From assembly GCF_001422205.1 (NCBI RefSeq), contig NZ_LMMJ01000008.1, forward strand, positions 548,915 through 612,914: a DNA stretch of 64,000 bases, in the 5' to 3' direction. The notes beneath the pieces are model-generated. The model made no database searches and had not been told where the DNA came from. It was given only the letters and a program-made list of their open reading frames with translations. Positions 1 through 64,000 of this stretch are shown in pieces. Each line of letters starts with the position of its first letter. Position 1 is the stretch's first letter. The translations under genes and the position numbers were made by a program. Source of the stretch: Curtobacterium sp. Leaf261 (GTDB lineage Bacteria; Actinomycetota; Actinomycetes; Actinomycetales; Microbacteriaceae).

Positions 1-533
1 TCGGCGTGCCGTCCTTCGGGATCGAAGCCGCTGCGGCGATGGGCATCGACCTCGAGCGGCTGGTGCTCGTCCCGGATCCCGGCGAACAGTGGCTGGCGGT
101 GACCGCGGCGATGGCGGACGTCGCGACGATCGTGCTCACCCGTCCGCTCGGTCGGGTCCGGCCGAGCGACGAGGCCCGGTTGTCCGCGCGGCTCAGGCAG
201 CGTGGTGCGGCACTGGTGTCGCTCGGCAGCTGGCCGGGGGCGGACACGACGCTCCGGGTGACCGAGTCGTCCTGGACTGGGATCGGTCGTGGACACGGGT
301 ACCTGTCGGAGCGGCGTGCGACCGTCGCGGCGCATGGCCGGGCCGGGGCAGGGCGACCGCTGCAGGCGGAGCTGATGCTGCCGGCAGCCGACGGGACCGT
401 CCGGCTCGCGGACGTCGGCGCGCGGGCCGGCACCGGTGACGCGACCCGGCTCGGCGGTGCTCCCGGCGTGCCCGCGTCGAGCCAGCGGCCCACCGCGGTC
501 CCGATCGCGGTCCCCATCGCGGTGGCGTCGTGA
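1..533 (+). CDS. ImuA'-like protein of the mutagenesis cassette (5' end missing)
   Basis: The gene runs in from before the window, so only the last ~177 codons are seen. The visible part has the pattern of the RecA/SulA-like ImuA' protein found in front of imuB and dnaE2: a GIDLERLVLVPDPG stretch, then LRQRGAALV and a VTESSWTGIGRGHGYL segment. In this family the protein links ImuB and DnaE2 during SOS translesion synthesis and has no polymerase activity of its own. The last ~35 residues are low-complexity and end in a PIAVPIAVAS repeat. Its TGA overlaps the GTG of imuB (GTGA), which indicates translational coupling. The damage-responsive promoter must lie outside the window. The call rests mainly on gene order plus the weak sequence pattern. 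Confidence 0.75.
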   Translation, partial: GVPSFGIEAAAAMGIDLERLVLVPDPGEQWLAVTAAMADVATIVLTRPLGRVRPSDEARLSARLRQRGAALVSLGSWPGADTTLRVTESSWTGIGRGHGYLSERRATVAAHGRAGAGRPLQAELMLPAADGTVRLADVGARAGTGDATRLGGAPGVPASSQRPTAVPIAVPIAVAS

Positions 534-2200
534 GCGGCGGACGGCGGACCGCGACGACGGCCGCCCGGACCACGCACCCCGGAGCCCCGACGTCTTCGGC
601 CTCGGTCTCGGCCTCGAGCGGCCGTTCCGCACTGCCCGACGCGCCTCCCACGCGGTCACTCGTGCTCTGGTGCCCGGACTGGCCGGTGATCGCCGCGACG
701 ACCGCGACCGGAGCTGACCCCGCACGACCGTTCGCACTCGTGGCGAAGGGGCTCGTGTACGCCTGCTCGGCTGCGGCCAGGGCAGACGGCGTCACCAGGG
801 GACTCCGCATCCGCGAGGCGCAGGCGCGCTGTTCGACACTCGTGGTCCAGCCGTACGACGAGGCACTCGACCACAGGATGTTCGAGCCGGTCATCCGCGC
901 GGTCGAGGCTGCTGCGCCCGGGGTGCACGTCCTGCGCCCCGGGACCATCGCGATCCGATCGAGGGGGCCTGCGCGCTACTACGGCGGTGAGCGTGCGGCA
1001 GCGATCACACTGGCGGGGATCGCAGCGGACAGCGGTGCCCCGGACGTGCGGGTCGGGGTCGCCGACACGCCGTTCGCCGCGGAGCAGGCGGCGCGTGCCG
1101 GGGGATCCGAGCGGTTCCGGGTCGTCCGCGCCGGGGGATCGCCGGAGTTCCTCGCGCCGCTGCCCGTGTCGATCCTCGGCCGCGACGACCTCACGACCGT
1201 CCTCGGTCGTCTCGGCATCACGAGTCTCGGTGACTTCGCGACGCTCACCGACGAGCAGGTCCGCGACCGGTTCGGGGCGGAGGGCGCGTTCCTGCACCGG
1301 CTCGCCGGCGGACGCGATCCACGCGAGGTGTCGGCGCGGGACGTCCCACCGGATCTCGCCGTCGACGCTCCGTTCGAGCCGCCCCTCGACCGGGCGGACC
1401 AGGTGGCCTTCGCCTTCCGGCGCTCGGCGGACACGTTCATGGAGCGGCTCGGTGCGGCGGGGCTCGTCGCGACGGCCATCCGGATCGACGTGACCGACGA
1501 CAACGGCATCTGTCTCGACCGGACGTGGGCGCACCCCCGGTGGTTCGACGCCGCGGACATCGTCGACCGGGTCCGCTGGCAGCTGCAGGGCGGGACCGGC
1601 CCGAGCGGGCTCGAAGCAGCCGTCGCGCACATCCGCCTCGAGGCGGACGCCGTGGACTCCGTCGACAACCACGAGCGGGGGCTGTGGGGCGCAGGACCCG
1701 ACGAGCGCGTGCATCACGGGCTCGCCCGGATCCAGGGCATGGTCGGCCACGACGGTGTCGTCACCGCACGGATCGGTGGGGGACGCACGCTCGCGGAACG
1801 GACGGTGCTCGTGCCGTGGGGAGACACCCCGGCCGGGGGCGAGCGCGCGCTGGCCGTCGCGCGTGCCCGGCCATGGCCCGGGGCCCTGCCGGGGGTGGCG
1901 CCCGGGACCGTCCTCGACCGCCCCCGTCCGGTCGACGTGGTCACCGCGGACGGCATCGCGGTCGACGTCGACCCACGTGGCACCCTGACGGCCGAACCGG
2001 AGCGGTTTCGTGCCGACGGCGACCGCGGAGGCGCCTTCACCGGCGTGACCGCGTGGGCGGGGCCGTGGCCGCTCGTGGTCCGCTGGTGGGAGGCCGGAGG
2101 GCGCCGGTTGCACCGGCTACAGCTGGTCGATGCCGAGGGACGCGCGTGGTTCCTGGTCCTCGCGGACGGCAGATGGTGGGCGGAGGCGGTCGGCACATGA
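530..2200 (+). CDS. imuB: ImuB, inactive Y-family DNA polymerase homologue
   Basis: This 556-residue protein has the Y-family polymerase layout, from the start motif LVLWCPDWPV (about residues 44-53) to an HhH-like segment (LGRLGITSLGDFATL) and a little-finger region. The acidic residues that coordinate metal in active Y-family enzymes are absent: the first site reads WCPDWPV rather than a DxDxFFASVE type motif, and the second (VHVLRPGTIAIRSRG) lacks the SxDE motif. This is characteristic of ImuB, which in actinobacteria acts as a clamp-binding adaptor bringing DnaE2 to lesions. The first ~40 residues are a disordered Ser/Thr/Ala-rich tail. The GTG start overlaps the stop of the gene before it, so the cassette is read as one operon. 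Confidence 0.92.
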   Translation: MSGGRRTATTAARTTHPGAPTSSASVSASSGRSALPDAPPTRSLVLWCPDWPVIAATTATGADPARPFALVAKGLVYACSAAARADGVTRGLRIREAQARCSTLVVQPYDEALDHRMFEPVIRAVEAAAPGVHVLRPGTIAIRSRGPARYYGGERAAAITLAGIAADSGAPDVRVGVADTPFAAEQAARAGGSERFRVVRAGGSPEFLAPLPVSILGRDDLTTVLGRLGITSLGDFATLTDEQVRDRFGAEGAFLHRLAGGRDPREVSARDVPPDLAVDAPFEPPLDRADQVAFAFRRSADTFMERLGAAGLVATAIRIDVTDDNGICLDRTWAHPRWFDAADIVDRVRWQLQGGTGPSGLEAAVAHIRLEADAVDSVDNHERGLWGAGPDERVHHGLARIQGMVGHDGVVTARIGGGRTLAERTVLVPWGDTPAGGERALAVARARPWPGALPGVAPGTVLDRPRPVDVVTADGIAVDVDPRGTLTAEPERFRADGDRGGAFTGVTAWAGPWPLVVRWWEAGGRRLHRLQLVDAEGRAWFLVLADGRWWAEAVGT

Positions 2201-2289
2201 GCACAGACCGGACGACGACGCGCGGGCGCCGGACGACGAGCGGTCACCGGACGACGACGCACCTGAGGACGATGCGGGGAGTGCACTGA
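2197..2289 (+). CDS. possible 30-codon coupling ORF between imuB and dnaE2
   Basis: An ATG at 2197 overlaps the imuB stop (ATGA), and the frame ends at a TGA whose last base is the A of the dnaE2 ATG (TGATG). The predicted 30-residue peptide is made mostly of Arg and Thr, with repeated RTT steps (RTTT, RRTT, HRTTT). Because the frame connects both neighbours by overlapping start/stop codons, ribosomes leaving imuB could pass through it into dnaE2. No homologue is known to me. It may equally be a chance frame in spacer DNA, since repeated CCGGACGACGA units explain the composition. Confidence 0.3.
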   Translation: MSTDRTTTRGRRTTSGHRTTTHLRTMRGVH

Positions 2290-5200
2290 TGGGCTACAGC
2301 AACCCACCGATCCCATGGACGCAGTTCGAGCGAGCGCTCTCCGACCGGGGGAGTCCCGGGGAGGCCCCGGCCGGCGACGGGGGTGACAGCCCCGCGTGGT
2401 CGCGGAAGCGCGTGCCGTACACCCCGACCGCCATCGGTGACGTCACCGAGCCGGTCGTCCCGTACGCCGAGCTGCACGCGCACTCGACGTTCAGCTTCCT
2501 CGACGGGGCGAGCCAACCGGAGCAGCTCTTCGAGGAGGCCGCACGACTGCACCTGCACGGCCTCGCGCTGACCGATCACGACGGGCTCTACGGTGCCGCG
2601 CGGATGGCGGAGGTGGCGGACTCCTACCCCGACGTCCTGACGGTGTACGGAACGGAACTGTCACTCGGACTCACCGAACCGCAGAACGGTGTGCCCGATC
2701 CGGAGGGGACGCACCTGCTCCTGCTCGCTCGCGGGCAGGAGGGGTACCACCGTCTGGCCGCGGCCGTGACGAGTGCACACCTCGCCGACGACGCCGAGAA
2801 GGGCAAGCCGCGGTACGACATCGACGACCTCGCTGATCGTTCCGCGGGGCACTGGCAGGTGCTCACCGGCTGTCGCAAGGGCACCGTCCGGTCCGCCCTC
2901 GAGTCCGGCGGTGCGTCCGCCGCCGAACAGGCACTCCGCGTGCTGCTCGACCGGTTCGGCCGCGACAACGTCGCCGTCGAGCTGTTCGACCACGGCGATC
3001 CGCTCGACAGCAGCCGCAACGACGTCCTCGCCGAGCTCGCGGGCCGGTTCGGGCTCGACGTGGTCGCGACGGGCAACGTGCACTACGCGACGCCGGACCG
3101 GTTCCGCATCGCGAGCGCACTCGCGGCGGTCAGGGCGCGGCGGAGCCTCGACGAGCTCGACGGATGGCTGCCTGCTGCGGACACGGCGCACCTCCGTTCC
3201 GGGGCCGAGATGCAGGCCAGGTTCGCCAGGTACCCCGGTGCGGTGGAACGGAGCGTGGCACTCGCGGACGATCTCTCGTTCCGGCTGCGGAGTGTCTCGC
3301 CGGGGCTGCCGGCGGTCGAGGTGCCCGAGCCCCACACGACCCCGATGTCCTGGCTGCGAGAGCTCGTCTGGATCGGCGCGGAGCGGCTCTACGCGGCACC
3401 GGGCGGTGGGGTCGACCCGAGCAAGCGAGACCGCATCGAACGCGAACTGGCCGTCATCGAGGAGAAGGACTTCCCCGGGTACTTCCTGATCGTCCGTGAC
3501 CTCGTGCAGTTCGCCAGGGGCCGCGGGATCCTCTGCCAGGGACGCGGCTCGGCGGCGAACTCGGCGGTCTGCTACCTGCTCGAGATCACCGCCGTCGACT
3601 CGATCCGCTACGGCCTGCCCTTCGAACGGTTCCTCTCGAGCATGCGCGACGAGGAGCCGGACATCGACGTGGACTTCGACTCCGACCGGCGCGAAGAGGT
3701 GATCCAGTACGTCTACGCCAAGTACGGCCGCTTCAACGCCGCCCAGGTCGCGAACGTGATCACGTACCGCCCGAAGTTCGCGGTCCGCGACATGGCAAAG
3801 GCACTCGGACACTCCCCGGGGCAGCAGGACGCCTGGTCGAAGCAGATCGAGCGCTGGGGCTCGGTGGTGGAGAGCGACGACCACGACATCCCGGACGAGG
3901 TGGTGGGGCTCGCGCGCGAGGTCCTCGGTTTCCCGCGACATCTCGGCATCCACTCGGGTGGCATGGTCCTCACCGACCGTCCGGTGGGCGAGGTCGTCCC
4001 GATCGAGCACGCCCGGATGGACGGTCGGACGGTGCTGCAGTGGGACAAGGACGACTGCGCGTACATGGGACTCGTGAAGTTCGACCTCCTCGGCCTCGGG
4101 ATGCTCGCCGCGCTGCAGTACGCGTTCGACCTCGCCGACGAGCACTGTGGCGAGCGGTGGGACATGCACTCGATGCCGAAAGAAGAGCAGGGCGTCTACG
4201 ACCAGCTCTGCCGGGCCGACACCGTCGGGGTGTTCCAGGTCGAGTCACGGGCGCAGATGGGCACACTGCCGCGGCTGCTCCCACGTCGGTTCTACGACCT
4301 CGTCATCGAGGTCGCGCTCGTCAGGCCAGGACCGATCCAGGGCGGGGCCGTCCACCCGTACATCCGCCGTCGGACGGGCGAGGAGCCGATCACCTACCTG
4401 CACCCGTCGCTCGAACCGGTCCTCGAACGGACCCTCGGCGTGCCGCTGTTCCAGGAGCAGCTCATGCAGATGGCGATGACGGTCGGCGGATGCTCGGGCG
4501 AGGACGCTGATCAACTCCGGCGGGCGATGGGGTCCAAGCGTGGACTCGTCAGGATCGAGGGCCTCCGCGCCACGCTCTACGCGGGGATGGCGGAGAAGGG
4601 CATCACCGGCGAGGACGCGGACACGATCTACATGAAGATCCAGGCGTTCGCGAACTTCGGCTTCGCGGAGAGCCACTCGATCAGCTTCGCGCTCATCGTC
4701 TACGCGAGTGCCTGGATGCGGTTGCACTACCCGGGGGCGTTCCTCGCGGCGCTGCTCCGCGCCCAGCCGATGGGCTTCTACTCGCCGCAGACGCTCGTCG
4801 CGGACGCCAGACGGCACGGTGTCACGGTCCGGAGGCCGGACATCCTGCTGTCCGGTGTCGACGCGACGCTCGAACCGCTGGACGACGCCGGGCACCTGAC
4901 GGGTTCCGATGCGTGCCTCTCGGAGGAGCAGCCGCCGGTGCAGCCGTTCGACAAGGGGCAGCGGTTCGACACCGACGACCATCGTCGCGACGGCGGGTTC
5001 GCGGTCCGGCTCGGTCTCGTCGAGGTCACCTCGCTCGGGCGGAAGAGCGCCGAGCGGATCGTGGCGGAACGGGACGCGAACGGTCCGTTCCGGGACATGT
5101 CCGACCTGGCACGTCGGGTGGGACTCACGACCGCGCAACTGGAGGCCCTCGCGGCGGCCGACGCGTTCGCCTCGTTCGACATCGATCGGCGGAGCGGCAT

Positions 5201-5702
5201 GTGGTCCGCAGCGCAGGCGGCAGCGGAACGCCCCGACCAGTTGCCCGACACGCAGGTGTTCGTGCAGCCACCGCTGTTCGGCCAGCTCACCGATGGAGAC
5301 ACCCTGATCGCGGACATCTGGTCGACGGGACTCTCCCCGGACGACCACCCGATCCGGCACGTCCGGGGCGCCCTGTCCACCAGGGGGGTGATGAGCGTCG
5401 CAGACCTCGCGGTCGCGGAGACCGGTCGACGGGTCGAGGTGGGCGGGATCGTGACCCATCGGCAGCGTCCGGCGACGGCCTCCGGGATCACGTTCATGAA
5501 CGTCGAGGACGAGACCGGTCTCGTCAACGTCATCTGCAGCGTCGGGGTGTGGACGCGCTTCCGTCGGGTGGCGCGCGAGGCACCGGCGCTGGTCGTCCGG
5601 GGCATCCTCGAGCGATCACCGGACGGTGTGGTCAACGTCGTCGCAGACCACCTCGAACGACTGCCCCTCGCCGTCCGGACACAGTCACGGGACTTCCACT
5701 GA
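2289..5702 (+). CDS. dnaE2: DnaE2, error-prone DNA polymerase III alpha subunit
   Basis: DnaE2 is the C-family polymerase that performs SOS translesion synthesis together with ImuA' and ImuB. The 1137-residue product opens with a PHP domain ([12 protein letters not shown] from about residue 62, LTDHDGLYG just after). It carries the palm motif PDIDVDFD (about 457-464) with the catalytic aspartates, [13 protein letters not shown] before it, and an HhH region ([12 protein letters not shown]). An OB-fold near the end ([13 protein letters not shown] from ~1048) completes it. The length and the absence of a tau-binding tail separate it from the replicative DnaE. ATG 2289 is chosen because conserved sequence begins shortly after ([16 protein letters not shown]); the frame is open further upstream but only with low-complexity sequence. 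Its 3' end lies 7 bp from the converging kinase gene. Confidence 0.95.
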
Positions 5703-5709
5703 TGCCCGC

Positions 5710-7149
5710 TCAGGGGACGGCGGGCACCGTGACCGTGACCTCGAGACCTCCGGAACGGACGTTGCGGAGGTACGCCGTGCCTCCAGACCGTTCTGCGACT
5801 GCGCGCACGATCGCGAGACCGAGTCCGGAGCCACCGGGTGCGGTGTGCACGGACCGGCGTGCCGCGTCGGGGCGGGTGAACCGGTCGAACGCGACCTCGA
5901 CGAACGAGTCGGGGACGCCGGGGCCGTCATCGGTGACCTGCAGGACGCCGACCGATGCGTCCGCGCGCCACGTGACGAGGATCCCGCCACCCGGTTCGAG
6001 TGCCGCGACGGCGTTGCCGGCGATGTTCGTGACGAGCTGCGCCATGCCGATCGTGTCGAGCCGGTACCGGGGCTCGACGGTGCCACCACCGATGCCGGGG
6101 CCGGAGCCCCCGACGGCGATCGGCGGGACCAGGTCGAAGTCGACCGTGACGTCCTTCGCCCCCGCGATGAGCCGGACTCGGTCGACCGCGGCCATCACCT
6201 CGTCGCCGAGGTCCGACCACGAGGTGGTCCTGGCCTCCGCGCCGTCGTCCGCACCGTCCGCGAGCCGTGACTCCTCGATCCGGGACAGCGTGAGGAGGTC
6301 GTTCGCCAGCCGCGAGAGACGGGCCACACTCTGCTTCGCACGGTCGATGTGGCCCTCGAGCGCCGATGCGTCGCCGGTGTCGAGGGACGCCAGATCGAGC
6401 TGGGTCGTCAGGATGGCGAGGGGGGTGCGGAGCTCGTGGGAGGCGTCCGAGACCATCTGCCGCTCGCGTTCGGTGGCCTGGCGCGTGCGTGCGAGGAAGG
6501 CGTTCAACGTGGTGGCGAGCGACGAGAGTTCGTCCTGTGCCGGACCGACGGGGAGCACCGCACGATCACTCGTCCCACGGAGCCGCTCTGCTTCGCGTCG
6601 CATCCGGTTCACGGGTCGGAGCGCGGCGGTGGCGAGCACCCACGACGCGATCCCGAAGGCGATGAGGATCGAGATCCCCGTCACGGCCAGCGTCGTCGTG
6701 AGGTCGTCGACGACGATCCGCTCCGCCTGCGCGTTGCGCGCAGCGACCACCGTCCATCGTCCGGCGCTGTTCGTGACGTGGTCGACGACGACGCGGTACT
6801 CCGAACCACCGACCGTGATCGACGAGGTCCGGGGGCCTGCGCCGGTGAGGGATCCGAAGGACCGCTCCACCCGCTCGGGCATCGTCGAGAGCTCGATGTG
6901 GCCGGAGGGCGAGATCACGGCGACGAGCTGGGCATTCCCCGGGTTCCTGAGGTTCGGAGCACTGTCCACCTCGAGCGCGGCGACGTACGGATCTGCATCC
7001 GCAGCGAGCAGCGTCTCGGTGGCGTTGCCGACGACGGAGATGACCTGCAGCCGCACGATCGTCACGAGCAGGACGATGACGACGGCCGCGATCGCCGTGC
7101 TCCCGATCGTGATGCGGGCACGGAGCGAGAGGAGCCGGAGGGCTCGCAC
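5710..7149 (-). CDS. two-component sensor histidine kinase
   Basis: A membrane sensor kinase of about 479 residues. A transmembrane helix ([19 protein letters not shown]) is followed by a ~130-residue extracytoplasmic sensor region, then a second helix ([20 protein letters not shown]) and a HAMP segment. The dimerisation box [11 protein letters not shown] contains the phospho-accepting His, and the ATPase domain has an N-box ([13 protein letters not shown]) and G-boxes ([18 protein letters not shown]). It lies directly behind the response-regulator gene, which it should phosphorylate. GTG 7149 starts 4 bases after the regulator's stop; a GTG/ATG-type start at 7212 is also open but would overlap the regulator by 59 bp. 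The stimulus cannot be read from sequence. Confidence 0.9.
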
Positions 7150-7153
7150 CGGG

Positions 7154-7831
7154 TCAGGACCCGGTCGTGTCGAGCCGGTAGCCGCGGCCGCGGACGGTCG
7201 TGATGGCGACACCGGCGTCCTGCGCTGCGAGCTTCTTGCGCAGGTACGAGATGTACTGCTCGACGACGTTCGGGTCGACGTGCTGGCTGCCGTCCCAGAC
7301 CTCCTCGAGGATCTTCGGACGATCGACCACCGCGCCGGCGGACCGGGCGAGGAGCCGGAGCAGCGCGAACTCGGTGGGGCTCATGGCGACTCGCTGCCCG
7401 CGGACCGCGACTCGACGCGCCTCGGAATCGATCGCCACGTCGGCGACCTCGATGATGCGCGGGGCACCCGCCGACTCTCGACGCCCGAGGGCGCGCAGAC
7501 GTGCCGTGAGCTCGGCGAAGGCGAACGGCTTGGTGAGGTAGTCGTCGGCGCCGGCGTCGAGACCGTAGACCCGGTCGTCGACGGCGTCGCGCGCGGTGAC
7601 GAGCAGGATCCGCATCGGATCGTCGCGCTCCCGGATTCGTCGGCTCAGTTCGAACCCGGACATGCCGGGCATCATCACATCGACCACGGCGAGGTCGTAC
7701 GCCTGCTCGCCGAGCGCGATGAGCGCCTCGACACCGTTCTCGACCGCCGTGACGCGGTACCCCTCTGCCGCGAGTCCGCGCTCGAGCAGCGCGCGCATCT
7801 CGTCATCGTCCTCGACCACAAGCAATCGCAT
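7154..7831 (-). CDS. OmpR/PhoB-family response regulator
   Basis: A 225-residue regulator with an N-terminal receiver domain and a C-terminal winged-helix DNA-binding domain. The receiver has the acidic pocket (VVEDDDEM at the start), the phosphorylated Asp in [12 protein letters not shown], the switch Thr (LLVTARD) and the Lys of LTKPFAF. The winged helix shows the typical [18 protein letters not shown] and [12 protein letters not shown] pattern. It is the first gene of an operon with the sensor kinase that follows. A GGGAGG Shine-Dalgarno lies 6 bases before ATG 7831. Target genes are not evident; the divergent neighbour at 8110 is a possible one by position only. Confidence 0.94.
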
Positions 7832-8109
7832 GTCGGACCTCCCGGCACCATCGTGGCACCGAACCGTCCCGAGGCCCCGACCAACGGCCGATGTTGCTGA
7901 ATCTGATCACAGATGCTCGGCGACGTACCGTCCGGTCCACCGGGGGACACGCATGGCGTTCGGTGAGCATTGCACTTGCGATTGCTACGATCCTCCTCGG
8001 GCGTCCCGAGCCCGATCGCACTGCTCGTCCGTCGCTCCGCCGACCGGCCGTCGGCGTCGTCGCTGCATCGCGGACGCCGAGCGCGACAGGCACCCGGGGG
8101 AGATCGAGC

Positions 8110-8517
8110 ATGACCGAGAGCACACCGAACGACGACCGTCGGGCCGGGCATGCCCAAGCGAGTCGGCCGCATGGTGCGGACCTGCCGCACGGTGCGGACC
8201 TGCCACACGGTCATGGTCCCGGCGACCACCCGGCGATCGAACGGCTGCACGCGGAACTCGCCGCAGCCCGCCGCGGCATCGGTCACGTCGAGGTGATGTC
8301 ACCCGCGCACCGTGATCGGGTCGTCGCGGCGATCCGTAGCGAGCTCCCGGACGCAGCGGGGCGTACCGCGCACGAGGTCGGTGGCGCCGCGACCATGGCG
8401 GAGATCCTGCACTTCTCCGGCGTCGACCCCGCGAGGCCCGCTCCGTCGCGGGCAGCACTCCGGCTGTGGGACGCGATCCTGACCGACGTGGTGGAGGCGA
8501 TCGGCGCCGTCCGCTGA
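8110..8517 (+). CDS. conserved hypothetical protein, 135 aa
   Basis: I do not recognise a family. ATG 8110 is preferred because a GGGGGAG Shine-Dalgarno lies about 7 bases upstream; the open frame extends to 7891 but that part looks non-coding. The first ~50 residues are polar, with an 18-base direct repeat (8169-8206) that encodes PHGADL twice followed by a third PHG. The rest is a compact helical region (HPAIERLHAELAAARRGIGHVEVMSPAHRDRVVAAIRSEL, then a LWDAILTDVVEAIG end). No signal peptide or membrane segment is seen. It stands alone, with an extended -10 (TGCTACGAT, 7983-7991) roughly 112 bases before the start. Confidence 0.6.
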   Translation: MTESTPNDDRRAGHAQASRPHGADLPHGADLPHGHGPGDHPAIERLHAELAAARRGIGHVEVMSPAHRDRVVAAIRSELPDAAGRTAHEVGGAATMAEILHFSGVDPARPAPSRAALRLWDAILTDVVEAIGAVR

Positions 8518-8625
8518 GCTACGGCCGACGCCCCGCCGACGAGGTACCCAGCCCAGGAGTCGTCCGCGCAGGCGTCCCGCCGGCCGGCGACGACGCGGGG
8601 GAACCCCGTCGGGGACCGACGACGC

Positions 8626-9666
8626 TCAGGCACCCTCGCCGAGCAGTTCCTCCCGCACACGCCGGATGTCCTCGAGCAGCGCTCCGATGAGGATCCAGTG
8701 GTGTTCGTTCGGTTGGATGACGACGATCGGCGTCGTCAGCGCCGGCTCGTCGCCCTGGGACTCCGGGCGGATCGCACTGACCTCGACCTCGGTGGCGAGT
8801 GTCCGGACGTCGACCGCGATCCGCGCGACCTCGGTGGCGATGCGGCCGATGGTGCGGTCCTCGACGAGGTCGGGGGTGGCGTTGTCCCGGATCGCCCGCG
8901 TCATGCCGATCACCCGCGTGACGATGACCGACAGGTGCGCGGCGACCACGACGTCCCGCTCGAGGATCGTCCGGTGCCGCCCGCCCCTGGGGTTCATCGT
9001 CAGGCTCTCCCTGGCGGCCCCGATCGCAGCGTCCGACACGGCCTGCGCCCGACGGAGTGCTCGTGCGGTCTCGAGCGCGTCCTGCCACTCCGCCGTGTCG
9101 GCACCCTTCGTGAGGCCGACCGCGATCCGCTCGAACGCGGCCGCGGTGTCACGGGCGAGCCGCGAGACCGCGAGGTGCGCCGGTTGCAGGGCGACGGGCG
9201 GGACGACGAGTGCGTTCACGGCGAGGGCGATGACCGCTCCGATGACGGTCTCGATGATCCGGTCGACGGCGTAGTGCGGCGTGGTCGCGCCGGTGGACAG
9301 CACGAGCATCGCGCTGATCGGGATCTGCGTCGACGAGGTCGGGGTGAGTCGGAGTGCCCAGGCGAGCAGGATCGCGAGGACGATGACGAGCAGCACGATC
9401 CAGGTCGAGCCGCCGAGGACCAGGTGCACGGCGGTCGCGAGCAGGACGCCGAGCACCACCCCCGCGCTCCGCTCGAGTCCCTTGACGAACGACTGGTTGA
9501 TGCTCGGCTGCACGACGAGCAGCGCGGCGATCGCGGCGAAGATCGGGTACTCGGTCCCGACGGTCGCGGTGGCCACACCCCACGCCGCGATCACGGCGAC
9601 CGCGGTCTTGACCACCTGCAGGAGCGGGACGCGCGACGACTGGCGGAGGCGCGCGACCGGGTTCAC
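8626..9666 (-). CDS. FUSC-type / aromatic acid exporter family membrane protein
   Basis: The 346-residue protein has an N-terminal half of about six hydrophobic helices, starting LLQVVKTAVAVIAAWGV and including IFAAIAALLVVQPSINQSF, the conserved FUSC/ArAE loop. A soluble helical C-terminal half follows. Members of this family export aromatic acids or related weak acids, but the substrate here is unknown. GTG 9666 is used because homologous-looking sequence begins at VNPVARLRQSSRVPLL; the frame stays open far upstream without coding character. It diverges from the phosphotransferase gene with a 78-bp gap, so the two promoters face away from each other. Confidence 0.8.
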   Translation of the reverse strand: MNPVARLRQSSRVPLLQVVKTAVAVIAAWGVATATVGTEYPIFAAIAALLVVQPSINQSFVKGLERSAGVVLGVLLATAVHLVLGGSTWIVLLVIVLAILLAWALRLTPTSSTQIPISAMLVLSTGATTPHYAVDRIIETVIGAVIALAVNALVVPPVALQPAHLAVSRLARDTAAAFERIAVGLTKGADTAEWQDALETARALRRAQAVSDAAIGAARESLTMNPRGGRHRTILERDVVVAAHLSVIVTRVIGMTRAIRDNATPDLVEDRTIGRIATEVARIAVDVRTLATEVEVSAIRPESQGDEPALTTPIVVIQPNEHHWILIGALLEDIRRVREELLGEGA

Positions 9667-9732
9667 GCTCCAAGGGTCCCACGACCGGCCCGCCGAGCCG
9701 CGTCGCGTCGCGCCGAAACGCCCGGGACACGG

Positions 9733-9738
9733 TTGACT
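9733..9738 (+). promoter_or_regulatory. -10 type hexamer TTGACT for leaderless start at 9745
   Basis: TTGACT lies 6 bases before GTG 9745 and no Shine-Dalgarno is present. The identical arrangement GGTTGACTG plus 5-6 bases precedes the starts at 20301 and 34292, so I read it as a -10 element with transcription beginning at the start codon. Confidence 0.5.
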
Positions 9739-9744
9739 GTCCGC

Positions 9745-10995
9745 GTGTGGCCCAACCATGAGCGCGTGATCCCCGAGGCCTTCGTCGGCTCCGGGTCCGT
9801 CGTGGTCGCCGCGCGTGCTCACTCGGTCGAGCCGTCCGGCAACGGCTACCTCTACGGCTACGAGGTCGACACGGTCGACCCGAGCGGTCAGGCCGCGACG
9901 GTGCTGACCTACGTGGACACCGGCGGGACGCACGACCAGAACTCCGCGGTGGTCGTGGATCCGCTCACGAGCGAACCGGTGTCGGTCTGGGCGTACCCGA
10001 ACGACCCCGGGCTCCCGGTGCTCCCGCAGGTCACCTACCGCGAGGCCGTCGCCGAGCTCCTCACGACGCTCGGCATGCCCGTGACGAACCCGTCGCTGAC
10101 CGTCGCCGCGTACCGGCCCGGCAAGCGTGCGGTCGTCCGGGTCGACTCCCAGGAGGGAACGCTCTTCCTGAAGGTCGTCCGACCGCACCGGGTCGGCCCG
10201 ATCGTCCGGACGCACTCGCAGTTCGTCGCCGCCGGACTCCCCGTTCCCCGAGTGCTGTCGAGTCGCGGGGACGGACTCCTCGTGCTCGAGCGGGTCCGCG
10301 GTGTCCCGGCAGGGAGCCGGATCCTCGACATCGCCGACGATCCCCGGTTCATCGCGTCGCTGACGGCGCTGACCGGTCGGATCGCGAGCGTCCCGGTGAC
10401 TGAGCAGGCGCGCGCCGACGCGATGGACCACGCGGACTGGCACCGGAGGACCCTGGCCGCTGCCCTCCCGAAGGACGCCGACGAGATCGACCGTCTCTAC
10501 GACGCGATCGGCCGGCGTTCGATCGGCTGGAGCACCTCGGATCGTGCGGTCGTGCACGGCGACCTGCACCTCGAGCAGATCTTCGTCGACGACCGGGAGC
10601 CGTGGCGCATCTCGGGGCTGCTCGACATCGACACCGCGGGGTGGGGACATCCGGTCCGCGACGTCGGTGCGGTCGTCGCGCACCTCGTCGTGACCGGGCT
10701 CTGGCACCGGTCGCGTGACGACGCCGAACGCGGGGCCGCCGCGGAACGTCTCGCGGACGCGATCGCCCGCGACTGGGCACGCCGGCACCGATCGGAGACC
10801 GACCGGCTCGGTCCGGCGATCGGGTCCCAGCTCCTCGCGCACGCCGGCGGCCAGGCGACCACCGGATCCGTCACCGGCATCGCCACGGCCGAACAGCTCC
10901 TGGCGGCGACCCGCGCCGCGCTCGCCGAACCGGCACCGGCCCTCCCGTCCGGACCAGGCCTCCGTCCGCGCTCCGCACCCGGCACGACCGTCTGA
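9745..10995 (+). CDS. APH-family phosphotransferase
   Basis: A 416-residue protein whose C-terminal two thirds is an aminoglycoside-phosphotransferase-like kinase fold. The Brenner motif HGDLHLEQIF (H271 onward) holds the catalytic base, and LLDIDTAGWGHPVRD holds the metal-binding Asp. An ATP-binding lysine candidate is seen in GTLFLKVVRP. The ~130-residue N-terminal region is unusual for antibiotic-resistance enzymes, so a small-molecule or maltokinase-like metabolic kinase is as likely; the substrate is unknown. GTG 9745 follows a -10 type hexamer by 6 bases (leaderless); GTG 9766 is an alternative. The last codons (GTTV*) are copied at the far edge of the heptamer array that follows. Confidence 0.75.
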   Translation: MWPNHERVIPEAFVGSGSVVVAARAHSVEPSGNGYLYGYEVDTVDPSGQAATVLTYVDTGGTHDQNSAVVVDPLTSEPVSVWAYPNDPGLPVLPQVTYREAVAELLTTLGMPVTNPSLTVAAYRPGKRAVVRVDSQEGTLFLKVVRPHRVGPIVRTHSQFVAAGLPVPRVLSSRGDGLLVLERVRGVPAGSRILDIADDPRFIASLTALTGRIASVPVTEQARADAMDHADWHRRTLAAALPKDADEIDRLYDAIGRRSIGWSTSDRAVVHGDLHLEQIFVDDREPWRISGLLDIDTAGWGHPVRDVGAVVAHLVVTGLWHRSRDDAERGAAAERLADAIARDWARRHRSETDRLGPAIGSQLLAHAGGQATTGSVTGIATAEQLLAATRAALAEPAPALPSGPGLRPRSAPGTTV

Positions 10996-11567
10996 GACCG
11001 TCTGAGCACGCGTCGGACGGCGGCGGACACCCGGCACCGGGCACCGGACACCGGACACCGGACACCCGGCACCCGGCACCCGGCACCCGGCACCCGGCAC
11101 CCGGCACCCGGCACGACCGTCCGACCATGCCTCGGACGGGGCCGGCATCCGGACTGGAGGCGCGACCCGCCTCCGCCGCACCGCTGCGGTCAGCGGACCC
11201 GGACCACCGCAGCCCGGATCGGCACGCGCGGAGCGCGCGGTCGTGGTGCGCGGGGTCGGCCTGCGGTACAGTGACAGGGCACGCGCCGCATGTTCTGCCG
11301 CCGGCCGGGCCGCTCCTGGCGGTCGTCGATCGGATCGAGAGCATCGCGGAACCGCTGTCGCCCGACACTCGTCCGGCTTGGCGCGCGTGTTCGTGTCCAG
11401 CAAGGCTGGTCGTCGCCGACCGGCCGATCCGGGCGAGCGCCATCCCGGGCGTCGTCGCTCGGCGTGACGCGGTGGGGTTCGATCTCGACCGCCGCGTCCG
11501 GACCATGTACTGACACCGGTGTCGATCGCCGGAGGATTCCCGCACACGTGGCGGACAAGGAGGAGCG
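10996..11567. other. 571-bp intergenic region with tandem array and candidate leader
   Basis: No convincing gene is visible; the open frame 11127-11513 lacks coding character and family resemblance. The stretch holds a doubled GACCGTCTGA (10986-11005), the heptamer array (11029-11112), a GGAGGCG/CGCCTCC hairpin (11156-11174) and a possible -10 (TACAGT, 11266-11271). The ~290 bases from there to the helicase start could be a long 5' leader. Confidence 0.5.
11029..11112. repeat. 12-copy heptamer tandem array
   Basis: Twelve perfect 7-base units without interruption: ACCCGGC, ACCGGGC, three ACCGGAC, then seven ACCCGGC. The array is followed by ACGACCGTC, and the same GCACCCGGCACGACCGTC string forms the 3' end of the preceding gene (to 10992). 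The array therefore looks like slippage expansion from a gene-end sequence. Copy number is likely to vary between strains. Confidence 0.95.
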
Positions 11568-13730
11568 TTGGCTCGATCAGGCACCAGGCGTGCAGCCGGT
11601 GGACGCACAGGCGGCCGTGCTGCCGGTGGGACCGGGACGGCCTCCCGTCGTACCAGGCCCGTGGACAACGACGGACTCATCCCCGTCCTGGCCCGGGCCG
11701 TGCGCGAGGTCGAGGCCGCCGCGCAACGCGGTGCGCTCCGTCCGACGAACCGGACGAAGTTCCAGGCCGTCGCACTGCTCATGCGCGAGGAGCGTGCCCG
11801 GGTCAAGGTCGACGCGACACTCACCGACTCGCAGCGCGCCGAGCAGCTGAAACGACTCGACGGCGTCGCGACCATCCTCGCGAAGACCGCCGCTCGCGAC
11901 ACCAGCGTGATCCAGCTCCTCGGCGAGGACGCGACCCTGACCGAGGCGACGCGGACCGTCAAGCGCGACATGATGATCGCCGGCGGCATGGAGATGGCGC
12001 CGGAGGACCTGGTCATCGCCGCGGAGCCGACGCCGGTGCTCGAGACCGCGGAGCGCGCCGTCGTCCCGCAGGCGATCGTGTCCCGCCAGCTGGCGAACCC
12101 GTTCCTGGCTCCGGACTTCTCGCTCGCCGACGCGCCGGTCGCACATCCGCGGCGACTCGCGAACTGGGAGCTCTTCGGCCCGCTGTTCAAGTCGTTCGAG
12201 TACGGAGCGGGTGGCGGGCCCGCCTCGATGCCGCTCCCGGAACCGCTGACCCTGCACAGCCCGGCCGGCTCGACCCTCATGAAGCACCAGGCCGAGCTCA
12301 TCGGCGCCGCCGCTGACGGACACCGCACCTTCCTGCTCGCGGACGAGCCCGGTCTCGGCAAGACCGCGCAGTCGCTGCTCGCCGCGGACGCCGCGAACGC
12401 CTTCCCACTGCTCGTCGTCGTCCCGAACGTCGTCAAGACGAACTGGGCACGCGAGGCGGCGCTCTGGGTCCCGAACCGCACGGCGACGGTCATCCACGGC
12501 GACGGCGACGATCTCGACGGCTTCGCGGACATCATCATCGTCAACTACGAGATCCTCGACCGGCACGTCGGCTGGCTCGGCGGGCTCGGGTTCAAGGGCA
12601 TGGTCGTCGACGAGGCCCACTTCATCAAGAACAAGGACTCGCAGCGCTCCCGCTTCGTCCTGCAGCTCGCCGAGAAGATCCGGGACCGGGTCGCCTCGCC
12701 GCTGCTGATGGCCCTGACGGGGACCCCGCTCATCAACTCGGTCGAGGACTTCCGGACGATCTGGCAGTTCCTCGGGTGGATCGACGACAAGAAGCCCCGC
12801 GCGGAGCTCATGAACGAGCTCGAGGACATCGGCCTCACGCCGGCGGAACCCGGGTTCTTCTCCGAGGCCCGTCGCGCCGTCATCGACATGGGCATCGTCC
12901 GGCGCCGGAAGGTCGACGTCGCCGCGGACATCCCCGCCCGCCGGATCGCGGACATCCCGGTGGAGCTCGACGACGAGGTCGGACGCTCGATCCGCGACGC
13001 CGAGCGCGAGCTCACCGCGAAGCTCGTGCAGCGCTACCACTCGGCGCTCGCGAACCGCACCGGTCAGGCACCCGTCGACGGGATCGACCACAAGCTCGTC
13101 CGACAGGTCGCGCGGTGGGAGCTCGAGGACATCGACGCGTCCCCGACGGGCGAGAACGTCTTCTCCATGGTGCGGCGCATCGGCCGTGCCAAGGCACAGC
13201 TCGCGGCGGACTACGCGGCCCAGCTCGCCTCGAACGTCGGCAAGGTGGTGTTCTTCGCGAAGCACCTCGACGTGATGGACCAGGCCGAAGAGGTCTTCGC
13301 GCGGCGCAACCTGCGCACCGCGACGATCCGCGGCGACCAGACCCCGGCGTTCCGCACGGCGCAGATCGACTCGTTCGTGAACGACCCGGACGTCGCTGTG
13401 ATCGTGTGCTCGCTCACCGCGGCCGGTGTCGGGCTCAACCTGCAGGTCGCGTCGAACGTCGTGCTCGCGGAACTGTCGTGGACGAGCGCCGAGCAGACGC
13501 AGGCCATCGACCGCGTCCACCGGATCGGTCAGGAAGAACCCGTCACGGCCTGGCGGATCATCGCCGCGCAGACCATCGACATGAAGATCGCCGACCTCAT
13601 CGACAGCAAGGCGGGACTCGCGGCACGTGCCCTCGACGGCTCCGACGAGGAGATCGTCGACTCCGGCGACATCCAGCTCGACGCGATGTCGGCGATGCTC
13701 CTTGAGGCACTGGAGTCCGCCGAGCTGTAG
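11568..13730 (+). CDS. SNF2-family (DEAD/DEAH-like) helicase
   Basis: A 720-residue SNF2-type ATPase. Walker A is DEPGLGKT (residues 259-266), the Walker B box is DEAH (348-351) followed by FIKNKDSQRS, motif III is ALTGTPLINS, and the second RecA-like lobe ends with VHRIGQEEPVTAWRII. These motifs are typical of chromatin-remodeller-like translocases that move on duplex DNA; the actual target here is unknown. The ~200 residues before the motor are helical and Arg/Ala-rich with no recognised domain. Translation appears to start at TTG 11568, since AAGGAGGAG lies 2-5 bases before it and no better codon is available. The gene stands alone, converging on the mycoredoxin gene across a large palindrome. 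Confidence 0.85.
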   Translation: MARSGTRRAAGGRTGGRAAGGTGTASRRTRPVDNDGLIPVLARAVREVEAAAQRGALRPTNRTKFQAVALLMREERARVKVDATLTDSQRAEQLKRLDGVATILAKTAARDTSVIQLLGEDATLTEATRTVKRDMMIAGGMEMAPEDLVIAAEPTPVLETAERAVVPQAIVSRQLANPFLAPDFSLADAPVAHPRRLANWELFGPLFKSFEYGAGGGPASMPLPEPLTLHSPAGSTLMKHQAELIGAAADGHRTFLLADEPGLGKTAQSLLAADAANAFPLLVVVPNVVKTNWAREAALWVPNRTATVIHGDGDDLDGFADIIIVNYEILDRHVGWLGGLGFKGMVVDEAHFIKNKDSQRSRFVLQLAEKIRDRVASPLLMALTGTPLINSVEDFRTIWQFLGWIDDKKPRAELMNELEDIGLTPAEPGFFSEARRAVIDMGIVRRRKVDVAADIPARRIADIPVELDDEVGRSIRDAERELTAKLVQRYHSALANRTGQAPVDGIDHKLVRQVARWELEDIDASPTGENVFSMVRRIGRAKAQLAADYAAQLASNVGKVVFFAKHLDVMDQAEEVFARRNLRTATIRGDQTPAFRTAQIDSFVNDPDVAVIVCSLTAAGVGLNLQVASNVVLAELSWTSAEQTQAIDRVHRIGQEEPVTAWRIIAAQTIDMKIADLIDSKAGLAARALDGSDEEIVDSGDIQLDAMSAMLLEALESAEL

Positions 13731-13756
13731 CGGCGGCCGGTCGGACCCTCCGACTT

Positions 13757-13830
13757 CCGCGAAACACCAGCAAGGCGGCATCGCGCAGGGAAATGTCTCC
13801 GCGCGATGCCGCCTTGTCGGTGTTTTGCGG
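13757..13830. terminator. 30-bp-arm palindrome between converging genes
   Basis: Arms 13757-13786 and 13801-13830 pair almost completely (one wobble and one 2-base internal loop) around a 14-base loop. The outer ends read CGAAACACC and GGTGTTTTG. It lies between the helicase and mycoredoxin stops and should terminate both transcripts. The element at 55325-55392 has the same outer ends. Confidence 0.75.
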
Positions 13831-13840
13831 AGCGGGGCGG

Positions 13841-14113
13841 CTACAGGCGGGACTGCACCTCGGCGAGGGACGGGTTCGTGGCCGTCGACCCGTCCGGGAA
13901 CATCAGCGTCGGGACGGTCTGGTTGCCGCCGTTCACCGCTGCGACGAGTTCGGCCGTCCCCGGCGTCTCCTCGATGTTCACCTCGGTGTAGGTCACGCCT
14001 GCACGGTCCATCTGGGTCTTCAGGCGCTTGCAGTACCCGCACCACCCGGTCGTGAACATGGTCACGGCGCCGGCAGCGGGGACGAAGGCTTCGCGGTTCA
14101 GTGTGTCGCTCAT
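13841..14113 (-). CDS. mycoredoxin (glutaredoxin-like, CGYC)
   Basis: A 90-residue thioredoxin-fold protein with active site C25-G-Y-C28 in the TTGWCGYCKRLK context, cis-Pro loop TVPTLMF and C-terminal helix SLAEVQSRL. The CGYC motif and size match actinobacterial mycoredoxin-1, which reduces mycothiol-protein mixed disulfides in the cytoplasm. ATG 14113 has no Shine-Dalgarno but follows TACCCT by 7 bases, so it is probably leaderless. The gene diverges from the CYTH/CHAD gene with only 76 bp between start codons. Confidence 0.9.
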   Translation of the reverse strand: MSDTLNREAFVPAAGAVTMFTTGWCGYCKRLKTQMDRAGVTYTEVNIEETPGTAELVAAVNGGNQTVPTLMFPDGSTATNPSLAEVQSRL

Positions 14114-14120
14114 GATGGAG

Positions 14121-14126
14121 AGGGTA
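14121..14126 (-). promoter_or_regulatory. -10 TACCCT, leaderless mycoredoxin start
   Basis: On the minus strand TACCCT is followed after 7 bases by ATG 14113. No ribosome binding site is present between them. Confidence 0.6.
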
Positions 14127-14176
14127 ACCGCGCCACCTGCGTGTGCATTCCGTGCGGAGCAGGACACCGGGGCTGG

Positions 14177-14182
14177 TAGACA
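14177..14182 (+). promoter_or_regulatory. -10 TAGACA, leaderless CYTH/CHAD start
   Basis: TAGACA is followed after 7 bases (GGACCCC) by GTG 14190, with no Shine-Dalgarno sequence. Confidence 0.6.
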
Positions 14183-14189
14183 GGACCCC

Positions 14190-15710
14190 GTGACGGACAC
14201 CCACCTCGAGATCGAGCGCACCTACGACCTGCCCGACGGCGCCACGCTGCCGGATCTGATCGGCGTCGGGGGGATCCTCCGCACCGACCGGCAGGAGCCG
14301 TTCGACCTCGACGCCACCTACTGGGACACCGACCGGCTCGACCTCGTCGTCTCGCGGGTCACCGTCCGCCGCCGCACCGGAGGACCGGACGCGGGCTGGC
14401 ACATCAAGCGCGCCGAGTCGGACACGGTGCGCCACGAGCAGCACTTCCCGCTCACCGAGGACGCCGATGCGGTCCCGGACGAGGTCCTCGCGGCGCTGTT
14501 CACCGAACGGCGCGGACGCGGTCTGCAGCCCGTCGTCCGGATCCAGACCACCCGGGCCGTGACGCGCCTCCTGGACGACGATGACGACCAGGTCGCCGAG
14601 CTGGCGGACGACGCCGTCACGGCCACCCGCCTCGGTCCCGACGGGGCGCCCGTGGCGGACCCGCGCCGCTGGCGCGAGGTGGAGGTCGAGACGGTCGAGG
14701 GCGTCGACCCGCAGGTCGCCCACGCGTTCCTCGATGCGCTCGACGGACGGTTCGCCGCCGTCGGCGCCGGCCGTGCCGCGGTGTCCTCGAAGCTCGCGCG
14801 TGGCCTCGCCGGCGCGGACGCGCCTCGTCTCCGCACCGCTGAGAAGCCCGCCAAGAAGACCGCGGCGCGTGCGATCGCGAAGCGTCTCGCGCGCCTCCGC
14901 GCCTCGCTGCACCGCCGGGAGGCCCGGTTGCGGTCCGGCGAGGTCGCGGACCTGGGTGGTCTGGCCACGACCGCGCTCGGTGTGGCGGCCGTCCTCGGTG
15001 CGTACCGCAAGGCGTTCCCGGACACCGACCTCACCGCCCGCGCCGTCCGAGCCGCCGACGCGCTCGCCGACGTGACGGCGCGGGGTGCCTCGGCCGAGGA
15101 CCTCGTGGAGACCCTGCACCGCGCGGCGACGCCGGCGCAGGAGGAACTTGTCGACGCGATGACCCGCGAACGCATCATCGCGGCGACCCGGGAGCGTCGA
15201 GACACTGCGGCACGCGACGTCGTCCGGTTCCTGAACACGCCGGACTTCCTCGACCTGCTCGACCTCCTCGACGACGCCGTCGAGCGCCCCGCACCCACCC
15301 CGTGGTCGAACCAGGCGCCGAAGAAGGTCGCCCAGGACGTCACCAGCGTGTCGAAGCCTGCCGTGCGTGACCTCGTCCGCGCCGCCGTCGGTGACGACCC
15401 GAGAGACGAGGACGCCGACCGTGCCGCGACGGAGCGGGCCTGGCTCGCGACGACGACCATGCGGATCGCGATGGACGTCCTGGGCGACGACGCGTTCGCG
15501 TCGGCGCTCGTCCGCCGCATCGGCGTCGCCTCCGACGTCCTGACCGAGCGGGTGCAGGCGCTGCACGCGCTCGAGGAGCTCCGGCTGGTCGCGGGCATCG
15601 CGAGCCGCGGCGGCGAGGACACGTTCGGGTACGGGGTGCTCGCGGGGGACCGCGTCCGTCGCGCCGAGGAGTCCTACGACGACGCGGTGCACGCGCTGTC
15701 GCGGGTCTAG
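14190..15710 (+). CDS. CYTH and CHAD domain protein
   Basis: A 506-residue fusion. The N-terminal ~200 residues form a CYTH triphosphate-tunnel domain (LEIERTYDLP at the start, FDLDATYWDT, WHIKRAESDTVRHE). The remainder is a CHAD helical domain rich in conserved Arg, Lys and His (LARLRASLHRREARLRSGE). In this family CYTH binds or hydrolyses triphosphate or polyphosphate groups and CHAD binds polyphosphate. The usual ExExK signature reads E-I-E-R-T here, so the last lysine is replaced by threonine and catalytic activity is uncertain. GTG 14190 is probably a leaderless start. A Lys/Ala-rich linker (EKPAKKTAARAIAKR) separates the domains. Confidence 0.88.
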   Translation: MTDTHLEIERTYDLPDGATLPDLIGVGGILRTDRQEPFDLDATYWDTDRLDLVVSRVTVRRRTGGPDAGWHIKRAESDTVRHEQHFPLTEDADAVPDEVLAALFTERRGRGLQPVVRIQTTRAVTRLLDDDDDQVAELADDAVTATRLGPDGAPVADPRRWREVEVETVEGVDPQVAHAFLDALDGRFAAVGAGRAAVSSKLARGLAGADAPRLRTAEKPAKKTAARAIAKRLARLRASLHRREARLRSGEVADLGGLATTALGVAAVLGAYRKAFPDTDLTARAVRAADALADVTARGASAEDLVETLHRAATPAQEELVDAMTRERIIAATRERRDTAARDVVRFLNTPDFLDLLDLLDDAVERPAPTPWSNQAPKKVAQDVTSVSKPAVRDLVRAAVGDDPRDEDADRAATERAWLATTTMRIAMDVLGDDAFASALVRRIGVASDVLTERVQALHALEELRLVAGIASRGGEDTFGYGVLAGDRVRRAEESYDDAVHALSRV

Positions 15711-15724
15711 CCGACCCCGGGGCG

Positions 15725-15770
15725 GCGCCGACACGGTGTCCGCGCCGACACGGTGTCCGCGCCGACGCCG
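15725..15770. repeat. 17-bp tandem repeat between converging genes
   Basis: GCGCCGACACGGTGTCC occurs at 15725-15741 and 15742-15758, followed by a partial third copy. Each unit contains a short GACAC/GTGTC hairpin. It may help terminate the converging CYTH/CHAD and oligopeptidase transcripts. Confidence 0.7.
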
Positions 15771-15793
15771 GGTCGCCGCCCCCGGGTCCGAGA

Positions 15794-17953
15794 TCAGCTC
15801 GCGGGGAGCGGCTCCGTCTGCGCGAGACCGAGCACGTCGAGCAGCCACGCGATCTCGAACGCCCGCTCCTGCCACGACGCGTACCGACCACTGACACCGC
15901 CGTGCCCTGCCGCCATCTCGGTCTTGAGGAGCACCGGAGCGCCGACCTCGCGGAGCCGCGCCGTCCACTTGGCCGGCTCGACGTACAGCACGCGGGTGTC
16001 GTTGATGCTCGTGACGGCGAGGATCCGCGGGTACTCGACGCCGGCGCGGACGTTCTCGTACGGCGTGTACTCGCTCATGTACCGGTAGACCTCGGGGTCG
16101 TGCAGGGGATCGCCCCACTCGTCCCACTCGATCACGGTCAGGGGCAGGTCCGGGTCGAGGATGCTCGTCAGCGCGTCGACGAACGGCACTGCCGCGACGA
16201 TGCCCGCGAAGCGGTCCGGGGCGATGTTCGCCACCGCTCCCATGAGGAGGCCGCCGGCGCTCCCGCCCTCGGCGACGAGCTGCTGCGGCGTCGTCCGTCC
16301 GGCCTCGATCAGGTGATCGGCCACGGCGACGAAGTCCGTGAACGTGTTCTTCTTGGTGAGGGTCTTGCCGTTCTCGTACCAGTGCCGGCCCATCTCGCCG
16401 CCGCCGCGGACATGTGCCACGGCGAAGACGACACCTCGGTCGAGCATCGACAGGCGCATCACGCTGAACCCGGGGTCGATGCTGTGCTCGTACGATCCGT
16501 ACCCGTACAGGTGGACGGGGGCGGGCCTCCCGGCCGGCACGGCGTCGCGACGCCAGACCAGCGAGACGGGGACGCGGGTGCCGTCCGTGGCCGTCGCCCA
16601 GGCGCGCTCCTGGACGTAGTCCTCGGAGCGGTAGCCGCCGAGGACCGGCTGGCGCTTCAGCACAGTCACCGCGCCCGTCTCGAGGTCCAGGTCGCTCACG
16701 GTGGAGGGTGTCACGAAAGACGTGAACCCGATGCGCAGTGTCGGCTGGTCCCACTCCGGGTTCCCGCCGAAGCCCGCCGAGAAGAGCTCCTCGTCGAACG
16801 GGATCTCGTGCGCATCGCCGTAGCCGTCGCCCTCGATCGGCAGGATGGCGATCCTGGGGAGCGCCTCGGAGCGGTACTCGAGCGCCAGGTGCCGTGCGAA
16901 CGCATCGACCGACTCGATCCGCCGCTCGGGGTCGTGCGCGACGACCACGCGACGGTCGGTGGTCGACTGGGGATCGTCCGCCGGCACGTCGACGAGCTCG
17001 AAGTTCTCGGCACCCGCGTTGTGCAGGACGAGGAGCCGGTCACTCCCGCCGACGATGGCGTGCTCGATCTCGTACTCGACCCCCTCGCGGCGGGGCCAGA
17101 CGACCTGGAACTCGCCCGTCGGGTCCGCGGCGTCGAGGACGAGGGCCTCGGACGTGATCTTGGAGCCGAGCTCGATGACGATGTACTGCGACGAGCGCGT
17201 GACGCCCACGCCGACCCAGAAGCGGTCGTCCGGTTCGGTGAACACCGACACGTCCGGTTCGGCGGACGCGACGCGGTGCCGCCAGATGGTGTCCGGGCGC
17301 CAGGACTCGTCCACCGTCGGGTAGAACACGAAGCGGCCGGACGGGTCGAAGACCGCGCCGGCGCCGGTGTTCTCGACGACGTCGGGGAAGTCCTGGTTCG
17401 TCTCGAGGTCGCGCACGTGCAGGGTGTAGCGCTCGTCGCCCGCGACGTCGACGCCGTAGACCAGGCGCGTGCCGTCGTCACTGATGTCGTAGGAGCCGAG
17501 CGAGAAGAACTCGTGACCGTCCGCGAGGGCGTTCGAGTCGAGGACCACCTGCTCGCCGGGGAGCTGACCACCCTCGGCGACCGTCGGCGCGGTCCAGTCG
17601 TCGTCACCGCTGATCGGCGCACGGCACTGGATGCCGTACTGACTGCCCTCGCGCGTGCGGGTGAAGTACCAGAACCGACCCATCCGGACCGGGACGCTCA
17701 GGTCGGTCTCCTGCACGCGGGACTTCACCTCGTCGAACACGCGACCACGGAGGGCCTCGAGGTGGGCCGTCTCGGCATCGGTGTAGGCGTTCTCCTGCTC
17801 GAGGTACGTCAGGGTCTCCGGCGACTGCTTGTCCCGGAGCCACTCGTAGTCGTCCACCACGTCGATGCCGTGGTGCGAGCGCGTCTGCGGGTGCTTCGGT
17901 GCGGTCGGTGGGGTGACGGGAGGGATGGAGGTCTGGGGGACGGCGTCGGTCAC
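15794..17953 (-). CDS. ptrB: S9 family oligopeptidase B-like peptidase
   Basis: A 719-residue cytoplasmic serine peptidase of the prolyl-oligopeptidase family. It has an N-terminal beta-propeller (starting HPQTRSHHGIDVVDDYEWLRD, typical of oligopeptidase B) and a C-terminal alpha/beta hydrolase domain. The nucleophile is Ser ~565 in EGGSAGGLLMG; a His candidate lies in KTEMAAGHGGVSGRYASWQE. The length agrees with oligopeptidase B, which cuts short peptides after basic residues. No signal peptide is present. GTG 17953 follows TAGGCT by 6 bases with no Shine-Dalgarno, so the transcript is probably leaderless. Specificity is inferred from family resemblance. Confidence 0.88.
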   Translation of the reverse strand: MTDAVPQTSIPPVTPPTAPKHPQTRSHHGIDVVDDYEWLRDKQSPETLTYLEQENAYTDAETAHLEALRGRVFDEVKSRVQETDLSVPVRMGRFWYFTRTREGSQYGIQCRAPISGDDDWTAPTVAEGGQLPGEQVVLDSNALADGHEFFSLGSYDISDDGTRLVYGVDVAGDERYTLHVRDLETNQDFPDVVENTGAGAVFDPSGRFVFYPTVDESWRPDTIWRHRVASAEPDVSVFTEPDDRFWVGVGVTRSSQYIVIELGSKITSEALVLDAADPTGEFQVVWPRREGVEYEIEHAIVGGSDRLLVLHNAGAENFELVDVPADDPQSTTDRRVVVAHDPERRIESVDAFARHLALEYRSEALPRIAILPIEGDGYGDAHEIPFDEELFSAGFGGNPEWDQPTLRIGFTSFVTPSTVSDLDLETGAVTVLKRQPVLGGYRSEDYVQERAWATATDGTRVPVSLVWRRDAVPAGRPAPVHLYGYGSYEHSIDPGFSVMRLSMLDRGVVFAVAHVRGGGEMGRHWYENGKTLTKKNTFTDFVAVADHLIEAGRTTPQQLVAEGGSAGGLLMGAVANIAPDRFAGIVAAVPFVDALTSILDPDLPLTVIEWDEWGDPLHDPEVYRYMSEYTPYENVRAGVEYPRILAVTSINDTRVLYVEPAKWTARLREVGAPVLLKTEMAAGHGGVSGRYASWQERAFEIAWLLDVLGLAQTEPLPAS

Positions 17954-17959
17954 CGACCC

Positions 17960-17965
17960 AGCCTA
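17960..17965 (-). promoter_or_regulatory. -10 TAGGCT, leaderless ptrB start
   Basis: TAGGCT on the minus strand is followed after 6 bases (GGGTCG) by GTG 17953. Confidence 0.65.
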
Positions 17966-18131
17966 GGACGGTCGGCGCTCCGCGGGCCGGGAGGCACGCA
18001 TCCTGTCCGCCCCGCGGCGGCCGTCCGCGGTCTGCCGCGCCCCAGGACCCGGCGCCCACCGGGCCGGCACCGACGTCCGAGTGGTGGGCCGTGCCTCCAG
18101 GCCGTCAGCGTCGCGGACGCGACATGCTCGC

Positions 18132-18137
18132 TACGGT
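18132..18137 (+). promoter_or_regulatory. -10 TACGGT, leaderless amidohydrolase start
   Basis: TACGGT is followed after 6 bases (TGGGAC) by ATG 18144 without a ribosome binding site. Confidence 0.6.
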
Positions 18138-18143
18138 TGGGAC

Positions 18144-19346
18144 ATGACCAGATCCTTCGCCATCACCGGTGCCCATGTCGTCCCCGTCGTCGGAGCTGAG
18201 TTCGACGGTGTCGTGCTCGTCACCGACGGACGCGTCGAGGCCGCCGGGCCGGACGTGGTGGTCCCGGACGGCGTCGATGTCGTCGACGCCGCCGGGGCAT
18301 GGGTCCTCCCGGGGTTCGTCGAGGCGCACGGGCACGTCGGCATCCACGAGGAGGCGAACGGATCCGCCGGGAACGACACGAACGAGATGACGAACCCGGA
18401 CATGTCCTCCGTCCGGGCGATCGACGCCGTGAACATCGAGGACGAGGGCTTCCGCGACGCGCTCTCCGGTGGCATCACCAGCATCGTGATCAAGCCGGGG
18501 TCCGGGAACCCGATCGGCGGCCAGAGCGTCGCGATCAAGACCTGGGGCGGCCGAACGATCGACGAGCAGCTCATCTCGGACAGCGTCAGCGTCAAGAGCG
18601 CCCTCGGTGAGAACCCGAAGCGCGTGTACGGCAGCAAGGACAAGACCCCGTCGACGCGGCTCGGGGTCGCGAAGGTCATCCGCGAGGCGTTCCTCGCCGC
18701 TGACCACTACCGCGCGGCACGGGCGGCAGCAGCGACGAAGGGGGAGCCCTTCGCGCGCGACCTCGGCAAGGAGACCCTGGCGCGGGTGCTCGACGGCGAG
18801 CTCGCCTGGGACCAGCACGTGCACCGTCACGACGACATCGCCACCGCCATCCGCCTCGCCGAGGAGTTCGGGTACCGGCTCGTCGTGAACCACGGCACCG
18901 AGGGGCACAAGGTCGCCGAGATCCTCGCCGAGAAGGACATCCCGGTGATCTACGGACCGCTCTTCACCTCGCGGTCCAAGGTCGAGCTCCGTGACCGTGC
19001 GATCTCGAACCTCGCGGCGATCGCCGCCGCCGGGGTCCGGGTCGCGATCACCACCGACGCACCCGTCGTGCCGATCCACATGCTCGTGCTCCAGGCGACG
19101 ATGGCCGTCCGCGACGGCCTGCCCCGGCAGACCGCCCTCGAAGCGCTGACGACGAACCCCGCGACGTTCCTCGGCTTCGGGGACCGCGTCGGCCAGATCA
19201 CACCCGGGTTCGACGCGGACCTCGTGCTGTGGTCGGGCGACCCGCTCGACGTGTCCTCGCGGGCGCTGCGGGTGTGGATCGAGGGCGCGTCGGTCTACGA
19301 GTGGGACGAGCGGGCCATGCGCGGGGTGGCGTCGCCGCGGTTCTGA
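18144..19346 (+). CDS. amidohydrolase family protein
   Basis: A 400-residue amidohydrolase-superfamily enzyme of the imidazolonepropionase/dihydroorotase-like group. The metal-binding HxH lies in LPGFVEAHGHVG near residue 60. Further ligands are likely in VVNHGTEGHKV and in the Asp of AITTDAPVVP. The barrel is bracketed by the small beta-sandwich typical of the superfamily (start FAITGAHVVPVVG, end GFDADLVLWSGDPLD). It should hydrolyse a cyclic amide or similar bond in the cytoplasm; the substrate is unknown. The start is leaderless. A 34-bp duplication begins at the last codons and repeats the stop region. Confidence 0.82.
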   Translation: MTRSFAITGAHVVPVVGAEFDGVVLVTDGRVEAAGPDVVVPDGVDVVDAAGAWVLPGFVEAHGHVGIHEEANGSAGNDTNEMTNPDMSSVRAIDAVNIEDEGFRDALSGGITSIVIKPGSGNPIGGQSVAIKTWGGRTIDEQLISDSVSVKSALGENPKRVYGSKDKTPSTRLGVAKVIREAFLAADHYRAARAAAATKGEPFARDLGKETLARVLDGELAWDQHVHRHDDIATAIRLAEEFGYRLVVNHGTEGHKVAEILAEKDIPVIYGPLFTSRSKVELRDRAISNLAAIAAAGVRVAITTDAPVVPIHMLVLQATMAVRDGLPRQTALEALTTNPATFLGFGDRVGQITPGFDADLVLWSGDPLDVSSRALRVWIEGASVYEWDERAMRGVASPRF

Positions 19347-19408
19347 TGGGTGCGTGCGGCGCCCGCTCAGCCGGTTCTGATGGGTGCGTGCGGCGCGCCT
19401 GTTCAGCC
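19339..19408. repeat. 34-bp tandem duplication over a stop codon
   Basis: GGTTCTGATGGGTGCGTGCG begins at 19339 and again at 19373, each followed by GCGC and a CTCAGCC/TTCAGCC end. The first copy contains the amidohydrolase stop codon; the second lies in the 60-bp gap before the converging pabC-like gene. Confidence 0.85.
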
Positions 19409-19410
19409 GG

Positions 19411-20301
19411 TCACACCTCGCGCGCCAGCAGTGCGTCGTTCATCGCGGCGGTCAGCTCCAGGTCCATCGGGTGCGCGTCCCCGTTCACGGTCCGGATCGG
19501 TGCCGCGAGCCGGACGCTCGACACCAGCCAGAGTGCGTCGGCCGTCCGCAGGTCGTCGACCGTGACGAGCTCGTAGGACGTCGGGAGCCCGCGCTCCTCC
19601 GCGAACACGAAGACGTCGGCCTGAGTCGTGCCGGGAAGGATGCCGATGTCGGTCCGCGGTGTCACGAGTCGATCGCCCCGACGGAGGAGCACGTTCGAGG
19701 TCGGCCCCTCGAGGACGTACCCGTCGGTCGACACGAACACCGCGTCGTCGGCACCCCGGCGCTTCGCCTCACGGAGCGCGGCCATGTTCACCGCGTACGA
19801 GAGCGACTTCGCACCCTGCAGCAGCCACGGACTCGTCCGCTGCACGTCGTGGCGGTAGCCCCGGTCGAGCGTGACGACCGCGATCCCGTCGGTCCGGGTC
19901 TCGGGATGGGCCACCGACGGTGCGGCGTACACCCAGCCGGTCGGTCGGCCGGATCCCTCGACCCCTCGGGTCATCACGGTCTTGACGAAGGCCTCCTCGG
20001 TGGGGTCGAGTTCCGCGCACGCCGCCTCGATGGCCCGCCGCCAGGCGTCGAGGTCCGGGGTGGGGAGGTCGAGGATGGCGGCGGACCTCGTCAGCCGAGC
20101 CAGGTGTGCCTCGAGTGCCTGCGGCCGGCCGTCCGTCACGTTCAGGGTCTCGAAGATGCCGTCGCCGCGGGTCACGCCGAGGTCGAGGATCTGGACGTGC
20201 TCGGCGAGTGCCGCTGCGAACTCGAACGCATCGGCGTCCGGATCGTGCGGTTCCGCCTCGAGGGACGGACGGTTGAGGATCGCGAGCACGGTTTCGGTCA
20301 T
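19411..20301 (-). CDS. pabC: aminodeoxychorismate lyase / class IV aminotransferase
   Basis: A 296-residue PLP enzyme of fold type IV. The PLP lysine lies in LLQGAKSLSYAVNM, and the cofactor phosphate loop is in EGPTSNVLL and ILPGTTQADV. The N-terminal GVTRGDGIFETLNVTDG is typical of 4-amino-4-deoxychorismate lyase, which releases pyruvate to give p-aminobenzoate for folate. A branched-chain or D-amino acid aminotransferase is the main alternative; no pabA/pabB lies nearby to decide. ATG 20301 is chosen over ATG 20319 because the -10 hexamer TTGACT lies between them, 6 bases before 20301. Confidence 0.78.
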   Translation of the reverse strand: MTETVLAILNRPSLEAEPHDPDADAFEFAAALAEHVQILDLGVTRGDGIFETLNVTDGRPQALEAHLARLTRSAAILDLPTPDLDAWRRAIEAACAELDPTEEAFVKTVMTRGVEGSGRPTGWVYAAPSVAHPETRTDGIAVVTLDRGYRHDVQRTSPWLLQGAKSLSYAVNMAALREAKRRGADDAVFVSTDGYVLEGPTSNVLLRRGDRLVTPRTDIGILPGTTQADVFVFAEERGLPTSYELVTVDDLRTADALWLVSSVRLAAPIRTVNGDAHPMDLELTAAMNDALLAREV

Positions 20302-20307
20302 GTCCTC

Positions 20308-20313
20308 AGTCAA
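20308..20313 (-). promoter_or_regulatory. -10 type TTGACT, leaderless pabC start
   Basis: TTGACT on the minus strand is followed after 6 bases (GAGGAC) by ATG 20301. This decides against the upstream in-frame ATG at 20319, which would overlap the element. Confidence 0.5.
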
Positions 20314-20368
20314 CCCCATGGACCGCCGCGGGCGCGATCACCACGGGCTCCAGCGAGCGGGGTCGCGC

Positions 20369-20719
20369 TCAGCGGTCGTTCGGGATGGAGTCCATGAGCT
20401 TCCAGACGGCGTTCGACAGCTCGGGATGGAGCAGCGCGATCCGGCGGAGCCGGTGGTACTCCGCGCCGTACACCGTGCCGGAGCCGGAGGACGGGTGCAT
20501 GGTGCGGGAGCGGCTGTGCTCCTCGATCCGCGACTCGGCCTCGACGAACTCGGCGCGGAGCATCAGGACGACCTGTTCGTCGACGGTGGGGAGCATCGGC
20601 ATGAACTCCCACGGGTCATCGCCCTGGCGGCAGCGGTGCTCGATGATCATCGAGAGCTCCTCGGACGCTTCCGCACGCATGACCTCGAGGCTGCGCCCCG
20701 TCCGCGGGTACTCAGCCAT
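20369..20719 (-). CDS. conserved hypothetical protein, 116 aa
   Basis: I do not recognise a named family. The protein is acidic and helical, with a central LPTVDEQVVLMLRAEFVEAESRIEEHSRSR segment and a HRLRRIALLHPELSNAVWKLMDSIPNDR end. There is no signal peptide or membrane segment. ATG 20719 begins conserved-looking sequence (AEYPRTGRSLEVMRAE); frame upstream of it is not coding. A TAGCCT hexamer on the minus strand about 30 bases before the ATG is a plausible -10. It diverges from the Nudix gene, so a shared control region of ~100 bp is possible. Confidence 0.65.
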   Translation of the reverse strand: MAEYPRTGRSLEVMRAEASEELSMIIEHRCRQGDDPWEFMPMLPTVDEQVVLMLRAEFVEAESRIEEHSRSRTMHPSSGSGTVYGAEYHRLRRIALLHPELSNAVWKLMDSIPNDR

Positions 20720-20809
20720 GGTCACCCCGGGGTGCGCCTGCCATGGATCAAGGCTAGACCACGCGCGGGGACCGCTCGTTCCACCCTGCGCGCCCACCGG
20801 GGAGTCCGG

Positions 20810-20815
20810 CAGACT
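20810..20815 (+). promoter_or_regulatory. -10 type CAGACT, leaderless Nudix start
   Basis: CAGACT is followed after 6 bases (GCCGAG) by GTG 20822. The first base departs from the T(A/T)NNNT pattern, so this is weaker than the others. Confidence 0.4.
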
Positions 20816-20821
20816 GCCGAG

Positions 20822-21358
20822 GTGCACGAACTCCCGCCAGACGACCACGATCCTTCGAAGAACCAGCACCCGCCGGTGTGTGTCGTCTACCTCATCCGGT
20901 CCGGCCCGGACGGCGACGAGGTCCTCCTCGGGGAGAAGCGCCGTGGACTCGGCGCGGGCCGGGTCGTCGGACCCGGCGGGAAACGCGAGGCGGGAGAGAC
21001 CGCGGTCGAGACCGCCGTCCGCGAGACGCGCGAGGAGATCGGCGTCACGATCGAGGCATCCGGACTGGAGGCACGGGGCACGATCGACTACCGGTTCCCG
21101 TTCCGCCCGTCCTGGAGTCAGCTGTCCGACGTGTTCGTCGCCAGGCGGTGGGTCGGGGACCCGATGGGGAGCGATGAACTCGTCCCGCGGTGGATCCCGG
21201 TCGACGAGGTTCCCTACGAGTCGATGTGGGACGACGCCCGCTACTGGCTGCCGGCTGTGCTCCGAGGCGGCCGCGTCGATGCCCGGTTCACCTTCGCCGA
21301 GGACTGCGCCACCGTGGCGGGCTTCTCCGGATCGGGCGTCGAGCGTCCGCAGTCCTGA
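20822..21358 (+). CDS. Nudix hydrolase, MutT/MTH1-like
   Basis: A 178-residue Nudix hydrolase with a complete box GGKREAGETAVETAVRETREEIGV (matching Gx5Ex7REUxEExGU), whose glutamates bind the catalytic metal. The following GLEARGTIDYRFPFRPSWSQLSDVFVA and WIPVDEVPYESMWDDARYWLPAVLRG are like those of 8-oxo-dGTP diphosphatases of the MTH1 type. It would clean the nucleotide pool of oxidised purines, though substrate range is inference. GTG 20822 is supported by the -10 hexamer 6 bases upstream; no Shine-Dalgarno is present. Confidence 0.85.
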   Translation: MHELPPDDHDPSKNQHPPVCVVYLIRSGPDGDEVLLGEKRRGLGAGRVVGPGGKREAGETAVETAVRETREEIGVTIEASGLEARGTIDYRFPFRPSWSQLSDVFVARRWVGDPMGSDELVPRWIPVDEVPYESMWDDARYWLPAVLRGGRVDARFTFAEDCATVAGFSGSGVERPQS

Positions 21359-21369
21359 CCAGGGACGGC

Positions 21370-22872
21370 TCAGCGCGCGGAGTGCCTGTGGCGATCGCGT
21401 TCCGGCCGGTCCGAGCCACTCCGGACCAGACGCATCTCACGCGTCGAGAGGGGCGCGTTCTCGAGTCCGTCCGGGCCACCCCAGATCGTGTCGCCGGACA
21501 TCCGGTCGTCCTGGAAGCCGGGATCGCGGTCCTCGTCCTCGCGCTGGCCAGGGCGGATCGCAGAAAGTGTTCCCGTCGCGGTCGACTCCAGCCCGTGGCG
21601 CGACAGCTCCTCGTCGCGCTGCTTGCCGAGGAACTCGCGGTTCGCCGCCTGCGCGTCGTTGAACATCGTCGTGCGGCCGGTGACGATCGAGCGGATCCGA
21701 CGGCGCTCCCACCACATCTTGCCGAGGATCATCATGACGACCCCCGCGGCCATGTAGCAGGCCATCGTGACGAGACCCCGGCCGTACCCGGGCCCGACCC
21801 CGTAGATCGCGTGCTTGATCATGTCGACCATGCTCGAGCCGACCACGACGTGGTTCAGCCAGGCGAAGGGCTCCGGCATGAACCACTTCGGGTACGCGCC
21901 ACCGGACGACGGCATCGAGAGGAACACGAAGCAGATCATCGCCGGCGCCGCGATGAACCGCCCGGCGAAGTAGCTCAGCCCGTTCACGGTGAGACCGATC
22001 GCGACGATCCACCCCCACGAGATGAGGACCAGGGGCAGGAAGTGCCCGTGGATCGCGCCGACGACGGGTCCCGCGAGGGTGTTCGTGATGAGCGAGATGA
22101 TGAGACCGCCCGCGACGATGACCGTGACGCGCGTGCGGTGGCGGAGCGGGCCGCCCATGATGCCGATGAACATCGCGACCATGTAGCCGCCGATGCACCA
22201 CGCGAGCATGACGTACATCGACACGGTGCCGTACTCGTCGTACGCCGGCAGGGGCGCGAGTTCGGTCACGGTCGGAGCGGCCCCGCCGCCGCCTTCGATG
22301 ATGCTGGAGAGCGTGGCGGGGACGAGGCTCGCCACCTGGAACTGGTGTGCGCTTGCCTTCCAGATGGTGTTCGTCGCCGGGTCGAACGCCACCGCGACGG
22401 TGCCGTTCAGGACGTCGCGCTTGGCCTGGGCGATCGAGTCGTACGTGTGCATGAGGTACTCGCCGGGCAGCGCCTTGTCGAGTGCTGCCGACAGCGTCGG
22501 GTCTCCGCCGATGACGGCGAGGGGGACGTCGTGCGGGTGCGGCGCGTGGAACGCGAAGACGTAGCAGAGGCAGAAGCCCACGATGAAGAAGAGCGGCATC
22601 CAGAGTTGCAGCCCGATGAGCTGGAGCGACGGGTGCAGCGTCGAGTACCAGCGGCGGTAGCGGTTCACGTGCTGCGGCGGCGGGACGGGGACACCGCCGG
22701 GACGACGCGACCCCGCGAGCTTCGCGCCGCGCCTGGGCACCGAGGACCCGCGCTTCGACGGACGCGTTGCCTGCACCGACCGCGACGCCGTGGTCTTGGC
22801 TGCGGGCGACTCCGGCGACTCCGGCGACCCCGCGAGGTCGCCGTCCTTGACGTCGTTCCTGGTGGTGCTCAC
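21370..22872 (-). CDS. DUF3533-type (ABC-2/SNG1-like) membrane protein
   Basis: A 500-residue integral membrane protein. A basic, disordered N-terminus of ~75 residues precedes the first helix (LIGLQLWMPLFFIVGFCLCYVFAF). An external domain of ~125 residues (ending SSIIEGGGGAAPTV) follows, then five or so helices, including VMLAWCIGGYMVAMFIGIMGG. This arrangement matches DUF3533/YhgE-like proteins, relatives of ABC-2 permeases implicated in export or envelope stress. A charged ~110-residue cytoplasmic tail ends the protein. The GTG start has only a weak AGAAGAGG site; a TATCCT -10 lies about 40 bases upstream. It is downstream of the lipoprotein cassette in the reading direction but has its own promoter. 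Confidence 0.72.
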   Translation of the reverse strand: MSTTRNDVKDGDLAGSPESPESPAAKTTASRSVQATRPSKRGSSVPRRGAKLAGSRRPGGVPVPPPQHVNRYRRWYSTLHPSLQLIGLQLWMPLFFIVGFCLCYVFAFHAPHPHDVPLAVIGGDPTLSAALDKALPGEYLMHTYDSIAQAKRDVLNGTVAVAFDPATNTIWKASAHQFQVASLVPATLSSIIEGGGGAAPTVTELAPLPAYDEYGTVSMYVMLAWCIGGYMVAMFIGIMGGPLRHRTRVTVIVAGGLIISLITNTLAGPVVGAIHGHFLPLVLISWGWIVAIGLTVNGLSYFAGRFIAAPAMICFVFLSMPSSGGAYPKWFMPEPFAWLNHVVVGSSMVDMIKHAIYGVGPGYGRGLVTMACYMAAGVVMMILGKMWWERRRIRSIVTGRTTMFNDAQAANREFLGKQRDEELSRHGLESTATGTLSAIRPGQREDEDRDPGFQDDRMSGDTIWGGPDGLENAPLSTREMRLVRSGSDRPERDRHRHSAR

Positions 22873-22959
22873 GCGGGCCGGGCCTCTTCTCTGCTGCGAT
22901 CGATCGGATGCTCAGGATACGCCAGGGTCCTGCGGGTGGGGCGGTGTCGACGTCCGCGT

Positions 22960-23598
22960 TCAGCCAGCGGGTGCGGACGGATCTGCGGGGGTCGGAGTCG
23001 GGGTGGTCGGCGCGGTCGGGGGGATGTAGGGCGGGGTGATGGTGTGTCGTTGCGACCACCTGCTCGTGGTGAGCACCTTGTCGTCCCCCTCGGCGCACAT
23101 CGTCCGCGCGAAGATCGTCGTTCCGTGGACGGTTGACACGAGCTCGACGAACAGGCCGCCCTCGACGGAACGGCTCCCCGGCCACCGCAGCTGCTGGCCG
23201 GGGGAGTCGCTTCCGGTCAGCGTCGGCGAGAGCGTCGGATCCCACCCCTCGGCGACCCACCGCTGGCGGATCGCCGCGAGGACGGATCGTCGCTGGTCCT
23301 TCGTCATCCCCGGCCCGTGGCGCGACAGCACCCACTGTGCGCCTCTGGGCCCGCACTCCTCCGCGGTGCTGTCGACGTTCTCCCAGTCGCCCCCGACGAG
23401 GTACTGGGTGTCGTCGAGGAGGGTGTCCAGGGACAGGAAGGCGCGCTTCGCTGGGTCCGAGTTCGTCGGTGTGATCGGGATGTCCTCTCGGGGTGCACCC
23501 GAGCCGCAGCCCGCGAGCGTCGCTGCGAGCAGTGCTCCCAGCGCCAGCGGTCGGAACAACCTCGTTGGTCGGGCCTCTCGGCCGTGCTCTGTCCGCAT
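22960..23598 (-). CDS. putative lipoprotein, paralogue 1 of tandem pair
   Basis: A 212-residue protein with a lipoprotein signal: basic N-terminus, hydrophobic stretch and lipobox LAGC with acylated Cys at residue 31. The mature part shares long blocks with the neighbouring gene at 23605: FLSLDTLLDDTQ, GGDW, RRSVLAAIRQRW, SVEGGLFVELVSTVH and the cysteines of EECG and MCAEGD, which could form a disulfide. The tail is a Thr/Pro-rich repeat (TAPTTPTPTPADP). No known domain is recognised. It lies 6 bp behind its paralogue in a four-gene operon; a role as an envelope-anchored partner or immunity protein for the hydrolase is inference. Confidence 0.78.
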   Translation of the reverse strand: MRTEHGREARPTRLFRPLALGALLAATLAGCGSGAPREDIPITPTNSDPAKRAFLSLDTLLDDTQYLVGGDWENVDSTAEECGPRGAQWVLSRHGPGMTKDQRRSVLAAIRQRWVAEGWDPTLSPTLTGSDSPGQQLRWPGSRSVEGGLFVELVSTVHGTTIFARTMCAEGDDKVLTTSRWSQRHTITPPYIPPTAPTTPTPTPADPSAPAG

Positions 23599-23604
23599 TC
23601 GTCG

Positions 23605-24228
23605 TCAGTCGGTCTCGGGAGCGGGATCACTCGCTGCGGGCATGGTGGGAGTTGGTGTGGTCGGTGCGCTCACTGGGAAGTAGGGCGGGGTCGATGTGTG
23701 TCGTTCCGACCACCTGCTCGCGTCCAGGGCATCGACGTCGCCCTCGGCGCACCTGGTCTGCGCGAAGATCGTCGTCGCGTGGACGGTCGACACGAGCTCG
23801 ACGAACAGCCCGCCCTCGACCGAGAGACGTGCCGGGTACCGCAGCTGCAATCCGGGAGAGTCGCTTCCGAGCAGCGTCCGGGTGAGCGTCGGGGTCCACC
23901 CTTCCTCGATCCACCGCTGCCGGACTGCGTCGAGGACGCTCCTCCGCTCGTCGTCGGTCATCCCACGGCCGAATCGTGAGAGGCCCCACCGCGCGCCGGC
24001 CTGCGAGCACTCGGTCGCGACGTCGTCGTCGTTCAGCCAGTCGCCGCCGATGACGTCCTGGGTGTCCTCGAGGATCGCGTTGAGGGACAGGAACGCTTCC
24101 TTGGCAGCGGATGAACTGGTCGGGTGCATGGACGGATCCTCGGTGGTGGCGGATGCGGTGCAGCCGGTGGCGGAGATGCCGATCAACAGCGAAGCGGCGA
24201 GGGCGAGCAGGGTACGGATGGAGTGCAT
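23605..24228 (-). CDS. putative lipoprotein, paralogue 2 of tandem pair
   Basis: A 207-residue lipoprotein with signal LLALAASLLIGISATGC (acylated Cys 23). It is a clear tandem duplicate of the following gene, with nearly identical central blocks (AFLSLNAILEDTQ, RRSVLDAVRQRW, GSDSPGLQLRYP, SVEGGLFVELVSTVH) and the same two mature cysteines. Differences cluster near the N-terminus of the mature part and in the Thr/Pro-rich tail. The start codon is 3 bp behind the hydrolase stop, so the two are translated together. No family is recognised. Confidence 0.78.
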   Translation of the reverse strand: MHSIRTLLALAASLLIGISATGCTASATTEDPSMHPTSSSAAKEAFLSLNAILEDTQDVIGGDWLNDDDVATECSQAGARWGLSRFGRGMTDDERRSVLDAVRQRWIEEGWTPTLTRTLLGSDSPGLQLRYPARLSVEGGLFVELVSTVHATTIFAQTRCAEGDVDALDASRWSERHTSTPPYFPVSAPTTPTPTMPAASDPAPETD

Positions 24229-24231
24229 GGG

Positions 24232-26109
24232 TCAGGGAATCGGCTTTCCGTCTGGGGTGTACCCGAGGCTCGTGTAGGCGGTGTTGCGGAGTGGTGCCGT
24301 GTCAGCATCGAGGTATCCGTGGTCCTCCGACGAAGTGCCGAACGTGGCGTCATGCGCCGTCGCACCCGGGTAGAGCACGCCCTCGATCACGGCGTCGTCG
24401 GAGGAGAACGTCCGAGCACCCCAGGCGGGCGTGCCGGGGTCGAGCGGATGGGGGACCCTGAAGTCCTGGATGGTCATGTGTCCGCTCGCCGATCCCCGAT
24501 CGGCGAGCCGGTCCGGGACGTCGACGTCGATCGCGCCACGGCCGAGGTTCGCAGTGTGATCGGCCTTCGCCTGACTCGCCCAGACGTGGCTGGCGGGCAC
24601 ATCGATCGCGTGGACGTCCGGCAGGCTCGTGTCGATGCCGGCTGATGCGAGCAGGGTCAGGTTCGCGACGGGGGTGTGCTGGACGGCGAGCGTCGCTGTG
24701 GTCGTGCCGTAGGAGTGCGCGACCACAGAGAGGTTCTCGCCCCCGGACCAGTGCCGGGTGCCCGAGACGCCGCGGAGGAACGTCGCGAGGTGCTCTGCGC
24801 CCGTCTTCGCCTTGGCGGATGAGAGCACCTCCGTGAGGTCGGGTGCCGCCGCCGGGGTGTCGTACCCGATCCAGGCAACCGTGGCGACGTCGGGATCGGT
24901 GTGGACGGACAGAGCTGCTGCGCGCTGTGCACGAAGCAGGTTGGTCGTGGCTCCCGCCCAACCGACCATGCCTCCGGCGACCGTGGCGCCCATCCCGGGT
25001 ATGGCGACCGTGATGTTCCGGGCCGTGTCCATGTTGCCGATCGCGACGGCGGCCAGCACCGGTCGGCCGAGCGTCAAGGACACGATCGTCCGGTGCGCTC
25101 GATTCGACCCGTGCTCGAGCGTGTCACTGAGCGCCTGCAATGCGGGTGCCATCGCAGAGAGCCGCGAATACTCCTCCGCCTCCGCAGCGGAGTGGGCATG
25201 CACCGCCAACGAGCGTCGGAGTTCCTCGTACCGACGAAGTCGAACGCGCACGCTGTGCTCGTTCGCGACCCCGCGATCGAAGTAGGCCACCCCGTCGAGG
25301 TTGCCGATGAACACCGACGCACCCAGCGCGAGCGCCTCCTGTTGCCCGGCATCGAGTGCGCCCCACCACGCCGACACGGTCCTGGTCGACGGCGGATCGG
25401 CCATGATGCTCGCCCATGCATCCGGATGCGTGCGTCGCCACCGAGCGATCGCGCCCCTGCCGTGCGACGCGAGTGCCGCCAGCAGGGGGAGCCGTGCGAG
25501 GGAGTCGAACCGCGCCACGGTCGCCCCGAAGTCGATCCGCCGCAGCAGGACCGGCACGGATGCGGCCCCCGGCAGCTGGAAGCCGTCGGACGCTTGGCCT
25601 CCGCCGGACGTGTGCGCTCGGAACGCCGCGGCGAGGTCGTCCTGAGCCGTTCGCCATCGTCGCCGCAACCGCCGGGCGTCGTCGAGGAGCTCCTCGTTCA
25701 GCACGGCGTACTCCGCGGGGACGGAGCCGTCCCCGATCGCTTCGCGCCGGATCCGCGTGTGCAGCTCCTCGATGTCGGCGAGAAGCCGCGACCGAGTCCG
25801 ACGGACACCGCCGACGGCCTCCGCGAACGTCTCGAGTGCCGTCGCGACCGCGCCGCCGCCGTCGGCGAGGGCGCGGGTCGTCGTGGGCACGGTGTGCAGC
25901 GCCGACGGGAGCCGCTCGGTGACGCCGGGGGACCGCATCGCGACCCCGACGCCGCCCCAGGCGCTCGCCGCGTCACGACCGGCCTGCGCGGCCCGTGCCG
26001 TCGACGATCGCAGTCCGTCCGCCGCCGCACTGACGGTGTCGGCCACCGCCGCGACGGTCGGCAGGTCGGACGCCGCGACGAGCCGCTCCGCCACGAGCCG
26101 GTCAGCCAC
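24232..26109 (-). CDS. DUF1023-type alpha/beta hydrolase with helical N-terminus
   Basis: A 625-residue protein. The first ~200 residues are alanine-rich helices of the kind seen in WXG/LXG-like secreted proteins. Next comes the marker of DUF1023 hydrolases (VSAWWGALDAGQQEAL then IGNLDGVAYFDRGVANEHS), and then an alpha/beta hydrolase domain. The nucleophile is Ser 466 in VVAHSYGT and the likely catalytic His is 597 in SSEDHGYLD. The family is predicted to contain lipases or esterases; the substrate is unknown. GTG 26109 overlaps the stop of the small helical gene by 8 bases. Fused helical region, helical partner and lipoproteins together suggest a secreted enzyme, although no classical signal peptide is present. 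Confidence 0.78.
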   Translation of the reverse strand: MADRLVAERLVAASDLPTVAAVADTVSAAADGLRSSTARAAQAGRDAASAWGGVGVAMRSPGVTERLPSALHTVPTTTRALADGGGAVATALETFAEAVGGVRRTRSRLLADIEELHTRIRREAIGDGSVPAEYAVLNEELLDDARRLRRRWRTAQDDLAAAFRAHTSGGGQASDGFQLPGAASVPVLLRRIDFGATVARFDSLARLPLLAALASHGRGAIARWRRTHPDAWASIMADPPSTRTVSAWWGALDAGQQEALALGASVFIGNLDGVAYFDRGVANEHSVRVRLRRYEELRRSLAVHAHSAAEAEEYSRLSAMAPALQALSDTLEHGSNRAHRTIVSLTLGRPVLAAVAIGNMDTARNITVAIPGMGATVAGGMVGWAGATTNLLRAQRAAALSVHTDPDVATVAWIGYDTPAAAPDLTEVLSSAKAKTGAEHLATFLRGVSGTRHWSGGENLSVVAHSYGTTTATLAVQHTPVANLTLLASAGIDTSLPDVHAIDVPASHVWASQAKADHTANLGRGAIDVDVPDRLADRGSASGHMTIQDFRVPHPLDPGTPAWGARTFSSDDAVIEGVLYPGATAHDATFGTSSEDHGYLDADTAPLRNTAYTSLGYTPDGKPIP

Positions 26110-26422
26110 GCCGCACTGCCGATGATCGCTCCGACGCGGTGTCCGCCATCGCTTCGTCAGCCGTGATGAACGCCTGCATCGCCACGGACGTCGCGAGCAG
26201 CGCCTCGGACACGCGCCCGGCGGCTGCCATCGCGACGTCTCGCCGAGCGGCCACGAACGACCGAGCGGCTCCCGCACAGGTGGTCTGGCCGACTGCGTCC
26301 TGCACCTCGGTCAGCGCGAGGTCGACCTCGACCGCGGCATCCTGCAGGTCGCCTCCGGCGCTCGCCGTCCGTCGGACGACGTCCTCCACCGCGACGACGT
26401 CGATGCTCCACATCGCGCCCAT
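26102..26422 (-). CDS. small helical protein, ESX/DUF6507-like
   Basis: A 106-residue all-helical protein starting MWSIDVVAVEDVVRRT, which resembles DUF6507-type or WXG100-sized partner proteins (a WxI start and two long Ala/Val-rich helices). It lacks a strict central WxG motif. An AGGGGGTG Shine-Dalgarno 3-4 bases before ATG 26422 fixes the start. It is the first gene of the cassette, overlaps the hydrolase gene by 8 bases, and probably binds the hydrolase's helical N-terminus. The family assignment is tentative. Confidence 0.65.
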   Translation of the reverse strand: MGAMWSIDVVAVEDVVRRTASAGGDLQDAAVEVDLALTEVQDAVGQTTCAGAARSFVAARRDVAMAAAGRVSEALLATSVAMQAFITADEAMADTASERSSAVRRG

Positions 26423-26474
26423 GACACCCCCTGGGATCGGACTCAGCACGCGACCCGCTTCGCGTGCGGTGCCC

Positions 26475-26505
26475 AGTATTCCAGCAGGTGTATCTGATGT
26501 GTCAA
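26475..26505 (-). promoter_or_regulatory. near-consensus promoter of the hydrolase cassette
   Basis: On the minus strand a perfect -35 TTGACA (26500-26505) is followed 17-18 bases later by GGAATA/GAATAC. The stretch is unusually AT-rich for the window. A small hairpin (ACCCGG/CCGGGT, 26505-26521) touches the -35 and may end the antiporter-side transcript. Leader length to ATG 26422 is about 50 bases. Confidence 0.6.
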
Positions 26506-26530
26506 CCCGGAGGGACCGGGTGTGGAGAAG

Positions 26531-28219
26531 TCAGGAGCGCGAGCGCCCGGCCTGTGACGAGTCCATGGCGAGCTCCTCCGCATCGAGGGTCACGAGCACG
26601 CGCCGCATGACCTCCTCGTCGAGGTTCCCCTCCTCGCGCTGCTCGAGCACGACCTCGCGACGGCGGTCGAGCAGTTCCCGTCGGATCACCTGCACCTGCG
26701 CCGCGGTGAGGCGAGCAGGGCCCCTGGCGGCCTCGTCCTCCTCGTCCTCGGCTTCGCGCCGGAAGTCGTCGGCCTGCCGCTCGAGGCGGGTCCGGAGCCG
26801 ACCGACGGACGCGGCCACCGCCTCCTCACCGAACTGCGACGCCCACGTCTCGTGGCGCTCGTCGATGAGCCGGAGCGCGGCGGAGGTGGTGCGGCGGGAG
26901 AGCGCCAGCTCGTCGGCGATGTCGCGCTCGCCCTCGAGTGGGTCGCGGACGTCCAGTCGCCGGATCACGGCGGGGAGCGTCAGGCCCTGGATGAGCAGGG
27001 TGCCGACCGTCACGACGAACGCGATGAGGAAGATGGTGTCCTGCGCCGGGATGTCGGTGGGGGAGTTGACGACCGAGACCGCCGCGGCGAGGGTCACCAC
27101 GCCGCGCATGCCCGTCCACGAGACGACGGTCAGCTCGCGCCAGGACATGTACGGCTCTCGGGTGCCCCGCAGCCAGCGCAACCACTTCCGACGGCGGGTG
27201 ATCCGGACGACCCTCGGACGGAGCCACCGCCCGTTGACCCGTCGGCGGTAGTACGACAGGAACACGAACACCGGCCGCACCAGGATGACGACGGCGAGCA
27301 CCACGAAGGCGACACCGACGCTCTGCCAGAGGCTGCGGTCGCTCTCGATCGTGCTCTGGACGACGTCGCGGAGCTGCAGACCGATGAGCGCGAACACGAA
27401 GCCCTCGAGGATGACGTCGGCACTCGTCCACAGGGGGCGCTCCTGCAGCCGCGTCGCGTAGCTCCCCTTCGGCGAGTTGAAGCCGATGTAGAGGCCCGCC
27501 GTGACGACCGCGATGACGCCGGAGCCGGAGAGGTCCTCCGCGAGGATGTAGGCCACGAACGGGAGCAGGATGCTCATGATCGTCTCCACGATCGGGTCGT
27601 TGATCCGCATCTGGATCCAGTGCACGACGACGCCGAGCACGCCGCCCACGACGAGGCCCACACCGATGGCGAGCCCGAAGATGCCGAGGTCCTGCACCCA
27701 GGTGAGCCCCGCGCCGGCGATGATCAGCGTGAACACGCGCACGAGCGTCAGCGATGACGCGTCGTTGATGAGGCTCTCGCCGGACAGCACGTCCATCACG
27801 CGCCGGGGGAGCCCGAGCTTCCGGCCGATCGCCGCGGCGGAGACGGCGTCCGGCGGGGCGACCACCGCGCCGAGCAGGATCGCGGCCGGGAGCGACATGT
27901 CCGGGATGAGCGCGTACGCGACGAACCCGACGACGATCGCGGTGACGATCGGGAGCACGATGCCGAGCCGCCGGATCTGGCGCGCGGACTTCCGGAAGCT
28001 CTGCCAGGACACGTCGAGCGCGGCCGAGTACAGCAGCGGCGGCAGGACGATCTCGAGGATGACGTCGGAGTCGATCTCGGTGTGCGGGATGCCGGGGATG
28101 AACGACGCGGCGAGCGCGACCGCGGTCACGAGGAGCGGCGCGGGCAGGTTCTTCGCCCGGGCGAACCCGGTGATCGCCAGGGACACGACCAGCACGACGA
28201 GCAGTTCTGCGATGTCCAT
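26531..28219 (-). CDS. CPA1-family Na+(K+)/H+ antiporter
   Basis: A 562-residue cation/proton antiporter of the NhaP/YjcE type with about twelve hydrophobic helices. Conserved features are VVAPPDAVSAAAIGRKLGLPRR, SGESLINDASSLTLVRV (the Asp in the ND pair is the proposed ion-binding residue), and WTGMRGVVTLAAAVSV. The C-terminal ~150 residues form a charged cytoplasmic regulatory tail. It would exchange Na+ or K+ for H+ at the cell membrane for pH and salt homeostasis. ATG 28219 is preferred to ATG 28252 because AGAGGA lies about 11 bases before it and it begins the first helix. Ion preference cannot be read from sequence. Confidence 0.87.
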   Translation of the reverse strand: MDIAELLVVLVVSLAITGFARAKNLPAPLLVTAVALAASFIPGIPHTEIDSDVILEIVLPPLLYSAALDVSWQSFRKSARQIRRLGIVLPIVTAIVVGFVAYALIPDMSLPAAILLGAVVAPPDAVSAAAIGRKLGLPRRVMDVLSGESLINDASSLTLVRVFTLIIAGAGLTWVQDLGIFGLAIGVGLVVGGVLGVVVHWIQMRINDPIVETIMSILLPFVAYILAEDLSGSGVIAVVTAGLYIGFNSPKGSYATRLQERPLWTSADVILEGFVFALIGLQLRDVVQSTIESDRSLWQSVGVAFVVLAVVILVRPVFVFLSYYRRRVNGRWLRPRVVRITRRRKWLRWLRGTREPYMSWRELTVVSWTGMRGVVTLAAAVSVVNSPTDIPAQDTIFLIAFVVTVGTLLIQGLTLPAVIRRLDVRDPLEGERDIADELALSRRTTSAALRLIDERHETWASQFGEEAVAASVGRLRTRLERQADDFRREAEDEEDEAARGPARLTAAQVQVIRRELLDRRREVVLEQREEGNLDEEVMRRVLVTLDAEELAMDSSQAGRSRS

Positions 28220-28358
28220 CCGGCAGTGGGTCCTCTCAGGTCGGATGTCCATCCTCGCAGAGCCGTGCGACGAGCAACGTCGCGGGTGAACGGACCGTGA
28301 ACAGCGAGTTGCGCGTCCAGGTTGCCATCGAGCGGTTCACCTGGGAGACTCCTCCGCG

Positions 28359-29615
28359 GTGGATCTCACGCTCATAGTCGTCCTGGTCATCGCGTTGGCC
28401 CTCTTCTTCGACTTCACAAACGGTTTTCACGACACTGCCAACGCGATGGCGACCCCGATCGCAACCGGCGCCATGAAGCCGAAGGTCGCGGTGACTGTCG
28501 CTGCGGTGCTGAACCTCGTCGGAGCGTTCCTCAGCACAGAGGTCGCGACGTCGATCTCGCACGGGCTCATCAACGAGGGCGACGGCGGTGTCGCCATCAC
28601 CCCCGCGATGATCTTCGCGGGCCTGATCGGTGCCGTGACCTGGAACATGATCACGTGGCTCCGCGGGCTCCCGTCGTCGTCGAGCCACGCACTGTTCGGC
28701 GGGCTCATCGGTGCCGCGATCGTCGGCGCGGGGTTCGGGTCGGTCAACTACGCCTCACTGCTCGCGGTGGTGATCATCCCCGCGTTCCTGTCGCCCGTGA
28801 TCGCGGCACTCGTGTCGCTCCTGGCGACCCGCATCGCCTACCGCGTCACGAAGCGCCCGGTGTTCCCGAACGAACGTGGCGGGTTCCGCATCGGGCAGAT
28901 CTTCACCTCGTCGATGGTCTCGCTGGCGCACGGGACGAACGACGCACAGAAGACCATGGGTGTCATCACCCTCACGCTCATCGCCGGCGGGTTCCAGTCG
29001 ACGAACTCCGGGCCGCAGCTCTGGGTCGTCGTGGCCTGCGCCATGGCGATCGCGCTCGGCACCTACACCGGCGGCTGGCGCATCATCCGGACGCTCGGGT
29101 CCGGGCTCATCGACATCCGCGCGACACAGGGCTTCGCGGCCGAGGCCTCCACCGCCGCCACGATCCTCGCGTCGAGCCACCTCGGGTTCGCCCTCTCGAC
29201 GACGCAGGTGTCGTCCGGGTCGATCATCGGTGCCGGTCTCGGCCGTCGTGGTTCGCGCATCCAGTGGTCGACCGCGGGCAAGATCGTCGTCGCCTGGTTC
29301 ATCACGCTCCCCGCGGCGGCACTGGTCGGCGCCGCCGCATCGGCGATCGCCCTCATCGGGACGTCCGGGCTCGTCATCGACGCCGTGATCGCGGTCGTGG
29401 TGATCGGCGGGCTGTACGTCCTGTCACGGCGCAACCCGAACGAGCAGGCCGCCGCGATGGAGGTCGACGTCGCCGCGAACGCGATCCTCACACGCAAGCA
29501 GCGGCGGGACCTGCAGCGCCGGAAGCGTGCCGAGCAGGTCGCGACGCGCCGTGTCGCGCTGAGCCGCGAGAAGACGCTCCGCCGCATGGCGGCGCGGAAG
29601 GGCGGTCGGCGATGA
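28359..29615 (+). CDS. pit: PiT-family inorganic phosphate transporter
   Basis: A 418-residue low-affinity phosphate permease. Both PiT signatures are present: FDFTNGFHDTANAMATPIATGAMKP near the N-terminus and SMVSLAHGTNDAQKTMGVI in the second half, each forming part of the ion pathway. About ten transmembrane helices are visible, and a basic tail (RKQRRDLQRRKRAEQ) ends the protein. It moves phosphate with a cation into the cytoplasm. GTG 28359 follows GAGACT by 8 bases and has no Shine-Dalgarno. It overlaps the next small gene by an ATGA. The 139-bp divergent gap to the antiporter gene holds both promoters. Confidence 0.92.
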   Translation: MDLTLIVVLVIALALFFDFTNGFHDTANAMATPIATGAMKPKVAVTVAAVLNLVGAFLSTEVATSISHGLINEGDGGVAITPAMIFAGLIGAVTWNMITWLRGLPSSSSHALFGGLIGAAIVGAGFGSVNYASLLAVVIIPAFLSPVIAALVSLLATRIAYRVTKRPVFPNERGGFRIGQIFTSSMVSLAHGTNDAQKTMGVITLTLIAGGFQSTNSGPQLWVVVACAMAIALGTYTGGWRIIRTLGSGLIDIRATQGFAAEASTAATILASSHLGFALSTTQVSSGSIIGAGLGRRGSRIQWSTAGKIVVAWFITLPAAALVGAAASAIALIGTSGLVIDAVIAVVVIGGLYVLSRRNPNEQAAAMEVDVAANAILTRKQRRDLQRRKRAEQVATRRVALSREKTLRRMAARKGGRR

Positions 29616-29905
29616 TCGACTGGAGTGCGTTCCTCCTGGTGGCGGTCGTCGCCGTCGTCTCCGCGTGCTTCGTGGTGTTCGTGTACTCCGTCGGACTCCG
29701 CCTCTGGAGCGCCGCCGATGCGATGGCCGGCAAGTACAGCATCCGCGCCGACGGCACGCTGGGCCCGTCGACGTCGGACATCCCCGGTGCGACGAGCTCC
29801 GTCGGCATGGTCCGACTCGTGCGGTCCGGAGCCATCGCGTGCTACGTCGTGTGCGCGCTCGTGGTGCTCTACGGCATCTACCTCATCGTCCCGCAGTTCC
29901 ACTAG
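29612..29905 (+). CDS. small two-helix membrane protein
   Basis: A 97-residue protein with two hydrophobic helices (AFLLVAVVAVVSACFVVFVYSVGL and IACYVVCALVVLYGIYLIV). A short polar loop (GKYSIRADGTLGPSTSDIP) lies between them. Its ATG overlaps the Pit stop (ATGA), so it is made together with the phosphate carrier. Small membrane proteins next to pit genes are common in actinobacteria, but no function is established that I know of; a modulator of Pit is inference. Confidence 0.78.
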   Translation: MIDWSAFLLVAVVAVVSACFVVFVYSVGLRLWSAADAMAGKYSIRADGTLGPSTSDIPGATSSVGMVRLVRSGAIACYVVCALVVLYGIYLIVPQFH

Positions 29906-29942
29906 CCGACCCCGCCACGATCGCGCCGCACGCGGTGCGCAC

Positions 29943-30100
29943 CGGTGCACCGTGCCTCCAGTCCGACAGGCGGGTGTCCGCGGACTGCCGGCCGACGACC
30001 GGACTGGAGGCGCGCCTCCGGTCCGGCTGGCAGCCCTCCGCCGGACACACGGCCGGTTATCGGACCGGACACACGGCCGGTGATCGGACCGGAGGCACGC
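29943..30100. repeat. CTGGAGG-family palindromes and 24-bp tandem duplication
   Basis: The gap before aspA holds CCGTGCCTCCAGTCC (from 29951), GGACTGGAGGCGCGCCTCCGG (30001-) and GGACCGGAGGCACG (30086-), members of the palindrome family described elsewhere. It also has a 24-bp unit beginning CCGGACACACGGCCGG at 30041 and again at 30065, differing in one base. Confidence 0.85.
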
Positions 30101-30189
30101 CCCGCCCGACCGGAACCGGTAACGTCGGTCGCGCCGACAAGCGCACGAACGACGCGGGACGACGATGTCCCGCGAGACAGGAGCACCCC

Positions 30190-31650
30190 GTGGTGGACAC
30201 CCGTACCGAGACCGACTCCCTGGGGCACCGCGAGGTCCCCGTCGACGCGTACTGGGGCGTCAACACCCTGCGGGCGCTCGAGAACTTCCCGATCACCTCG
30301 GTCCCGATCTCGGTCTACCCGGACCTCATCGAGGCCCTCGCGACCGTCAAGCAGGCCGCTGCCCGGGCGAACAAGGCGATCGGCGTCCTCGATGCCCGCC
30401 GCGCCGACGCCATCGACCAGGCCGCACAGGAGGTCAGGGACGGCGCACTCCGTGACCAGTTCGTCGTCGACGTCGTGCAGGGCGGCGCGGGGACGTCCAC
30501 GAACATGAACACGAACGAGGTGCTCGCGAACCGGGCCCTCGAGATCCTCGGGCACCCGAAGGGCGACTACCAGGCTCTGCACCCGATCGACCACGTCAAC
30601 CGGTCCCAGTCCACGAACGACACCTACCCGACGTCGATCAAGCTCGCGATGATCATCGGGACCCGTCGGCTCGCCGGTGCGCTCGACGAGCTGAGCGACG
30701 CGTTCGCGGAGCGGGGCCGTGCGTTCCAGAACGTCCTCAAGGTGGGACGGACGCAGCTGCAGGACGCCGTGCCGATGACGCTCGGGCAGGAGTTCACCGG
30801 CTTCGCGCACACCATCGCCGAGGACGCCGTGATGCTCCGGAAGGTGGTGCCGCTCCTCGCCGAGATGAACCTCGGGGCCACGGCGATCGGCACCGGCATC
30901 ACGGCCGACCCGCAGTACCGGGCCGAGGTGCGGAACCAGCTCGCCGCGGCGTCCGGGATCGACGTCGTGACGGCACCCGACCTCATCGAGGCCACGAGTG
31001 ACGCGGGCGTGTTCCTGACGCTCTCCGGCACGGTCAAGCGGAGTGCGGCGAAGCTCTCGAAGATCTGCAACGACCTCCGGCTCCTCGCGTCCGGACCGCA
31101 GGCCGGCCTCGGCGAGATCACCCTGCCGGCACGGCAGGCCGGGTCCTCGATCATGCCGGGCAAGGTGAATCCGGTGATCCCGGAGGTCGTCAACCAGATC
31201 GCGTTCGCGGTCGCCGGTGCGGACACGACCGTGACCATGGCTGCCGAGGGCGGGCAGCTGCAGCTCAACGCGTTCGAGCCGATCATCACGCACTCGATCC
31301 TGCAGAGCCTGCAGTGGATGGCGAACGGCTGTGCGACCCTCCGGGTGCACTGCGTCACCGGCATCGAGGCGAACGAGGCCAAGCTCGCGGCGCAGGTCGA
31401 CACGAACGTCGGCATCGTCACCGCGCTGACCCCGTACATCGGCTACGCGGCAGCCGCGTCGATCGCGCACACCGCGCTGACGACGTCGACGCCGATCTCG
31501 ACGCTCGTCCTCGCCGCGGGCCTGATGGACGAGGCGCAGGTGCACCGCGTGTTGTCCCCGGCGCGGCTGTCCGGGATCGAGCTCGCGACGGGTGCGATCC
31601 CCGTGGTCACCGAGGCGATGCTCGACGCCGCGGCCCGCGAGAAGGAGTAG
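30190..31650 (+). CDS. aspA: aspartate ammonia-lyase
   Basis: A 486-residue aspartase/fumarase-superfamily enzyme, catalysing L-aspartate to fumarate plus ammonia in the cytoplasm. The superfamily signature GSSIMPGKVNPVIPE supplies the catalytic-loop Ser. The N-terminal TETDSLGHREVPVDAYWGVNTLRALENF and the substrate loop GTSTNMNTNEVLANRALEILG favour aspartase over fumarase. GTG 30190 has an AGGAG site 6 bases upstream; GTG 30193 is adjacent and equally possible. A TAACGT hexamer near 30120 may be the -10. The gene stands alone behind a repeat-rich gap. Confidence 0.92.
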   Translation: MVDTRTETDSLGHREVPVDAYWGVNTLRALENFPITSVPISVYPDLIEALATVKQAAARANKAIGVLDARRADAIDQAAQEVRDGALRDQFVVDVVQGGAGTSTNMNTNEVLANRALEILGHPKGDYQALHPIDHVNRSQSTNDTYPTSIKLAMIIGTRRLAGALDELSDAFAERGRAFQNVLKVGRTQLQDAVPMTLGQEFTGFAHTIAEDAVMLRKVVPLLAEMNLGATAIGTGITADPQYRAEVRNQLAAASGIDVVTAPDLIEATSDAGVFLTLSGTVKRSAAKLSKICNDLRLLASGPQAGLGEITLPARQAGSSIMPGKVNPVIPEVVNQIAFAVAGADTTVTMAAEGGQLQLNAFEPIITHSILQSLQWMANGCATLRVHCVTGIEANEAKLAAQVDTNVGIVTALTPYIGYAAAASIAHTALTTSTPISTLVLAAGLMDEAQVHRVLSPARLSGIELATGAIPVVTEAMLDAAAREKE

Positions 31651-31661
31651 GGGCCCGGCCC

Positions 31662-32756
31662 TCAGTCGGACGGCAGCGGCTGCTCGTCGGCACCGACGCG
31701 GACCTGCTTCGCGACGTCGCGGAGGTGCTGTTCGGCCTGCGCCACGTCCGGTTCGGGGTCCGGCAGCTCGGCGGCGGCCATCCGTACCTCGTGCGCGGCG
31801 GCGACGTCGGCGTCGTGCCACCGGGCGAGCGCGAAGTTCCGGCGGACGTCGCGGAGCGGGAGCCGGATGACCGTGTCCGCGTCGATGCCGGCGAGGAGCT
31901 GCCGGAGCCGGATGACCTCGGAGTCGAGCTCGCCGCCGACGACGAGCACGAAGTTCGAGATGTACAGGTAGACGAGCAGCAGGATCGCGCCGCCGAGCCA
32001 GCCGTAGGCCCGGTTCGTGGACCCGATCGTCTCGACGTAGAGCACGAAGCCGAACGTCGCGAGTGCCCAGGTGCCGATCGCGAACGCGGCACCGGCGGAC
32101 ACCCATCGGAGCTGCGGGGTCCTGACGTTCGGCGTCGCGTAGTAGAGCACCGCCACCATGACGACGAGGGTGACGAGGAGCACCGGCCACTTGCCGACGT
32201 TCCAGACGAGTGCGAACCAGCCGGGCCAGCGCATCTCGTCGATCACGGCCGCGGCCACGCCCGGTGTCCCGAGCAGGATGCCGATGGCGATGGCTCCACC
32301 GACCATGATGAGCATCGTGACGAGGAGCATCATGCTGCGGAACTTGAAGATCCGCCGGCCTTCCTCGACCTCGTAGGCGGTGTTGAGGGCCCGACCGAAC
32401 GCGGTCACGTACCCGGACAGCGACCACAGCGTCAGGAGGAGGCCGACCGCGAACGCGAGCCACGGGTTGTCGAGCTGCGTGAGCTGCCGGAGCGGTGTCT
32501 CGAGGTGCTGCGCCGTCTCCGGCCGGATGATCACACCGACGAGCCGGACGATGTCGTCGATGGTGTCGCTGCCCCGGTCGAGGATCGAGACCGCGGACAC
32601 CACCGCGAGTGCGGTGGGGAACACCGTCAGCGTGGCGAAGAACGTCAGTGCGGCTGCGGCGTCCACGACGCGGTGCCGGATGACCTGATGGGTCGTCCGG
32701 CGGACCACCGCGCGGAACCCCGCGCGCTGGAGGTCGCGGATCGGGGACTCCTGCAC
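31662..32756 (-). CDS. YihY/BrkB-family membrane protein
   Basis: A 364-residue protein with six predicted helices. The family features are DAAAALTFFATLTVFPTALAVVS at the start, the central LWSLSGYVTAFGRALNTAYEVEEGR, and PGWFALVWNVGKWPVLLVTLVVMVAVLYYATPNV. BrkB-type proteins are uncharacterised inner-membrane proteins; early links to RNase or serum resistance are not reliable. The soluble C-terminal ~70 residues are acidic. GTG 32756 follows TACCTT by 7 bases with no ribosome binding site, so it is probably leaderless. It lies downstream of the MFS gene but is separated from it by a palindromic repeat. Confidence 0.85.
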   Translation of the reverse strand: MQESPIRDLQRAGFRAVVRRTTHQVIRHRVVDAAAALTFFATLTVFPTALAVVSAVSILDRGSDTIDDIVRLVGVIIRPETAQHLETPLRQLTQLDNPWLAFAVGLLLTLWSLSGYVTAFGRALNTAYEVEEGRRIFKFRSMMLLVTMLIMVGGAIAIGILLGTPGVAAAVIDEMRWPGWFALVWNVGKWPVLLVTLVVMVAVLYYATPNVRTPQLRWVSAGAAFAIGTWALATFGFVLYVETIGSTNRAYGWLGGAILLLVYLYISNFVLVVGGELDSEVIRLRQLLAGIDADTVIRLPLRDVRRNFALARWHDADVAAAHEVRMAAAELPDPEPDVAQAEQHLRDVAKQVRVGADEQPLPSD

Positions 32757-32763
32757 AGGTGCA

Positions 32764-32769
32764 AAGGTA
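32764..32769 (-). promoter_or_regulatory. -10 TACCTT, leaderless brkB-like start
   Basis: TACCTT on the minus strand is followed after 7 bases (TGCACCT) by GTG 32756. Confidence 0.6.
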
Positions 32770-32779
32770 CCGGTTCAGA

Positions 32780-32885
32780 GACGGGAGGCGCGGTGCCGGG
32801 CCGCCCCGTCCCTCCGGTCCGGTGGGTGCGCGGACGGGAGGCGCGGTGCCGGGCCGCCCCGTCCCTCCCGTCCTGCGGGTGCGCG
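32780..32885. repeat. 53-bp tandem duplication of a palindromic element
   Basis: Two 53-bp units (32780-32832 and 32833-32885) begin GACGGGAGGCGCGGTGCCGG. Each contains GGGAGG and CCCTCC arms of the CTGGAGG palindrome family. The units differ at a few positions near CCTCCGGTCC/CCTCCCGTCC. The pair fills the gap between MFS and BrkB genes and probably ends the MFS transcript. Confidence 0.9.
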
Positions 32886-32903
32886 CCCGTCGACCAGCGC
32901 GGG

Positions 32904-34235
32904 TCAGCGCGCGGACGGGAACGCGGCGTCGTACCGGCGGAACGAGGGCACCGCACGCAGGACGAGCGCGACCAGCACGATGATCGCGATCCCGCCGACG
33001 ATCGGCGGGACGGCGATGCCGATCGCGACGACGAGCCCGGCGTAGAGGTCGCCGACGCGCGGTCCGCCCGTCACGACGACCGTGAAGATCCCCTGGAGCC
33101 GTCCCCGCATGCCGTCGGGTGCGGCGGCCTGCAGGATGGTGCCGCGGAACACCGCGCTGACGTTGTCCGCACCCCCGGCGACGGCGAGGATCAGCGCGGC
33201 GAACCCGAGCGCCGGCAGGATCCCCGTCGTGAAGCTGTCGCCCGCGCGTCCGCCGAGCAGGTGCGCGAGCGCGATCACGATGCCGAAGACCCCGATCGCG
33301 GCACCGTAGACCGTGATCGCCCACCCGACCGCGGCGCCCTGCCGTCGCACACCCCCGAGCCGACCGGAGAAGACACTCGACGCGAGGGCACCGATCGCGT
33401 AGGCCGCGGTGAGCGCGCCGACGGTGATGGACCCGCCGCCGATCACGAGCGCACCGATCGCCGGGAACAGCACACGCGGCTGCCCGAAGGTCATCGCGAT
33501 GATGTCGAGCACGAACGTCATGCCGATCGCCGGTGAGCTCCGGAGGAACTTCGCGCCCTCGACGAGGCTGCCGAGTCCGGGCTTCTGGACGGTGTGCTCC
33601 GGCGCCATCCGCGGGAGGGTGATGATGCCCATGAACGCGAAGCTGAACAGCACGACGTCGATCGTGTAGGTCGGGGCGAACCCGACCGCGGCGACGAGCA
33701 CACCCGCGACCGCCGGGCCGACCGTGACCGCGAGGCCGGAGCCGATCCCGCTGAGGGCGCTCGCGGCGGGGAGCAGGTCCGTGCCGATGAGCCGCGGGAT
33801 GATCGCCGACCGCGAGGCGCCGATGACCGTGCCGGCGACCGCGTTCACGGTCGCGAGGACGTACAGCAGCCCGACGCTGTCGAGTCCGAGCCACGCGTGC
33901 AGGGCGATGAGCGCGGTCGAGACCCAGGCCAGCACCGCCGAGATGAGCGCGACGCTCCGACGGTCGAACGCGTCCGCGAGCATGCCGCCGTAGAGCCCGG
34001 CGACGATCATCGGGACGAGGGCGATCACACCGACGAGCGACACCGCGAACGTCGAGGAGGTGATGTCGTACACCTCGAGCCCGACGGCGACCGAGGTCAT
34101 CATCGTGCCGATGCCGGCCACGGAGCTGCCGATGAGGAGCCTGGCGAAGGCCGGCGACCGGCGCATCGGGGTGAGGTCGGCGAAGATGGATCGATGCGGG
34201 GCGGTGGTGCCGTCGTCGGCGGGAGGTGGTGTCAC
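32904..34235 (-). CDS. MFS transporter
   Basis: A 443-residue major facilitator with about twelve hydrophobic helices and a central loop (PRMAPEHTVQKPGLGSLVEGAKFLRSSP). It is closest in look to the enterobactin-exporter-like/DUF894 group (TMMTSVAVGLEVYDITSSTFAVSLVGVIALVPMIVAGLYGGMLADAFDRR). The GGMLADAFDRRSV segment is the loop 2-3 MFS signature. It would move a small solute or drug across the membrane; the substrate is unknown. GTG 34235 diverges from the FKBP gene with only 56 bp between start codons. Confidence 0.87.
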   Translation of the reverse strand: MTPPPADDGTTAPHRSIFADLTPMRRSPAFARLLIGSSVAGIGTMMTSVAVGLEVYDITSSTFAVSLVGVIALVPMIVAGLYGGMLADAFDRRSVALISAVLAWVSTALIALHAWLGLDSVGLLYVLATVNAVAGTVIGASRSAIIPRLIGTDLLPAASALSGIGSGLAVTVGPAVAGVLVAAVGFAPTYTIDVVLFSFAFMGIITLPRMAPEHTVQKPGLGSLVEGAKFLRSSPAIGMTFVLDIIAMTFGQPRVLFPAIGALVIGGGSITVGALTAAYAIGALASSVFSGRLGGVRRQGAAVGWAITVYGAAIGVFGIVIALAHLLGGRAGDSFTTGILPALGFAALILAVAGGADNVSAVFRGTILQAAAPDGMRGRLQGIFTVVVTGGPRVGDLYAGLVVAIGIAVPPIVGGIAIIVLVALVLRAVPSFRRYDAAFPSAR

Positions 34236-34278
34236 GGTGGAACCATTCTGTCGGACACCGACGACACGGGGGGTCTGG

Positions 34279-34284
34279 TTGACT
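34279..34284 (+). promoter_or_regulatory. -10 type TTGACT, leaderless FKBP start
   Basis: TTGACT is followed after 7 bases (GATCCGC) by ATG 34292, in the same GGTTGACTG context as at 9733 and 20308. Confidence 0.5.
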
Positions 34285-34291
34285 GATCCGC

Positions 34292-34663
34292 ATGACTGAT
34301 CTCACCAAGAAGCCCGAGTTCGACGCCCCCGAGGGCCCCGCACCCACCGACCTCGTGATCACCGACATCGTCTCCGGGGACGGCGACGAGGCGCAGTCCG
34401 GATCGACCGTCAAGGTGCACTACGCGGGCGTCGAGTACGACTCCGGCGAGGAGTTCGACTCGTCGTGGAGCCGCGGTGAGCCGATCGACTTCCCGCTCGC
34501 GGCACTCGTCCGCGGCTGGCAGGAGGGCATCCCCGGCATGCAGGTCGGCGGTCGCCGCAAGCTCGTCGTCCCGCCGGAGCTCGCCTACGGCCCTGCCGGC
34601 GGCGGACACCCCCTGTCCGGCAAGACCCTGATCTTCGTGATCGACCTGCTCGGCGTCCGCTGA
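34292..34663 (+). CDS. FKBP-type peptidyl-prolyl cis-trans isomerase
   Basis: A 123-residue single-domain FKBP. Active-site pattern is complete: VKVHYAGVEYDSGEEFDSSWSRGEPIDFPL, then VRGWQEGIPGMQVGGRRKLVVPPELAYGP and GKTLIFVIDLLGV. It speeds cis-trans isomerisation of prolyl bonds. With no signal peptide it should act in the cytoplasm. It overlaps the aldo/keto reductase start by one base (TGATG), forming a two-gene operon. Confidence 0.94.
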   Translation: MTDLTKKPEFDAPEGPAPTDLVITDIVSGDGDEAQSGSTVKVHYAGVEYDSGEEFDSSWSRGEPIDFPLAALVRGWQEGIPGMQVGGRRKLVVPPELAYGPAGGGHPLSGKTLIFVIDLLGVR

Positions 34664-35505
34664 TGACGGCCGGTGCGGGGATCCCGACACTCGAGCTCAA
34701 CGACGGCAACCGACTCCCGGCGATCGGCCTCGGCACGTACGGGCTGAACGGCGACGAGGGTGCTGCCGCCGTCGGCGCGGGCATCGACAGCGGATACCGA
34801 CTGCTCGACACCGCGCTCAACTACGGCAACGAGGACGCCGTCGGCGCGGCGGTGCGTGCGTCGAGCGTGCCGCGCGAGGAGCTGTTCGTCACGACGAAGC
34901 TCCCCGGCCGGCACCACGGGTACGACGAGACGCTCCGGTCGATGGAGGAGTCCCTCGGGAACCTCGGTCTCGACCACGTCGACCTCTACCTCATCCACTG
35001 GCCGAACCCGTCCGTCGACAAGTTCGTCGACTCGTGGAAGGCGTTCGTCGAACTGCGGGACCGCGGCCTGGTCCGGTCGATCGGCGTCTCGAACTTCACC
35101 GGGGCGCACCTGCAGCGGATCATCGACGCCACCGGTGTCGCCCCCGCGGTGAACCAGATCGAACTGCACCCCTACTTCCCGCAGGGCGAGCAGCGTGCGG
35201 TCGACGCCCGGCACGGCATCGTGACCGAGAGCTGGAGTCCGCTCGCCACCCAGGGGACGCTCGTCGGCGAGACGGTGATCACCGACATCGCCGCGGCCCA
35301 CGGGGTGACGCCGAACCAGGTCGTCCTCCGGTGGCACGTGCAGATCGGTGCGCTCCCGGTGCCGAAGTCGGGGAACCCGGAGCGGCAGCGGGAGAACCTC
35401 GACGTCTTCGGCTTCGAGCTCTCCGACGACGAGGTCACCGCGATCTCCGGACTCGAGCGCGGCCGGCTCTGGGACGCGGACCCGGACACGCACGAAGAGA
35501 TGTAG
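34663..35505 (+). CDS. aldo/keto reductase
   Basis: A 280-residue NADPH-dependent oxidoreductase of the AKR superfamily (AKR5-like, 2,5-diketo-D-gluconate-reductase type). Catalytic tetrad regions are visible: Asp/Tyr in YRLLDTALNYGNEDAVG, Lys in ELFVTTKL and His in YLIHWPNP. The cofactor end GALPVPKSGNPERQRENLDVF is typical. It would reduce a carbonyl compound; the physiological substrate is unknown. Translation is coupled to the FKBP gene by a one-base overlap. Confidence 0.9.
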   Translation: MTAGAGIPTLELNDGNRLPAIGLGTYGLNGDEGAAAVGAGIDSGYRLLDTALNYGNEDAVGAAVRASSVPREELFVTTKLPGRHHGYDETLRSMEESLGNLGLDHVDLYLIHWPNPSVDKFVDSWKAFVELRDRGLVRSIGVSNFTGAHLQRIIDATGVAPAVNQIELHPYFPQGEQRAVDARHGIVTESWSPLATQGTLVGETVITDIAAAHGVTPNQVVLRWHVQIGALPVPKSGNPERQRENLDVFGFELSDDEVTAISGLERGRLWDADPDTHEEM

Positions 35506-35530
35506 GAACGACCCTCCAGGGGCGGGGCAG

Positions 35531-35536
35531 TACACT
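35531..35536 (+). promoter_or_regulatory. -10 TACACT of the helD-like gene
   Basis: TACACT lies 26 bases before GTG 35563, followed by a GGAGGG Shine-Dalgarno with a 6-base spacer. Unlike many genes in the window this one has a leadered start. Confidence 0.5.
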
Positions 35537-35562
35537 TGTCACCCCGTCCCGGAGGGTTGTGC

Positions 35563-37893
35563 GTGACTGATTCGTCTGAGCTCGTCAGTACCAGCGAGAG
35601 CACCAGTGGCAGCGAGATAGACCGCGAACGCACGTACGTCGACGGGCTCTTCGCCCGGCTCGACGCGCTGACCGTGGACGCCCGTGAGCGACTCGTCGAC
35701 ACCCGTCGCGTCTCGGTCGGCGGCAACCACCAGAGCCGCAGCGAGCGCGACGCCTACGCACGGCTCTACGAGGACACCATCGCCACGCTCGAGCGTGTCG
35801 GCGACCGACTCGTCTTCGGTCGGCTGGACGTCGCCGATCCGGACGACCCCGACGACGCGTTCCGGTACATCGGTCGCGTGGGTCTCCGCGACGCCGACCA
35901 CCGGCCGCTCCTGCTGGACTGGCGGGTCCCGGGGGCGAGCGCCTTCTACCAGGCGACCGCCGCGTACCCGATGGGCATGCGCGCCCGGCGCCACCTGACC
36001 CTGTCCGGACGAGAGGTCGTCGGGGTGGAGGACGAGGTCTTCGATGCCTCGCTGTACGACAGCGACCGCACGCACCTGCAGGGTGAGGGCGCGCTCCTCG
36101 CCGCCGTCTCCGCGGACCGCACCGGACGGATGACCGACATCGTCGCGACGATCCAGGGCGAGCAGGACCGCATCATCCGGTCGCCGCTCGAGGGCGTCCT
36201 CATCGTGCAGGGCGGCCCGGGGACCGGCAAGACCGCCGTGGCGCTGCACCGGGCCGCGTACCTGCTCTACTCCTACCGCGAGCGGCTCAGGGGCTCCGGT
36301 GTGCTCGTGGTCGGGCCGTCGTCGGCGTTCCTCACCTACATCGAGCAGGTCCTGCCGTCGCTCGGGGAGACCGGTGTCGTGATGGCGTCGCTCGGGTCGC
36401 TCTACCCGGGGCTCGACGCCACCCGGCACGACACCGCACGGGTCGCGGCGCTCAAGGGCTCCGCCGAGATCGCCGAGTTGCTGCGCCGTGCGGTCCGCTC
36501 CCGACAGATCCCGCCGACCGGACCGACGACCCTCGACATCGAGGGCGAGCGGCTCGTCGTGCCGCCCTCCCTCGTGGCCGACGCCATGCGCCGCGCGCAG
36601 GAGCGGGGCAAGGCGCACAACGCAGCGCGGGTCACGTTCAACAAGATCGCGCTCGACGCCCTGACTCGTGCACTCGCCGACGTCATCCGCGAGCGTGGCA
36701 ACGCCATCGACGAGTCCGACGAGCGGGTCCTCCGCGAGGACATCCGGTCGTCGCACGACGTCCGGGTCCTGCTGAACGGGGCGTGGATGCCGCTCACCGC
36801 CGAGAAGCTCGTCGAGGACCTCTACGCCAGGCCGAACTGGCTCGCCTCCCTGACCGAGCACTGGACTCCTGAGCGCCGGGCGCTGCTCGGACGCGAGCGC
36901 GGTGCGGGGTTCACCGTCGAGGACGTCCCGCTCCTCGACGAGGCCGCTGAGCTCCTCGGCCCGTACGACCCGTCCGGCGGCGCGGCGAAGCGGCAGGCGA
37001 AGGCGGGCCGGAAGCGCGACGTCGAGAACGCCAGGATCGCGATCGAGAACATGGGCGTCGAGGGGATCGTGTCCGCGGAGCAGGTCGCCGGGGCCTTCGC
37101 CGAGGGCGGGGACGACCGGAGCACCGCCGAGCGCGCTGCGGACGACCGCGAGTGGACCTACGGGCACATCGTCGTCGACGAGGCGCAGGAGCTCTCGCCG
37201 ATGCAGTGGCGAGTCCTGGCGCGTCGGAACCCGCTGCGGTCGTTCACGATCGTCGGCGACATGGCCCAGGCGTCCTCACCGGCGGCGGCACGGACGTGGG
37301 ACGACGTCGTCGGTGCGCTCGCCCGGCGACGTCGTGGTCGGGCGCCGCTGGTGCCGATCGAGCACCGCGTGGAGTACCTCACGGTGAACTACCGCACGCC
37401 GCGGGAGATCGTCGAAGAGGCCGGGCGGTTCGCCGAGGCCGCCGGGCTCGCGGTCACCGAAACCCGCGCGGTCCGCGACGGCGACCCGGTCGAGCACGTC
37501 GCGGTCACCCGCCGGGACCTCCTCACACGGATCGTCGAGCAGGTCGCCGAGGAGCGCACCGCGATCGGCACCGGCACGATCGGCGTCATCGTGCCGGATG
37601 CGGACGTCGCCGCCGTCCGCGCAGCGCTCGCGGCGGACACCGGTGACGTCCGCACGCTCGGGTCACCTCGCGCCGGGTCCGTCACGGTGCTCACGGGCGC
37701 CGAGGCGAAGGGACTCGAGTTCGACGGTGTGCTGCTCGTCGACCCGGACGGCGTCGGGGCGGACGCCGCGCGCGCCGCTGCGGCGGTCTACGTCGCGATG
37801 ACGCGCCCGACGCGTCGGCTCGTCGTGCTCGACGTGGCCGAGCGGGTCGCGGACCCGACCGGTCAGCGGACTGGAGGGACGGTGCGGGCCTGA
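35563..37893 (+). CDS. helD: HelD-family UvrD/Rep-like ATPase (RNA polymerase recycling)
   Basis: A 776-residue superfamily 1 ATPase. Motifs include Q-motif region EGVLIVQGGPGTGKTAVALHRAA (Walker A 217-224), DEAQELSPMQW (from residue 539), VGDMAQASSPAA, VNYRTPREI and LTGAEAKGLEFDGV near the end. An N-terminal helical arm (ERTYVDGLFARLDAL) and the long insertion between motifs match HelD, which pushes into RNA polymerase and releases it from nucleic acid. Actinobacterial HelR members also displace rifampicin. GTG 35563 has GGAGGG 6 bases upstream. The last codons and stop lie inside a palindrome of the CTGGAGG family, so the tail GQRTGGTVRA is repeat-derived. Confidence 0.87.
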   Translation: MTDSSELVSTSESTSGSEIDRERTYVDGLFARLDALTVDARERLVDTRRVSVGGNHQSRSERDAYARLYEDTIATLERVGDRLVFGRLDVADPDDPDDAFRYIGRVGLRDADHRPLLLDWRVPGASAFYQATAAYPMGMRARRHLTLSGREVVGVEDEVFDASLYDSDRTHLQGEGALLAAVSADRTGRMTDIVATIQGEQDRIIRSPLEGVLIVQGGPGTGKTAVALHRAAYLLYSYRERLRGSGVLVVGPSSAFLTYIEQVLPSLGETGVVMASLGSLYPGLDATRHDTARVAALKGSAEIAELLRRAVRSRQIPPTGPTTLDIEGERLVVPPSLVADAMRRAQERGKAHNAARVTFNKIALDALTRALADVIRERGNAIDESDERVLREDIRSSHDVRVLLNGAWMPLTAEKLVEDLYARPNWLASLTEHWTPERRALLGRERGAGFTVEDVPLLDEAAELLGPYDPSGGAAKRQAKAGRKRDVENARIAIENMGVEGIVSAEQVAGAFAEGGDDRSTAERAADDREWTYGHIVVDEAQELSPMQWRVLARRNPLRSFTIVGDMAQASSPAAARTWDDVVGALARRRRGRAPLVPIEHRVEYLTVNYRTPREIVEEAGRFAEAAGLAVTETRAVRDGDPVEHVAVTRRDLLTRIVEQVAEERTAIGTGTIGVIVPDADVAAVRAALAADTGDVRTLGSPRAGSVTVLTGAEAKGLEFDGVLLVDPDGVGADAARAAAAVYVAMTRPTRRLVVLDVAERVADPTGQRTGGTVRA

Positions 37894-37910
37894 CCCGTCC
37901 CTCCAGTCCG
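37867..37910. terminator. CTGGAGG-family palindrome overlapping the helD stop
   Basis: Arms CGGACTGGAGGGACGG (37867-37882) and its exact complement (37895-37910) flank a 12-base loop that contains the helD TGA. It should form a stable hairpin at the transcript end. It belongs to the repeat family also seen at 49326 and 60681. Confidence 0.85.
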
Positions 37911-37951
37911 TGTCGGCGGGGCCTTGAGCGTCGGCTCCGGGCGATCGATGA

Positions 37952-38224
37952 CTACCCGAGTGCGGCTGGGGCGCAGACCTTGCGCACGAGTCCCGCGAGG
38001 GGCTCAGCGAGCGCGGAACCCGGAACCGTGACGCTCGCCGTGTCCACGGTGATCGTCCACACGAAGTCATCCCGCACCTGCGACTTCGGGTCGGCGACGA
38101 CCGTGTCGCGGAGCTCGCTCACGACGGCGTCCCAGTCCGCGGTGTCGTCGATGTCCGAACTGGTCGTCCGCCATGTGCGGGTCATGCCGGTGACCCCTCC
38201 GGTCCGACGCACGACGATGTCCAT
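37952..38224 (-). CDS. emfourin-type inhibitor of M4 protease
   Basis: A 90-residue cytoplasmic protein starting MDIVVRRTGGVTGMTRTW with a later FVWTITVDTASVTVPGSALAEPLAGLV. The size, the opening and the position 19 bp behind an M4 metallopeptidase gene match emfourin, the small protein inhibitor encoded next to protealysin-like proteases. It should bind the protease tightly in the cell and hold it inactive. Cysteine content is low (one near the C-terminus). Confidence 0.75.
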   Translation of the reverse strand: MDIVVRRTGGVTGMTRTWRTTSSDIDDTADWDAVVSELRDTVVADPKSQVRDDFVWTITVDTASVTVPGSALAEPLAGLVRKVCAPAALG

Positions 38225-38243
38225 GCCCGCACAGTACGCCCGG

Positions 38244-39284
38244 TCAGGACAGGACGCCGACCGTCCGCCAGGCGTCCTCGATCGCGGACTGCGCGGACGA
38301 GCCCTCGCCGAAGCGCGCTCCCGCCGCGGTCACCGTGACGCGGGCGAACCCTGCGAAGTCGATCGACGCCGTCACCTCCGGCGAGGTCAGGGCGTCCCAC
38401 CAGACCGCCCCGGCGCCCTCCCAGGCCTTGCCCCCGATGGCCGTGGCGGCGAGGAAGAAGGCGTGGTTCGGGATCCCGGAGTTCGTGTGCACACCGCCGG
38501 AGTCGTCCTGGGTCTCCACGTAGCCGGCCATGGTGCCCGGCTGCGGGTCCTTGCCGAGGACGTCGTCGTCGTAGGCGGTCCCGGGGGCCTTCATCGAGCG
38601 GAGGGCGACGCCCTGCACCGCGGGGGTGAAGAGTCCCTGGCCGATGAGCCACGAGGCCTCGTCCGCCGTCTGCCCGAGGGTGTACTGCGCCACGAGCGAC
38701 CCGAAGACGTCACTGATCGACTCGTTGAGGGAGCCCGACTGGCCCTGGTAGGTCAGGTTCGCGGTGTACTGCGTCACGCCGTGGGTGAGTTCGTGTCCGA
38801 TGACGTCCGCCGCGATGGTGAAGCGGTTGAACACCTCGCCGTCGCCGTCGCCGAACACCATGCGGGAGCCGTCCCAGTAGGCGTTGTCGTAGCCCTGGCC
38901 GTAGTGCACGCTGGCGTCGAGCGGGAGCCCCGCCCCGTCGATCGACGCCCGACCGAACACGTCGAGGTAGAAGGCGTGCGTGTCGCCGAGCCCCGCGTAG
39001 GCCTCGTCGACCGCGGGGTCGCCGGATGCCGCGGAGCCCTCGGACCGGACGAGCGTCCCCGGGAGGGTCTCGGTGTGCCCCGCGTCCGAGATGCTGCGCT
39101 GCGGCGAACTCGACGCCGCCGGGGTCGCCGCCGCGTGACGGAGACCGCCGACGCGCTTGGCGGCGGTCACCGAGTCCATCGTGGCGAGGGCCGTCCGCGC
39201 CGCGGAGGCGGCGCGTGGGAACCTCGGCTCGCCCGCGTCGGCGATGGCCTGGAGCATGTACGGCGGGATGACGGAGTGCCTCAT
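38244..39284 (-). CDS. M4 (protealysin-like) metallopeptidase
   Basis: A 346-residue thermolysin-family peptidase. Zinc ligands are His164 and His168 in HELTHGV and Glu188 in GSLNESISDVFG, with Glu165 as catalytic base and His266 (GGVHTNSGIPNHAF) as the acid. Spacing between the ligands is the same as in thermolysin. There is no signal peptide; the short N-terminal propeptide begins with the IPPYML motif typical of protealysins, so the enzyme is made in the cytoplasm as a precursor. It forms an operon with the emfourin-like gene. Protealysins in other bacteria cleave actin or other proteins, but the target here is unknown. Confidence 0.92.
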   Translation of the reverse strand: MRHSVIPPYMLQAIADAGEPRFPRAASAARTALATMDSVTAAKRVGGLRHAAATPAASSSPQRSISDAGHTETLPGTLVRSEGSAASGDPAVDEAYAGLGDTHAFYLDVFGRASIDGAGLPLDASVHYGQGYDNAYWDGSRMVFGDGDGEVFNRFTIAADVIGHELTHGVTQYTANLTYQGQSGSLNESISDVFGSLVAQYTLGQTADEASWLIGQGLFTPAVQGVALRSMKAPGTAYDDDVLGKDPQPGTMAGYVETQDDSGGVHTNSGIPNHAFFLAATAIGGKAWEGAGAVWWDALTSPEVTASIDFAGFARVTVTAAGARFGEGSSAQSAIEDAWRTVGVLS

Positions 39285-39343
39285 GGGCCAACTGTGCGCC
39301 GGACCGCTGACAGTGGTGGCGGTCCCCGACGTCTTCGCAGCCA

Positions 39344-39397
39344 GTTCGCGGCGTCAGGACCGTTCGCGGCGTCAGGCCCGTTCGCGGCGTCAGGCCC
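39344..39397. repeat. three 18-bp repeats overlapping the GH6 stop
   Basis: Units GTTCGCGGCGTCAGG plus ACC or CCC occur at 39344, 39362 and 39380 without gaps. The GH6 stop codon (39390-39392) lies in the third unit, so the end of the protein depends on repeat phase. Confidence 0.85.
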
Positions 39398-40514
39398 GCT
39401 TGCGGTTCGCGACGAGGTCGAGCGCGTACGACTCCCACCACTGCCCGGCCGCCGGACCACCGTTGCACGTGCCGTCGCTGAGCCCGGGGGTCTTCACCCA
39501 GAGCAGTGCATCGAGCCGGGTGGTGCCGCCGGTGACCCTCGGCGTCTGCCCGAGGCCGGCGCCCTCGGGGTTGCACCAGGTCCCGCGCCAGCCCTGCCCG
39601 TTCCGCGACACGTCGATCAGGAAGTGCGGATCGCCGCCGATCCGGTCCGCCAGGGCATCAGCGTAGGCCCGCTCCGGATCGACCCCGTAGAAGTTCGACA
39701 CGTTCGTGAAGAACCCCTGCGTCCGGTCGACCCCGGCCTCGCGGAGCCGCTCCGCCATCGTGGCGATCGGCACGCGGTTCTCGTTGCCGCCGTCCAGGTA
39801 CACCGTGAGGCCGTGCCCGCTCAGGGCGTCGACGGCCTTCCGGAGGAGCGGCAGCCGCCCGGTCTCCAGGCGCTTGCAGTTCGAGATCTGCGCGATCGCG
39901 TCGGGCTCGACGAGGACCACCGCGTGTGAGCCGCGCATCGCCGCGGCGACACGACGGACCCACGGCACGTACTCGGCGGTCGAGACACCGCCCTTCGAGT
40001 AGCTCCCGCAGTCCCGGTCCGGCACGTTGTAGAGCACGAACGTCGGGGTCCTGCCCTGCGCTGCGGCGTTCTCGACGACGGCGTGCACGGTCCGGACGCT
40101 CGCGGCGGTCGATCGACTCGTCAGCCACGTCGCGATCGGCTGCGCGGCGATCTGGTCGATCTCGGCTGCGGCCGCGGTGTCCCCACGGTCGCGCGCCGCA
40201 GCGGCCTGGCGGCCCGGCTGGTTCTCCGCCGACGGTTGGGTCGCGAGGCCGCCGGGGAACGCCGCGGCGGCGGACTTCCTGGCGATGATCGAGCGGGACG
40301 GCGACGGCTCGGACACGGGACCTCCGGGTTCGGTGCGGGGGAGCACGACCGTGACCACCACGACGACCATCGCGATGACGACCGCCGCGACCGCGCCGAG
40401 GGCGGTCCACTGCCGCCGTGCCCCACGCCGGTGGACGCTGCCGACCACCGGATCGTCCGGCATCGACTCGTCCGGGCGGGTGTCTCCGCCGGGACGGGCT
40501 GGGCTGTGGGACAT
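39390..40514 (-). CDS. glycoside hydrolase family 6 protein (cellulase-like)
   Basis: A 374-residue protein with a basic cytosolic N-terminus and one membrane helix (ALGAVAAVVIAMVVVVVTVVL), then a Ser/Pro-rich linker and a GH6 catalytic domain. Family signatures are FVLYNVPDRDCGSYSKGG, with the catalytic-acid Asp, HAVVLVEPDAIAQI, and FLIDVSRNGQGWRGTWCNPEGAGLG. GH6 enzymes cut beta-1,4-glucan with inversion. The helix suggests export with or without membrane anchoring. No carbohydrate-binding module is seen. ATG 40514 follows a GGAGGA site by 7 bases. An endoglucanase is more likely than an exo-enzyme because of size, but that is inference. Confidence 0.88.
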   Translation of the reverse strand: MSHSPARPGGDTRPDESMPDDPVVGSVHRRGARRQWTALGAVAAVVIAMVVVVVTVVLPRTEPGGPVSEPSPSRSIIARKSAAAAFPGGLATQPSAENQPGRQAAAARDRGDTAAAAEIDQIAAQPIATWLTSRSTAASVRTVHAVVENAAAQGRTPTFVLYNVPDRDCGSYSKGGVSTAEYVPWVRRVAAAMRGSHAVVLVEPDAIAQISNCKRLETGRLPLLRKAVDALSGHGLTVYLDGGNENRVPIATMAERLREAGVDRTQGFFTNVSNFYGVDPERAYADALADRIGGDPHFLIDVSRNGQGWRGTWCNPEGAGLGQTPRVTGGTTRLDALLWVKTPGLSDGTCNGGPAAGQWWESYALDLVANRKRA

Positions 40515-40716
40515 CGAGCAGTCCTCCGCGGGCTGTCGTGCATCGGTCGGACGACGCCGGACGGGACCCTCGCGGGCTGCGAGCTGTGCCGCCGGAGCCG
40601 GTGGGCGCTGGCGGGAGCCGCGCCGTCGCGGATCCGTGCACCTACTGTCGCACCTCGGTCGTCGGGTGACCAGCCTCCGTGCAGGACCGGCACAGGGGTC
40701 GGCCAGATCGGTACGC

Positions 40717-40722
40717 GACACT
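40717..40722 (+). promoter_or_regulatory. -10 type GACACT, leaderless vanZ-like start
   Basis: GACACT is followed after 6 bases (GGCTCG) by ATG 40729 with no ribosome binding site. The first base departs from the common pattern. Confidence 0.4.
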
Positions 40723-40728
40723 GGCTCG

Positions 40729-41166
40729 ATGTTCCGGAAACTCCTGCTCCTCCTGCTGACGGCGGGATACGCGTGGGTGCTGTGGCGGATGACGCTCACA
40801 CCCCACGTGTTCACGAACTCGGGGCAGCACTTCGTCGCCACGGTGCTGCGGTTCGCCCAGGGGCACGAGAGCACCGCGTGGTTGACCTACGACCGGGCCG
40901 AGTTCCTCGCGAACGTCGCCATGTTCGTCCCGATCGGTGCGATCGGTGCGATGTGGTTGCCGCGTCGGGCGTGGTTCGTCGCCGCGGTCCTCGCTGTCGG
41001 GCTCTCCGTCGGCATCGAGTGGACGCAGCACGTCGCCCTGCCGAGCCGGGTGGCCGACCCGCGCGATGTCCTCTCGAACGGACTCGGTGGGATCCTCGGC
41101 GCGACGTTCATCGGTGTCGTGCGGAACGCGGTGCCGCGCCGTCGACCGGGCCTGCGGACCGCCTGA
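40729..41166 (+). CDS. VanZ-like membrane protein
   Basis: A 145-residue protein with four hydrophobic helices: FRKLLLLLLTAGYAWVLWRMTLTP, FLANVAMFVPIGAIGAM, WFVAAVLAVGLSVGIEWTQHV and NGLGGILGATFIGVV. The segment LANVAMFVPIG, the SVGIEWTQ helix and the DPRDVLSNGLGG loop are the VanZ-domain features. In enterococci VanZ gives teicoplanin resistance, but most VanZ-fold proteins are chromosomal and of unknown role, so no resistance is implied. It is transcribed away from the GH6 gene. Confidence 0.82.
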   Translation: MFRKLLLLLLTAGYAWVLWRMTLTPHVFTNSGQHFVATVLRFAQGHESTAWLTYDRAEFLANVAMFVPIGAIGAMWLPRRAWFVAAVLAVGLSVGIEWTQHVALPSRVADPRDVLSNGLGGILGATFIGVVRNAVPRRRPGLRTA

Positions 41167-41312
41167 GCCGAGCCGCGCCTCCCGGCCGACGCGGGCTCGT
41201 CGCGACACCACCGCGTCCGGGTGCCACCCGTTCTGGTACTGGCCCGGTGCGGGCCACGCCCGCCAAGCTGGGCGCAGGAGCCGTGATCAGTGCGGCCCCC
41301 GCGAGGAGCACC

Positions 41313-42149
41313 GTGACCGCACCATCCGAGGCCACACCGGACCTCGACGACCTGACCCGGCGCGTGCCCGGGCAGGCGCTCATGGCCGAGTGCATCCGGC
41401 ACCAGGCGGCCCGCCACCCCCGCGGACGCATCGCCAGGGTGCTCGGCGTGCACGCCGTCGCACCCGACGCCAGGTCGTGGTACGTCGGGGCGCTCGGCGA
41501 GCGGATCACCGCACGTCTGCTCGACGCGCTCGGTCCGGAGTACGTCGTCCTGCACTCGGTGCCCGTGTCCGAGTCGGGCACGGACATCGACCACCTCGTC
41601 GTCGGTCCGATCGGCGTCGTCGCGATCAACACCAAGCACCTCCGGGACGCCAGGGTGTGGGTCGCCGGCGACACCGTCATGGTCAACGGTCACCGTGAGC
41701 CGTTCGTGCGGGTGGCTCGGAGCGAACGTCGCCGCGTCGTGCGGACGATGGCGCAGCGCACCCTCCCGGTCACCCCGGTGACGAGCATCGTCGCCGTGGT
41801 CGACCCGGCGAGCGTCGCGATCCGGTCGGCGCCCGAGGACGTGCTCGTGCTCGACGCCAGGCGACTCGTCCGGACGCTCCGACGGATGCCCGAGGTCCTC
41901 GGCCACGACGCCGTCTGGGCGCTCGCCGGTGCACTCTCCTCCGGGTCGACGTGGATCGACCACGCCGCACCGGAGGACGAGGGCGTCGTCCCGCGGTTCG
42001 CCGCGATCGAACGGGAGGCCCGGATCGCCCGGATCGTGCGTCTCGCCTGGGCGGGTGGTGGCTGCGCTGCACTCGCCGGTGGTGCCGTGCTGGCGGTGGC
42101 CGCGATCCCGGGCCTCATGGCGATGGTGACCGCGGTCACCGGGTCGTGA
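41313..42149 (+). CDS. NERD domain protein with C-terminal membrane helix
   Basis: A 278-residue protein with an N-terminal NERD (nuclease-related) domain. The domain's catalytic-type residues are visible in WYVGALGERITARLL (Glu), SGTDIDHLVVGPIGVVAINTKH (Asp and Lys). A final hydrophobic helix (CAALAGGAVLAVAAIPGLMAMV) would anchor it in the membrane with the NERD domain in the cytoplasm. Function in this family is not established; DNA processing has been proposed. GTG 41313 has GAGGAG 4 bases upstream; GTG 41283 in frame is an alternative. Confidence 0.78.
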   Translation: MTAPSEATPDLDDLTRRVPGQALMAECIRHQAARHPRGRIARVLGVHAVAPDARSWYVGALGERITARLLDALGPEYVVLHSVPVSESGTDIDHLVVGPIGVVAINTKHLRDARVWVAGDTVMVNGHREPFVRVARSERRRVVRTMAQRTLPVTPVTSIVAVVDPASVAIRSAPEDVLVLDARRLVRTLRRMPEVLGHDAVWALAGALSSGSTWIDHAAPEDEGVVPRFAAIEREARIARIVRLAWAGGGCAALAGGAVLAVAAIPGLMAMVTAVTGS

Positions 42150-42178
42150 ACCCCGGCTCGGATTCGCCGTCGCTCTGC

Positions 42179-42184
42179 TAAGCT
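42179..42184 (+). promoter_or_regulatory. -10 TAAGCT of rpsO
   Basis: TAAGCT lies 88 bases before the rpsO ATG, giving a leader of about 80 bases that ends in a clear AGAGGGG ribosome binding site. Ribosomal protein S15 often binds its own leader, which this length would allow. Confidence 0.55.
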
Positions 42185-42272
42185 CGTCAGGTTGCCGTCC
42201 AACGGCCGCGGATCAAGAGCGCCCACACATTCGGTGTGCGGCACCGCGCAACAAGCAGAGAGGGGATCACCT

Positions 42273-42542
42273 ATGGCACTCGAACCGACCGTCAAGAAGG
42301 CGATCATCGAAGAGTACGCGACCCACCCGGGCGACACGGGATCCCCCGAGGTCCAGGTGGCGGTCATGACCCAGCGCATCCGGGACCTCACCGAGCACCT
42401 CAAGGAGCACAAGCACGACCACCACTCGCGTCGTGGTCTGCTGCTCCTCGTCGGTCAGCGTCGTCGCATGCTCGGATACCTCTCCGACGTCGACATCAAC
42501 CGCTACCGTGCGCTTATCGAGCGTCTCGGCCTGCGCCGCTAG
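42273..42542 (+). CDS. rpsO: 30S ribosomal protein S15
   Basis: The 89-residue product matches S15 over its full length, including the [14 protein letters not shown] and [25 protein letters not shown] segments that bind 16S rRNA and S6/S18 partners in the platform of the small subunit. A GAGAGGGGATCACCT ribosome binding site precedes ATG 42273. The gene has its own promoter and a strong terminator, so it is transcribed separately from pnp, from which it is 3.8 kb away. Confidence 0.97.
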
Positions 42543-42619
42543 TCATCGACTCGCGTCGGGCGCACAGCACCCGGTGATCAGAAGAGCCCTCGCCCCGCGA
42601 GGGATCCTGTCTTGACACG

Positions 42620-42653
42620 AACGCCCCGCTTCTCTCCGGAGAGGCGGGGCGTT
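42620..42653 (+). terminator. rpsO terminator hairpin
   Basis: A 15-bp stem (AACGCCCCGC then TTCTC, paired with GAGAG then GCGGGGCGTT) closes a TCCG tetraloop 78 bases after the rpsO stop. There is only a short T-containing tail, as is common in high-GC genomes. Confidence 0.85.
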
Positions 42654-42685
42654 CTGCATGTCCGGGCGAGCCCAGGCCGAGCGCT

Positions 42686-42745
42686 GACGAGAAGTGCCCA
42701 ACTGTCGGGTGCGCCGGCCGACCCGACAGTTCGACACTTCTCGTC
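42686..42745. repeat. 60-bp near-perfect palindrome
   Basis: GACGAGAAGTG (42686-42696) pairs with CACTTCTCGTC (42735-42745), and ACTGTCGGGT (42701-42710) with ACCCGACAGT (42721-42730). Only the 4-base steps CCCA and TCGA are unpaired, and the loop is GCGCCGGCCG. Its arms do not resemble the CTGGAGG family. Confidence 0.9.
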
Positions 42746-42810
42746 GAGCGGTCACCGTCGTCGTCTGGCTCCGGGACGTCCTCGACGGGAATACACGACC
42801 GGCGCACGGG

Positions 42811-42832
42811 TTGCAGTACGATGTACATGCAA
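42811..42832 (+). promoter_or_regulatory. operator-like site over a TACGAT -10
   Basis: Arms TTGCA and TGCAA flank 12 bases that contain the -10 candidate TACGAT (42817-42822) and TGTACA. A repressor of MarR type could bind here and block transcription of the LLM oxidoreductase operon. The symmetry beyond the 5-base arms is poor. Confidence 0.4.
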
Positions 42833-42858
42833 ACGCATTGAACAGCGAGGAGCACATC

Positions 42859-43962
42859 GTGCAGTTCGGCATCTTCACCGTCGGGGACGTCACCACCGAC
42901 CCGACGACCGGCCACACCCCGAGCGAGGCCGAGCGCATCCGTGCCATGGTCACCATCGCCCAGAAGGCGGAGGAGGTCGGCCTCGACGTCTTTGCCGCGG
43001 GGGAGCACCACAACCCGCCCTTCGTCCCGAGCTCACCGACCACGATGCTCGGGTACATCGCCGCGACGACCGAGCGGATCATCCTCAGTACGTCGACGAC
43101 GCTCATCACGACGAACGACCCGGTGAAGATCGCCGAGGACTACGCGATGCTGCAGCACCTCGCCGACGGCCGGACCGACCTCGTCCTCGGCCGCGGGAAC
43201 ACCGGCCCCGTCTACCCGTGGTTCGGCCAGGACATCCGCCAGGGCGTCAACCTGGCGATCGAGAACTACGCGCTGCTCCGCCGCCTCTGGACCGAGGAGG
43301 TCGTGGACTGGCAGGGCCACTTCCGGACGCCGCTGCAGGGCTTCACGTCGACCCCGCGGCCCCTCGACGGCATCGCCCCGTTCGTCTGGCACGGCTCGAT
43401 CCGCACACCCGAGATCGCTGAGCAGGCCGCGTACTACGGCGACGGCTTCTTCGCGAACCACATCTTCTGGCCCGCGAGCCACACCGCGCAGATGGTCCGC
43501 CTGTACCGCGAGCGCTTCGAGCACCACGGCCACGGCCCGGCCGCGAACGCGATCGTCGGCCTCGGCGGGCAGGTGTTCATGGCGAAGAACTCGCAGGACG
43601 CCGTCCGGCAGTTCCGGCCGTACTTCGACAACGCCCCCGTCTACGGCCACGGCCCGAGCCTCGAGGACTTCACGAGCCAGACGCCGCTCACCGTGGGGAG
43701 CCCGCAGGAGGTCATCGACCGCACCCTCGGCTTCCGCGAGTACGTCGGCGACTACCAGCGCCAGCTGTTCCTGATGGACCACGCGGGCCTGCCGCTCAAG
43801 ACGGTGCTGGAGCAGCTCGACATCCTCGGCGAGGAGGTCGTCCCCGTCCTCCGCAAGGAGTTCGCCGCCCGTCGCGCCGCGGGTGTCCCGGACGCACCGA
43901 CCCATGCATCCCTCGTCGCGGCCGCCCAGGCATCCGCCGTGGCCGAGGAGGTCGCCGCGTGA
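42859..43962 (+). CDS. LLM-class flavin-dependent oxidoreductase (CE1758-like)
   Basis: A 367-residue luciferase-like monooxygenase: TIM-barrel start VQFGIFTVGDVTTDPTTG, the FAAGEHHNPPFVPSSP loop and DLVLGRGNTGPVYPWFGQD. It uses reduced FMN and oxygen on an unknown substrate. The stop overlaps the GTG of the next gene, an FMN reductase that would supply reduced flavin, so the pair forms a two-component monooxygenase of the CE1758/CE1759 type. GTG 42859 has AGGAG 6 bases upstream. The last ~25 residues are Ala-rich. Confidence 0.87.
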   Translation: MQFGIFTVGDVTTDPTTGHTPSEAERIRAMVTIAQKAEEVGLDVFAAGEHHNPPFVPSSPTTMLGYIAATTERIILSTSTTLITTNDPVKIAEDYAMLQHLADGRTDLVLGRGNTGPVYPWFGQDIRQGVNLAIENYALLRRLWTEEVVDWQGHFRTPLQGFTSTPRPLDGIAPFVWHGSIRTPEIAEQAAYYGDGFFANHIFWPASHTAQMVRLYRERFEHHGHGPAANAIVGLGGQVFMAKNSQDAVRQFRPYFDNAPVYGHGPSLEDFTSQTPLTVGSPQEVIDRTLGFREYVGDYQRQLFLMDHAGLPLKTVLEQLDILGEEVVPVLRKEFAARRAAGVPDAPTHASLVAAAQASAVAEEVAA

Positions 43963-44639
43963 CCACCATCGCCGTCGTCTCCGCGGGGCTCTCCGAGCCG
44001 TCGTCGTCCCGTCTGCTCGCCGACCGCCTGGCGGACGCGACCGTGTCCGCGCTGGCCGGGCCGTCCCTCCAGTCCGAGACGTCCGGTGCGTTCCGGACGT
44101 CGGCCGACGGGACGCACCGGACGGGAGGCCCGACCCGCGTCGTGCACGTCGACCTGCGCCCGTTGGCGCACGAGATCACCGACACCATGCTCACCCGGTT
44201 CGCCCCCGCGGCGCTCGGCGCGGCGATCGCCGAGGTCGTGGAGTCCGACGCCGTCGTCTTCGTCGCGCCGGTCTTCACGGCGGGCATGAGCGGTCTCGCG
44301 AAGTCCTTCCTCGACGTCCTGGAGCCGGATGCCCTCGTCGACATGCCGGTGCTCCTCGGGGCGACCGGCGGCTCGGCGCGGCACTCGCTCGCGGTCGACC
44401 ACGGCATGCGCCCGGTGTTCGCCTACCTGCGGGCGGCCGTCGCCCAGACGGCGGTGTTCGCGGCGACGGACGACTGGGGGAGTGCGGAGCATGCGGCGGG
44501 GCTCGAGTCGCGCATCCGGCGTGCCGGCGAGGACCTCGCACACGGGGTCCGGACCTCACGACGCCGGGCGGTCTCGGCGCCGGACGCATCGCCGACCGTC
44601 ACCGACTTCGGCAGCCTGCTCGACGCGCTCGGCACCTAG
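43959..44639 (+). CDS. NAD(P)H-dependent FMN reductase (CE1759-like)
   Basis: A 226-residue flavodoxin-fold reductase. The FMN-binding start is VVSAGLSEPSSSRLLADRLAD, and later blocks are VVFVAPVFTAGMSGLAKSFLDVLEPDAL, LLGATGGSARHSLAVDHGMRPVFAYLRA, all as in the CE1759 family. It should deliver reduced FMN to the LLM oxidoreductase encoded just before it (GTGA overlap). Oddly, residues ~34-60 (from GPSLQSETSG to GGPTR) come from a palindromic repeat inserted in frame between the first helix and the strand VVHVDLRPLAHEITD; the relatives I recall run straight through. Confidence 0.87.
   Translation: MTTIAVVSAGLSEPSSSRLLADRLADATVSALAGPSLQSETSGAFRTSADGTHRTGGPTRVVHVDLRPLAHEITDTMLTRFAPAALGAAIAEVVESDAVVFVAPVFTAGMSGLAKSFLDVLEPDALVDMPVLLGATGGSARHSLAVDHGMRPVFAYLRAAVAQTAVFAATDDWGSAEHAAGLESRIRRAGEDLAHGVRTSRRRAVSAPDASPTVTDFGSLLDALGT
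44058..44140. repeat. palindromic element inserted in the FMN reductase gene
   Basis: Outer arms CCTCCAGTCCG (44066-44076) and CGGACGGGAGG (44118-44128) match the intergenic CTGGAGG family. Inside is a perfect 9-bp stem, GACGTCCGG (44078-44086) with CCGGACGTC (44093-44101). The element keeps the reading frame and adds roughly 27 residues. Confidence 0.8.
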
Positions 44640-44694
44640 TCGACGCCCGCACTCGGCCCGTGGGCGCGTCGGACCGGCCGAGCCGCCAGTCGGC

Positions 44695-45942
44695 TCAGTA
44701 CCAGTGCGGGTTGACGCTCATCTCGTGGTTCCACGCCCCGCACGGGGTGCCGTAGGAGCTCTTGATGTACGCCAGGCCCCAGTCGATCTGGGTGTCCTGG
44801 TTGGTCAGCCAGTCCGCGCCGGCGGCCGCCATCTTGCGCGCCGGGAGCGCCTGCGGGATGCCGTACGCGCCGCTCGAGGAGTTCAGGGCGTTCGCGCGCC
44901 AGCCGGACTCCTGCGTCCAGAGCGACACGAGGCAGGACATCTGGTCCTGGCCCCAGCCGTGTGCGGCGAGCTGTGAGCTGGCGTAGGCCTTCGCCCCGGC
45001 CGGGTCGACGGTCACCCCGCTCGGGTCCGGGTAGGAGCTCCCGCCGCCGCCGCCCGACGAGGCGACGGACGTGGTCCTGGCGCGGTTGGCCTCGGCGATC
45101 GCCGCGGCCTGGTTCGCCCGTGCGACCGCTGCGGCCTGCGCGGCGACCGCCTGGCCCACGGCGTACTGCTGTTCGACGTTCGCGGTGGTGTCCTTCAACG
45201 ACGCGAGCTGGGAGTAGAGCTCGTCGCTGTGGCTCTTCGTCGTCGCCACCGCGGACTTCGCGGAGGCCTCCGCCTGGTCCGCCGACCGCGATGCCGACTC
45301 GGCCGCTGCGGCGAGGGACTTCCGGGCGCCCTCGGCACGGGCGGCCTGCTCGTGCAGCGACGTGGCGGTGTTCGCGGCGACCGACGCGTCGCTCATCACG
45401 CCTGCCCACGTGGTGGACAGCTGGTCGAGCGTGCCGAGCTGGTAGAGCAGGTCCTGCGGCTTGTCCGACCCGACGATCCTGGTCGTCACGGTGTCGGTGT
45501 CACCCGACCGGTAGAGGCGCGCGGCGAGCTGGCCTGCACGGTCCTTCGCACGCTCGGCGGTCTCGGACGCGACGCGGGCCTTGGCGGTGAGGTCGTCGGC
45601 GGTCTGCGTCGCGGCCTGGAGCTGAGCGTCGGCCTCGGCGGCAGCGGCGCTCGCGGTCAGGGCCTCGGACGACTTCTGCGCCGCGGTCGCCTGGAGTCCC
45701 GCGAGCGCGTCCTGGACACGGCCGACCTCGGCCTGCGTGGCCGCCTCGTTGCCCTTCGCCGCCTGCACGTCCGACCACGACGGGTAGTCGACCGCCTGCG
45801 CGGGAGCGGCCGCGGAGAACGGGTTCACGAGCGACGCGAGCAGTCCGCCGGCGGCGACGATCGTCATGACGACCGTTCCGCGGCGCCGACGTCGGGACGC
45901 ACGCGACGAGGACGCGGCACGCGTGGTGAGGGAGTGACGCAT
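44695..45942 (-). CDS. secreted coiled-coil protein with lytic-transglycosylase-like domain
   Basis: A 415-residue exported protein. A basic N-terminus ([11 protein letters not shown]) and signal ([27 protein letters not shown]) precede about 230 residues of Ala-rich coiled coil ([16 protein letters not shown], similar to peptidoglycan-hydrolase regulators). A Gly/Ser linker and a C-terminal domain with [26 protein letters not shown] follow, where the Glu is the catalytic type of a lysozyme-like/SLT fold. It probably acts on or organises peptidoglycan outside the membrane. ATG 45942 follows TACCCT by 6 bases and is likely leaderless. Confidence 0.8.
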
Positions 45943-45948
45943 GGGGTC

Positions 45949-45954
45949 AGGGTA
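45949..45954 (-). promoter_or_regulatory. -10 TACCCT, leaderless transglycosylase-like start
   Basis: TACCCT on the minus strand is followed after 6 bases (GACCCC) by ATG 45942. Confidence 0.6.
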
Positions 45955-46031
45955 GCCGTGCCGTCGATGAACCTCCGGAGCGCCTCGCGCGTGTCCGGTG
46001 GTCGATCCCCGGTCGGCGAGGCCTCGGATGG

Positions 46032-46317
46032 TAGAGTTCTGGCGTCGGCGGACCATCGTTCGCCCTCACGTACCACCACAAGCAACACCATTCGAGCAGG
46101 CCGGCACGAAGCTGGTCATCGGTGGTGGCATCCGGAACCGGTGTCCGTGTGCTTCTACTGCTGGCCAGGCATGCGTCCCGCGTCGTGTGGGAGCGCACGT
46201 GCACGCAACGTGTCCTCGACAACCGCCCTGCCTCGAGTGGCTCCGGCGCCGACACCGGCGCCTGGCACACCGAGCGCGCATTCCCCGCGCGCACATGGAG
46301 CACAAGGAGGCACCCTT
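46032..46317 (+). ncRNA. long structured pnp leader (Actino-pnp candidate)
   Basis: A TAGAGT -10 at 46032-46037 implies a ~270-base 5' leader before pnp. Near its end are two hairpins: GGCGCC/GGCGCC (46245-46262) and GCGCGC/GCGCGC (46274-46292), the latter 12 bases before the AAGGAGG ribosome binding site. Actinobacterial pnp genes are known to carry a conserved leader motif (Actino-pnp). I cannot run the covariance model, so the identity is a proposal by position and size. Confidence 0.4.
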
Positions 46318-48609
46318 TTGGAGGGTCCCGAGATCAAGTTCGCCGAGGCAGTGATCGACAACGGTCGCTTCGGCACCCGCACCGTCCGCTTCGAGACCGG
46401 CCGGCTCGCGCAGCAGGCCCAGGGCGCGGTCGCCGCGTACCTCGACGAGGAGACGATGCTGCTGAGCGCGACGAGCGCCGGCAAGCACCCGCGTGAAGGC
46501 TTCGACTTCTTCCCGCTGACGGTCGACGTCGAGGAGCGTTCCTACGCCGCCGGCAAGATCCCCGGCTCGTTCTTCCGCCGCGAAGGCCGACCGAGCACCG
46601 AGGCGATCCTCGTCTGCCGTCTCATCGACCGGCCGCTGCGCCCGTCGTTCGTCGACGGTCTCCGCAACGAGGTCCAGATCGTCATCACCGTCCTGAGCAT
46701 CGCTCCGGGCGAGTTCTACGACGCGCTCGCGATCAACGCCGCATCCGCGTCCACGCAGATTTCCGGTCTGCCGTTCTCCGGCCCGATCGCCGGTGTCCGC
46801 CTCGCCCTCATCCCGGGCAACGGCGGCACGGCCGACCAGTGGGTCGCGTTCCCGACCGTCACGCAGCTCGAGGAGGCCGTCTTCGACCTCACCGTGGCCG
46901 GCCGTGTCGTCACGGACGACGCCGGCAACGAGGACGTGGCGATCATGATGGTCGAGGCCGAGGCCACCGAGCAGGCATGGGGTCTCATCCAGGGCGGTGC
47001 GACCAAGCCCGACGAGGCCGTCGTCGCGCAGGGCCTCGAGGCGGCGAAGCCGTTCCTCAAGCTCCTCGTCGAGGCCCAGGCCGAGATGGCTGCCCAGTCG
47101 GCCAAGGAGATCCAGGACTACCCGGTCTTCCTGCCCTACACGGACGAGGTCTACAAGGTCGTCGAGGACGCCGCGCTCACCGAGCTCGGCGACGTCTACA
47201 AGATCGCTGCGAAGATCGAGCGCCAGGATGCCGACGACGCTCTGAAGGCACGCGTCAAGGACGCCGTCGCGGCCAAGGTCACCGCCGGGGAGCTCCCCGC
47301 CGAAGCCAACGGCCAGGTGTCCGGTGCCTACAAGTCGGTGACCAAGAAGGTCGTCCGCGGCCGGATCCTCACCGAGCAGGTCCGCATGGACGGCCGCGGC
47401 CTGGCGGACATCCGTCCGCTCGACGCCGAGGTCGCCGTGATCCCGCGTGTGCACGGTTCCGCGATCTTCCAGCGCGGTGAGACCCAGATCCTGGGCGTCA
47501 CCACGCTGAACATGCTCAAGATGGAGCAGCAGATCGACTCCCTGAGCCCGGTCACCAAGAAGCGCTACCTGCACCACTACAACTTCCCGCCCTACTCGAC
47601 CGGTGAGACCGGCCGGGTCGGTTCGCCGAAGCGTCGCGAGATCGGGCACGGCTTCCTCGCCGAGCGCGCCCTCGTGCCGGTGCTGCCGTCGCGCGAGGAG
47701 TTCCCGTACGCCATCCGTCAGGTGTCTGAGGCCCTCGGGTCGAACGGCTCCACCTCGATGGGTTCCGTCTGCGCCTCGACGCTGTCGCTCCTCAACGCCG
47801 GTGTGCCGCTGCGCGCCCCGGTCGCGGGCATCGCGATGGGCCTCGTCTCGGACACCGTCGACGGCCAGACCCGCTACGCGGCGCTGACCGACATCCTCGG
47901 AGCCGAGGACGCCCTCGGTGACATGGACTTCAAGGTCGCCGGCACGAGCGAGTTCGTCACGGCGATCCAGCTCGACACGAAGCTCGACGGCATCCCGTCG
48001 TCGGTCCTCGACGCCGCGCTCAAGCAGGCCAAGGAGGCCCGCTCGGCCATCCTCGGCGTGCTGACCGAGGCGATCGACGCCCCCGACGAGATGGCCGACA
48101 CCGCGCCGCGCGTCATCAGCGTCCAGATCCCCGTCGACAAGATCGGCGAGCTGATCGGCCCGAAGGGCAAGACGATCAACGGGATCCAGGACGAGACCGG
48201 CGCCGACATCTCGATCGAGGACAACGGCACCGTGTACATCGGCGCCGTCGACGGTCCGTCCGCCGAGGCCGCGCGTGCGCAGGTCAACGCGATCGCGAAC
48301 CCGACGAACCCGGAGATCGGGGACCAGTTCCTCGGCACGGTCGTCAAGATCGCGACGTTCGGTGCCTTCGTCTCGCTGCTCCCGGGTCGCGACGGTCTGC
48401 TCCACGTCTCCGAGGTGCGGAAGCTCGCCGGCGGCAAGCGGGTCGAGAACGTCGAGGACGTCCTGGGCGTCGGCCAGAAGATCCTGGTCGAGGTCACCAA
48501 GGTGGACGACCGCGGCAAGCTCTCGCTCGCCCCGGTGGTCGCCGACGAGGCCGACACCGACTCGAGCGCAGCGACCGAGGAGTCTGAGGACCTGACGGTC
48601 CAGAGCTGA
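46318..48609 (+). CDS. pnp: polyribonucleotide nucleotidyltransferase (PNPase)
   Basis: A 763-residue PNPase, the phosphate-using 3'-5' exoribonuclease of RNA decay. It has two RNase PH domains; the second carries the active-site loop [13 protein letters not shown] and [16 protein letters not shown] domain ([21 protein letters not shown]) and a C-terminal S1 domain ([28 protein letters not shown]) follow. Translation starts at TTG 46318: AAGGAGG lies 7 bases upstream and relatives begin with [16 protein letters not shown], which this codon reproduces. Leader length suggests post-transcriptional control, as known for pnp elsewhere. Confidence 0.97.
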
Positions 48610-48624
48610 TCGCTCCCGTACGGC

Positions 48625-48658
48625 AACGGCCGCTCACCCCTCGGGGTGGGCGGCCGTT
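48625..48658 (+). terminator. pnp terminator hairpin
   Basis: AACGGCCGC (48625-48633) and GCGGCCGTT (48650-48658) enclose a further CACCCC/GGGGTG stem, 16 bases after the pnp stop. Confidence 0.85.
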
Positions 48659-48674
48659 CCGCGTTGCTGGCGGC

Positions 48675-48754
48675 GGGTGTTCTGAACACGGGCGTCCGCG
48701 GTGAACACGCGGATCGGCGGGTTCGTGATGGACGAGGGTGTTCAGAACACGGGC
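48675..48754. repeat. direct pair of GTGTTC(T/A)GAACAC palindromes
   Basis: GGGTGTTCTGAACACGGGC (48675-48693) and GGGTGTTCAGAACACGGGC (48736-48754) differ by one base. Each is itself nearly palindromic, and a shorter GTGAACAC lies between them. The element sits between the pnp terminator and the converging ybhB-like gene. Confidence 0.8.
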
Positions 48755-48773
48755 CGCGACGCGTCGGGACGGG

Positions 48774-49295
48774 TCAGGACGCCGGCGTCTCCTGCGTGCC
48801 CATCAGCTGCGCGCGTCCGACGAGGTGCTCTCGGAGCATGAAGCCGACGACCGCGGGCGTCGCGTCCGCGGGGACCTCGAGGGTCGGCACGTCGAGGGCG
48901 CTCACCGTGAAGAAGTAGCGGTGCGAGCCGTGTCCGGCCGGGGGAGCGGCACCGAGGAAGGTGTCGGTGCCGTACTCGTTGCGGCGCCGGGTCGAGCCGT
49001 CGGGCAGCGTCCCCGTGCCGGCCCCGGCGTCGAGCGAGGTCACCGACGCGGGGATGTCCGACACCGCCCAGTGCCAGAACCCGGACCCGGTCGGGGCATC
49101 GGGATCGTAGGCGGTGAGCACGAAGCTCTTCGTCGACTCGGGTGCGCCGGACCACTGCAGCGCAGGGGAGCGGTCGGACCCGCCGACGTCAGCCCCGCGT
49201 GCGGAGGTCGGGAGGACATCGCCGTCCGCGAAGTCCGGACTGGTCAGGGTGAAGGTGGGCACCTCGGGGAGGCGCCAGTTGGGGTCGTTGGTCAT
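48774..49295 (-). CDS. YbhB/YbcL (PEBP/RKIP-like) protein
   Basis: A 173-residue phosphatidylethanolamine-binding-protein fold. The anion-binding pocket motifs are visible: LQWSGAPESTKSFVLTAYDPDAPTGSGFWHWAVSDIP, then APPAGHGSHRYFFTVSALD. Bacterial members have no settled function. There is no signal peptide, so it is cytoplasmic. ATG 49295 follows TTGGCT by 7 bases and has no ribosome binding site. Confidence 0.9.
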   Translation of the reverse strand: MTNDPNWRLPEVPTFTLTSPDFADGDVLPTSARGADVGGSDRSPALQWSGAPESTKSFVLTAYDPDAPTGSGFWHWAVSDIPASVTSLDAGAGTGTLPDGSTRRRNEYGTDTFLGAAPPAGHGSHRYFFTVSALDVPTLEVPADATPAVVGFMLREHLVGRAQLMGTQETPAS

Positions 49296-49302
49296 GCCGA
49301 CA

Positions 49303-49308
49303 AGCCAA
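49303..49308 (-). promoter_or_regulatory. -10 type TTGGCT, leaderless ybhB-like start
   Basis: TTGGCT on the minus strand is followed after 7 bases (TGTCGGC) by ATG 49295. Confidence 0.5.
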
Positions 49309-49325
49309 CACCGGTGACCAGGACA

Positions 49326-49369
49326 CGGACTGGAGGCGCGGTGCGGGCCCGCACCGCGCCTCCAGTCCG
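49326..49369. terminator. perfect 44-bp CTGGAGG-family palindrome
   Basis: CGGACTGGAGGCGCGGTGC plus GGG is followed directly by its full complement, with no mismatch and no loop. It lies 20 bp after the ferritin-like gene stop and ahead of the ybhB-like promoter, where it can terminate the former. It is the cleanest member of the family. Confidence 0.9.
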
Positions 49370-49389
49370 GTGGACCGTGGGTCCGCCGG

Positions 49390-50334
49390 TCAGCTGGTCG
49401 CGCTGCCCGGGTTCCCGCTCGCGACGATGGCGCCGTTCACGCCGGCCGGGAAGAAGCCGCCCTTGTCGATCTGGTTCGGCGTCAGGTAGACGACGTTCAG
49501 CACGCGCTCCGCGGTCCGGCCGAACGCGATGCTGTTCGCGTCGGTCGGCACGAGGTTCGTGACGCCGTTCATCGTGATGCCCTGGTCGTCGTCGGTCGGG
49601 CCGTCGAGCGAGTCACGGGCGTCCGAGATCTTGTTCGCCGGAGCTGCGAGCCCCTTGCTGCTGAGCGTGGCACGGATGATGCCGGCGTGGTAGGCCTCGA
49701 CCGCGAGGATGCCGGCCGCCGCACCGAGGTACGTCTTGTTGTAGATGAGCGGTGCCGCACCCTTGTACGCGGTGACGCCGACGTCCTCGAAGATGTACGC
49801 ACCGAGCAGGAAGTTCTCGTCGCTCGCGAACGGGTCGAACGTGCCTCCGGCCGGGATCACCCCAGCGGCGGCGGCGGCGGCGCTGAAGCTGGTCTGCAGA
49901 TCGATCTGCGGACGGGAGACCTTCGCCCCGCTCAGCGCCTTGCGGAGGAAGGCGACGTGGGCCTTCTCATCGGCGGCGATCTCGGTCGCGATCGCCTTGA
50001 CGGCGGCCGACTTCCACGGGACCGCGTGTCCACCGACGACACCGCCCTGCGGGTCGATCCCGTCGACCATGTTCGAGGGGAGGCCCGTGCCGTACACGGC
50101 GCGGAGGTAGAACTCGGCCTCGAGGTACTCGAGGTTGAGCGCGAAGTTGAGGATCGCCGCGTCGGACACGGCGCCGTCCTCCTCCGGCGAGGCGAACGCG
50201 GGGGCGGCAGCGCCGAGGGCGGCGACACCGACCCCGACCCCGGTGATGCCGGCGGCGGTGAGGAAGCGCCGCCGATCGAGGGGGTTCTCGGCGCTCCGGT
50301 CGATGGCAGCGTTGATGAATCGTTTGTCGAACAT
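49390..50334 (-). CDS. Tat-exported ferritin-like domain protein
   Basis: A 314-residue protein. A twin-arginine signal ([32 protein letters not shown]) predicts export in folded form. The mature part is a Ferritin_2-type four-helix domain with Glu/His pairs in [31 protein letters not shown] and [14 protein letters not shown] that could hold a di-iron centre. Relatives include desiccation- and stress-related (Rds1-like) proteins. ATG 50334 is preferred since CAAGGA lies 6-7 bases upstream; ATG 50349 is also in frame. The TetR gene lies just upstream on the same strand, and regulation by it is possible. Confidence 0.87.
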
Positions 50335-50458
50335 CGTGGTTCCTTGCATGGTGAATGCAGCACGGGGTCCGAGCCGACTGGACTCGTCTCCAGGGAGGGA
50401 CGACCAGGGTGGGGCGGCGGGGATCGGATCGGTGGGAGGCCGATCGTGCCTTGAAGGT

Positions 50459-50476
50459 ACCCCCGGAACGGGGGGT
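50459..50476. terminator. short GC hairpin downstream of tetR
   Basis: ACCCCC (50459-50464) and GGGGGGT (50470-50476) pair around a GGAAC loop, 27 bases after the tetR stop in the reading direction. It may separate tetR from the ferritin-like gene. Confidence 0.5.
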
Positions 50477-50502
50477 TGCCTAGTGAATTCTGCGGAACCT
50501 AC

Positions 50503-51258
50503 CTAGACGCGCGGGCCGACCACACGGTCGACCACGCGACCGAGTGCTGCTGTCGCGGCGATGGAGTCGCCCGCGTACGCACCGACCATCGCGCCGTCAC
50601 GGGCGAGCATGAGCTCGTCGGCACCGTCGCCGGGCAGTGCGTGACCGGACTCCTGGAGCAGGTCGGCGAGTCGTTCGGTGTACCAGTCGCGGTGCATGGC
50701 GACGACCTCGCGGACGGGGCTCCTGGCGTCGTGGTACTCGGCGGCGGCGTTCAGGAACGCGCAGCCGCGGAACCCGGGCTCACCGGTCTGCTTGATGACC
50801 GCGTCGACCCAGTCGTGGATCGCGGTGTCCGCGTCCGGGGCCTCGGCGATGATCGTCTCCAGCAGGGTGACGACCTGCTCGTGTCCGGACCGGATGTAGG
50901 CCAGGATCAGGTTGTCCTTGGACCCGTAGTGCTTGTAGAACGTGGCCTTCGTGACGCTCGCCTCGGAGATCAGGCGGTCGACGCCGACCCCATGGATGCC
51001 CTCTTCGTAGAACAGGCGTGCGGCCGTGTCGAGGATGCGGACCTTCGCTCCGGCGCGCGGCTGTGCGGCTCCGGACGCGGCGGCGCCGACCGGGTTGTCG
51101 TCCGACGGGGGGCCCGCGACACCGGAGCGGAGAGCAGAGCTCGACCCGTCCGGTGCCGCGGTGTTCGGTGCCTGGCCGCCGTCGGCCTGTGCCTGATCCC
51201 GCGAGGGGACCTGTCCCAGGAGGTGCTGGACGGCCGGTTGGGGGGAATCGACCGTCAC
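50503..51258 (-). CDS. TetR-family regulator with long N-terminal extension
   Basis: A 251-residue repressor-type protein. The DNA-binding helix-turn-helix is RILDTAARLFYEEGIHGVGVDRLISEASVTKATFYKHYGSKDNLILAYI. A helical ligand-binding domain with a QTGEPGFRGCAFLNAAAEY motif follows, as in the YcdC/TetR_C-type regulators. About 70 residues of Pro/Ala/Gln-rich disordered sequence precede the HTH, unusual for TetR proteins. GTG 51258 is supported by AAGGAG 7 bases upstream; a later start would shorten the extension. An inverted repeat in its own promoter suggests autoregulation. Confidence 0.87.
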   Translation of the reverse strand: MTVDSPQPAVQHLLGQVPSRDQAQADGGQAPNTAAPDGSSSALRSGVAGPPSDDNPVGAAASGAAQPRAGAKVRILDTAARLFYEEGIHGVGVDRLISEASVTKATFYKHYGSKDNLILAYIRSGHEQVVTLLETIIAEAPDADTAIHDWVDAVIKQTGEPGFRGCAFLNAAAEYHDARSPVREVVAMHRDWYTERLADLLQESGHALPGDGADELMLARDGAMVGAYAGDSIAATAALGRVVDRVVGPRV

Positions 51259-51381
51259 AGCGTGGCTCCTTGGGACATCTCGGCTGTGCACGACACTGCG
51301 GGGGGACTGTGTCGTGCCAGGACTCGAGTGTCCAGGCGCCGACGGATCGGCATCTAGGGGGGCTGCCGATCCGTTGTTGAA

Positions 51382-51422
51382 ACTGTACCACATGGAGGAC
51401 AGACAGACACGTCGGTCTGTCC
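51382..51422 (-). promoter_or_regulatory. tetR promoter with inverted-repeat operator
   Basis: On the minus strand a TACAGT -10 (51382-51387) lies just downstream of an inverted repeat, GGACAGAC (51397-51404) and GTCTGTCC (51415-51422), which covers the -35 position. TetR-type repressors bind such sites in their own control regions. The M16 peptidase promoter begins ~100 bases away on the other strand and could be affected. Confidence 0.55.
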
Positions 51423-51523
51423 CCATCAGCTGCACCCCACTTCGGGGGTCGTGCGCGAGGACGGTGCTCGTCGGGAGTTCTCCACAGGTCGTCCGGTTCC
51501 TGACCGGGGCGACCGGGGGTCGG

Positions 51524-51529
51524 TAGGCT
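51524..51529 (+). promoter_or_regulatory. -10 TAGGCT, leaderless M16 peptidase start
   Basis: TAGGCT is followed after 7 bases (CGTCACG) by ATG 51537, with no ribosome binding site. Confidence 0.65.
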
Positions 51530-51536
51530 CGTCACG

Positions 51537-52886
51537 ATGAACGATCCCGTACCGCTGCCACTCGAAGAACCGGACACGTCGTTCCTGACGTCCGGCGGGA
51601 CGGTCGTCCGTCGTTCCGTGCTCTCCTCCGGGGTGCGCGTCCTCACCGAGTCCGTGCCGTCCGCCCACTCGACGAGCGTCGGCTACTGGGTCGGGGTCGG
51701 TTCCCGCGACGAGCGCGACGGGCAGTTCGGCTCCACGCACTTCCTCGAGCACCTGCTCTTCAAGGGCACCGACGAGCGGAGCGCCCTCGACATCGCGGTG
51801 TCCTTCGACGCGGTCGGCGGCGAGCACAATGCCGCGACCGCCAAGGAGTACACCTGCTACTACGCCCGCGTCCGTGACCTCGACGTCCCGATGGCCGTCG
51901 CCGTCATCGGCGACATGGTCACCGGGTCCGTCCTGGAACCCGACGCGTTCGACATCGAGCGCGGGGTCATCCTCGAGGAACTCGCGATGGCGGCCGACGA
52001 TCCGGCCGACCTCGCTGGTGAGTCCTTCTTCGCCGCGGCGTTCCCGGACCACGCCCTCGGCCGCCCGATCGGCGGGACCCCGGACAGCATCCGCGCGGTC
52101 GCGCGCGACGACGTCTTCGAGCACTACCGCGAGCACTACGCACCGGAGGGCATCGTCGTCACGGCGGCCGGATCGGTCGACCACGACCGGTTCTGCGCCC
52201 TCGTGGAAGCCGTGTTCGCGGGCGCCGACGACGCAGCCCCGAACGCACGTCGGGTTCCCGAGGTGGCCGCGCAGCCTGTGGCACCGAGCCTCGCCGTCAT
52301 CCAGCGGCCGACCGAACAGGTCAGCATCATCCGCGGCTCGCACGGTCTCGATCTCCGCGACGAGCGTCGGCCGGCACTCAGCGTGCTGAACGCCGTGCTC
52401 GGTGGGGGCATGTCATCGCGCCTCTTCCAACAGGTCCGCGAGCAACGCGGTCTCGCCTACGCCGTGTCGTCCTTCGCGCCGGCCTACCTCGACAACGGTG
52501 CCTTCGGCGTCTACGCGGGGTGCGCGCCGGACAACGTGTCTGCGGTGCTCGACATCATCGACGACGAGTTCCACAAGATGGCGGAGACCGGCATCACCGG
52601 CGACGAACTCGCGCGCGCCAAGGGCCAGATCGAGGGGGCCCTCACGCTCTCGCTCGAGGACAGCGACGCGCGGATGACCCGCCTCGGCCGCTCCGAGCTC
52701 GGCGTCGGGGAGTTCACCGACCTGACGACGGCGCTCGACCGCGTCGACCGGGTCACCCGGGACTCCGTGCTCGACCTCGCGCAGGACCTCCTCACCCGGC
52801 CGGTCGTCACGGCCGTCGTCGGTGCCGTCGATCGTGATGCCCTCGGATCCCACGCCGGATCGGCCCAGAACGAGACGGACGCCTGA
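51537..52886 (+). CDS. M16 family zinc peptidase
   Basis: A 449-residue insulinase/processing-peptidase-type enzyme. The inverted zinc motif HFLEH (His68, Glu71, His72) is intact, with the downstream Glu ligand candidate in FDIERGVILEELAM. The second, non-catalytic half has the usual GGGMSSRLFQQVREQRGLAYAVSS. In actinobacteria a gene of this type regularly lies between pnp and dapB, as here. It would degrade peptides in the cytoplasm. The leaderless start is well supported. Confidence 0.93.
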   Translation: MNDPVPLPLEEPDTSFLTSGGTVVRRSVLSSGVRVLTESVPSAHSTSVGYWVGVGSRDERDGQFGSTHFLEHLLFKGTDERSALDIAVSFDAVGGEHNAATAKEYTCYYARVRDLDVPMAVAVIGDMVTGSVLEPDAFDIERGVILEELAMAADDPADLAGESFFAAAFPDHALGRPIGGTPDSIRAVARDDVFEHYREHYAPEGIVVTAAGSVDHDRFCALVEAVFAGADDAAPNARRVPEVAAQPVAPSLAVIQRPTEQVSIIRGSHGLDLRDERRPALSVLNAVLGGGMSSRLFQQVREQRGLAYAVSSFAPAYLDNGAFGVYAGCAPDNVSAVLDIIDDEFHKMAETGITGDELARAKGQIEGALTLSLEDSDARMTRLGRSELGVGEFTDLTTALDRVDRVTRDSVLDLAQDLLTRPVVTAVVGAVDRDALGSHAGSAQNETDA

Positions 52887-52893
52887 GTCACCC

Positions 52894-53496
52894 ATGTCGC
52901 ACTACCTCTACCTCGTCCGCCACGGTGAGCACCAGGACGCCGAGCACGGGCTCCGGGACGGCAAGCTGTCCGAGCGCGGCAAGCGACAGGCGATGCTCAT
53001 CGCCGACCGGCTCGGCGGCGTGCCCTTCGACACCGTGTCGCACTCCCCGCTCGAGGCACCCAGCGAGACTGCCAGGATCATGCACGAGCGGCTGCCGTCC
53101 ATGGCACCGAAGCCGTCGACGCTCCTGTTCGACTGCGTGCCCTCCGGTCCGACGCCGGACATGCCGACGGCCTACAAGTCGTTCTTCGGAGGTGTGACCG
53201 AAGAAGAGCTCGCCGCCGGTCAGGCGCAGATGGACGACGCGGTCGCCGAGTGGTTCACGCCCTCGATGGACGACCGGCACGATCTCCTCATCACGCACAA
53301 CGCCGTCATCGCGTGGTTCGTGCGCGAGGTGTTCCAGGCTCCGGCCTGGCGGTGGATGGGCACGAACGTCGCACACACCGGCCTGACGATCATCCGGGTC
53401 CGGTCGGCCAAGCCGGGGGAGCTCGTCACGCTGAATGATCTGGCACACCTGCCGGTCGAGCTGCGGACCGGACTGCCGGTCCACCAACCGATCTAG
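52894..53496 (+). CDS. histidine phosphatase family protein
   Basis: A 200-residue phosphoglycerate-mutase-like phosphatase. The phospho-accepting His is in YLYLVRHGEHQ (residues 4-14), a second core His in LLITHNAVIAWFVREV, with SETARIMHERL between them. It would remove phosphate from a small molecule or protein; the substrate is unknown. ATG 52894 lies 7 bases after the M16 stop, so the two are an operon. Confidence 0.88.
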   Translation: MSHYLYLVRHGEHQDAEHGLRDGKLSERGKRQAMLIADRLGGVPFDTVSHSPLEAPSETARIMHERLPSMAPKPSTLLFDCVPSGPTPDMPTAYKSFFGGVTEEELAAGQAQMDDAVAEWFTPSMDDRHDLLITHNAVIAWFVREVFQAPAWRWMGTNVAHTGLTIIRVRSAKPGELVTLNDLAHLPVELRTGLPVHQPI

Positions 53497-53549
53497 CCGC
53501 GAGCGCCGGAGCCGCCCGTCACGGGCGCGGACTGCGCGTCGGACGCGAT

Positions 53550-53579
53550 CCGTGCCTCCCGTCCGGTCTGGAGGCACGG
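53550..53579. terminator. CCGTGCCTCC / GGAGGCACGG hairpin between converging genes
   Basis: Ten-base arms (53550-53559 and 53570-53579) close a 10-base loop. The hairpin lies between the phosphatase and GNAT stops and is a member of the CTGGAGG palindrome family. Confidence 0.8.
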
Positions 53580-53585
53580 TGTGCG

Positions 53586-54077
53586 TCAGTCGACCGGTCT
53601 GCGGAACCAGGCGGTCGCGTTTGGGTTGTCGTTGTAGGGCGCGACACGGCGGTAGCCGCGGGAGACGTACATCGCGCCGGCGGCCACGAGGCTGTCGTTC
53701 GTGTCGAGGACGATGCTCGTGGCTCCGAGATCGGCCGCCGCCGTCTCGAGCGCGTCCATCACCGCGCTCGCGACGCGCCGGCCGCGTCCGGCCGGGTCGA
53801 CGAACACGTGCTTGACCTCGAAGCGCACGTCCACACCGCCGTCGTCGGCCGTCGCGTCGGCGATCCGTCGGACACCGCCGCACCCGACAGGAGCACCGGA
53901 GTCGTCGTCCGCCACGACGAACACGCCGTTCGGGGGCGTGAACTCCGCCGCCGGGGTGCGCTTCCGGCTGTAGGCCCCCTGCGCCGACGGGAAGGTGGCC
54001 TCGCGTTCGTCGAGGTAGCGGTCGAGCAGGTCGTCGACCTCGGGCAGATCAGCTGGGACGATGCGCACGGTGACCAC
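53586..54077 (-). CDS. GNAT family N-acetyltransferase
   Basis: A 163-residue acetyltransferase. The acetyl-CoA loop is in VKHVFVDPAGRGRRVASAVMDALE (a Q/RxxGxG/A type signature), followed by ATSIVLDTNDSLVAAGAMYVSRGYRRVAPYNDNPNATAWFRRP. Substrate unknown. GTG 54077 follows TAGGAT by 6 bases, supporting a leaderless start; GTG 54068 is the next choice. It diverges from dapB with 43 bp between starts. Confidence 0.88.
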   Translation of the reverse strand: MVTVRIVPADLPEVDDLLDRYLDEREATFPSAQGAYSRKRTPAAEFTPPNGVFVVADDDSGAPVGCGGVRRIADATADDGGVDVRFEVKHVFVDPAGRGRRVASAVMDALETAAADLGATSIVLDTNDSLVAAGAMYVSRGYRRVAPYNDNPNATAWFRRPVD

Positions 54078-54083
54078 CCGCCG

Positions 54084-54089
54084 ATCCTA
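54084..54089 (-). promoter_or_regulatory. -10 TAGGAT, leaderless GNAT start
   Basis: TAGGAT on the minus strand is followed after 6 bases (CGGCGG) by GTG 54077. Confidence 0.65.
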
Positions 54090-54108
54090 CGACCGGCCCG
54101 CGGGGTGG

Positions 54109-54114
54109 TTGGAT
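54109..54114 (+). promoter_or_regulatory. -10 type TTGGAT, leaderless dapB start
   Basis: TTGGAT is followed after 6 bases (TGGGCC) by ATG 54121. Only 19 bases separate it from the opposing GNAT -10. Confidence 0.55.
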
Positions 54115-54120
54115 TGGGCC

Positions 54121-54867
54121 ATGAGCATCTCCGTCGCCGTCGTCGGCGCCACCGGTCGTCTCGGGGGACTCGTCTCGGACGTCGTCCAGGAACTCGACGG
54201 GTTCGACCTCGTCGCCCGGTTGTCGTCGCGGGACGGTGTCGACGTCGCGGAGCCGTCCGTGTTCGCCGGTGCGTCGGTCGTGGTCGACGTCACCGTCCCG
54301 GCACTCAGTCCGGCCATCGTGCAGACCGCCCTCGCCAGCGGCGCGCACGTGCTCGTCGGGACGTCCGGGTGGTCGGCCGATCGGCTCGCGACCCTGCGGA
54401 CCTCGCTGGCGGAGCGCCCGGAGCAGGGCGTCCTCGTCGTCCCGAACTTCTCGATCGGCTCGGTCCTCGGAACGCATCTCGCCACGATCGCGGCGCCGTG
54501 GTTCCCGTCGATCGAGATCGTCGAGTCCCACCACGCGCAGAAGGTCGACTCCCCGTCCGGGACCGCGGTGCGCACCGCCGAGCTCATCGCCGACGCACGC
54601 CGCGAGGTCGGCCCGGTCGACGCGCCGCACGTCGACCAGCGCGCCCGGGGACAGCAGGTGGCGAGCATCCCGGTGCACAGCCTCCGGCTCCCGGGGGTCA
54701 CAGCGCAGCAGTCCGTGCTCCTGTCCGGGGTCGGTGAGACCCTGACGATCCGACACGACACGCTCGACGACGCCTCGTACGCACCAGGGGTCCGCGCTGC
54801 GCTCGCCGCCGTGCCGGCGATGCGCGGACTGACGGTCGGGCTCGGCACCGTGCTCGGCATCGGCTGA
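54121..54867 (+). CDS. dapB: 4-hydroxy-tetrahydrodipicolinate reductase
   Basis: A 248-residue DapB, reducing 4-hydroxy-tetrahydrodipicolinate to tetrahydrodipicolinate with NAD(P)H in the lysine/diaminopimelate route. It has the nucleotide-binding VAVVGATGRLGGLV start, VLVGTSGWSADRL, the catalytic EIVESHHAQKVDSPSGTA loop (His and Lys) and IPVHSLRLPGVTAQQSVLLSG. ATG 54121 is the natural Rossmann-fold start and follows a -10 hexamer by 6 bases. The dapA gene for the preceding step is 3 kb downstream. Confidence 0.95.
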   Translation: MSISVAVVGATGRLGGLVSDVVQELDGFDLVARLSSRDGVDVAEPSVFAGASVVVDVTVPALSPAIVQTALASGAHVLVGTSGWSADRLATLRTSLAERPEQGVLVVPNFSIGSVLGTHLATIAAPWFPSIEIVESHHAQKVDSPSGTAVRTAELIADARREVGPVDAPHVDQRARGQQVASIPVHSLRLPGVTAQQSVLLSGVGETLTIRHDTLDDASYAPGVRAALAAVPAMRGLTVGLGTVLGIG

Positions 54868-54869
54868 CC

Positions 54870-55307
54870 GTGCGGTCCACGCGCTTCGCGGGCGTCGTCG
54901 TCATCGCGGTGCTGCTCGTGCTGTACATCGTCGTCATCGGGCAGCGGGCGGTGGCGTTCATCGCGACCGGGCTCGCGGTCGGCATCGCGATCGGTGTCGC
55001 ACTCGTCGTCGTGGGGCTCATCGGGCTGCTGCTGCTCGTCCTCGAGCTGCGGTTCGGGTTCCGGATCACCCGGCTCGCGACGCGGCTCGAGGCAGAGGGC
55101 GGGACCCCGGACGACGAGGTGCCCCTCCGCCCGTCCGGCCGCGTGGACCGGGCAGCGGCGGACGCGCTCTTCCCGAAGTACCGGGACGAGGTGGAGGCGT
55201 CCCCGGAGGACTGGCGGGCCTGGTTCCGGCTCGGCGTGGTCTACGACGCCGCCGGAGACCGCCGTCGGGCGCGGAGCGCGATGCGGACGGCGCTGCGGTA
55301 CGCGTGA
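54870..55307 (+). CDS. two-helix membrane protein with TPR-like tail
   Basis: A 145-residue protein with two long hydrophobic helices (VVVIAVLLVLYIVVIGQRAVAFI and GIAIGVALVVVGLIGLLLLVLEL) and a cytoplasmic tail with one tetratricopeptide-like unit (EDWRAWFRLGVVYDAAGDRRRARSAMRTAL). Function unknown. The GTG start lies 2 bases after the dapB stop, so it is co-transcribed with dapB. Confidence 0.8.
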   Translation: MRSTRFAGVVVIAVLLVLYIVVIGQRAVAFIATGLAVGIAIGVALVVVGLIGLLLLVLELRFGFRITRLATRLEAEGGTPDDEVPLRPSGRVDRAAADALFPKYRDEVEASPEDWRAWFRLGVVYDAAGDRRRARSAMRTALRYA

Positions 55308-55324
55308 GCCGGTCCGGCGTTCCA

Positions 55325-55392
55325 CAAAACGCCACCTTGGCCGTTCCGCGCAGGGACATATCCCTGCGCAGAGCTGTCGACCTGGTGTTTTG
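55325..55392. terminator. palindrome with CAAAACGCCA / TGGTGTTTTG ends
   Basis: Outer arms 55325-55334 and 55383-55392 pair with one wobble, and an inner GCGCAGGGA/TCCCTGCGC stem (55348-55356, 55361-55369) closes a CATA loop. It lies between converging genes. Outer ends and layout resemble the element at 13757. Confidence 0.75.
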
Positions 55393-55410
55393 CGAAAGCG
55401 GCAGCCCGGG

Positions 55411-56313
55411 CTACCGCAGGAACGCGTCGACCGCCTGCTCCGCCGTCGTGTGTGCGAACTCGTAGCCGTCCTCCCGCAGGACGTTCGGGAGCATCATCTG
55501 GCTCGAGAGCAGGAGCTCGTCCGCGGCGTCACGGAGCAGCAGGCGCAGCGCGAACTCCGGCACCGCGAACAGGTAGGGCTTGTGCATGTCCTCGGCGACC
55601 CGACGCGTGATCCTGTCGCTGACCGCCGGCTCCGGTCCGGCGAGGTTCACCGGTCCGGACACGCTCGAGGTGCAGAGGTGCACGATCGCCCCGACCTCGT
55701 CGTCGAGCGAGATCCACGGCCAGTGCTGTCCACCGGTGCCGAGCTTGCTGCCGAGGCCGAACTTGGTCAGGGGCAGCACCGGCCCGAGGGCACCACCGCC
55801 CGGGCCGAGCACGAGTCCGGTGCGCAGGAAGACCGTCCGGGTGGCGTCCGGGGCCTTCGCGGCGGCGGCCTCCCACTGCACGCAGATGTCCGCGAGGAAC
55901 CCGGTCCCGGGCTCCGCCGTGTCGCCGAGACGGTCCGCCGGACGGTCGCCGTAGATGCCGGACGCGGAGCCGCTCAGGAACGCCCGGGGTGGGTTCGCGG
56001 CGTGCTGCATCGCCGTGACGAGGGTGTTCGTCGGGTCGAGCCGCGAGGTCAGCAGCGTCCGCTTGTACTCGTCGGTCCAGGGGAGCTTGCCGATGCTCGC
56101 GCCCGACAGGTTGACGACCACGTCCGCGCCGTCCACGATCGCCGGGTCGAGGGCGCGCTCACCGGGTGACCACCGGAACTCGGTCGGCGTCCGGGGTGCA
56201 CGGCGCACGAGGGTCGACACGTGGTGGCCGGCGTCACGGAGTGCTGCGACGAGCGGCGTGCCGATGAACCCGGACGCACCGGCGACGAGGACGGAGAGCG
56301 GGGCATCCGCCAT
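55411..56313 (-). CDS. TIGR01777-family NAD-dependent epimerase/oxidoreductase
   Basis: A 300-residue extended short-chain dehydrogenase. The Rossmann start is [19 protein letters not shown], followed by [33 protein letters not shown] (catalytic Ser/Tyr area) and a C-terminal [30 protein letters not shown] typical of TIGR01777 (SulA/YfcH-like). Substrate is not known. ATG 56313 has GGAGG with a 5-base spacer. It diverges from thyA. Confidence 0.9.
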
Positions 56314-56422
56314 GGGGACCTCCAGTTGGTCGGAGCCTCCAACCTATTCGGGTCGGCTCGGGATCGGACGGGAGGCACGGCTGGCGCCCGTCACGCTGCT
56401 CCCGTTCGGCCGTGGCCGGGCT

Positions 56423-56428
56423 TAGCAT
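56423..56428 (+). promoter_or_regulatory. -10 TAGCAT, leaderless thyA start
   Basis: TAGCAT is followed after 7 bases (CGAGACC) by GTG 56436, which decides against the upstream in-frame start at 56412. Confidence 0.6.
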
Positions 56429-56435
56429 CGAGACC

Positions 56436-57278
56436 GTGACCGACACCGCAGCGCCCACCTCCACGAAGCAGCCGGACCCGAGCGTCCCGACGCCCTACGA
56501 GGACCTGCTCCGCAAGGTCCTGACCGAGGGTGCCCCCAAGGGTGACCGGACGGGGACCGGCACGCGGAGTCTGTTCGGCGCGCAGCTCCGGTACGACCTG
56601 TCCGAGGGGTTCCCGCTCATCACGACGAAGCGCGTGCACTTCAAGTCGATCGCGTACGAGCTCCTCTGGTTCCTCCGTGGCGAGGGCAACGCGACCTGGC
56701 TGCAGGAGCACGGCGTCCGGATCTGGAACGAGTGGGCGGCTGAGGACGGCGACCTCGGCCCGGTCTACGGCGTGCAGTGGCGTTCGTGGCCGACCCCGTC
56801 CGGCGAGCACGTCGACCAGATCGCGCAGCTCCTCGACGAGATCCGGACGAACCCGGACTCGCGGCGGCTCATCGTGTCGGCGTGGAACGTCGCGGACATC
56901 CCGTCGATGGCCCTGGCGCCGTGCCACGCCTTCTTCCAGTTCTACGTGGTGGACGGCAAGCTCTCCTGCCAGCTGTACCAGCGGAGTGCGGACATGTTCC
57001 TCGGCGTGCCGTTCAACATCGCGAGCTACGCACTGCTGACCCACATGATCGCTGCGCAGACCGGACTCGAGGTCGGCGACTTCGTCTGGACCGGCGGCGA
57101 CTGCCACGTCTACGACAACCACGTCGCCCAGGTCGAGGAGCAGCTGTCGCGGACGGCCTACGCGCTCCCGGAGCTCCGGATCGCCGAGCGCTCGAGCATC
57201 GACGACTACGTCTTCGAGGACTTCGAGATCGTCGACTACGCCCACCACCCGACGATCCGCGGCGCCGTCTCCGTCTGA
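56436..57278 (+). CDS. thyA: thymidylate synthase
   Basis: A 280-residue ThyA, methylating dUMP to dTMP with methylene-tetrahydrofolate. Catalytic Cys163 lies in [14 protein letters not shown]; other family blocks are [60 protein letters not shown] and GDCHVYDNH. Its stop overlaps the dihydrofolate reductase start by one base, and the two enzymes complete the folate cycle. The ~20-residue N-terminal tail is unstructured. Confidence 0.96.
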
Positions 57279-57775
57279 TGCAGCAGCAGCAGATCGGCCT
57301 CGTCTGGGCGCGGTCGCGGAACGGCGTCATCGGAGCCGACGGCGGCATCCCGTGGCACGTCCCCGAGGACATGGCGCACTTCAAGGCCACGACACTCGGC
57401 GCCACCGTGGTGATGGGTCGGCGGACGTGGGAGTCGATCCCACCGCGGTTCCGGCCGTTCGCCGGTCGTCGGAACATCGTGCTCACGCGGGACACGGCAT
57501 GGACGGCGGACGGCGCCGAGGTCGTGCACGACCTCGGCGTCGCGCTCCGAGTCCCGTCCGACACCGGCACGCTGTGGGTCGTCGGTGGGGGAGCCGTCTA
57601 CGCGGATGCCGTGCCGCTGGCCGACCGGGTCTCCGAGACCGTCGTCGACGCGGACGTCGACGGCGACACCCGTGCACCGGAGCTCGGCCCGGACTGGCGG
57701 TGCGCCGACGACTCCGGGTGGCTCCTGTCCACGAAGGGTCTCCGGTACCGGATCACCGACCTGCGCCGAGCGTGA
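57278..57775 (+). CDS. folA: dihydrofolate reductase
   Basis: A 165-residue DHFR. It has QIGLVWARSRNGVIGADGGIPWHVPEDMAHFKATT (active-site Asp/Glu in PEDMAHFK), VVMGRRTWESIP and VVGGGAVYADAVPLADRV. It reduces dihydrofolate, which thymidylate synthase produces, back to tetrahydrofolate. The start (TGATG) is coupled to thyA. The opening MQQQQ run is a local oddity. Confidence 0.95.
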   Translation: MQQQQIGLVWARSRNGVIGADGGIPWHVPEDMAHFKATTLGATVVMGRRTWESIPPRFRPFAGRRNIVLTRDTAWTADGAEVVHDLGVALRVPSDTGTLWVVGGGAVYADAVPLADRVSETVVDADVDGDTRAPELGPDWRCADDSGWLLSTKGLRYRITDLRRA

Positions 57776-57822
57776 GCCGGGCCGGTGTCGACCATCGGCA
57801 CCGTTCCTCCAGTCCGAAGCGC

Positions 57823-57912
57823 GCGCGTGGTCGGCCGAGTGGGCGCGTGACCGGCCGAGTGCACGCGTGGCCCGCCGAGCGCATGCGCGGACCGTCCGAG
57901 CGGACGGTCCGC
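57823..57912. repeat. four 20-bp repeats and a hairpin before dapA
   Basis: Degenerate 20-base units based on GCGCGTGGCCGGCCGAGTGC occupy 57823-57902. They end in a perfect hairpin, GCGGACCGTCC (57887-57897) with GGACGGTCCGC (57902-57912), which closes a GAGC loop. The hairpin overlaps the -35 position of dapA, so it may be the folA terminator, an operator, or both. Confidence 0.75.
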
Positions 57913-57930
57913 GCCGCTCGGCACTCCCGG

Positions 57931-57936
57931 TACGCT
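57931..57936 (+). promoter_or_regulatory. -10 TACGCT, leaderless dapA start
   Basis: TACGCT is followed after 6 bases (GGGCGT) by GTG 57943, with no ribosome binding site. Confidence 0.65.
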
Positions 57937-57942
57937 GGGCGT

Positions 57943-58920
57943 GTGTCCCCCCGTGAGAATCCGTTCGGCCAGGTCCTCGTCGCCCTCGTGACGCCGTTCA
58001 CCGCCGACGGCGAGGTCGACTGGCCCGGTGTCGAGCAGCACATCGAGAACTGCATCACCGCGGGCGCCGACGGGATCGTCGTGACCGGGACGACCGGGGA
58101 GACGAGCACCCTGACCGACCCCGAGAAGCTCCGACTGGTCGAGGTCGGCAAGTCGGTCGCCGCGGGCCGGGCCAAGATCATCACCGGCGGTGGCTCGAAC
58201 GAGACCGCGCACGCGATGCAGCTCTACCGGCAGAGCGAGAAGGCCGGCGCCGACGGCGTCATGATCGTCACGCCGTACTACAACAAGCCGACCCAGGCCG
58301 GTGTCCTCACGCACTTCCGGATGATCGCGGACGCGACCGACCTGCCCGTCATCCTCTACGACATCCCCGGGCGCACCGGCATCCCGATCAAGTACGAGAC
58401 CATCGTGCGCGCGTCGAAGCACCCCAACATCCTCGCGGTGAAGGACGCCAAGGGCGACTTCGCGGAGGTGAGCCGGGTGCTGAACAACACCGATCTGATG
58501 TACTTCTCCGGCGACGACACGAACGTCCTGCCGCACCTGGCGATCGGTGCGACGGGGCTCATCGGTGTCACGGCGAACATCACCGCGACGCCGTACCGCG
58601 CCATCGTCGACGCCGTGAACGCCGGTGACCTGGCGACGGCGACCCGCGAGCACCAGCGCCTCGAACCGCTCGTCCGCGCCGTGATGACACATGTCCCTGG
58701 TACCGTCGCCGCGAAGTACATCCTGCACGGCCTCGGCCGGATCTCGAGCCCGCGGGTCCGCCTGCCGCTCGTCGGACCAGAGGAGTCCGAGGCCGCGACG
58801 ATCGAGGCCGAACTCGAGTTCGTCCGGGACATCCCGGGTGCGGACTTCTCCAACTTCCGACCGGACCGCAACGCTGCGGCCGGCGGTGCACTGCCCAAGG
58901 TGCCAGGCACCACCCGTTGA
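57943..58920 (+). CDS. dapA: 4-hydroxy-tetrahydrodipicolinate synthase
   Basis: A 325-residue DapA, joining pyruvate and aspartate semialdehyde as the first committed step of lysine/diaminopimelate synthesis. The Schiff-base lysine is Lys167 in ILAVKDAKGD; VVTGTTGETSTLT, TPYYNKPTQAG and LYDIPGRTGI complete the active site of this TIM-barrel aldolase. GTG 57943 follows the -10 element by 6 bases. The ribonuclease J gene follows directly. Confidence 0.96.
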   Translation: MSPRENPFGQVLVALVTPFTADGEVDWPGVEQHIENCITAGADGIVVTGTTGETSTLTDPEKLRLVEVGKSVAAGRAKIITGGGSNETAHAMQLYRQSEKAGADGVMIVTPYYNKPTQAGVLTHFRMIADATDLPVILYDIPGRTGIPIKYETIVRASKHPNILAVKDAKGDFAEVSRVLNNTDLMYFSGDDTNVLPHLAIGATGLIGVTANITATPYRAIVDAVNAGDLATATREHQRLEPLVRAVMTHVPGTVAAKYILHGLGRISSPRVRLPLVGPEESEAATIEAELEFVRDIPGADFSNFRPDRNAAAGGALPKVPGTTR

Positions 58921-58964
58921 CCATCCGCGGCGTCAGAACGACGTCGCCAGCACGACAGGACCGA

Positions 58965-60641
58965 ATGCCCACGAAGATCTCCGAGCCGAAGCCGCTCGAA
59001 CCCGGGACTCTCCGCGTCACCCCCATCGGTGGACTCGGCGAGATCGGCCGGAACATGACCGTCTACGAGTTCGACGGCAAGCTGCTCGTCGTCGACGCCG
59101 GTGTCCTCTTCCCCGAGGAGCACCAGCCGGGGGTCGACCTCATCCTCCCCGACTTCTCCCCGATCAGGGACCGTATGGACGACGTCCTCGGGGTCGTGCT
59201 GACGCACGGCCACGAAGACCACATCGGCGCCGTCCCCTACCTCCTGCGTCTCCGCCAGGACATCCCGCTCATCGGCTCGCAGCTCACGCTCGCGCTCGTC
59301 GAGGCGAAGCTCAAGGAACACCGCATCAAGCCGTACACGCTGACGGTGCGCGAGGACCAGGTCGAGCAGATCGGGCCGTTCAACCTCGAGTTCGTCGCAG
59401 TGAACCACTCGATCCCGGACGCCCTCGCCGTCGCGATCACCACGAGCGCCGGTCGTGTACTGCACACCGGCGACTTCAAGATGGACCAGCTGCCGCTCGA
59501 CGACCGCATCACCGACCTCCGTGCGTTCGCGCGGCTCGGCGAGGCCGGCGTCGACCTGTTCCTGCCGGACTCCACCAACGCCGACGTGCCCGGGTTCACC
59601 GCTCCGGAGCGCGACATCGGTCCGGTGCTCGAGAGCGTGATCGCCCGGGCCCGCAAGAAGGTCGTCGTCGCGAGCTTCTCGAGCCACGTGCACCGCGTGC
59701 AGCAGGTCCTCGACGCGGCTGCTGCGAACAACCGACGCGTCGCGTTCATGGGCCGTTCGATGATCAGGAACATGACGATCGCCGCGGACCTCGGGTACCT
59801 CCGGGTGCCGGAGAACGTGCTCATCGACAGCAAGAAGGCCAAGGACGTCCCGGACGACAAGATCGTCTACATGTCCACCGGTTCGCAGGGCGAGCCGATG
59901 GCCGTCCTCGCGCGCATGGCGAACATGGAGCACCAGATCGAGGTCGGTGACGGCGACACCGTCATCCTGGCGTCGAGCCTGATCCCGGGCAACGAGAACG
60001 CCGTCTACCGCGTGATCGACGGGCTCACGAAGCTCGGCGCGAAGGTGGTGCACAAGGGCAACGCGAAGGTGCACGTCTCCGGACACGCCTCCGCCGGGGA
60101 GCTCCTGTACTGCTACAACATCCTCCGTCCGCGGAACGTCATGCCCGTGCACGGCGAGCACCGCCACCTGTACGCGAGCGCGGACCTGGCGATCCAGACG
60201 GGTGTGCCGCCGCGGAACGTCATCCTCGGGGTCGACGGCATCGTGGTCGACCTGAAGGACGGCGTGACGAAGGTCGCCGGCCAGCTCGACCTCGGGTACG
60301 TGTACGTCGACGGCTCGACCGTCGGCGAGATCACCGATGCGGACCTCAAGGACCGTCGCACCCTGGCGGAGGAGGGCTTCATCTCGATCTTCTGCGCGGT
60401 GGACTTCACCACCGGTCAATGCATCGTCGGCCCGGAGATCCAGTCGCGCGGCTTCGCCGAGGACGACTCGGTGTTCGACTCGGTCCGGCCGCAGATCATG
60501 AAGGCGCTGTCCGACACCGCGGCGAACGGCGCGGGGGACCAGCATGCGTTCACGCAGGCGGTCCGCCGGACGGTCGGCCGCTGGGTGAACACCAAGCACC
60601 GTCGGAAGCCGATGATCGTCCCGGTGGTCATCGAGGCGTAG
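58965..60641 (+). CDS. rnj: ribonuclease J
   Basis: A 558-residue RNase J with metallo-beta-lactamase, beta-CASP and C-terminal domains. The metal site is THGHEDHIGA (His81, His83, Asp85, His86), with HTGDFKMD and PVHGEHRHL as further signatures. It has 5'-3' exo- and endonuclease activity in mRNA and rRNA processing. ATG 58965 (AGGA 6 bases upstream) is preferred; a TTG at 58917 that overlaps the dapA stop would add 16 residues. The position behind dapA is typical of actinobacteria. Confidence 0.95.
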   Translation: MPTKISEPKPLEPGTLRVTPIGGLGEIGRNMTVYEFDGKLLVVDAGVLFPEEHQPGVDLILPDFSPIRDRMDDVLGVVLTHGHEDHIGAVPYLLRLRQDIPLIGSQLTLALVEAKLKEHRIKPYTLTVREDQVEQIGPFNLEFVAVNHSIPDALAVAITTSAGRVLHTGDFKMDQLPLDDRITDLRAFARLGEAGVDLFLPDSTNADVPGFTAPERDIGPVLESVIARARKKVVVASFSSHVHRVQQVLDAAAANNRRVAFMGRSMIRNMTIAADLGYLRVPENVLIDSKKAKDVPDDKIVYMSTGSQGEPMAVLARMANMEHQIEVGDGDTVILASSLIPGNENAVYRVIDGLTKLGAKVVHKGNAKVHVSGHASAGELLYCYNILRPRNVMPVHGEHRHLYASADLAIQTGVPPRNVILGVDGIVVDLKDGVTKVAGQLDLGYVYVDGSTVGEITDADLKDRRTLAEEGFISIFCAVDFTTGQCIVGPEIQSRGFAEDDSVFDSVRPQIMKALSDTAANGAGDQHAFTQAVRRTVGRWVNTKHRRKPMIVPVVIEA

Positions 60642-60680
60642 CCCGAGCAGCACGCGTCGCGCGTCCACGCGCGACGGACG

Positions 60681-60724
60681 ACGACAGGACCGGCCGGGAG
60701 GCACCTCCCGGCCGGTCCTGTCGT
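60681..60724. terminator. 44-bp CTGGAGG-related palindrome after rnj
   Basis: Arms of 21 bases (60681-60701 and 60704-60724) pair perfectly around a CA centre, with GGGAGG/CCTCCC at the middle. It is 40 bases after the rnj stop and should end the dapA-rnj transcript. Confidence 0.88.
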
Positions 60725-60857
60725 GTTCCGCCCGGCAGACGGTGGCGTCGCACCGCGCGCGAGTCCGTCATGGACCCCTCGGTCGAGTGCGGACTGGTCG
60801 GTCGACCGCGACCGATCCACTAATGTTCTGGATACGTATTCGTGTCCGGAGGTTGTC

Positions 60858-61958
60858 GTGCTCGTCCTCAAGCGCTGGGTCTGGCCCGGCCTCAAGTTCC
60901 TCGTCGCGCTGGTCATCGCCGTCGCGCTCGTCCAGCTGGCGTTCTTCCCCGCGTCCGCGGACGACGATCCGGCGCAGTCGGCGGCCCTGCCGTCGGGGGC
61001 GCTGCAGGACCCGGTGGTCGCTGTCGAGACGGGGACGATCCGCAACGACGTCGAGGTCAAGGGCCAGATCGAGCCCCTCCCCTCGTCGACCGTCAAGGCG
61101 ACGGCGACGGGCACCGTGAACGCCGTCCGGGTCGACGCCGACCAGGGCGTCGAGCAGGGTGCGCCGCTCATCCAGATCATGACCGAGACGCCGGTCGACC
61201 CGCCCGCGGACCCGACGCTCCCGCAGCCGAAGCCGAAGGTGACCTACACGAACGTCACGGCACCGATCGACGGCGCCGTCTCCTCGCTCGACGTCCTCGT
61301 CGGGCAGGACGTCTCGATCGGTGAGACCGTCGCGATCGTCGCGCCGAGCAGCTTCCGCGTCAGCGCGAAGCTCACGGCCGCGGATCTCTACCGGCTGCTC
61401 CAGCGTCCGACCGAGGCGAGCGTGACGATCCCCGACGGGCCGGCCCCGTTCGCGTGCACGAACCTGCGGATCGGCACGGCCGGCTCGGGCGCCGGCACGG
61501 GTACCGGGGCCGACACCGGGCAGGACTCCGGGGCGACGGGCGCGGACAGCACCGCTCTGACGTGCGACGTGCCCGGTGACGTCACGGTGTTCGCGGGCCT
61601 CACCGCGTCCGTCACGGTCCCCGCCGGGCTGGCGGAGAACGTGCTCACGGTGCCGCTGACGGCGGTCTCGGGAACGGCTGCCTCCGGCACCGTGACGGTC
61701 CTCGCGCACCGAGCGGCATCCGACGACGGATCGGCGTCCGGCGCGTCCGGTACTTCCGGTGCGACTGGTGCGACTGGTGCGTCGGGGTCCGAGCCTGGAC
61801 GCGAGACGCGCGAGGTGACCCTCGGGCTCAACGACGGCAAGCGTGTCGAGGTCACCGGCGGCCTCGCCGAGGGTGACCAGGTCCTCGAGTTCGTGCCCGG
61901 CACGGATGCTCAGGAGGACGACGCCTCCATCTCGGGCGGCGGTGTGGTCATCGGATGA
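60858..61958 (+). CDS. periplasmic-adaptor-like (MacA/HlyD-type) membrane protein
   Basis: A 366-residue protein with an N-terminal membrane helix (FLVALVIAVALVQLAFF) and an extracytoplasmic barrel-sandwich/biotinyl-lipoyl-like domain (GTIRNDVEVKGQIEPLPSSTVKATATGTVNAV; VTAPIDGAVSSLDVLVGQDVSIGETVAIV). A beta-barrel part (ENVLTVPLTAVSG, VEVTGGLAEGDQVLEF) follows. Two Gly/Ala/Ser/Thr-rich stretches are inserted. It would serve the ABC transporter encoded by the next two genes. GTG 60858 has GGAGG 6 bases upstream. Its stop overlaps the ATPase start (ATGA). Confidence 0.82.
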   Translation: MLVLKRWVWPGLKFLVALVIAVALVQLAFFPASADDDPAQSAALPSGALQDPVVAVETGTIRNDVEVKGQIEPLPSSTVKATATGTVNAVRVDADQGVEQGAPLIQIMTETPVDPPADPTLPQPKPKVTYTNVTAPIDGAVSSLDVLVGQDVSIGETVAIVAPSSFRVSAKLTAADLYRLLQRPTEASVTIPDGPAPFACTNLRIGTAGSGAGTGTGADTGQDSGATGADSTALTCDVPGDVTVFAGLTASVTVPAGLAENVLTVPLTAVSGTAASGTVTVLAHRAASDDGSASGASGTSGATGATGASGSEPGRETREVTLGLNDGKRVEVTGGLAEGDQVLEFVPGTDAQEDDASISGGGVVIG

Positions 61959-62737
61959 GCGTCCTGACCATGCACGACGTCACGCGCACCTTCGAGTCCC
62001 CGGACGGGACGCGGCTCGACGTGCTCCGCGGCACCGAACTCGTCGTCGACGCGGGGGACCGGGCCGCGATCGTCGGGCGGTCCGGTTCCGGCAAGTCGAC
62101 GCTCCTGAACATCGCCGGCCTGCTCGACACCCCGACCTCCGGCACCCACGAGTTCCTCGGCATCGACGCCACCCGTCTGTCGTCCGGTCGACGCGACCGA
62201 CTCCGCGGCGAGGAGATCGGCTTCGTGTTCCAGCAGTTCAACCTCGTGCAGGGCCTCACGGCGGTGGAGAACGTCGTCGTCCCGCTGCTGTACGCGTCGG
62301 GCTCGCGGTTCTGGCGGCGGCGGTCGGTGGCCGCGGACATGCTCGACCGGGTCGGGCTGTCGCACCGGCTCGACGCCCTGCCGCACCGGATGTCCGGCGG
62401 CGAGCAGCAGCGCGTGGCGATCGCGCGCGCCCTCGTGCAGCAGCCGGCGCTGATCCTCGCGGACGAACCCACCGGTGCGCTCGACGGTACGACGGGCGAC
62501 GTCGTCATGACGCTGCTCGAGACGGTGGCCGAGGAGTCCGGCGCGGCACTCGTCACGATCACCCACGACCCGGCGGTCGCGGCGCGCGCGCAGATCGTGC
62601 ACACGATGGTCGACGGCAGGATGGCCGCGTCGCCGGTCGACTCGGTCGACTCGGTCGAGGCGGGCGCGCCGGTCGAGCCGGGCGCGCCGGTCCCGGCGGG
62701 CGCGCCGGTCGACGCGGTCGCGGCGGTCACGGCATGA
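61955..62737 (+). CDS. ABC transporter ATP-binding protein (MacB/LolD-like)
   Basis: A 260-residue ATPase with Walker A GRSGSGKST (41-49), the Q-loop in GFVFQQFNL, signature MSGGEQQRVAIARAL, Walker B LILADEPTGALD and the H-loop in TITHDPAV. It is of the LolD/MacB group, whose permeases contain an FtsX domain. The last ~35 residues are a Val/Asp/Gly/Ala/Pro repeat (VDSVDSVEAGAPVEPGAPVPAGAPV), probably from a short DNA repeat. It overlaps the permease gene by an ATGA. Confidence 0.93.
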   Translation: MSVLTMHDVTRTFESPDGTRLDVLRGTELVVDAGDRAAIVGRSGSGKSTLLNIAGLLDTPTSGTHEFLGIDATRLSSGRRDRLRGEEIGFVFQQFNLVQGLTAVENVVVPLLYASGSRFWRRRSVAADMLDRVGLSHRLDALPHRMSGGEQQRVAIARALVQQPALILADEPTGALDGTTGDVVMTLLETVAEESGAALVTITHDPAVAARAQIVHTMVDGRMAASPVDSVDSVEAGAPVEPGAPVPAGAPVDAVAAVTA

Positions 62738-64000
62738 GCCGCATCCTGACGACGATCGTCGGCACCCTCGTCGAGGCGTGGAGCGAGGTCCGGGTGCACC
62801 GCGGCCGGGTGGTCCTGAGCCTCGTCGGCGTCACCGTCGCGGTGGCGTCGCTCACGGCGGTGACCGGGTTCGGGTCCCTGTCGTCGGCGGCCGTCTCGGC
62901 CACCAACGAGCGCTACGCGGGGCGACCGGCGACCTACACACTCTCCGTGGCCGAGAAGTCTGGTGCCGGCACGCCCCTCGACCCGGTGGCCGTGACCGCG
63001 GCGTTCCGTGCGGCGACCGAACGGTACGGCATCGAGCAGGCCTCGGTCGTGACCGAGGAGGAGCGTCGCGTCCAGTTCCCGTCCGGTGTGCAGCGGGTTT
63101 ACACCCAGGAGGTCGACCGTGCGTGGGGAGCGATCCACCCGAACGTGTTCTCCGCGGGTCGGTGGTTCAGCGCCGCCGACGAACGACTCCTCGCGCCGGC
63201 GATCGTCGTGAACGGCGCGATGTGGGAGTCACTCGGCACCCCGGATCTTGCCGGACACCCGGTCGTCGACGTCGCGCCGGACTCCGCGCAGCGGCCGACG
63301 ACCACCGCCCAGATCGTCGGGGTGCTGGACACGGGGAGCTACGACACCCAGCCGCAGATGTGGACCCTCGCGCCACGAGCCGATGCCGATGCCGGTGCCG
63401 GTTCCGGTGCCGACGTCAGTGCGCTGCCCGGGCCGGACGCGTCGGCCGGTCCCGAGAGCGGCGTGTCGCCGCCGCGCTACGAACTCTGGATCCCGACGCA
63501 CGGCGCGGGTCGGCTGTCCGCGCGGGTCGCCTCGGACGTGCGTGCATCGCTCGGCGGGGCGGCGACGGTCGACACGAGCCGGACGGACGCACAGGGCCCG
63601 GACGGCACCGAGTCCCTGCAGGTGATGATCACGGCGGTGTCGGTCCTGGTGCTCCTGCTCGGCGCGGTCGGCCTGCTCGGGGTCTCGCTGGTGAGCGTGC
63701 GGCAGCGCATCCGCGACATCGGGATCCGACGTGGTGTCGGTGCGACCGCGCCGAGGATCTTCATCGCGGTGATGCTCGAGAACGTCGTGGGGACGGCCGT
63801 CGCCGGCGCGGTGGGGGTCCTGGCGGCGGCACTGCTGATGGGGTTGCCCGTCGTCCGCGACGCCCTGACGCTCGGCCTCCCGGTCGCACTCCCGCCGTTC
63901 CCGGTGAGCGCCGCGCTCATCGGGATGGCCTGCTCGGTCGGCGTCGGAGCCCTGTCGGGGCTCGTCCCGGCGCTCGTCGCGGTGCGGGTGCGGGTCGTCG
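62734..64000 (+). CDS. ABC transporter permease, FtsX/MacB type (3' end cut off)
   Basis: The frame from ATG 62734 is open to the window end (422 codons). It starts MSRILTTIVGTLVEAWSEVRVHRGR with a first membrane helix (VVLSLVGVTVAVASLTAV), then a large extracytoplasmic MacB-like domain of ~260 residues. Next come a helix (QVMITAVSVLVLLLGAVGLLGVSLVSV), the cytoplasmic RQRIRDIGIRRGVGATAPRIF coupling motif, and two more helices. This is the FtsX-fold layout. With the adaptor and ATPase genes it forms an export system of unknown substrate. A Gly/Ala-rich insert (ADADAGAGSGADVSALPG) is odd. Confidence 0.9.
   Translation, partial: MSRILTTIVGTLVEAWSEVRVHRGRVVLSLVGVTVAVASLTAVTGFGSLSSAAVSATNERYAGRPATYTLSVAEKSGAGTPLDPVAVTAAFRAATERYGIEQASVVTEEERRVQFPSGVQRVYTQEVDRAWGAIHPNVFSAGRWFSAADERLLAPAIVVNGAMWESLGTPDLAGHPVVDVAPDSAQRPTTTAQIVGVLDTGSYDTQPQMWTLAPRADADAGAGSGADVSALPGPDASAGPESGVSPPRYELWIPTHGAGRLSARVASDVRASLGGAATVDTSRTDAQGPDGTESLQVMITAVSVLVLLLGAVGLLGVSLVSVRQRIRDIGIRRGVGATAPRIFIAVMLENVVGTAVAGAVGVLAAALLMGLPVVRDALTLGLPVALPPFPVSAALIGMACSVGVGALSGLVPALVAVRVRVV

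What the first reader, a model, noticed from the sequence alone, without database searches (positions are those of the whole stretch)
22960..26422. Four-gene cassette: helical partner, alpha/beta hydrolase with helical N-terminus and two duplicated lipoproteins
Seen: four minus-strand genes coupled by 8-bp overlap, 3-bp and 6-bp gaps, behind a near-consensus TTGACA promoter. The first protein is a small helical WXG100-sized protein. The second is a DUF1023-type hydrolase (Ser466, His597) with a ~200-residue helical N-terminus. The last two are tandem paralogous lipoproteins (Cys31, Cys23). Known: type VII secreted lipases such as staphylococcal TslA use small helical partner proteins and a lipoprotein (TilA) as immunity; duplicated immunity genes are common behind toxins. 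Inference: this is an exported lipase effector module with two immunity or anchoring lipoproteins. No secretion ATPase lies in the window.
Basis: partly seen in the sequence, partly recalled or inferred. Interest (0 to 1): 0.75.

Follow-up and report, generated by a model that had tools for sequence, protein, structure and literature searches.

The report
Curtobacterium lipase toxin with lipoprotein antidotes
Four neighbouring genes in a Curtobacterium bacterium look like a self-contained weapon: a predicted lipid-cutting toxin, a small helper that takes it to a type VII secretion machine, and two membrane-anchored antidotes, and it belongs to a larger family of such weapons that seems not to have been described.

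Summary
Gene 1 is a DUF6507 protein with a type VII-like FxxxD motif; gene 2 joins a WxG-bearing N-terminal domain to an Abhydrolase_8 (DUF1023) hydrolase; genes 3-4 are paralogous lipoproteins. Ten open cassettes of this kind (three in this genome) all keep helper, hydrolase and lipoprotein together, with 1-5 lipoprotein copies. Four loci carry leftover hydrolase tips before such lipoproteins, one with no hydrolase gene called nearby. The cassette is an insertion: its flanking genes are adjacent in 29 of 29 relatives fetched. The genome's EccC locus holds another DUF6507 gene, followed by a TNT toxin with a related N-terminus. In 299 Microbacteriaceae genomes DUF6507 is over cut-off in exactly the 26 with one EccC score class and in none of 273 others. 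DUF6507 genes are followed by large proteins with varied toxin ends (NADase, nuclease, RNase, ADP-ribosyltransferase, hydrolase). Best reading: the lipase branch of a polymorphic toxin family served by one actinobacterial type VII subtype. Secretion, lipase activity and immunity are inferred; no structure could be predicted.

The parts
26102..26422 (-). DUF6507 small partner protein (106 aa); putative type VII targeting partner
   Evidence: Pfam PF20117 35.7 bits over cut-off 25; overlaps the hydrolase start in 10 of 10 open cassettes
26156..26170 (-). FxxxD motif (F85-D89, FITAD), M92 downstream: candidate type VII export motif of the partner
   Evidence: In 19 aligned proteins D89 and M92 are invariant and residue 85 is F 11, Y 3, I 3, V 2
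24232..26109 (-). Effector: N-terminal export-type domain plus Abhydrolase_8 hydrolase (625 aa, GTG start)
25609..26109 (-). N-terminal domain (about residues 1-167) shared with other DUF6507-linked proteins; WxG at W51-G53
   Evidence: profile-profile match to 12 DUF6507-linked proteins, probability 97.5%, E 8.7e-12 over 159 columns; W51 and G53 invariant in the 6 sequences of A1
24544..25062 (-). Abhydrolase_8 (PF06259) domain, residues 350-522
   Evidence: 92.3 bits over cut-off 20.5
24712..24714 (-). Ser466 codon, predicted nucleophile (AHSYG)
   Evidence: invariant in 57 hydrolases
24352..24354 (-). His586 codon, predicted catalytic His (instead of His597)
   Evidence: at least 90% conserved in 57 hydrolases
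23605..24228 (-). Immunity-type lipoprotein 1 (207 aa, lipobox ATGC, Cys23)
   Evidence: no Pfam match
22960..23598 (-). Immunity-type lipoprotein 2 (212 aa, lipobox LAGC, Cys31), 60% identical to lipoprotein 1
26500..26505 (-). TTGACA hexamer upstream of the operon; no matching -10 found
22873..26530 (.). Inserted accessory segment between two conserved neighbours
   Evidence: flanking genes adjacent in 29 of 29 relatives fetched

Best explanation
The cassette is a toxin-immunity module of a type VII secretion system in a Curtobacterium. The DUF6507 protein pairs with the N-terminal domain of the hydrolase; together they would carry the two-part signal (FxxxD on the partner, WxG on the effector) read by an EccC ATPase encoded elsewhere in the genome. 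The Abhydrolase_8 domain is released outside and damages a neighbour, most likely by cutting envelope lipids (Ser466 and His586 as nucleophile and base). The two lipoproteins sit on the outer face of the producer's own membrane and neutralise the enzyme, one for its own toxin and the other perhaps for a variant toxin of a rival. Shown by sequence: gene order, families, motifs, conservation, insertion, co-occurrence. Inferred: secretion, partner binding, lipid substrate, immunity, bacterial target.
For: Family and motif evidence. Own-genome EccC over cut-off with EccD/YukD-like and WXG100 genes, in one locus with a DUF6507 gene and a TNT-ended protein. The hydrolase N-terminus is homologous to that protein and to other DUF6507-linked ones. 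In 299 Microbacteriaceae genomes DUF6507 is over cut-off in 26 of 26 genomes with one EccC score class and 0 of 273 others; in the genus 22 of 22 vs 3 of 44. 64 of 68 DUF6507 genes scored are followed by a protein of at least 300 aa, 60 of them with this N-terminal domain, with varied C-termini including known toxin domains. Immunity: 59 of 63 family hits lie within five genes downstream of an Abhydrolase_8 gene; 21 of 22 distinct close copies have a lipobox by pattern; leftover hydrolase tips before the lipoprotein at four loci; a lipoprotein with no hydrolase gene called nearby; an invariant Cys pair. Export-half swap in G083.
Against: No structure or complex was predicted. The 6-sequence profile of this hydrolase clade does not match WXG100 structures; only a mixed profile of 57 does. 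The DUF6507 profile matched only generic helical chains. Lipid as substrate rests on fold class: the one solved lipase hit is weak (E 0.007). DUF6507 is not universal with this EccC class: G042, outside the family, has EccC at 563.5 bits and no DUF6507. G032 has DUF6507 genes without EccC over cut-off, and two Microbacteriaceae outside the class (G114, G199) have DUF6507 hits below cut-off. The genome has a second FtsK/EssC-like ATPase, so the exporter is not certain. Nothing shows a bacterial rather than a eukaryotic target for the lipase.
Confidence: 0.72

Rival explanations
1. The same type VII export module and enzyme, but the lipoproteins are anchors, foldases or activators of a surface lipase used for nutrition or envelope upkeep, not antidotes.
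For: Both lipoproteins follow the enzyme closely, and helper proteins of secreted lipases are known (recalled). A separate, shorter Abhydrolase_8 protein next to genes of gatCA size recurs without such partners, so the fold is not toxic as such.
Against: Copy number varies 1-5 per locus. A lipoprotein stands with only a 39-residue hydrolase leftover before it in G067, and in C. pusillum AA3 one stands behind a different, open hydrolase with a 62-residue leftover of this kind before it. A helper would not be expected to be kept without its enzyme. The N-terminal module elsewhere carries NADase, nuclease, RNase and ADP-ribosyltransferase domains.
Confidence: 0.12
2. The exported hydrolase is aimed at eukaryotic hosts or grazers (plant, fungus, amoeba), with the lipoproteins only preventing self-harm.
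For: Curtobacterium lives on plants (recalled); TNT and ADP-ribosyltransferase domains also occur in host-directed toxins (recalled).
Against: Antidotes in many copies, and copies kept without the matching toxin, fit attack between bacteria; the same family includes nuclease and CdiA-type RNase ends.
Confidence: 0.12
3. The cassette is an inactive remnant or a non-secreted esterase operon picked up by chance.
For: The cassette genes have low codon adaptation (four of the six lowest GC3 values among the window's called genes).
Against: All four frames are open, Ser466 and His586 are kept, and the genome carries two further open copies.
Confidence: 0.04

Closest known systems
TslA-TilA-TlaA1/A2 of Staphylococcus aureus (PMC10730906; abstract and sections 6, 8, 12 read)
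   Same: Lipase-type toxin, small partners, lipoprotein immunity in variable tandem copies, up to three paralogous loci per genome
   Different: TslA has the lipase first and the helical domain last, immunity gene 5' and partners 3'; here all are the other way round. No Pfam family for the lipoproteins here. T7SSb there, an actinobacterial EccC here
LXG toxins with Lap partners (PMC9600955, PMC10765036; passages read)
   Same: Partner gene before the effector, FxxxD on the partner, variable C-terminal toxin, immunity gene after it
   Different: No LXG or Lap-type Pfam match; different phylum and ATPase. The 2023 review states that no LXG proteins are associated with T7SSa
Actinobacterial WXG/Rhs toxins already linked to type VII secretion (PMC3482391, PMC11217815; passages read)
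   Same: Polymorphic toxins with WXG-type or Rhs parts have been listed for actinobacteria and linked with T7SSa
   Different: DUF6507 and DUF1023 are not named in the passages seen; DUF1023 has 0 occurrences in the held text of PMC3482391
CpnT-type TNT toxins of mycobacteria (recalled; Pfam TNT matches here)
   Same: WXG100 genes, large N-terminal domain and TNT at the EccC locus of the same genome
   Different: The window's protein carries a hydrolase, not TNT, and did not match PF25547 (taken from recall to be CpnT-like); L243 did, below cut-off
Tox-ABhydrolase-1 to -3 of polymorphic toxins (PMC3482391; section 33 read)
   Same: Alpha/beta hydrolases as toxin ends
   Different: Other families; Tox-ABhydrolase-1 is described as mainly T6SS-delivered
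Abhydrolase_8/DUF1023 (PF06259)
   Same: Catalytic domain over cut-off
   Different: A shorter actinobacterial form lacks the partner and lipoproteins

Membership tests
Abhydrolase_8 (PF06259) | Score over the curated cut-off | tested here: met
   92.3 vs 20.5 bits
Abhydrolase_8 (PF06259) | Conserved nucleophile Ser and C-terminal His | tested here: met
   Ser466 invariant, His586 at least 90% in 57
DUF6507 (PF20117) | Score over the curated cut-off | tested here: met
   35.7 vs 25 bits
Type VII secretion substrate complex | [YF]xxxD/E-type export motif on one partner | tested here: met
   FITAD in P0001; D invariant in 19 of 19 with F, Y, I or V four before it
Type VII secretion substrate complex | WxG-type motif on the other partner | tested here: met
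   W51, G53 invariant in the 6 of A1
Type VII secretion substrate complex | EccC ATPase in the genome | tested here: met
   564.8 bits over cut-off 346.55, contig C9
Type VII secretion substrate complex | WXG100-like sequence of the effector N-terminus | tested here: inconclusive
   Mixed 57-sequence profile hits EsxA (8e-6) and EsxB (9e-4); 6-sequence profile of this clade does not
Type VII secretion substrate complex | EccC-dependent secretion | not testable with these tools
   needs experiment
Polymorphic toxin system | Shared N-terminal module with varied toxin C-termini | tested here: met
   47 proteins in 18 C-terminal clusters (7 of two or more, 11 single); nuclease, NADase, RNase, ADP-ribosyltransferase, hydrolase ends
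Polymorphic toxin system | Adjacent immunity-type genes, lone copies, leftover toxin tips | tested here: met
Polymorphic toxin system | Toxicity relieved by the immunity protein | not testable with these tools
   needs experiment
TslA (Tsl1) family | Lipase N-terminal, helical targeting domain C-terminal | tested here: not met
   hydrolase at residues 350-522 of 625, export-type domain N-terminal
TslA (Tsl1) family | TilA-type (DUF576) lipoprotein | tested here: not met
   no Pfam family for P0003 or P0004 at E up to 1
LXG toxins | LXG domain in Pfam | tested here: not met
   no such match in P0002 at E up to 1

The most novel reading that the evidence does not exclude
DUF6507 plus the N-terminal domain seen here defines an undescribed, LXG-like class of polymorphic toxins dedicated to one subtype of actinobacterial EccC machine, so that these actinobacteria use an ESX-type system chiefly as an antibacterial weapon. 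The window's cassette would be its lipase branch, with outer-face lipoprotein antidotes and a domain order opposite to TslA.
Probability: 0.6. Interest if true: 0.8.

Novelty: new variant of a known kind. Interest (0 to 1): 0.68.

Why it matters
Antibacterial toxins of type VII systems have been worked out mostly in Bacillota; a 2023 review states that no LXG proteins are associated with the actinobacterial T7SSa (passage). This cassette and its relatives give a concrete, testable actinobacterial counterpart: a partner family (DUF6507) with no paper in the library searched, matched one-to-one with an EccC score class in 299 genomes of one family, and a predicted lipase toxin whose antidotes are lipoproteins. 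It would also give a function to one branch of DUF1023 hydrolases and suggest that lipase toxin plus lipoprotein immunity arose at least twice with opposite domain orders.

Tried and rejected
Rejected: His597 as catalytic residue (not conserved). A sigma-70 promoter pair (none found). Some lipoprotein copies being cytoplasmic: starts had been called too late, and in-frame upstream sequence holds a lipobox. One search lists 23 entries, 22 with the pattern; one entry (L002_1) is a cut copy of another (L059_7), so 21 of 22; the exception (L095_10) has LPGC, which the pattern left out. A hydrolase broken in C. pusillum AA3, as my notes say: wrong. The gene there is open (590 aa) but of another Abhydrolase_8 type; what is left of the window's type is a 62-residue tip before the lipoprotein. 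Phage-defence role: no PADLOC match. Plasmid carriage: 12 plasmid records match, none covering more than 52% of the hydrolase. Homology of the lipoprotein to a solved structure: none better than E 0.49. Base composition does not mark the cassette as foreign (GC 0.708, middle of the window range), though codon use is low.

Limits of the counts. EccC was split into two score classes after seeing the scores (658 bits and above; 567 and below); one partial hit (G232, 453 bits, query 175-563) was left out of the second class, and counting it in changes p from 5e-38 to 1e-36. No test corrects for kinship; the 26 genomes span 13 genera. Repeats were removed by sequence identity, imperfectly, as loci overlap; the 63 hits were not made unique. 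The 49 proteins include six WXG100 proteins of EccC loci and one 385-aa protein, and in several DUF6507 proteins the matched motif is at another site than F85-D89; the column count (19 proteins) is the cleaner one. In one search, 17 of 64 downstream proteins were dropped because they run off their locus, some of the 11 single C-termini may be cut or shifted frames, and one of the four misses (L104_7) is a start-calling error. The NT HMM was built from the hydrolases themselves, so those match it by construction. Genes in fetched loci were called by a codon-score script of my own (and later); it missed some genes (for example the first of five lipoprotein copies on contig C7, found).
Full report
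WHERE IT IS. The window is part of contig C8 of a 3.93-Mb, 14-contig genome. The conserved gene next door is found in 64 of 66 genus genomes, this one included; the nearest other copy is 79% identical, so the species is not closely represented.

THE GENES. All four genes stand as described. P0001 (106 aa) is DUF6507; P0002 (625 aa) carries Abhydrolase_8 at residues 350-522; P0003 and P0004 match no Pfam family and are 60% identical. Ser466 is invariant in 57 hydrolases and His586 at least 90% conserved; His597 is not conserved. In 32 lipoproteins two cysteines (74 and 160 of P0003) are invariant, as expected for a disulfide outside the cell (inference).

IT IS AN INSERTION. In 29 of 29 relatives whose region was fetched, the antiporter-type gene (window 26531-28219) and the membrane-protein gene (21370-22872) lie directly side by side; only this genome has the cassette between them. 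The cassette genes hold four of the six lowest GC3 values among the window's called genes.

IT KEEPS TOGETHER. The genome holds two more close copies (hydrolases 53% and 51% identical, contigs C13 and C7) and more distant ones. Ten distinct open cassettes of this clade were seen: three in this genome and seven in other Curtobacterium. In 10 of 10 the DUF6507 gene overlaps the hydrolase start by 4 or 8 bp and a lipoprotein of the same family follows, in 1 to 5 copies (five on C7). The lipoprotein HMM had 63 hits in the loci then held, 59 of them within five genes downstream of an Abhydrolase_8 gene, a set of 284 of 1502 genes. Most loci were fetched because they hold such a hydrolase and some overlap, so it is the placing within loci that counts.

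THE LIPOPROTEINS BEHAVE LIKE ANTIDOTES. 21 of 22 distinct close copies have a lipobox after a hydrophobic stretch. Leftovers of the hydrolase C-terminus lie in front of lipoproteins at four loci: 32 residues (81% identical) on contig C7, 55 residues (71%) in C. flaccumfaciens JUb65, 62 residues (81%) in C. pusillum AA3, and 39 residues (56%, E 2e-4) in G067 (18 and 14 sources searched, some twice). Garrett et al. describe a like leftover for S. aureus tspA (PMC9484751, passages). In AA3 the DUF6507 gene is followed by an open 590-aa hydrolase of another type, so the window's type of toxin seems to have been replaced while its tip and lipoprotein stayed. In G067 no hydrolase gene was called in the 18 kb fetched around the lipoprotein, and the genome has no EccC over cut-off. 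In the wider sense the lipoprotein family is found in 62 of 66 Curtobacterium genomes.

THE EXPORT SIDE. The genome has EccC (564.8 bits) with EccD/YukD-like and WXG100 genes. In that locus a DUF6507 gene is followed by a 773-aa protein ending in a TNT (NADase) domain. The N-terminus of the window's hydrolase clade matches that protein (40.8 bits) and, profile against profile, 12 DUF6507-linked proteins with probability 97.5% over 159 columns. In 19 aligned DUF6507-like proteins a D and an M are invariant, with F (11), Y (3), I (3) or V (2) four residues before the D. This resembles the [YF]xxxD/E export motif of ESX substrates and Lap1 proteins (PMC10765036 and PMC9600955, passages). A looser pattern is met by 47 of 49 proteins against 12.6 after shuffling. 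The effector side has W51-x-G53, invariant in six. A DUF6507 HMM also picked up the WXG100 protein of EccC loci.

CO-OCCURRENCE. Among 66 Curtobacterium genomes DUF6507 is over cut-off in 22 of 22 with EccC over cut-off and in 3 of 44 without (p = 1e-14); two of the three are at 25-26 bits and one, G032, is strong. The ten cassettes lie in 8 genomes, all among the 22 (p = 6e-5; the other genomes were screened by the lipoprotein search, only 36 of them also with the hydrolase). Among 299 Microbacteriaceae genomes of 78 genera, EccC hits over cut-off (50 genomes) fall into two score classes, and DUF6507 is over cut-off in 26 of 26 genomes with the lower class and 0 of 273 others. In 24 of the 26 the two genes are 6.5-11.8 kb apart. 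Against this, two genomes outside the class (G114, G199) have sub-threshold DUF6507 hits, and G042 outside the family has an EccC of 563.5 bits and no DUF6507.

A POLYMORPHIC FAMILY. Of 68 distinct DUF6507 genes with a called neighbour, 64 are followed on the same strand by a protein of at least 300 aa, 60 of these with the N-terminal domain; 47 complete proteins fall into 18 C-terminal clusters, 11 of them single. Of 10 proteins scanned, 6 have a toxin domain over cut-off (endonuclease NS_2, TNT in two, CdiA-type RNase A in two, ADP-ribosyltransferase), one only a WXG100-like match below cut-off, three nothing. Glycine-zipper matches below cut-off occur in others. Of the 47, 42 have a further same-strand gene, 28 of them 60-260 aa within 150 bp.

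A NATURAL SWAP. In G083 (Curtobacterium sp. ISL-83; genome 88% complete, EccC below cut-off) the same hydrolase domain and lipoprotein follow a different N-terminus, which matches WXG100 and a putative T7SS signal domain below cut-off. An open frame just upstream looks unlike DUF6507 by eye (not scanned). So the toxin-antidote half appears to move between export halves.

HOW IT WOULD WORK. Inferred: DUF6507 and the N-terminal domain pair in the cytoplasm, EccC exports the complex, the hydrolase attacks lipids of a neighbour, and the lipoproteins shield the outer face of the producer's membrane. TslA offers a tested precedent for lipase plus lipoprotein immunity, toxic only when exported (PMC10730906, abstract and sections 6, 8, 12). 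Domain and gene order here are opposite to TslA.

WHAT IS KNOWN. Full-text searches found no paper with DUF6507; of 9 papers with DUF1023 or its aliases 7 were listed, none on type VII secretion by title or abstract start. WXG-type polymorphic toxins of actinobacteria and Rhs toxins linked with T7SSa are on record (PMC3482391, PMC11217815; passages), so the idea of such weapons is not new; this partner, N-terminal domain and EccC link are what I did not find. One Curtobacterium genome note mentions a WXG100 gene and says no T7SS genes were identified (PMC8830320, passage). Other passages seen: PMC12744356 and PMC5555719. Zhang et al. 2012 describe other alpha/beta hydrolase toxin families (PMC3482391, section 33). 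The library lacks most subscription journals.

LIMITS. No structure prediction was accepted. WXG100 likeness of the effector is seen only with a mixed profile. Kinship was not corrected for.

Noticed in passing
L054:5614-9649 (own genome contig C9): The EccC locus carries a WXG100 gene and a WXG100-like neighbour, a DUF6507 gene, a 773-aa protein ending in a TNT NADase domain and a 183-aa follower that may be its antidote.
   Followed up: partly
L057:6939-8431, L056:8556-9842, L178:7976-9480: DUF6507-like gene followed by a protein with a sub-threshold C-terminal glycine-zipper match, reminiscent of the type VII toxin EsxX; further small genes follow in some.
   Followed up: partly
L050:5776-9080 (contig C7): Five tandem lipoprotein copies with a leftover hydrolase tip between two of them, a possible recombination hot spot.
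   Followed up: partly
L174:5169-8669 (C. pusillum AA3): A different Abhydrolase_8 effector with its own DUF6507 gene, followed by a leftover tip and lipoprotein of the window's type: looks like replacement of one toxin by another.
   Followed up: partly
L048:4705-9273 (contig C13): A second, non-canonical FtsK/EssC-like ATPase (1522 aa as called) lies about 12 kb from another copy of the cassette; which ATPase serves which effector is open.
   Followed up: no
L090:8486-8827, L091:8498-8839, L094:9876-10217: A 113-aa protein with a hydrophobic stretch follows the lipoprotein in several relatives but not in the window.
   Followed up: no
L053:6654-8060 and relatives: A shorter Abhydrolase_8 protein near genes of gatCA type recurs in the loci without partner or lipoprotein; its role is unknown.
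   Followed up: no
L101:5410-7977, L137:5579-7923 (Arthrobacter, Kocuria): A small gene directly before an Abhydrolase_8 effector (DUF6507 in Arthrobacter, unassigned by Pfam in Kocuria), so the module may reach beyond Microbacteriaceae.
   Followed up: partly
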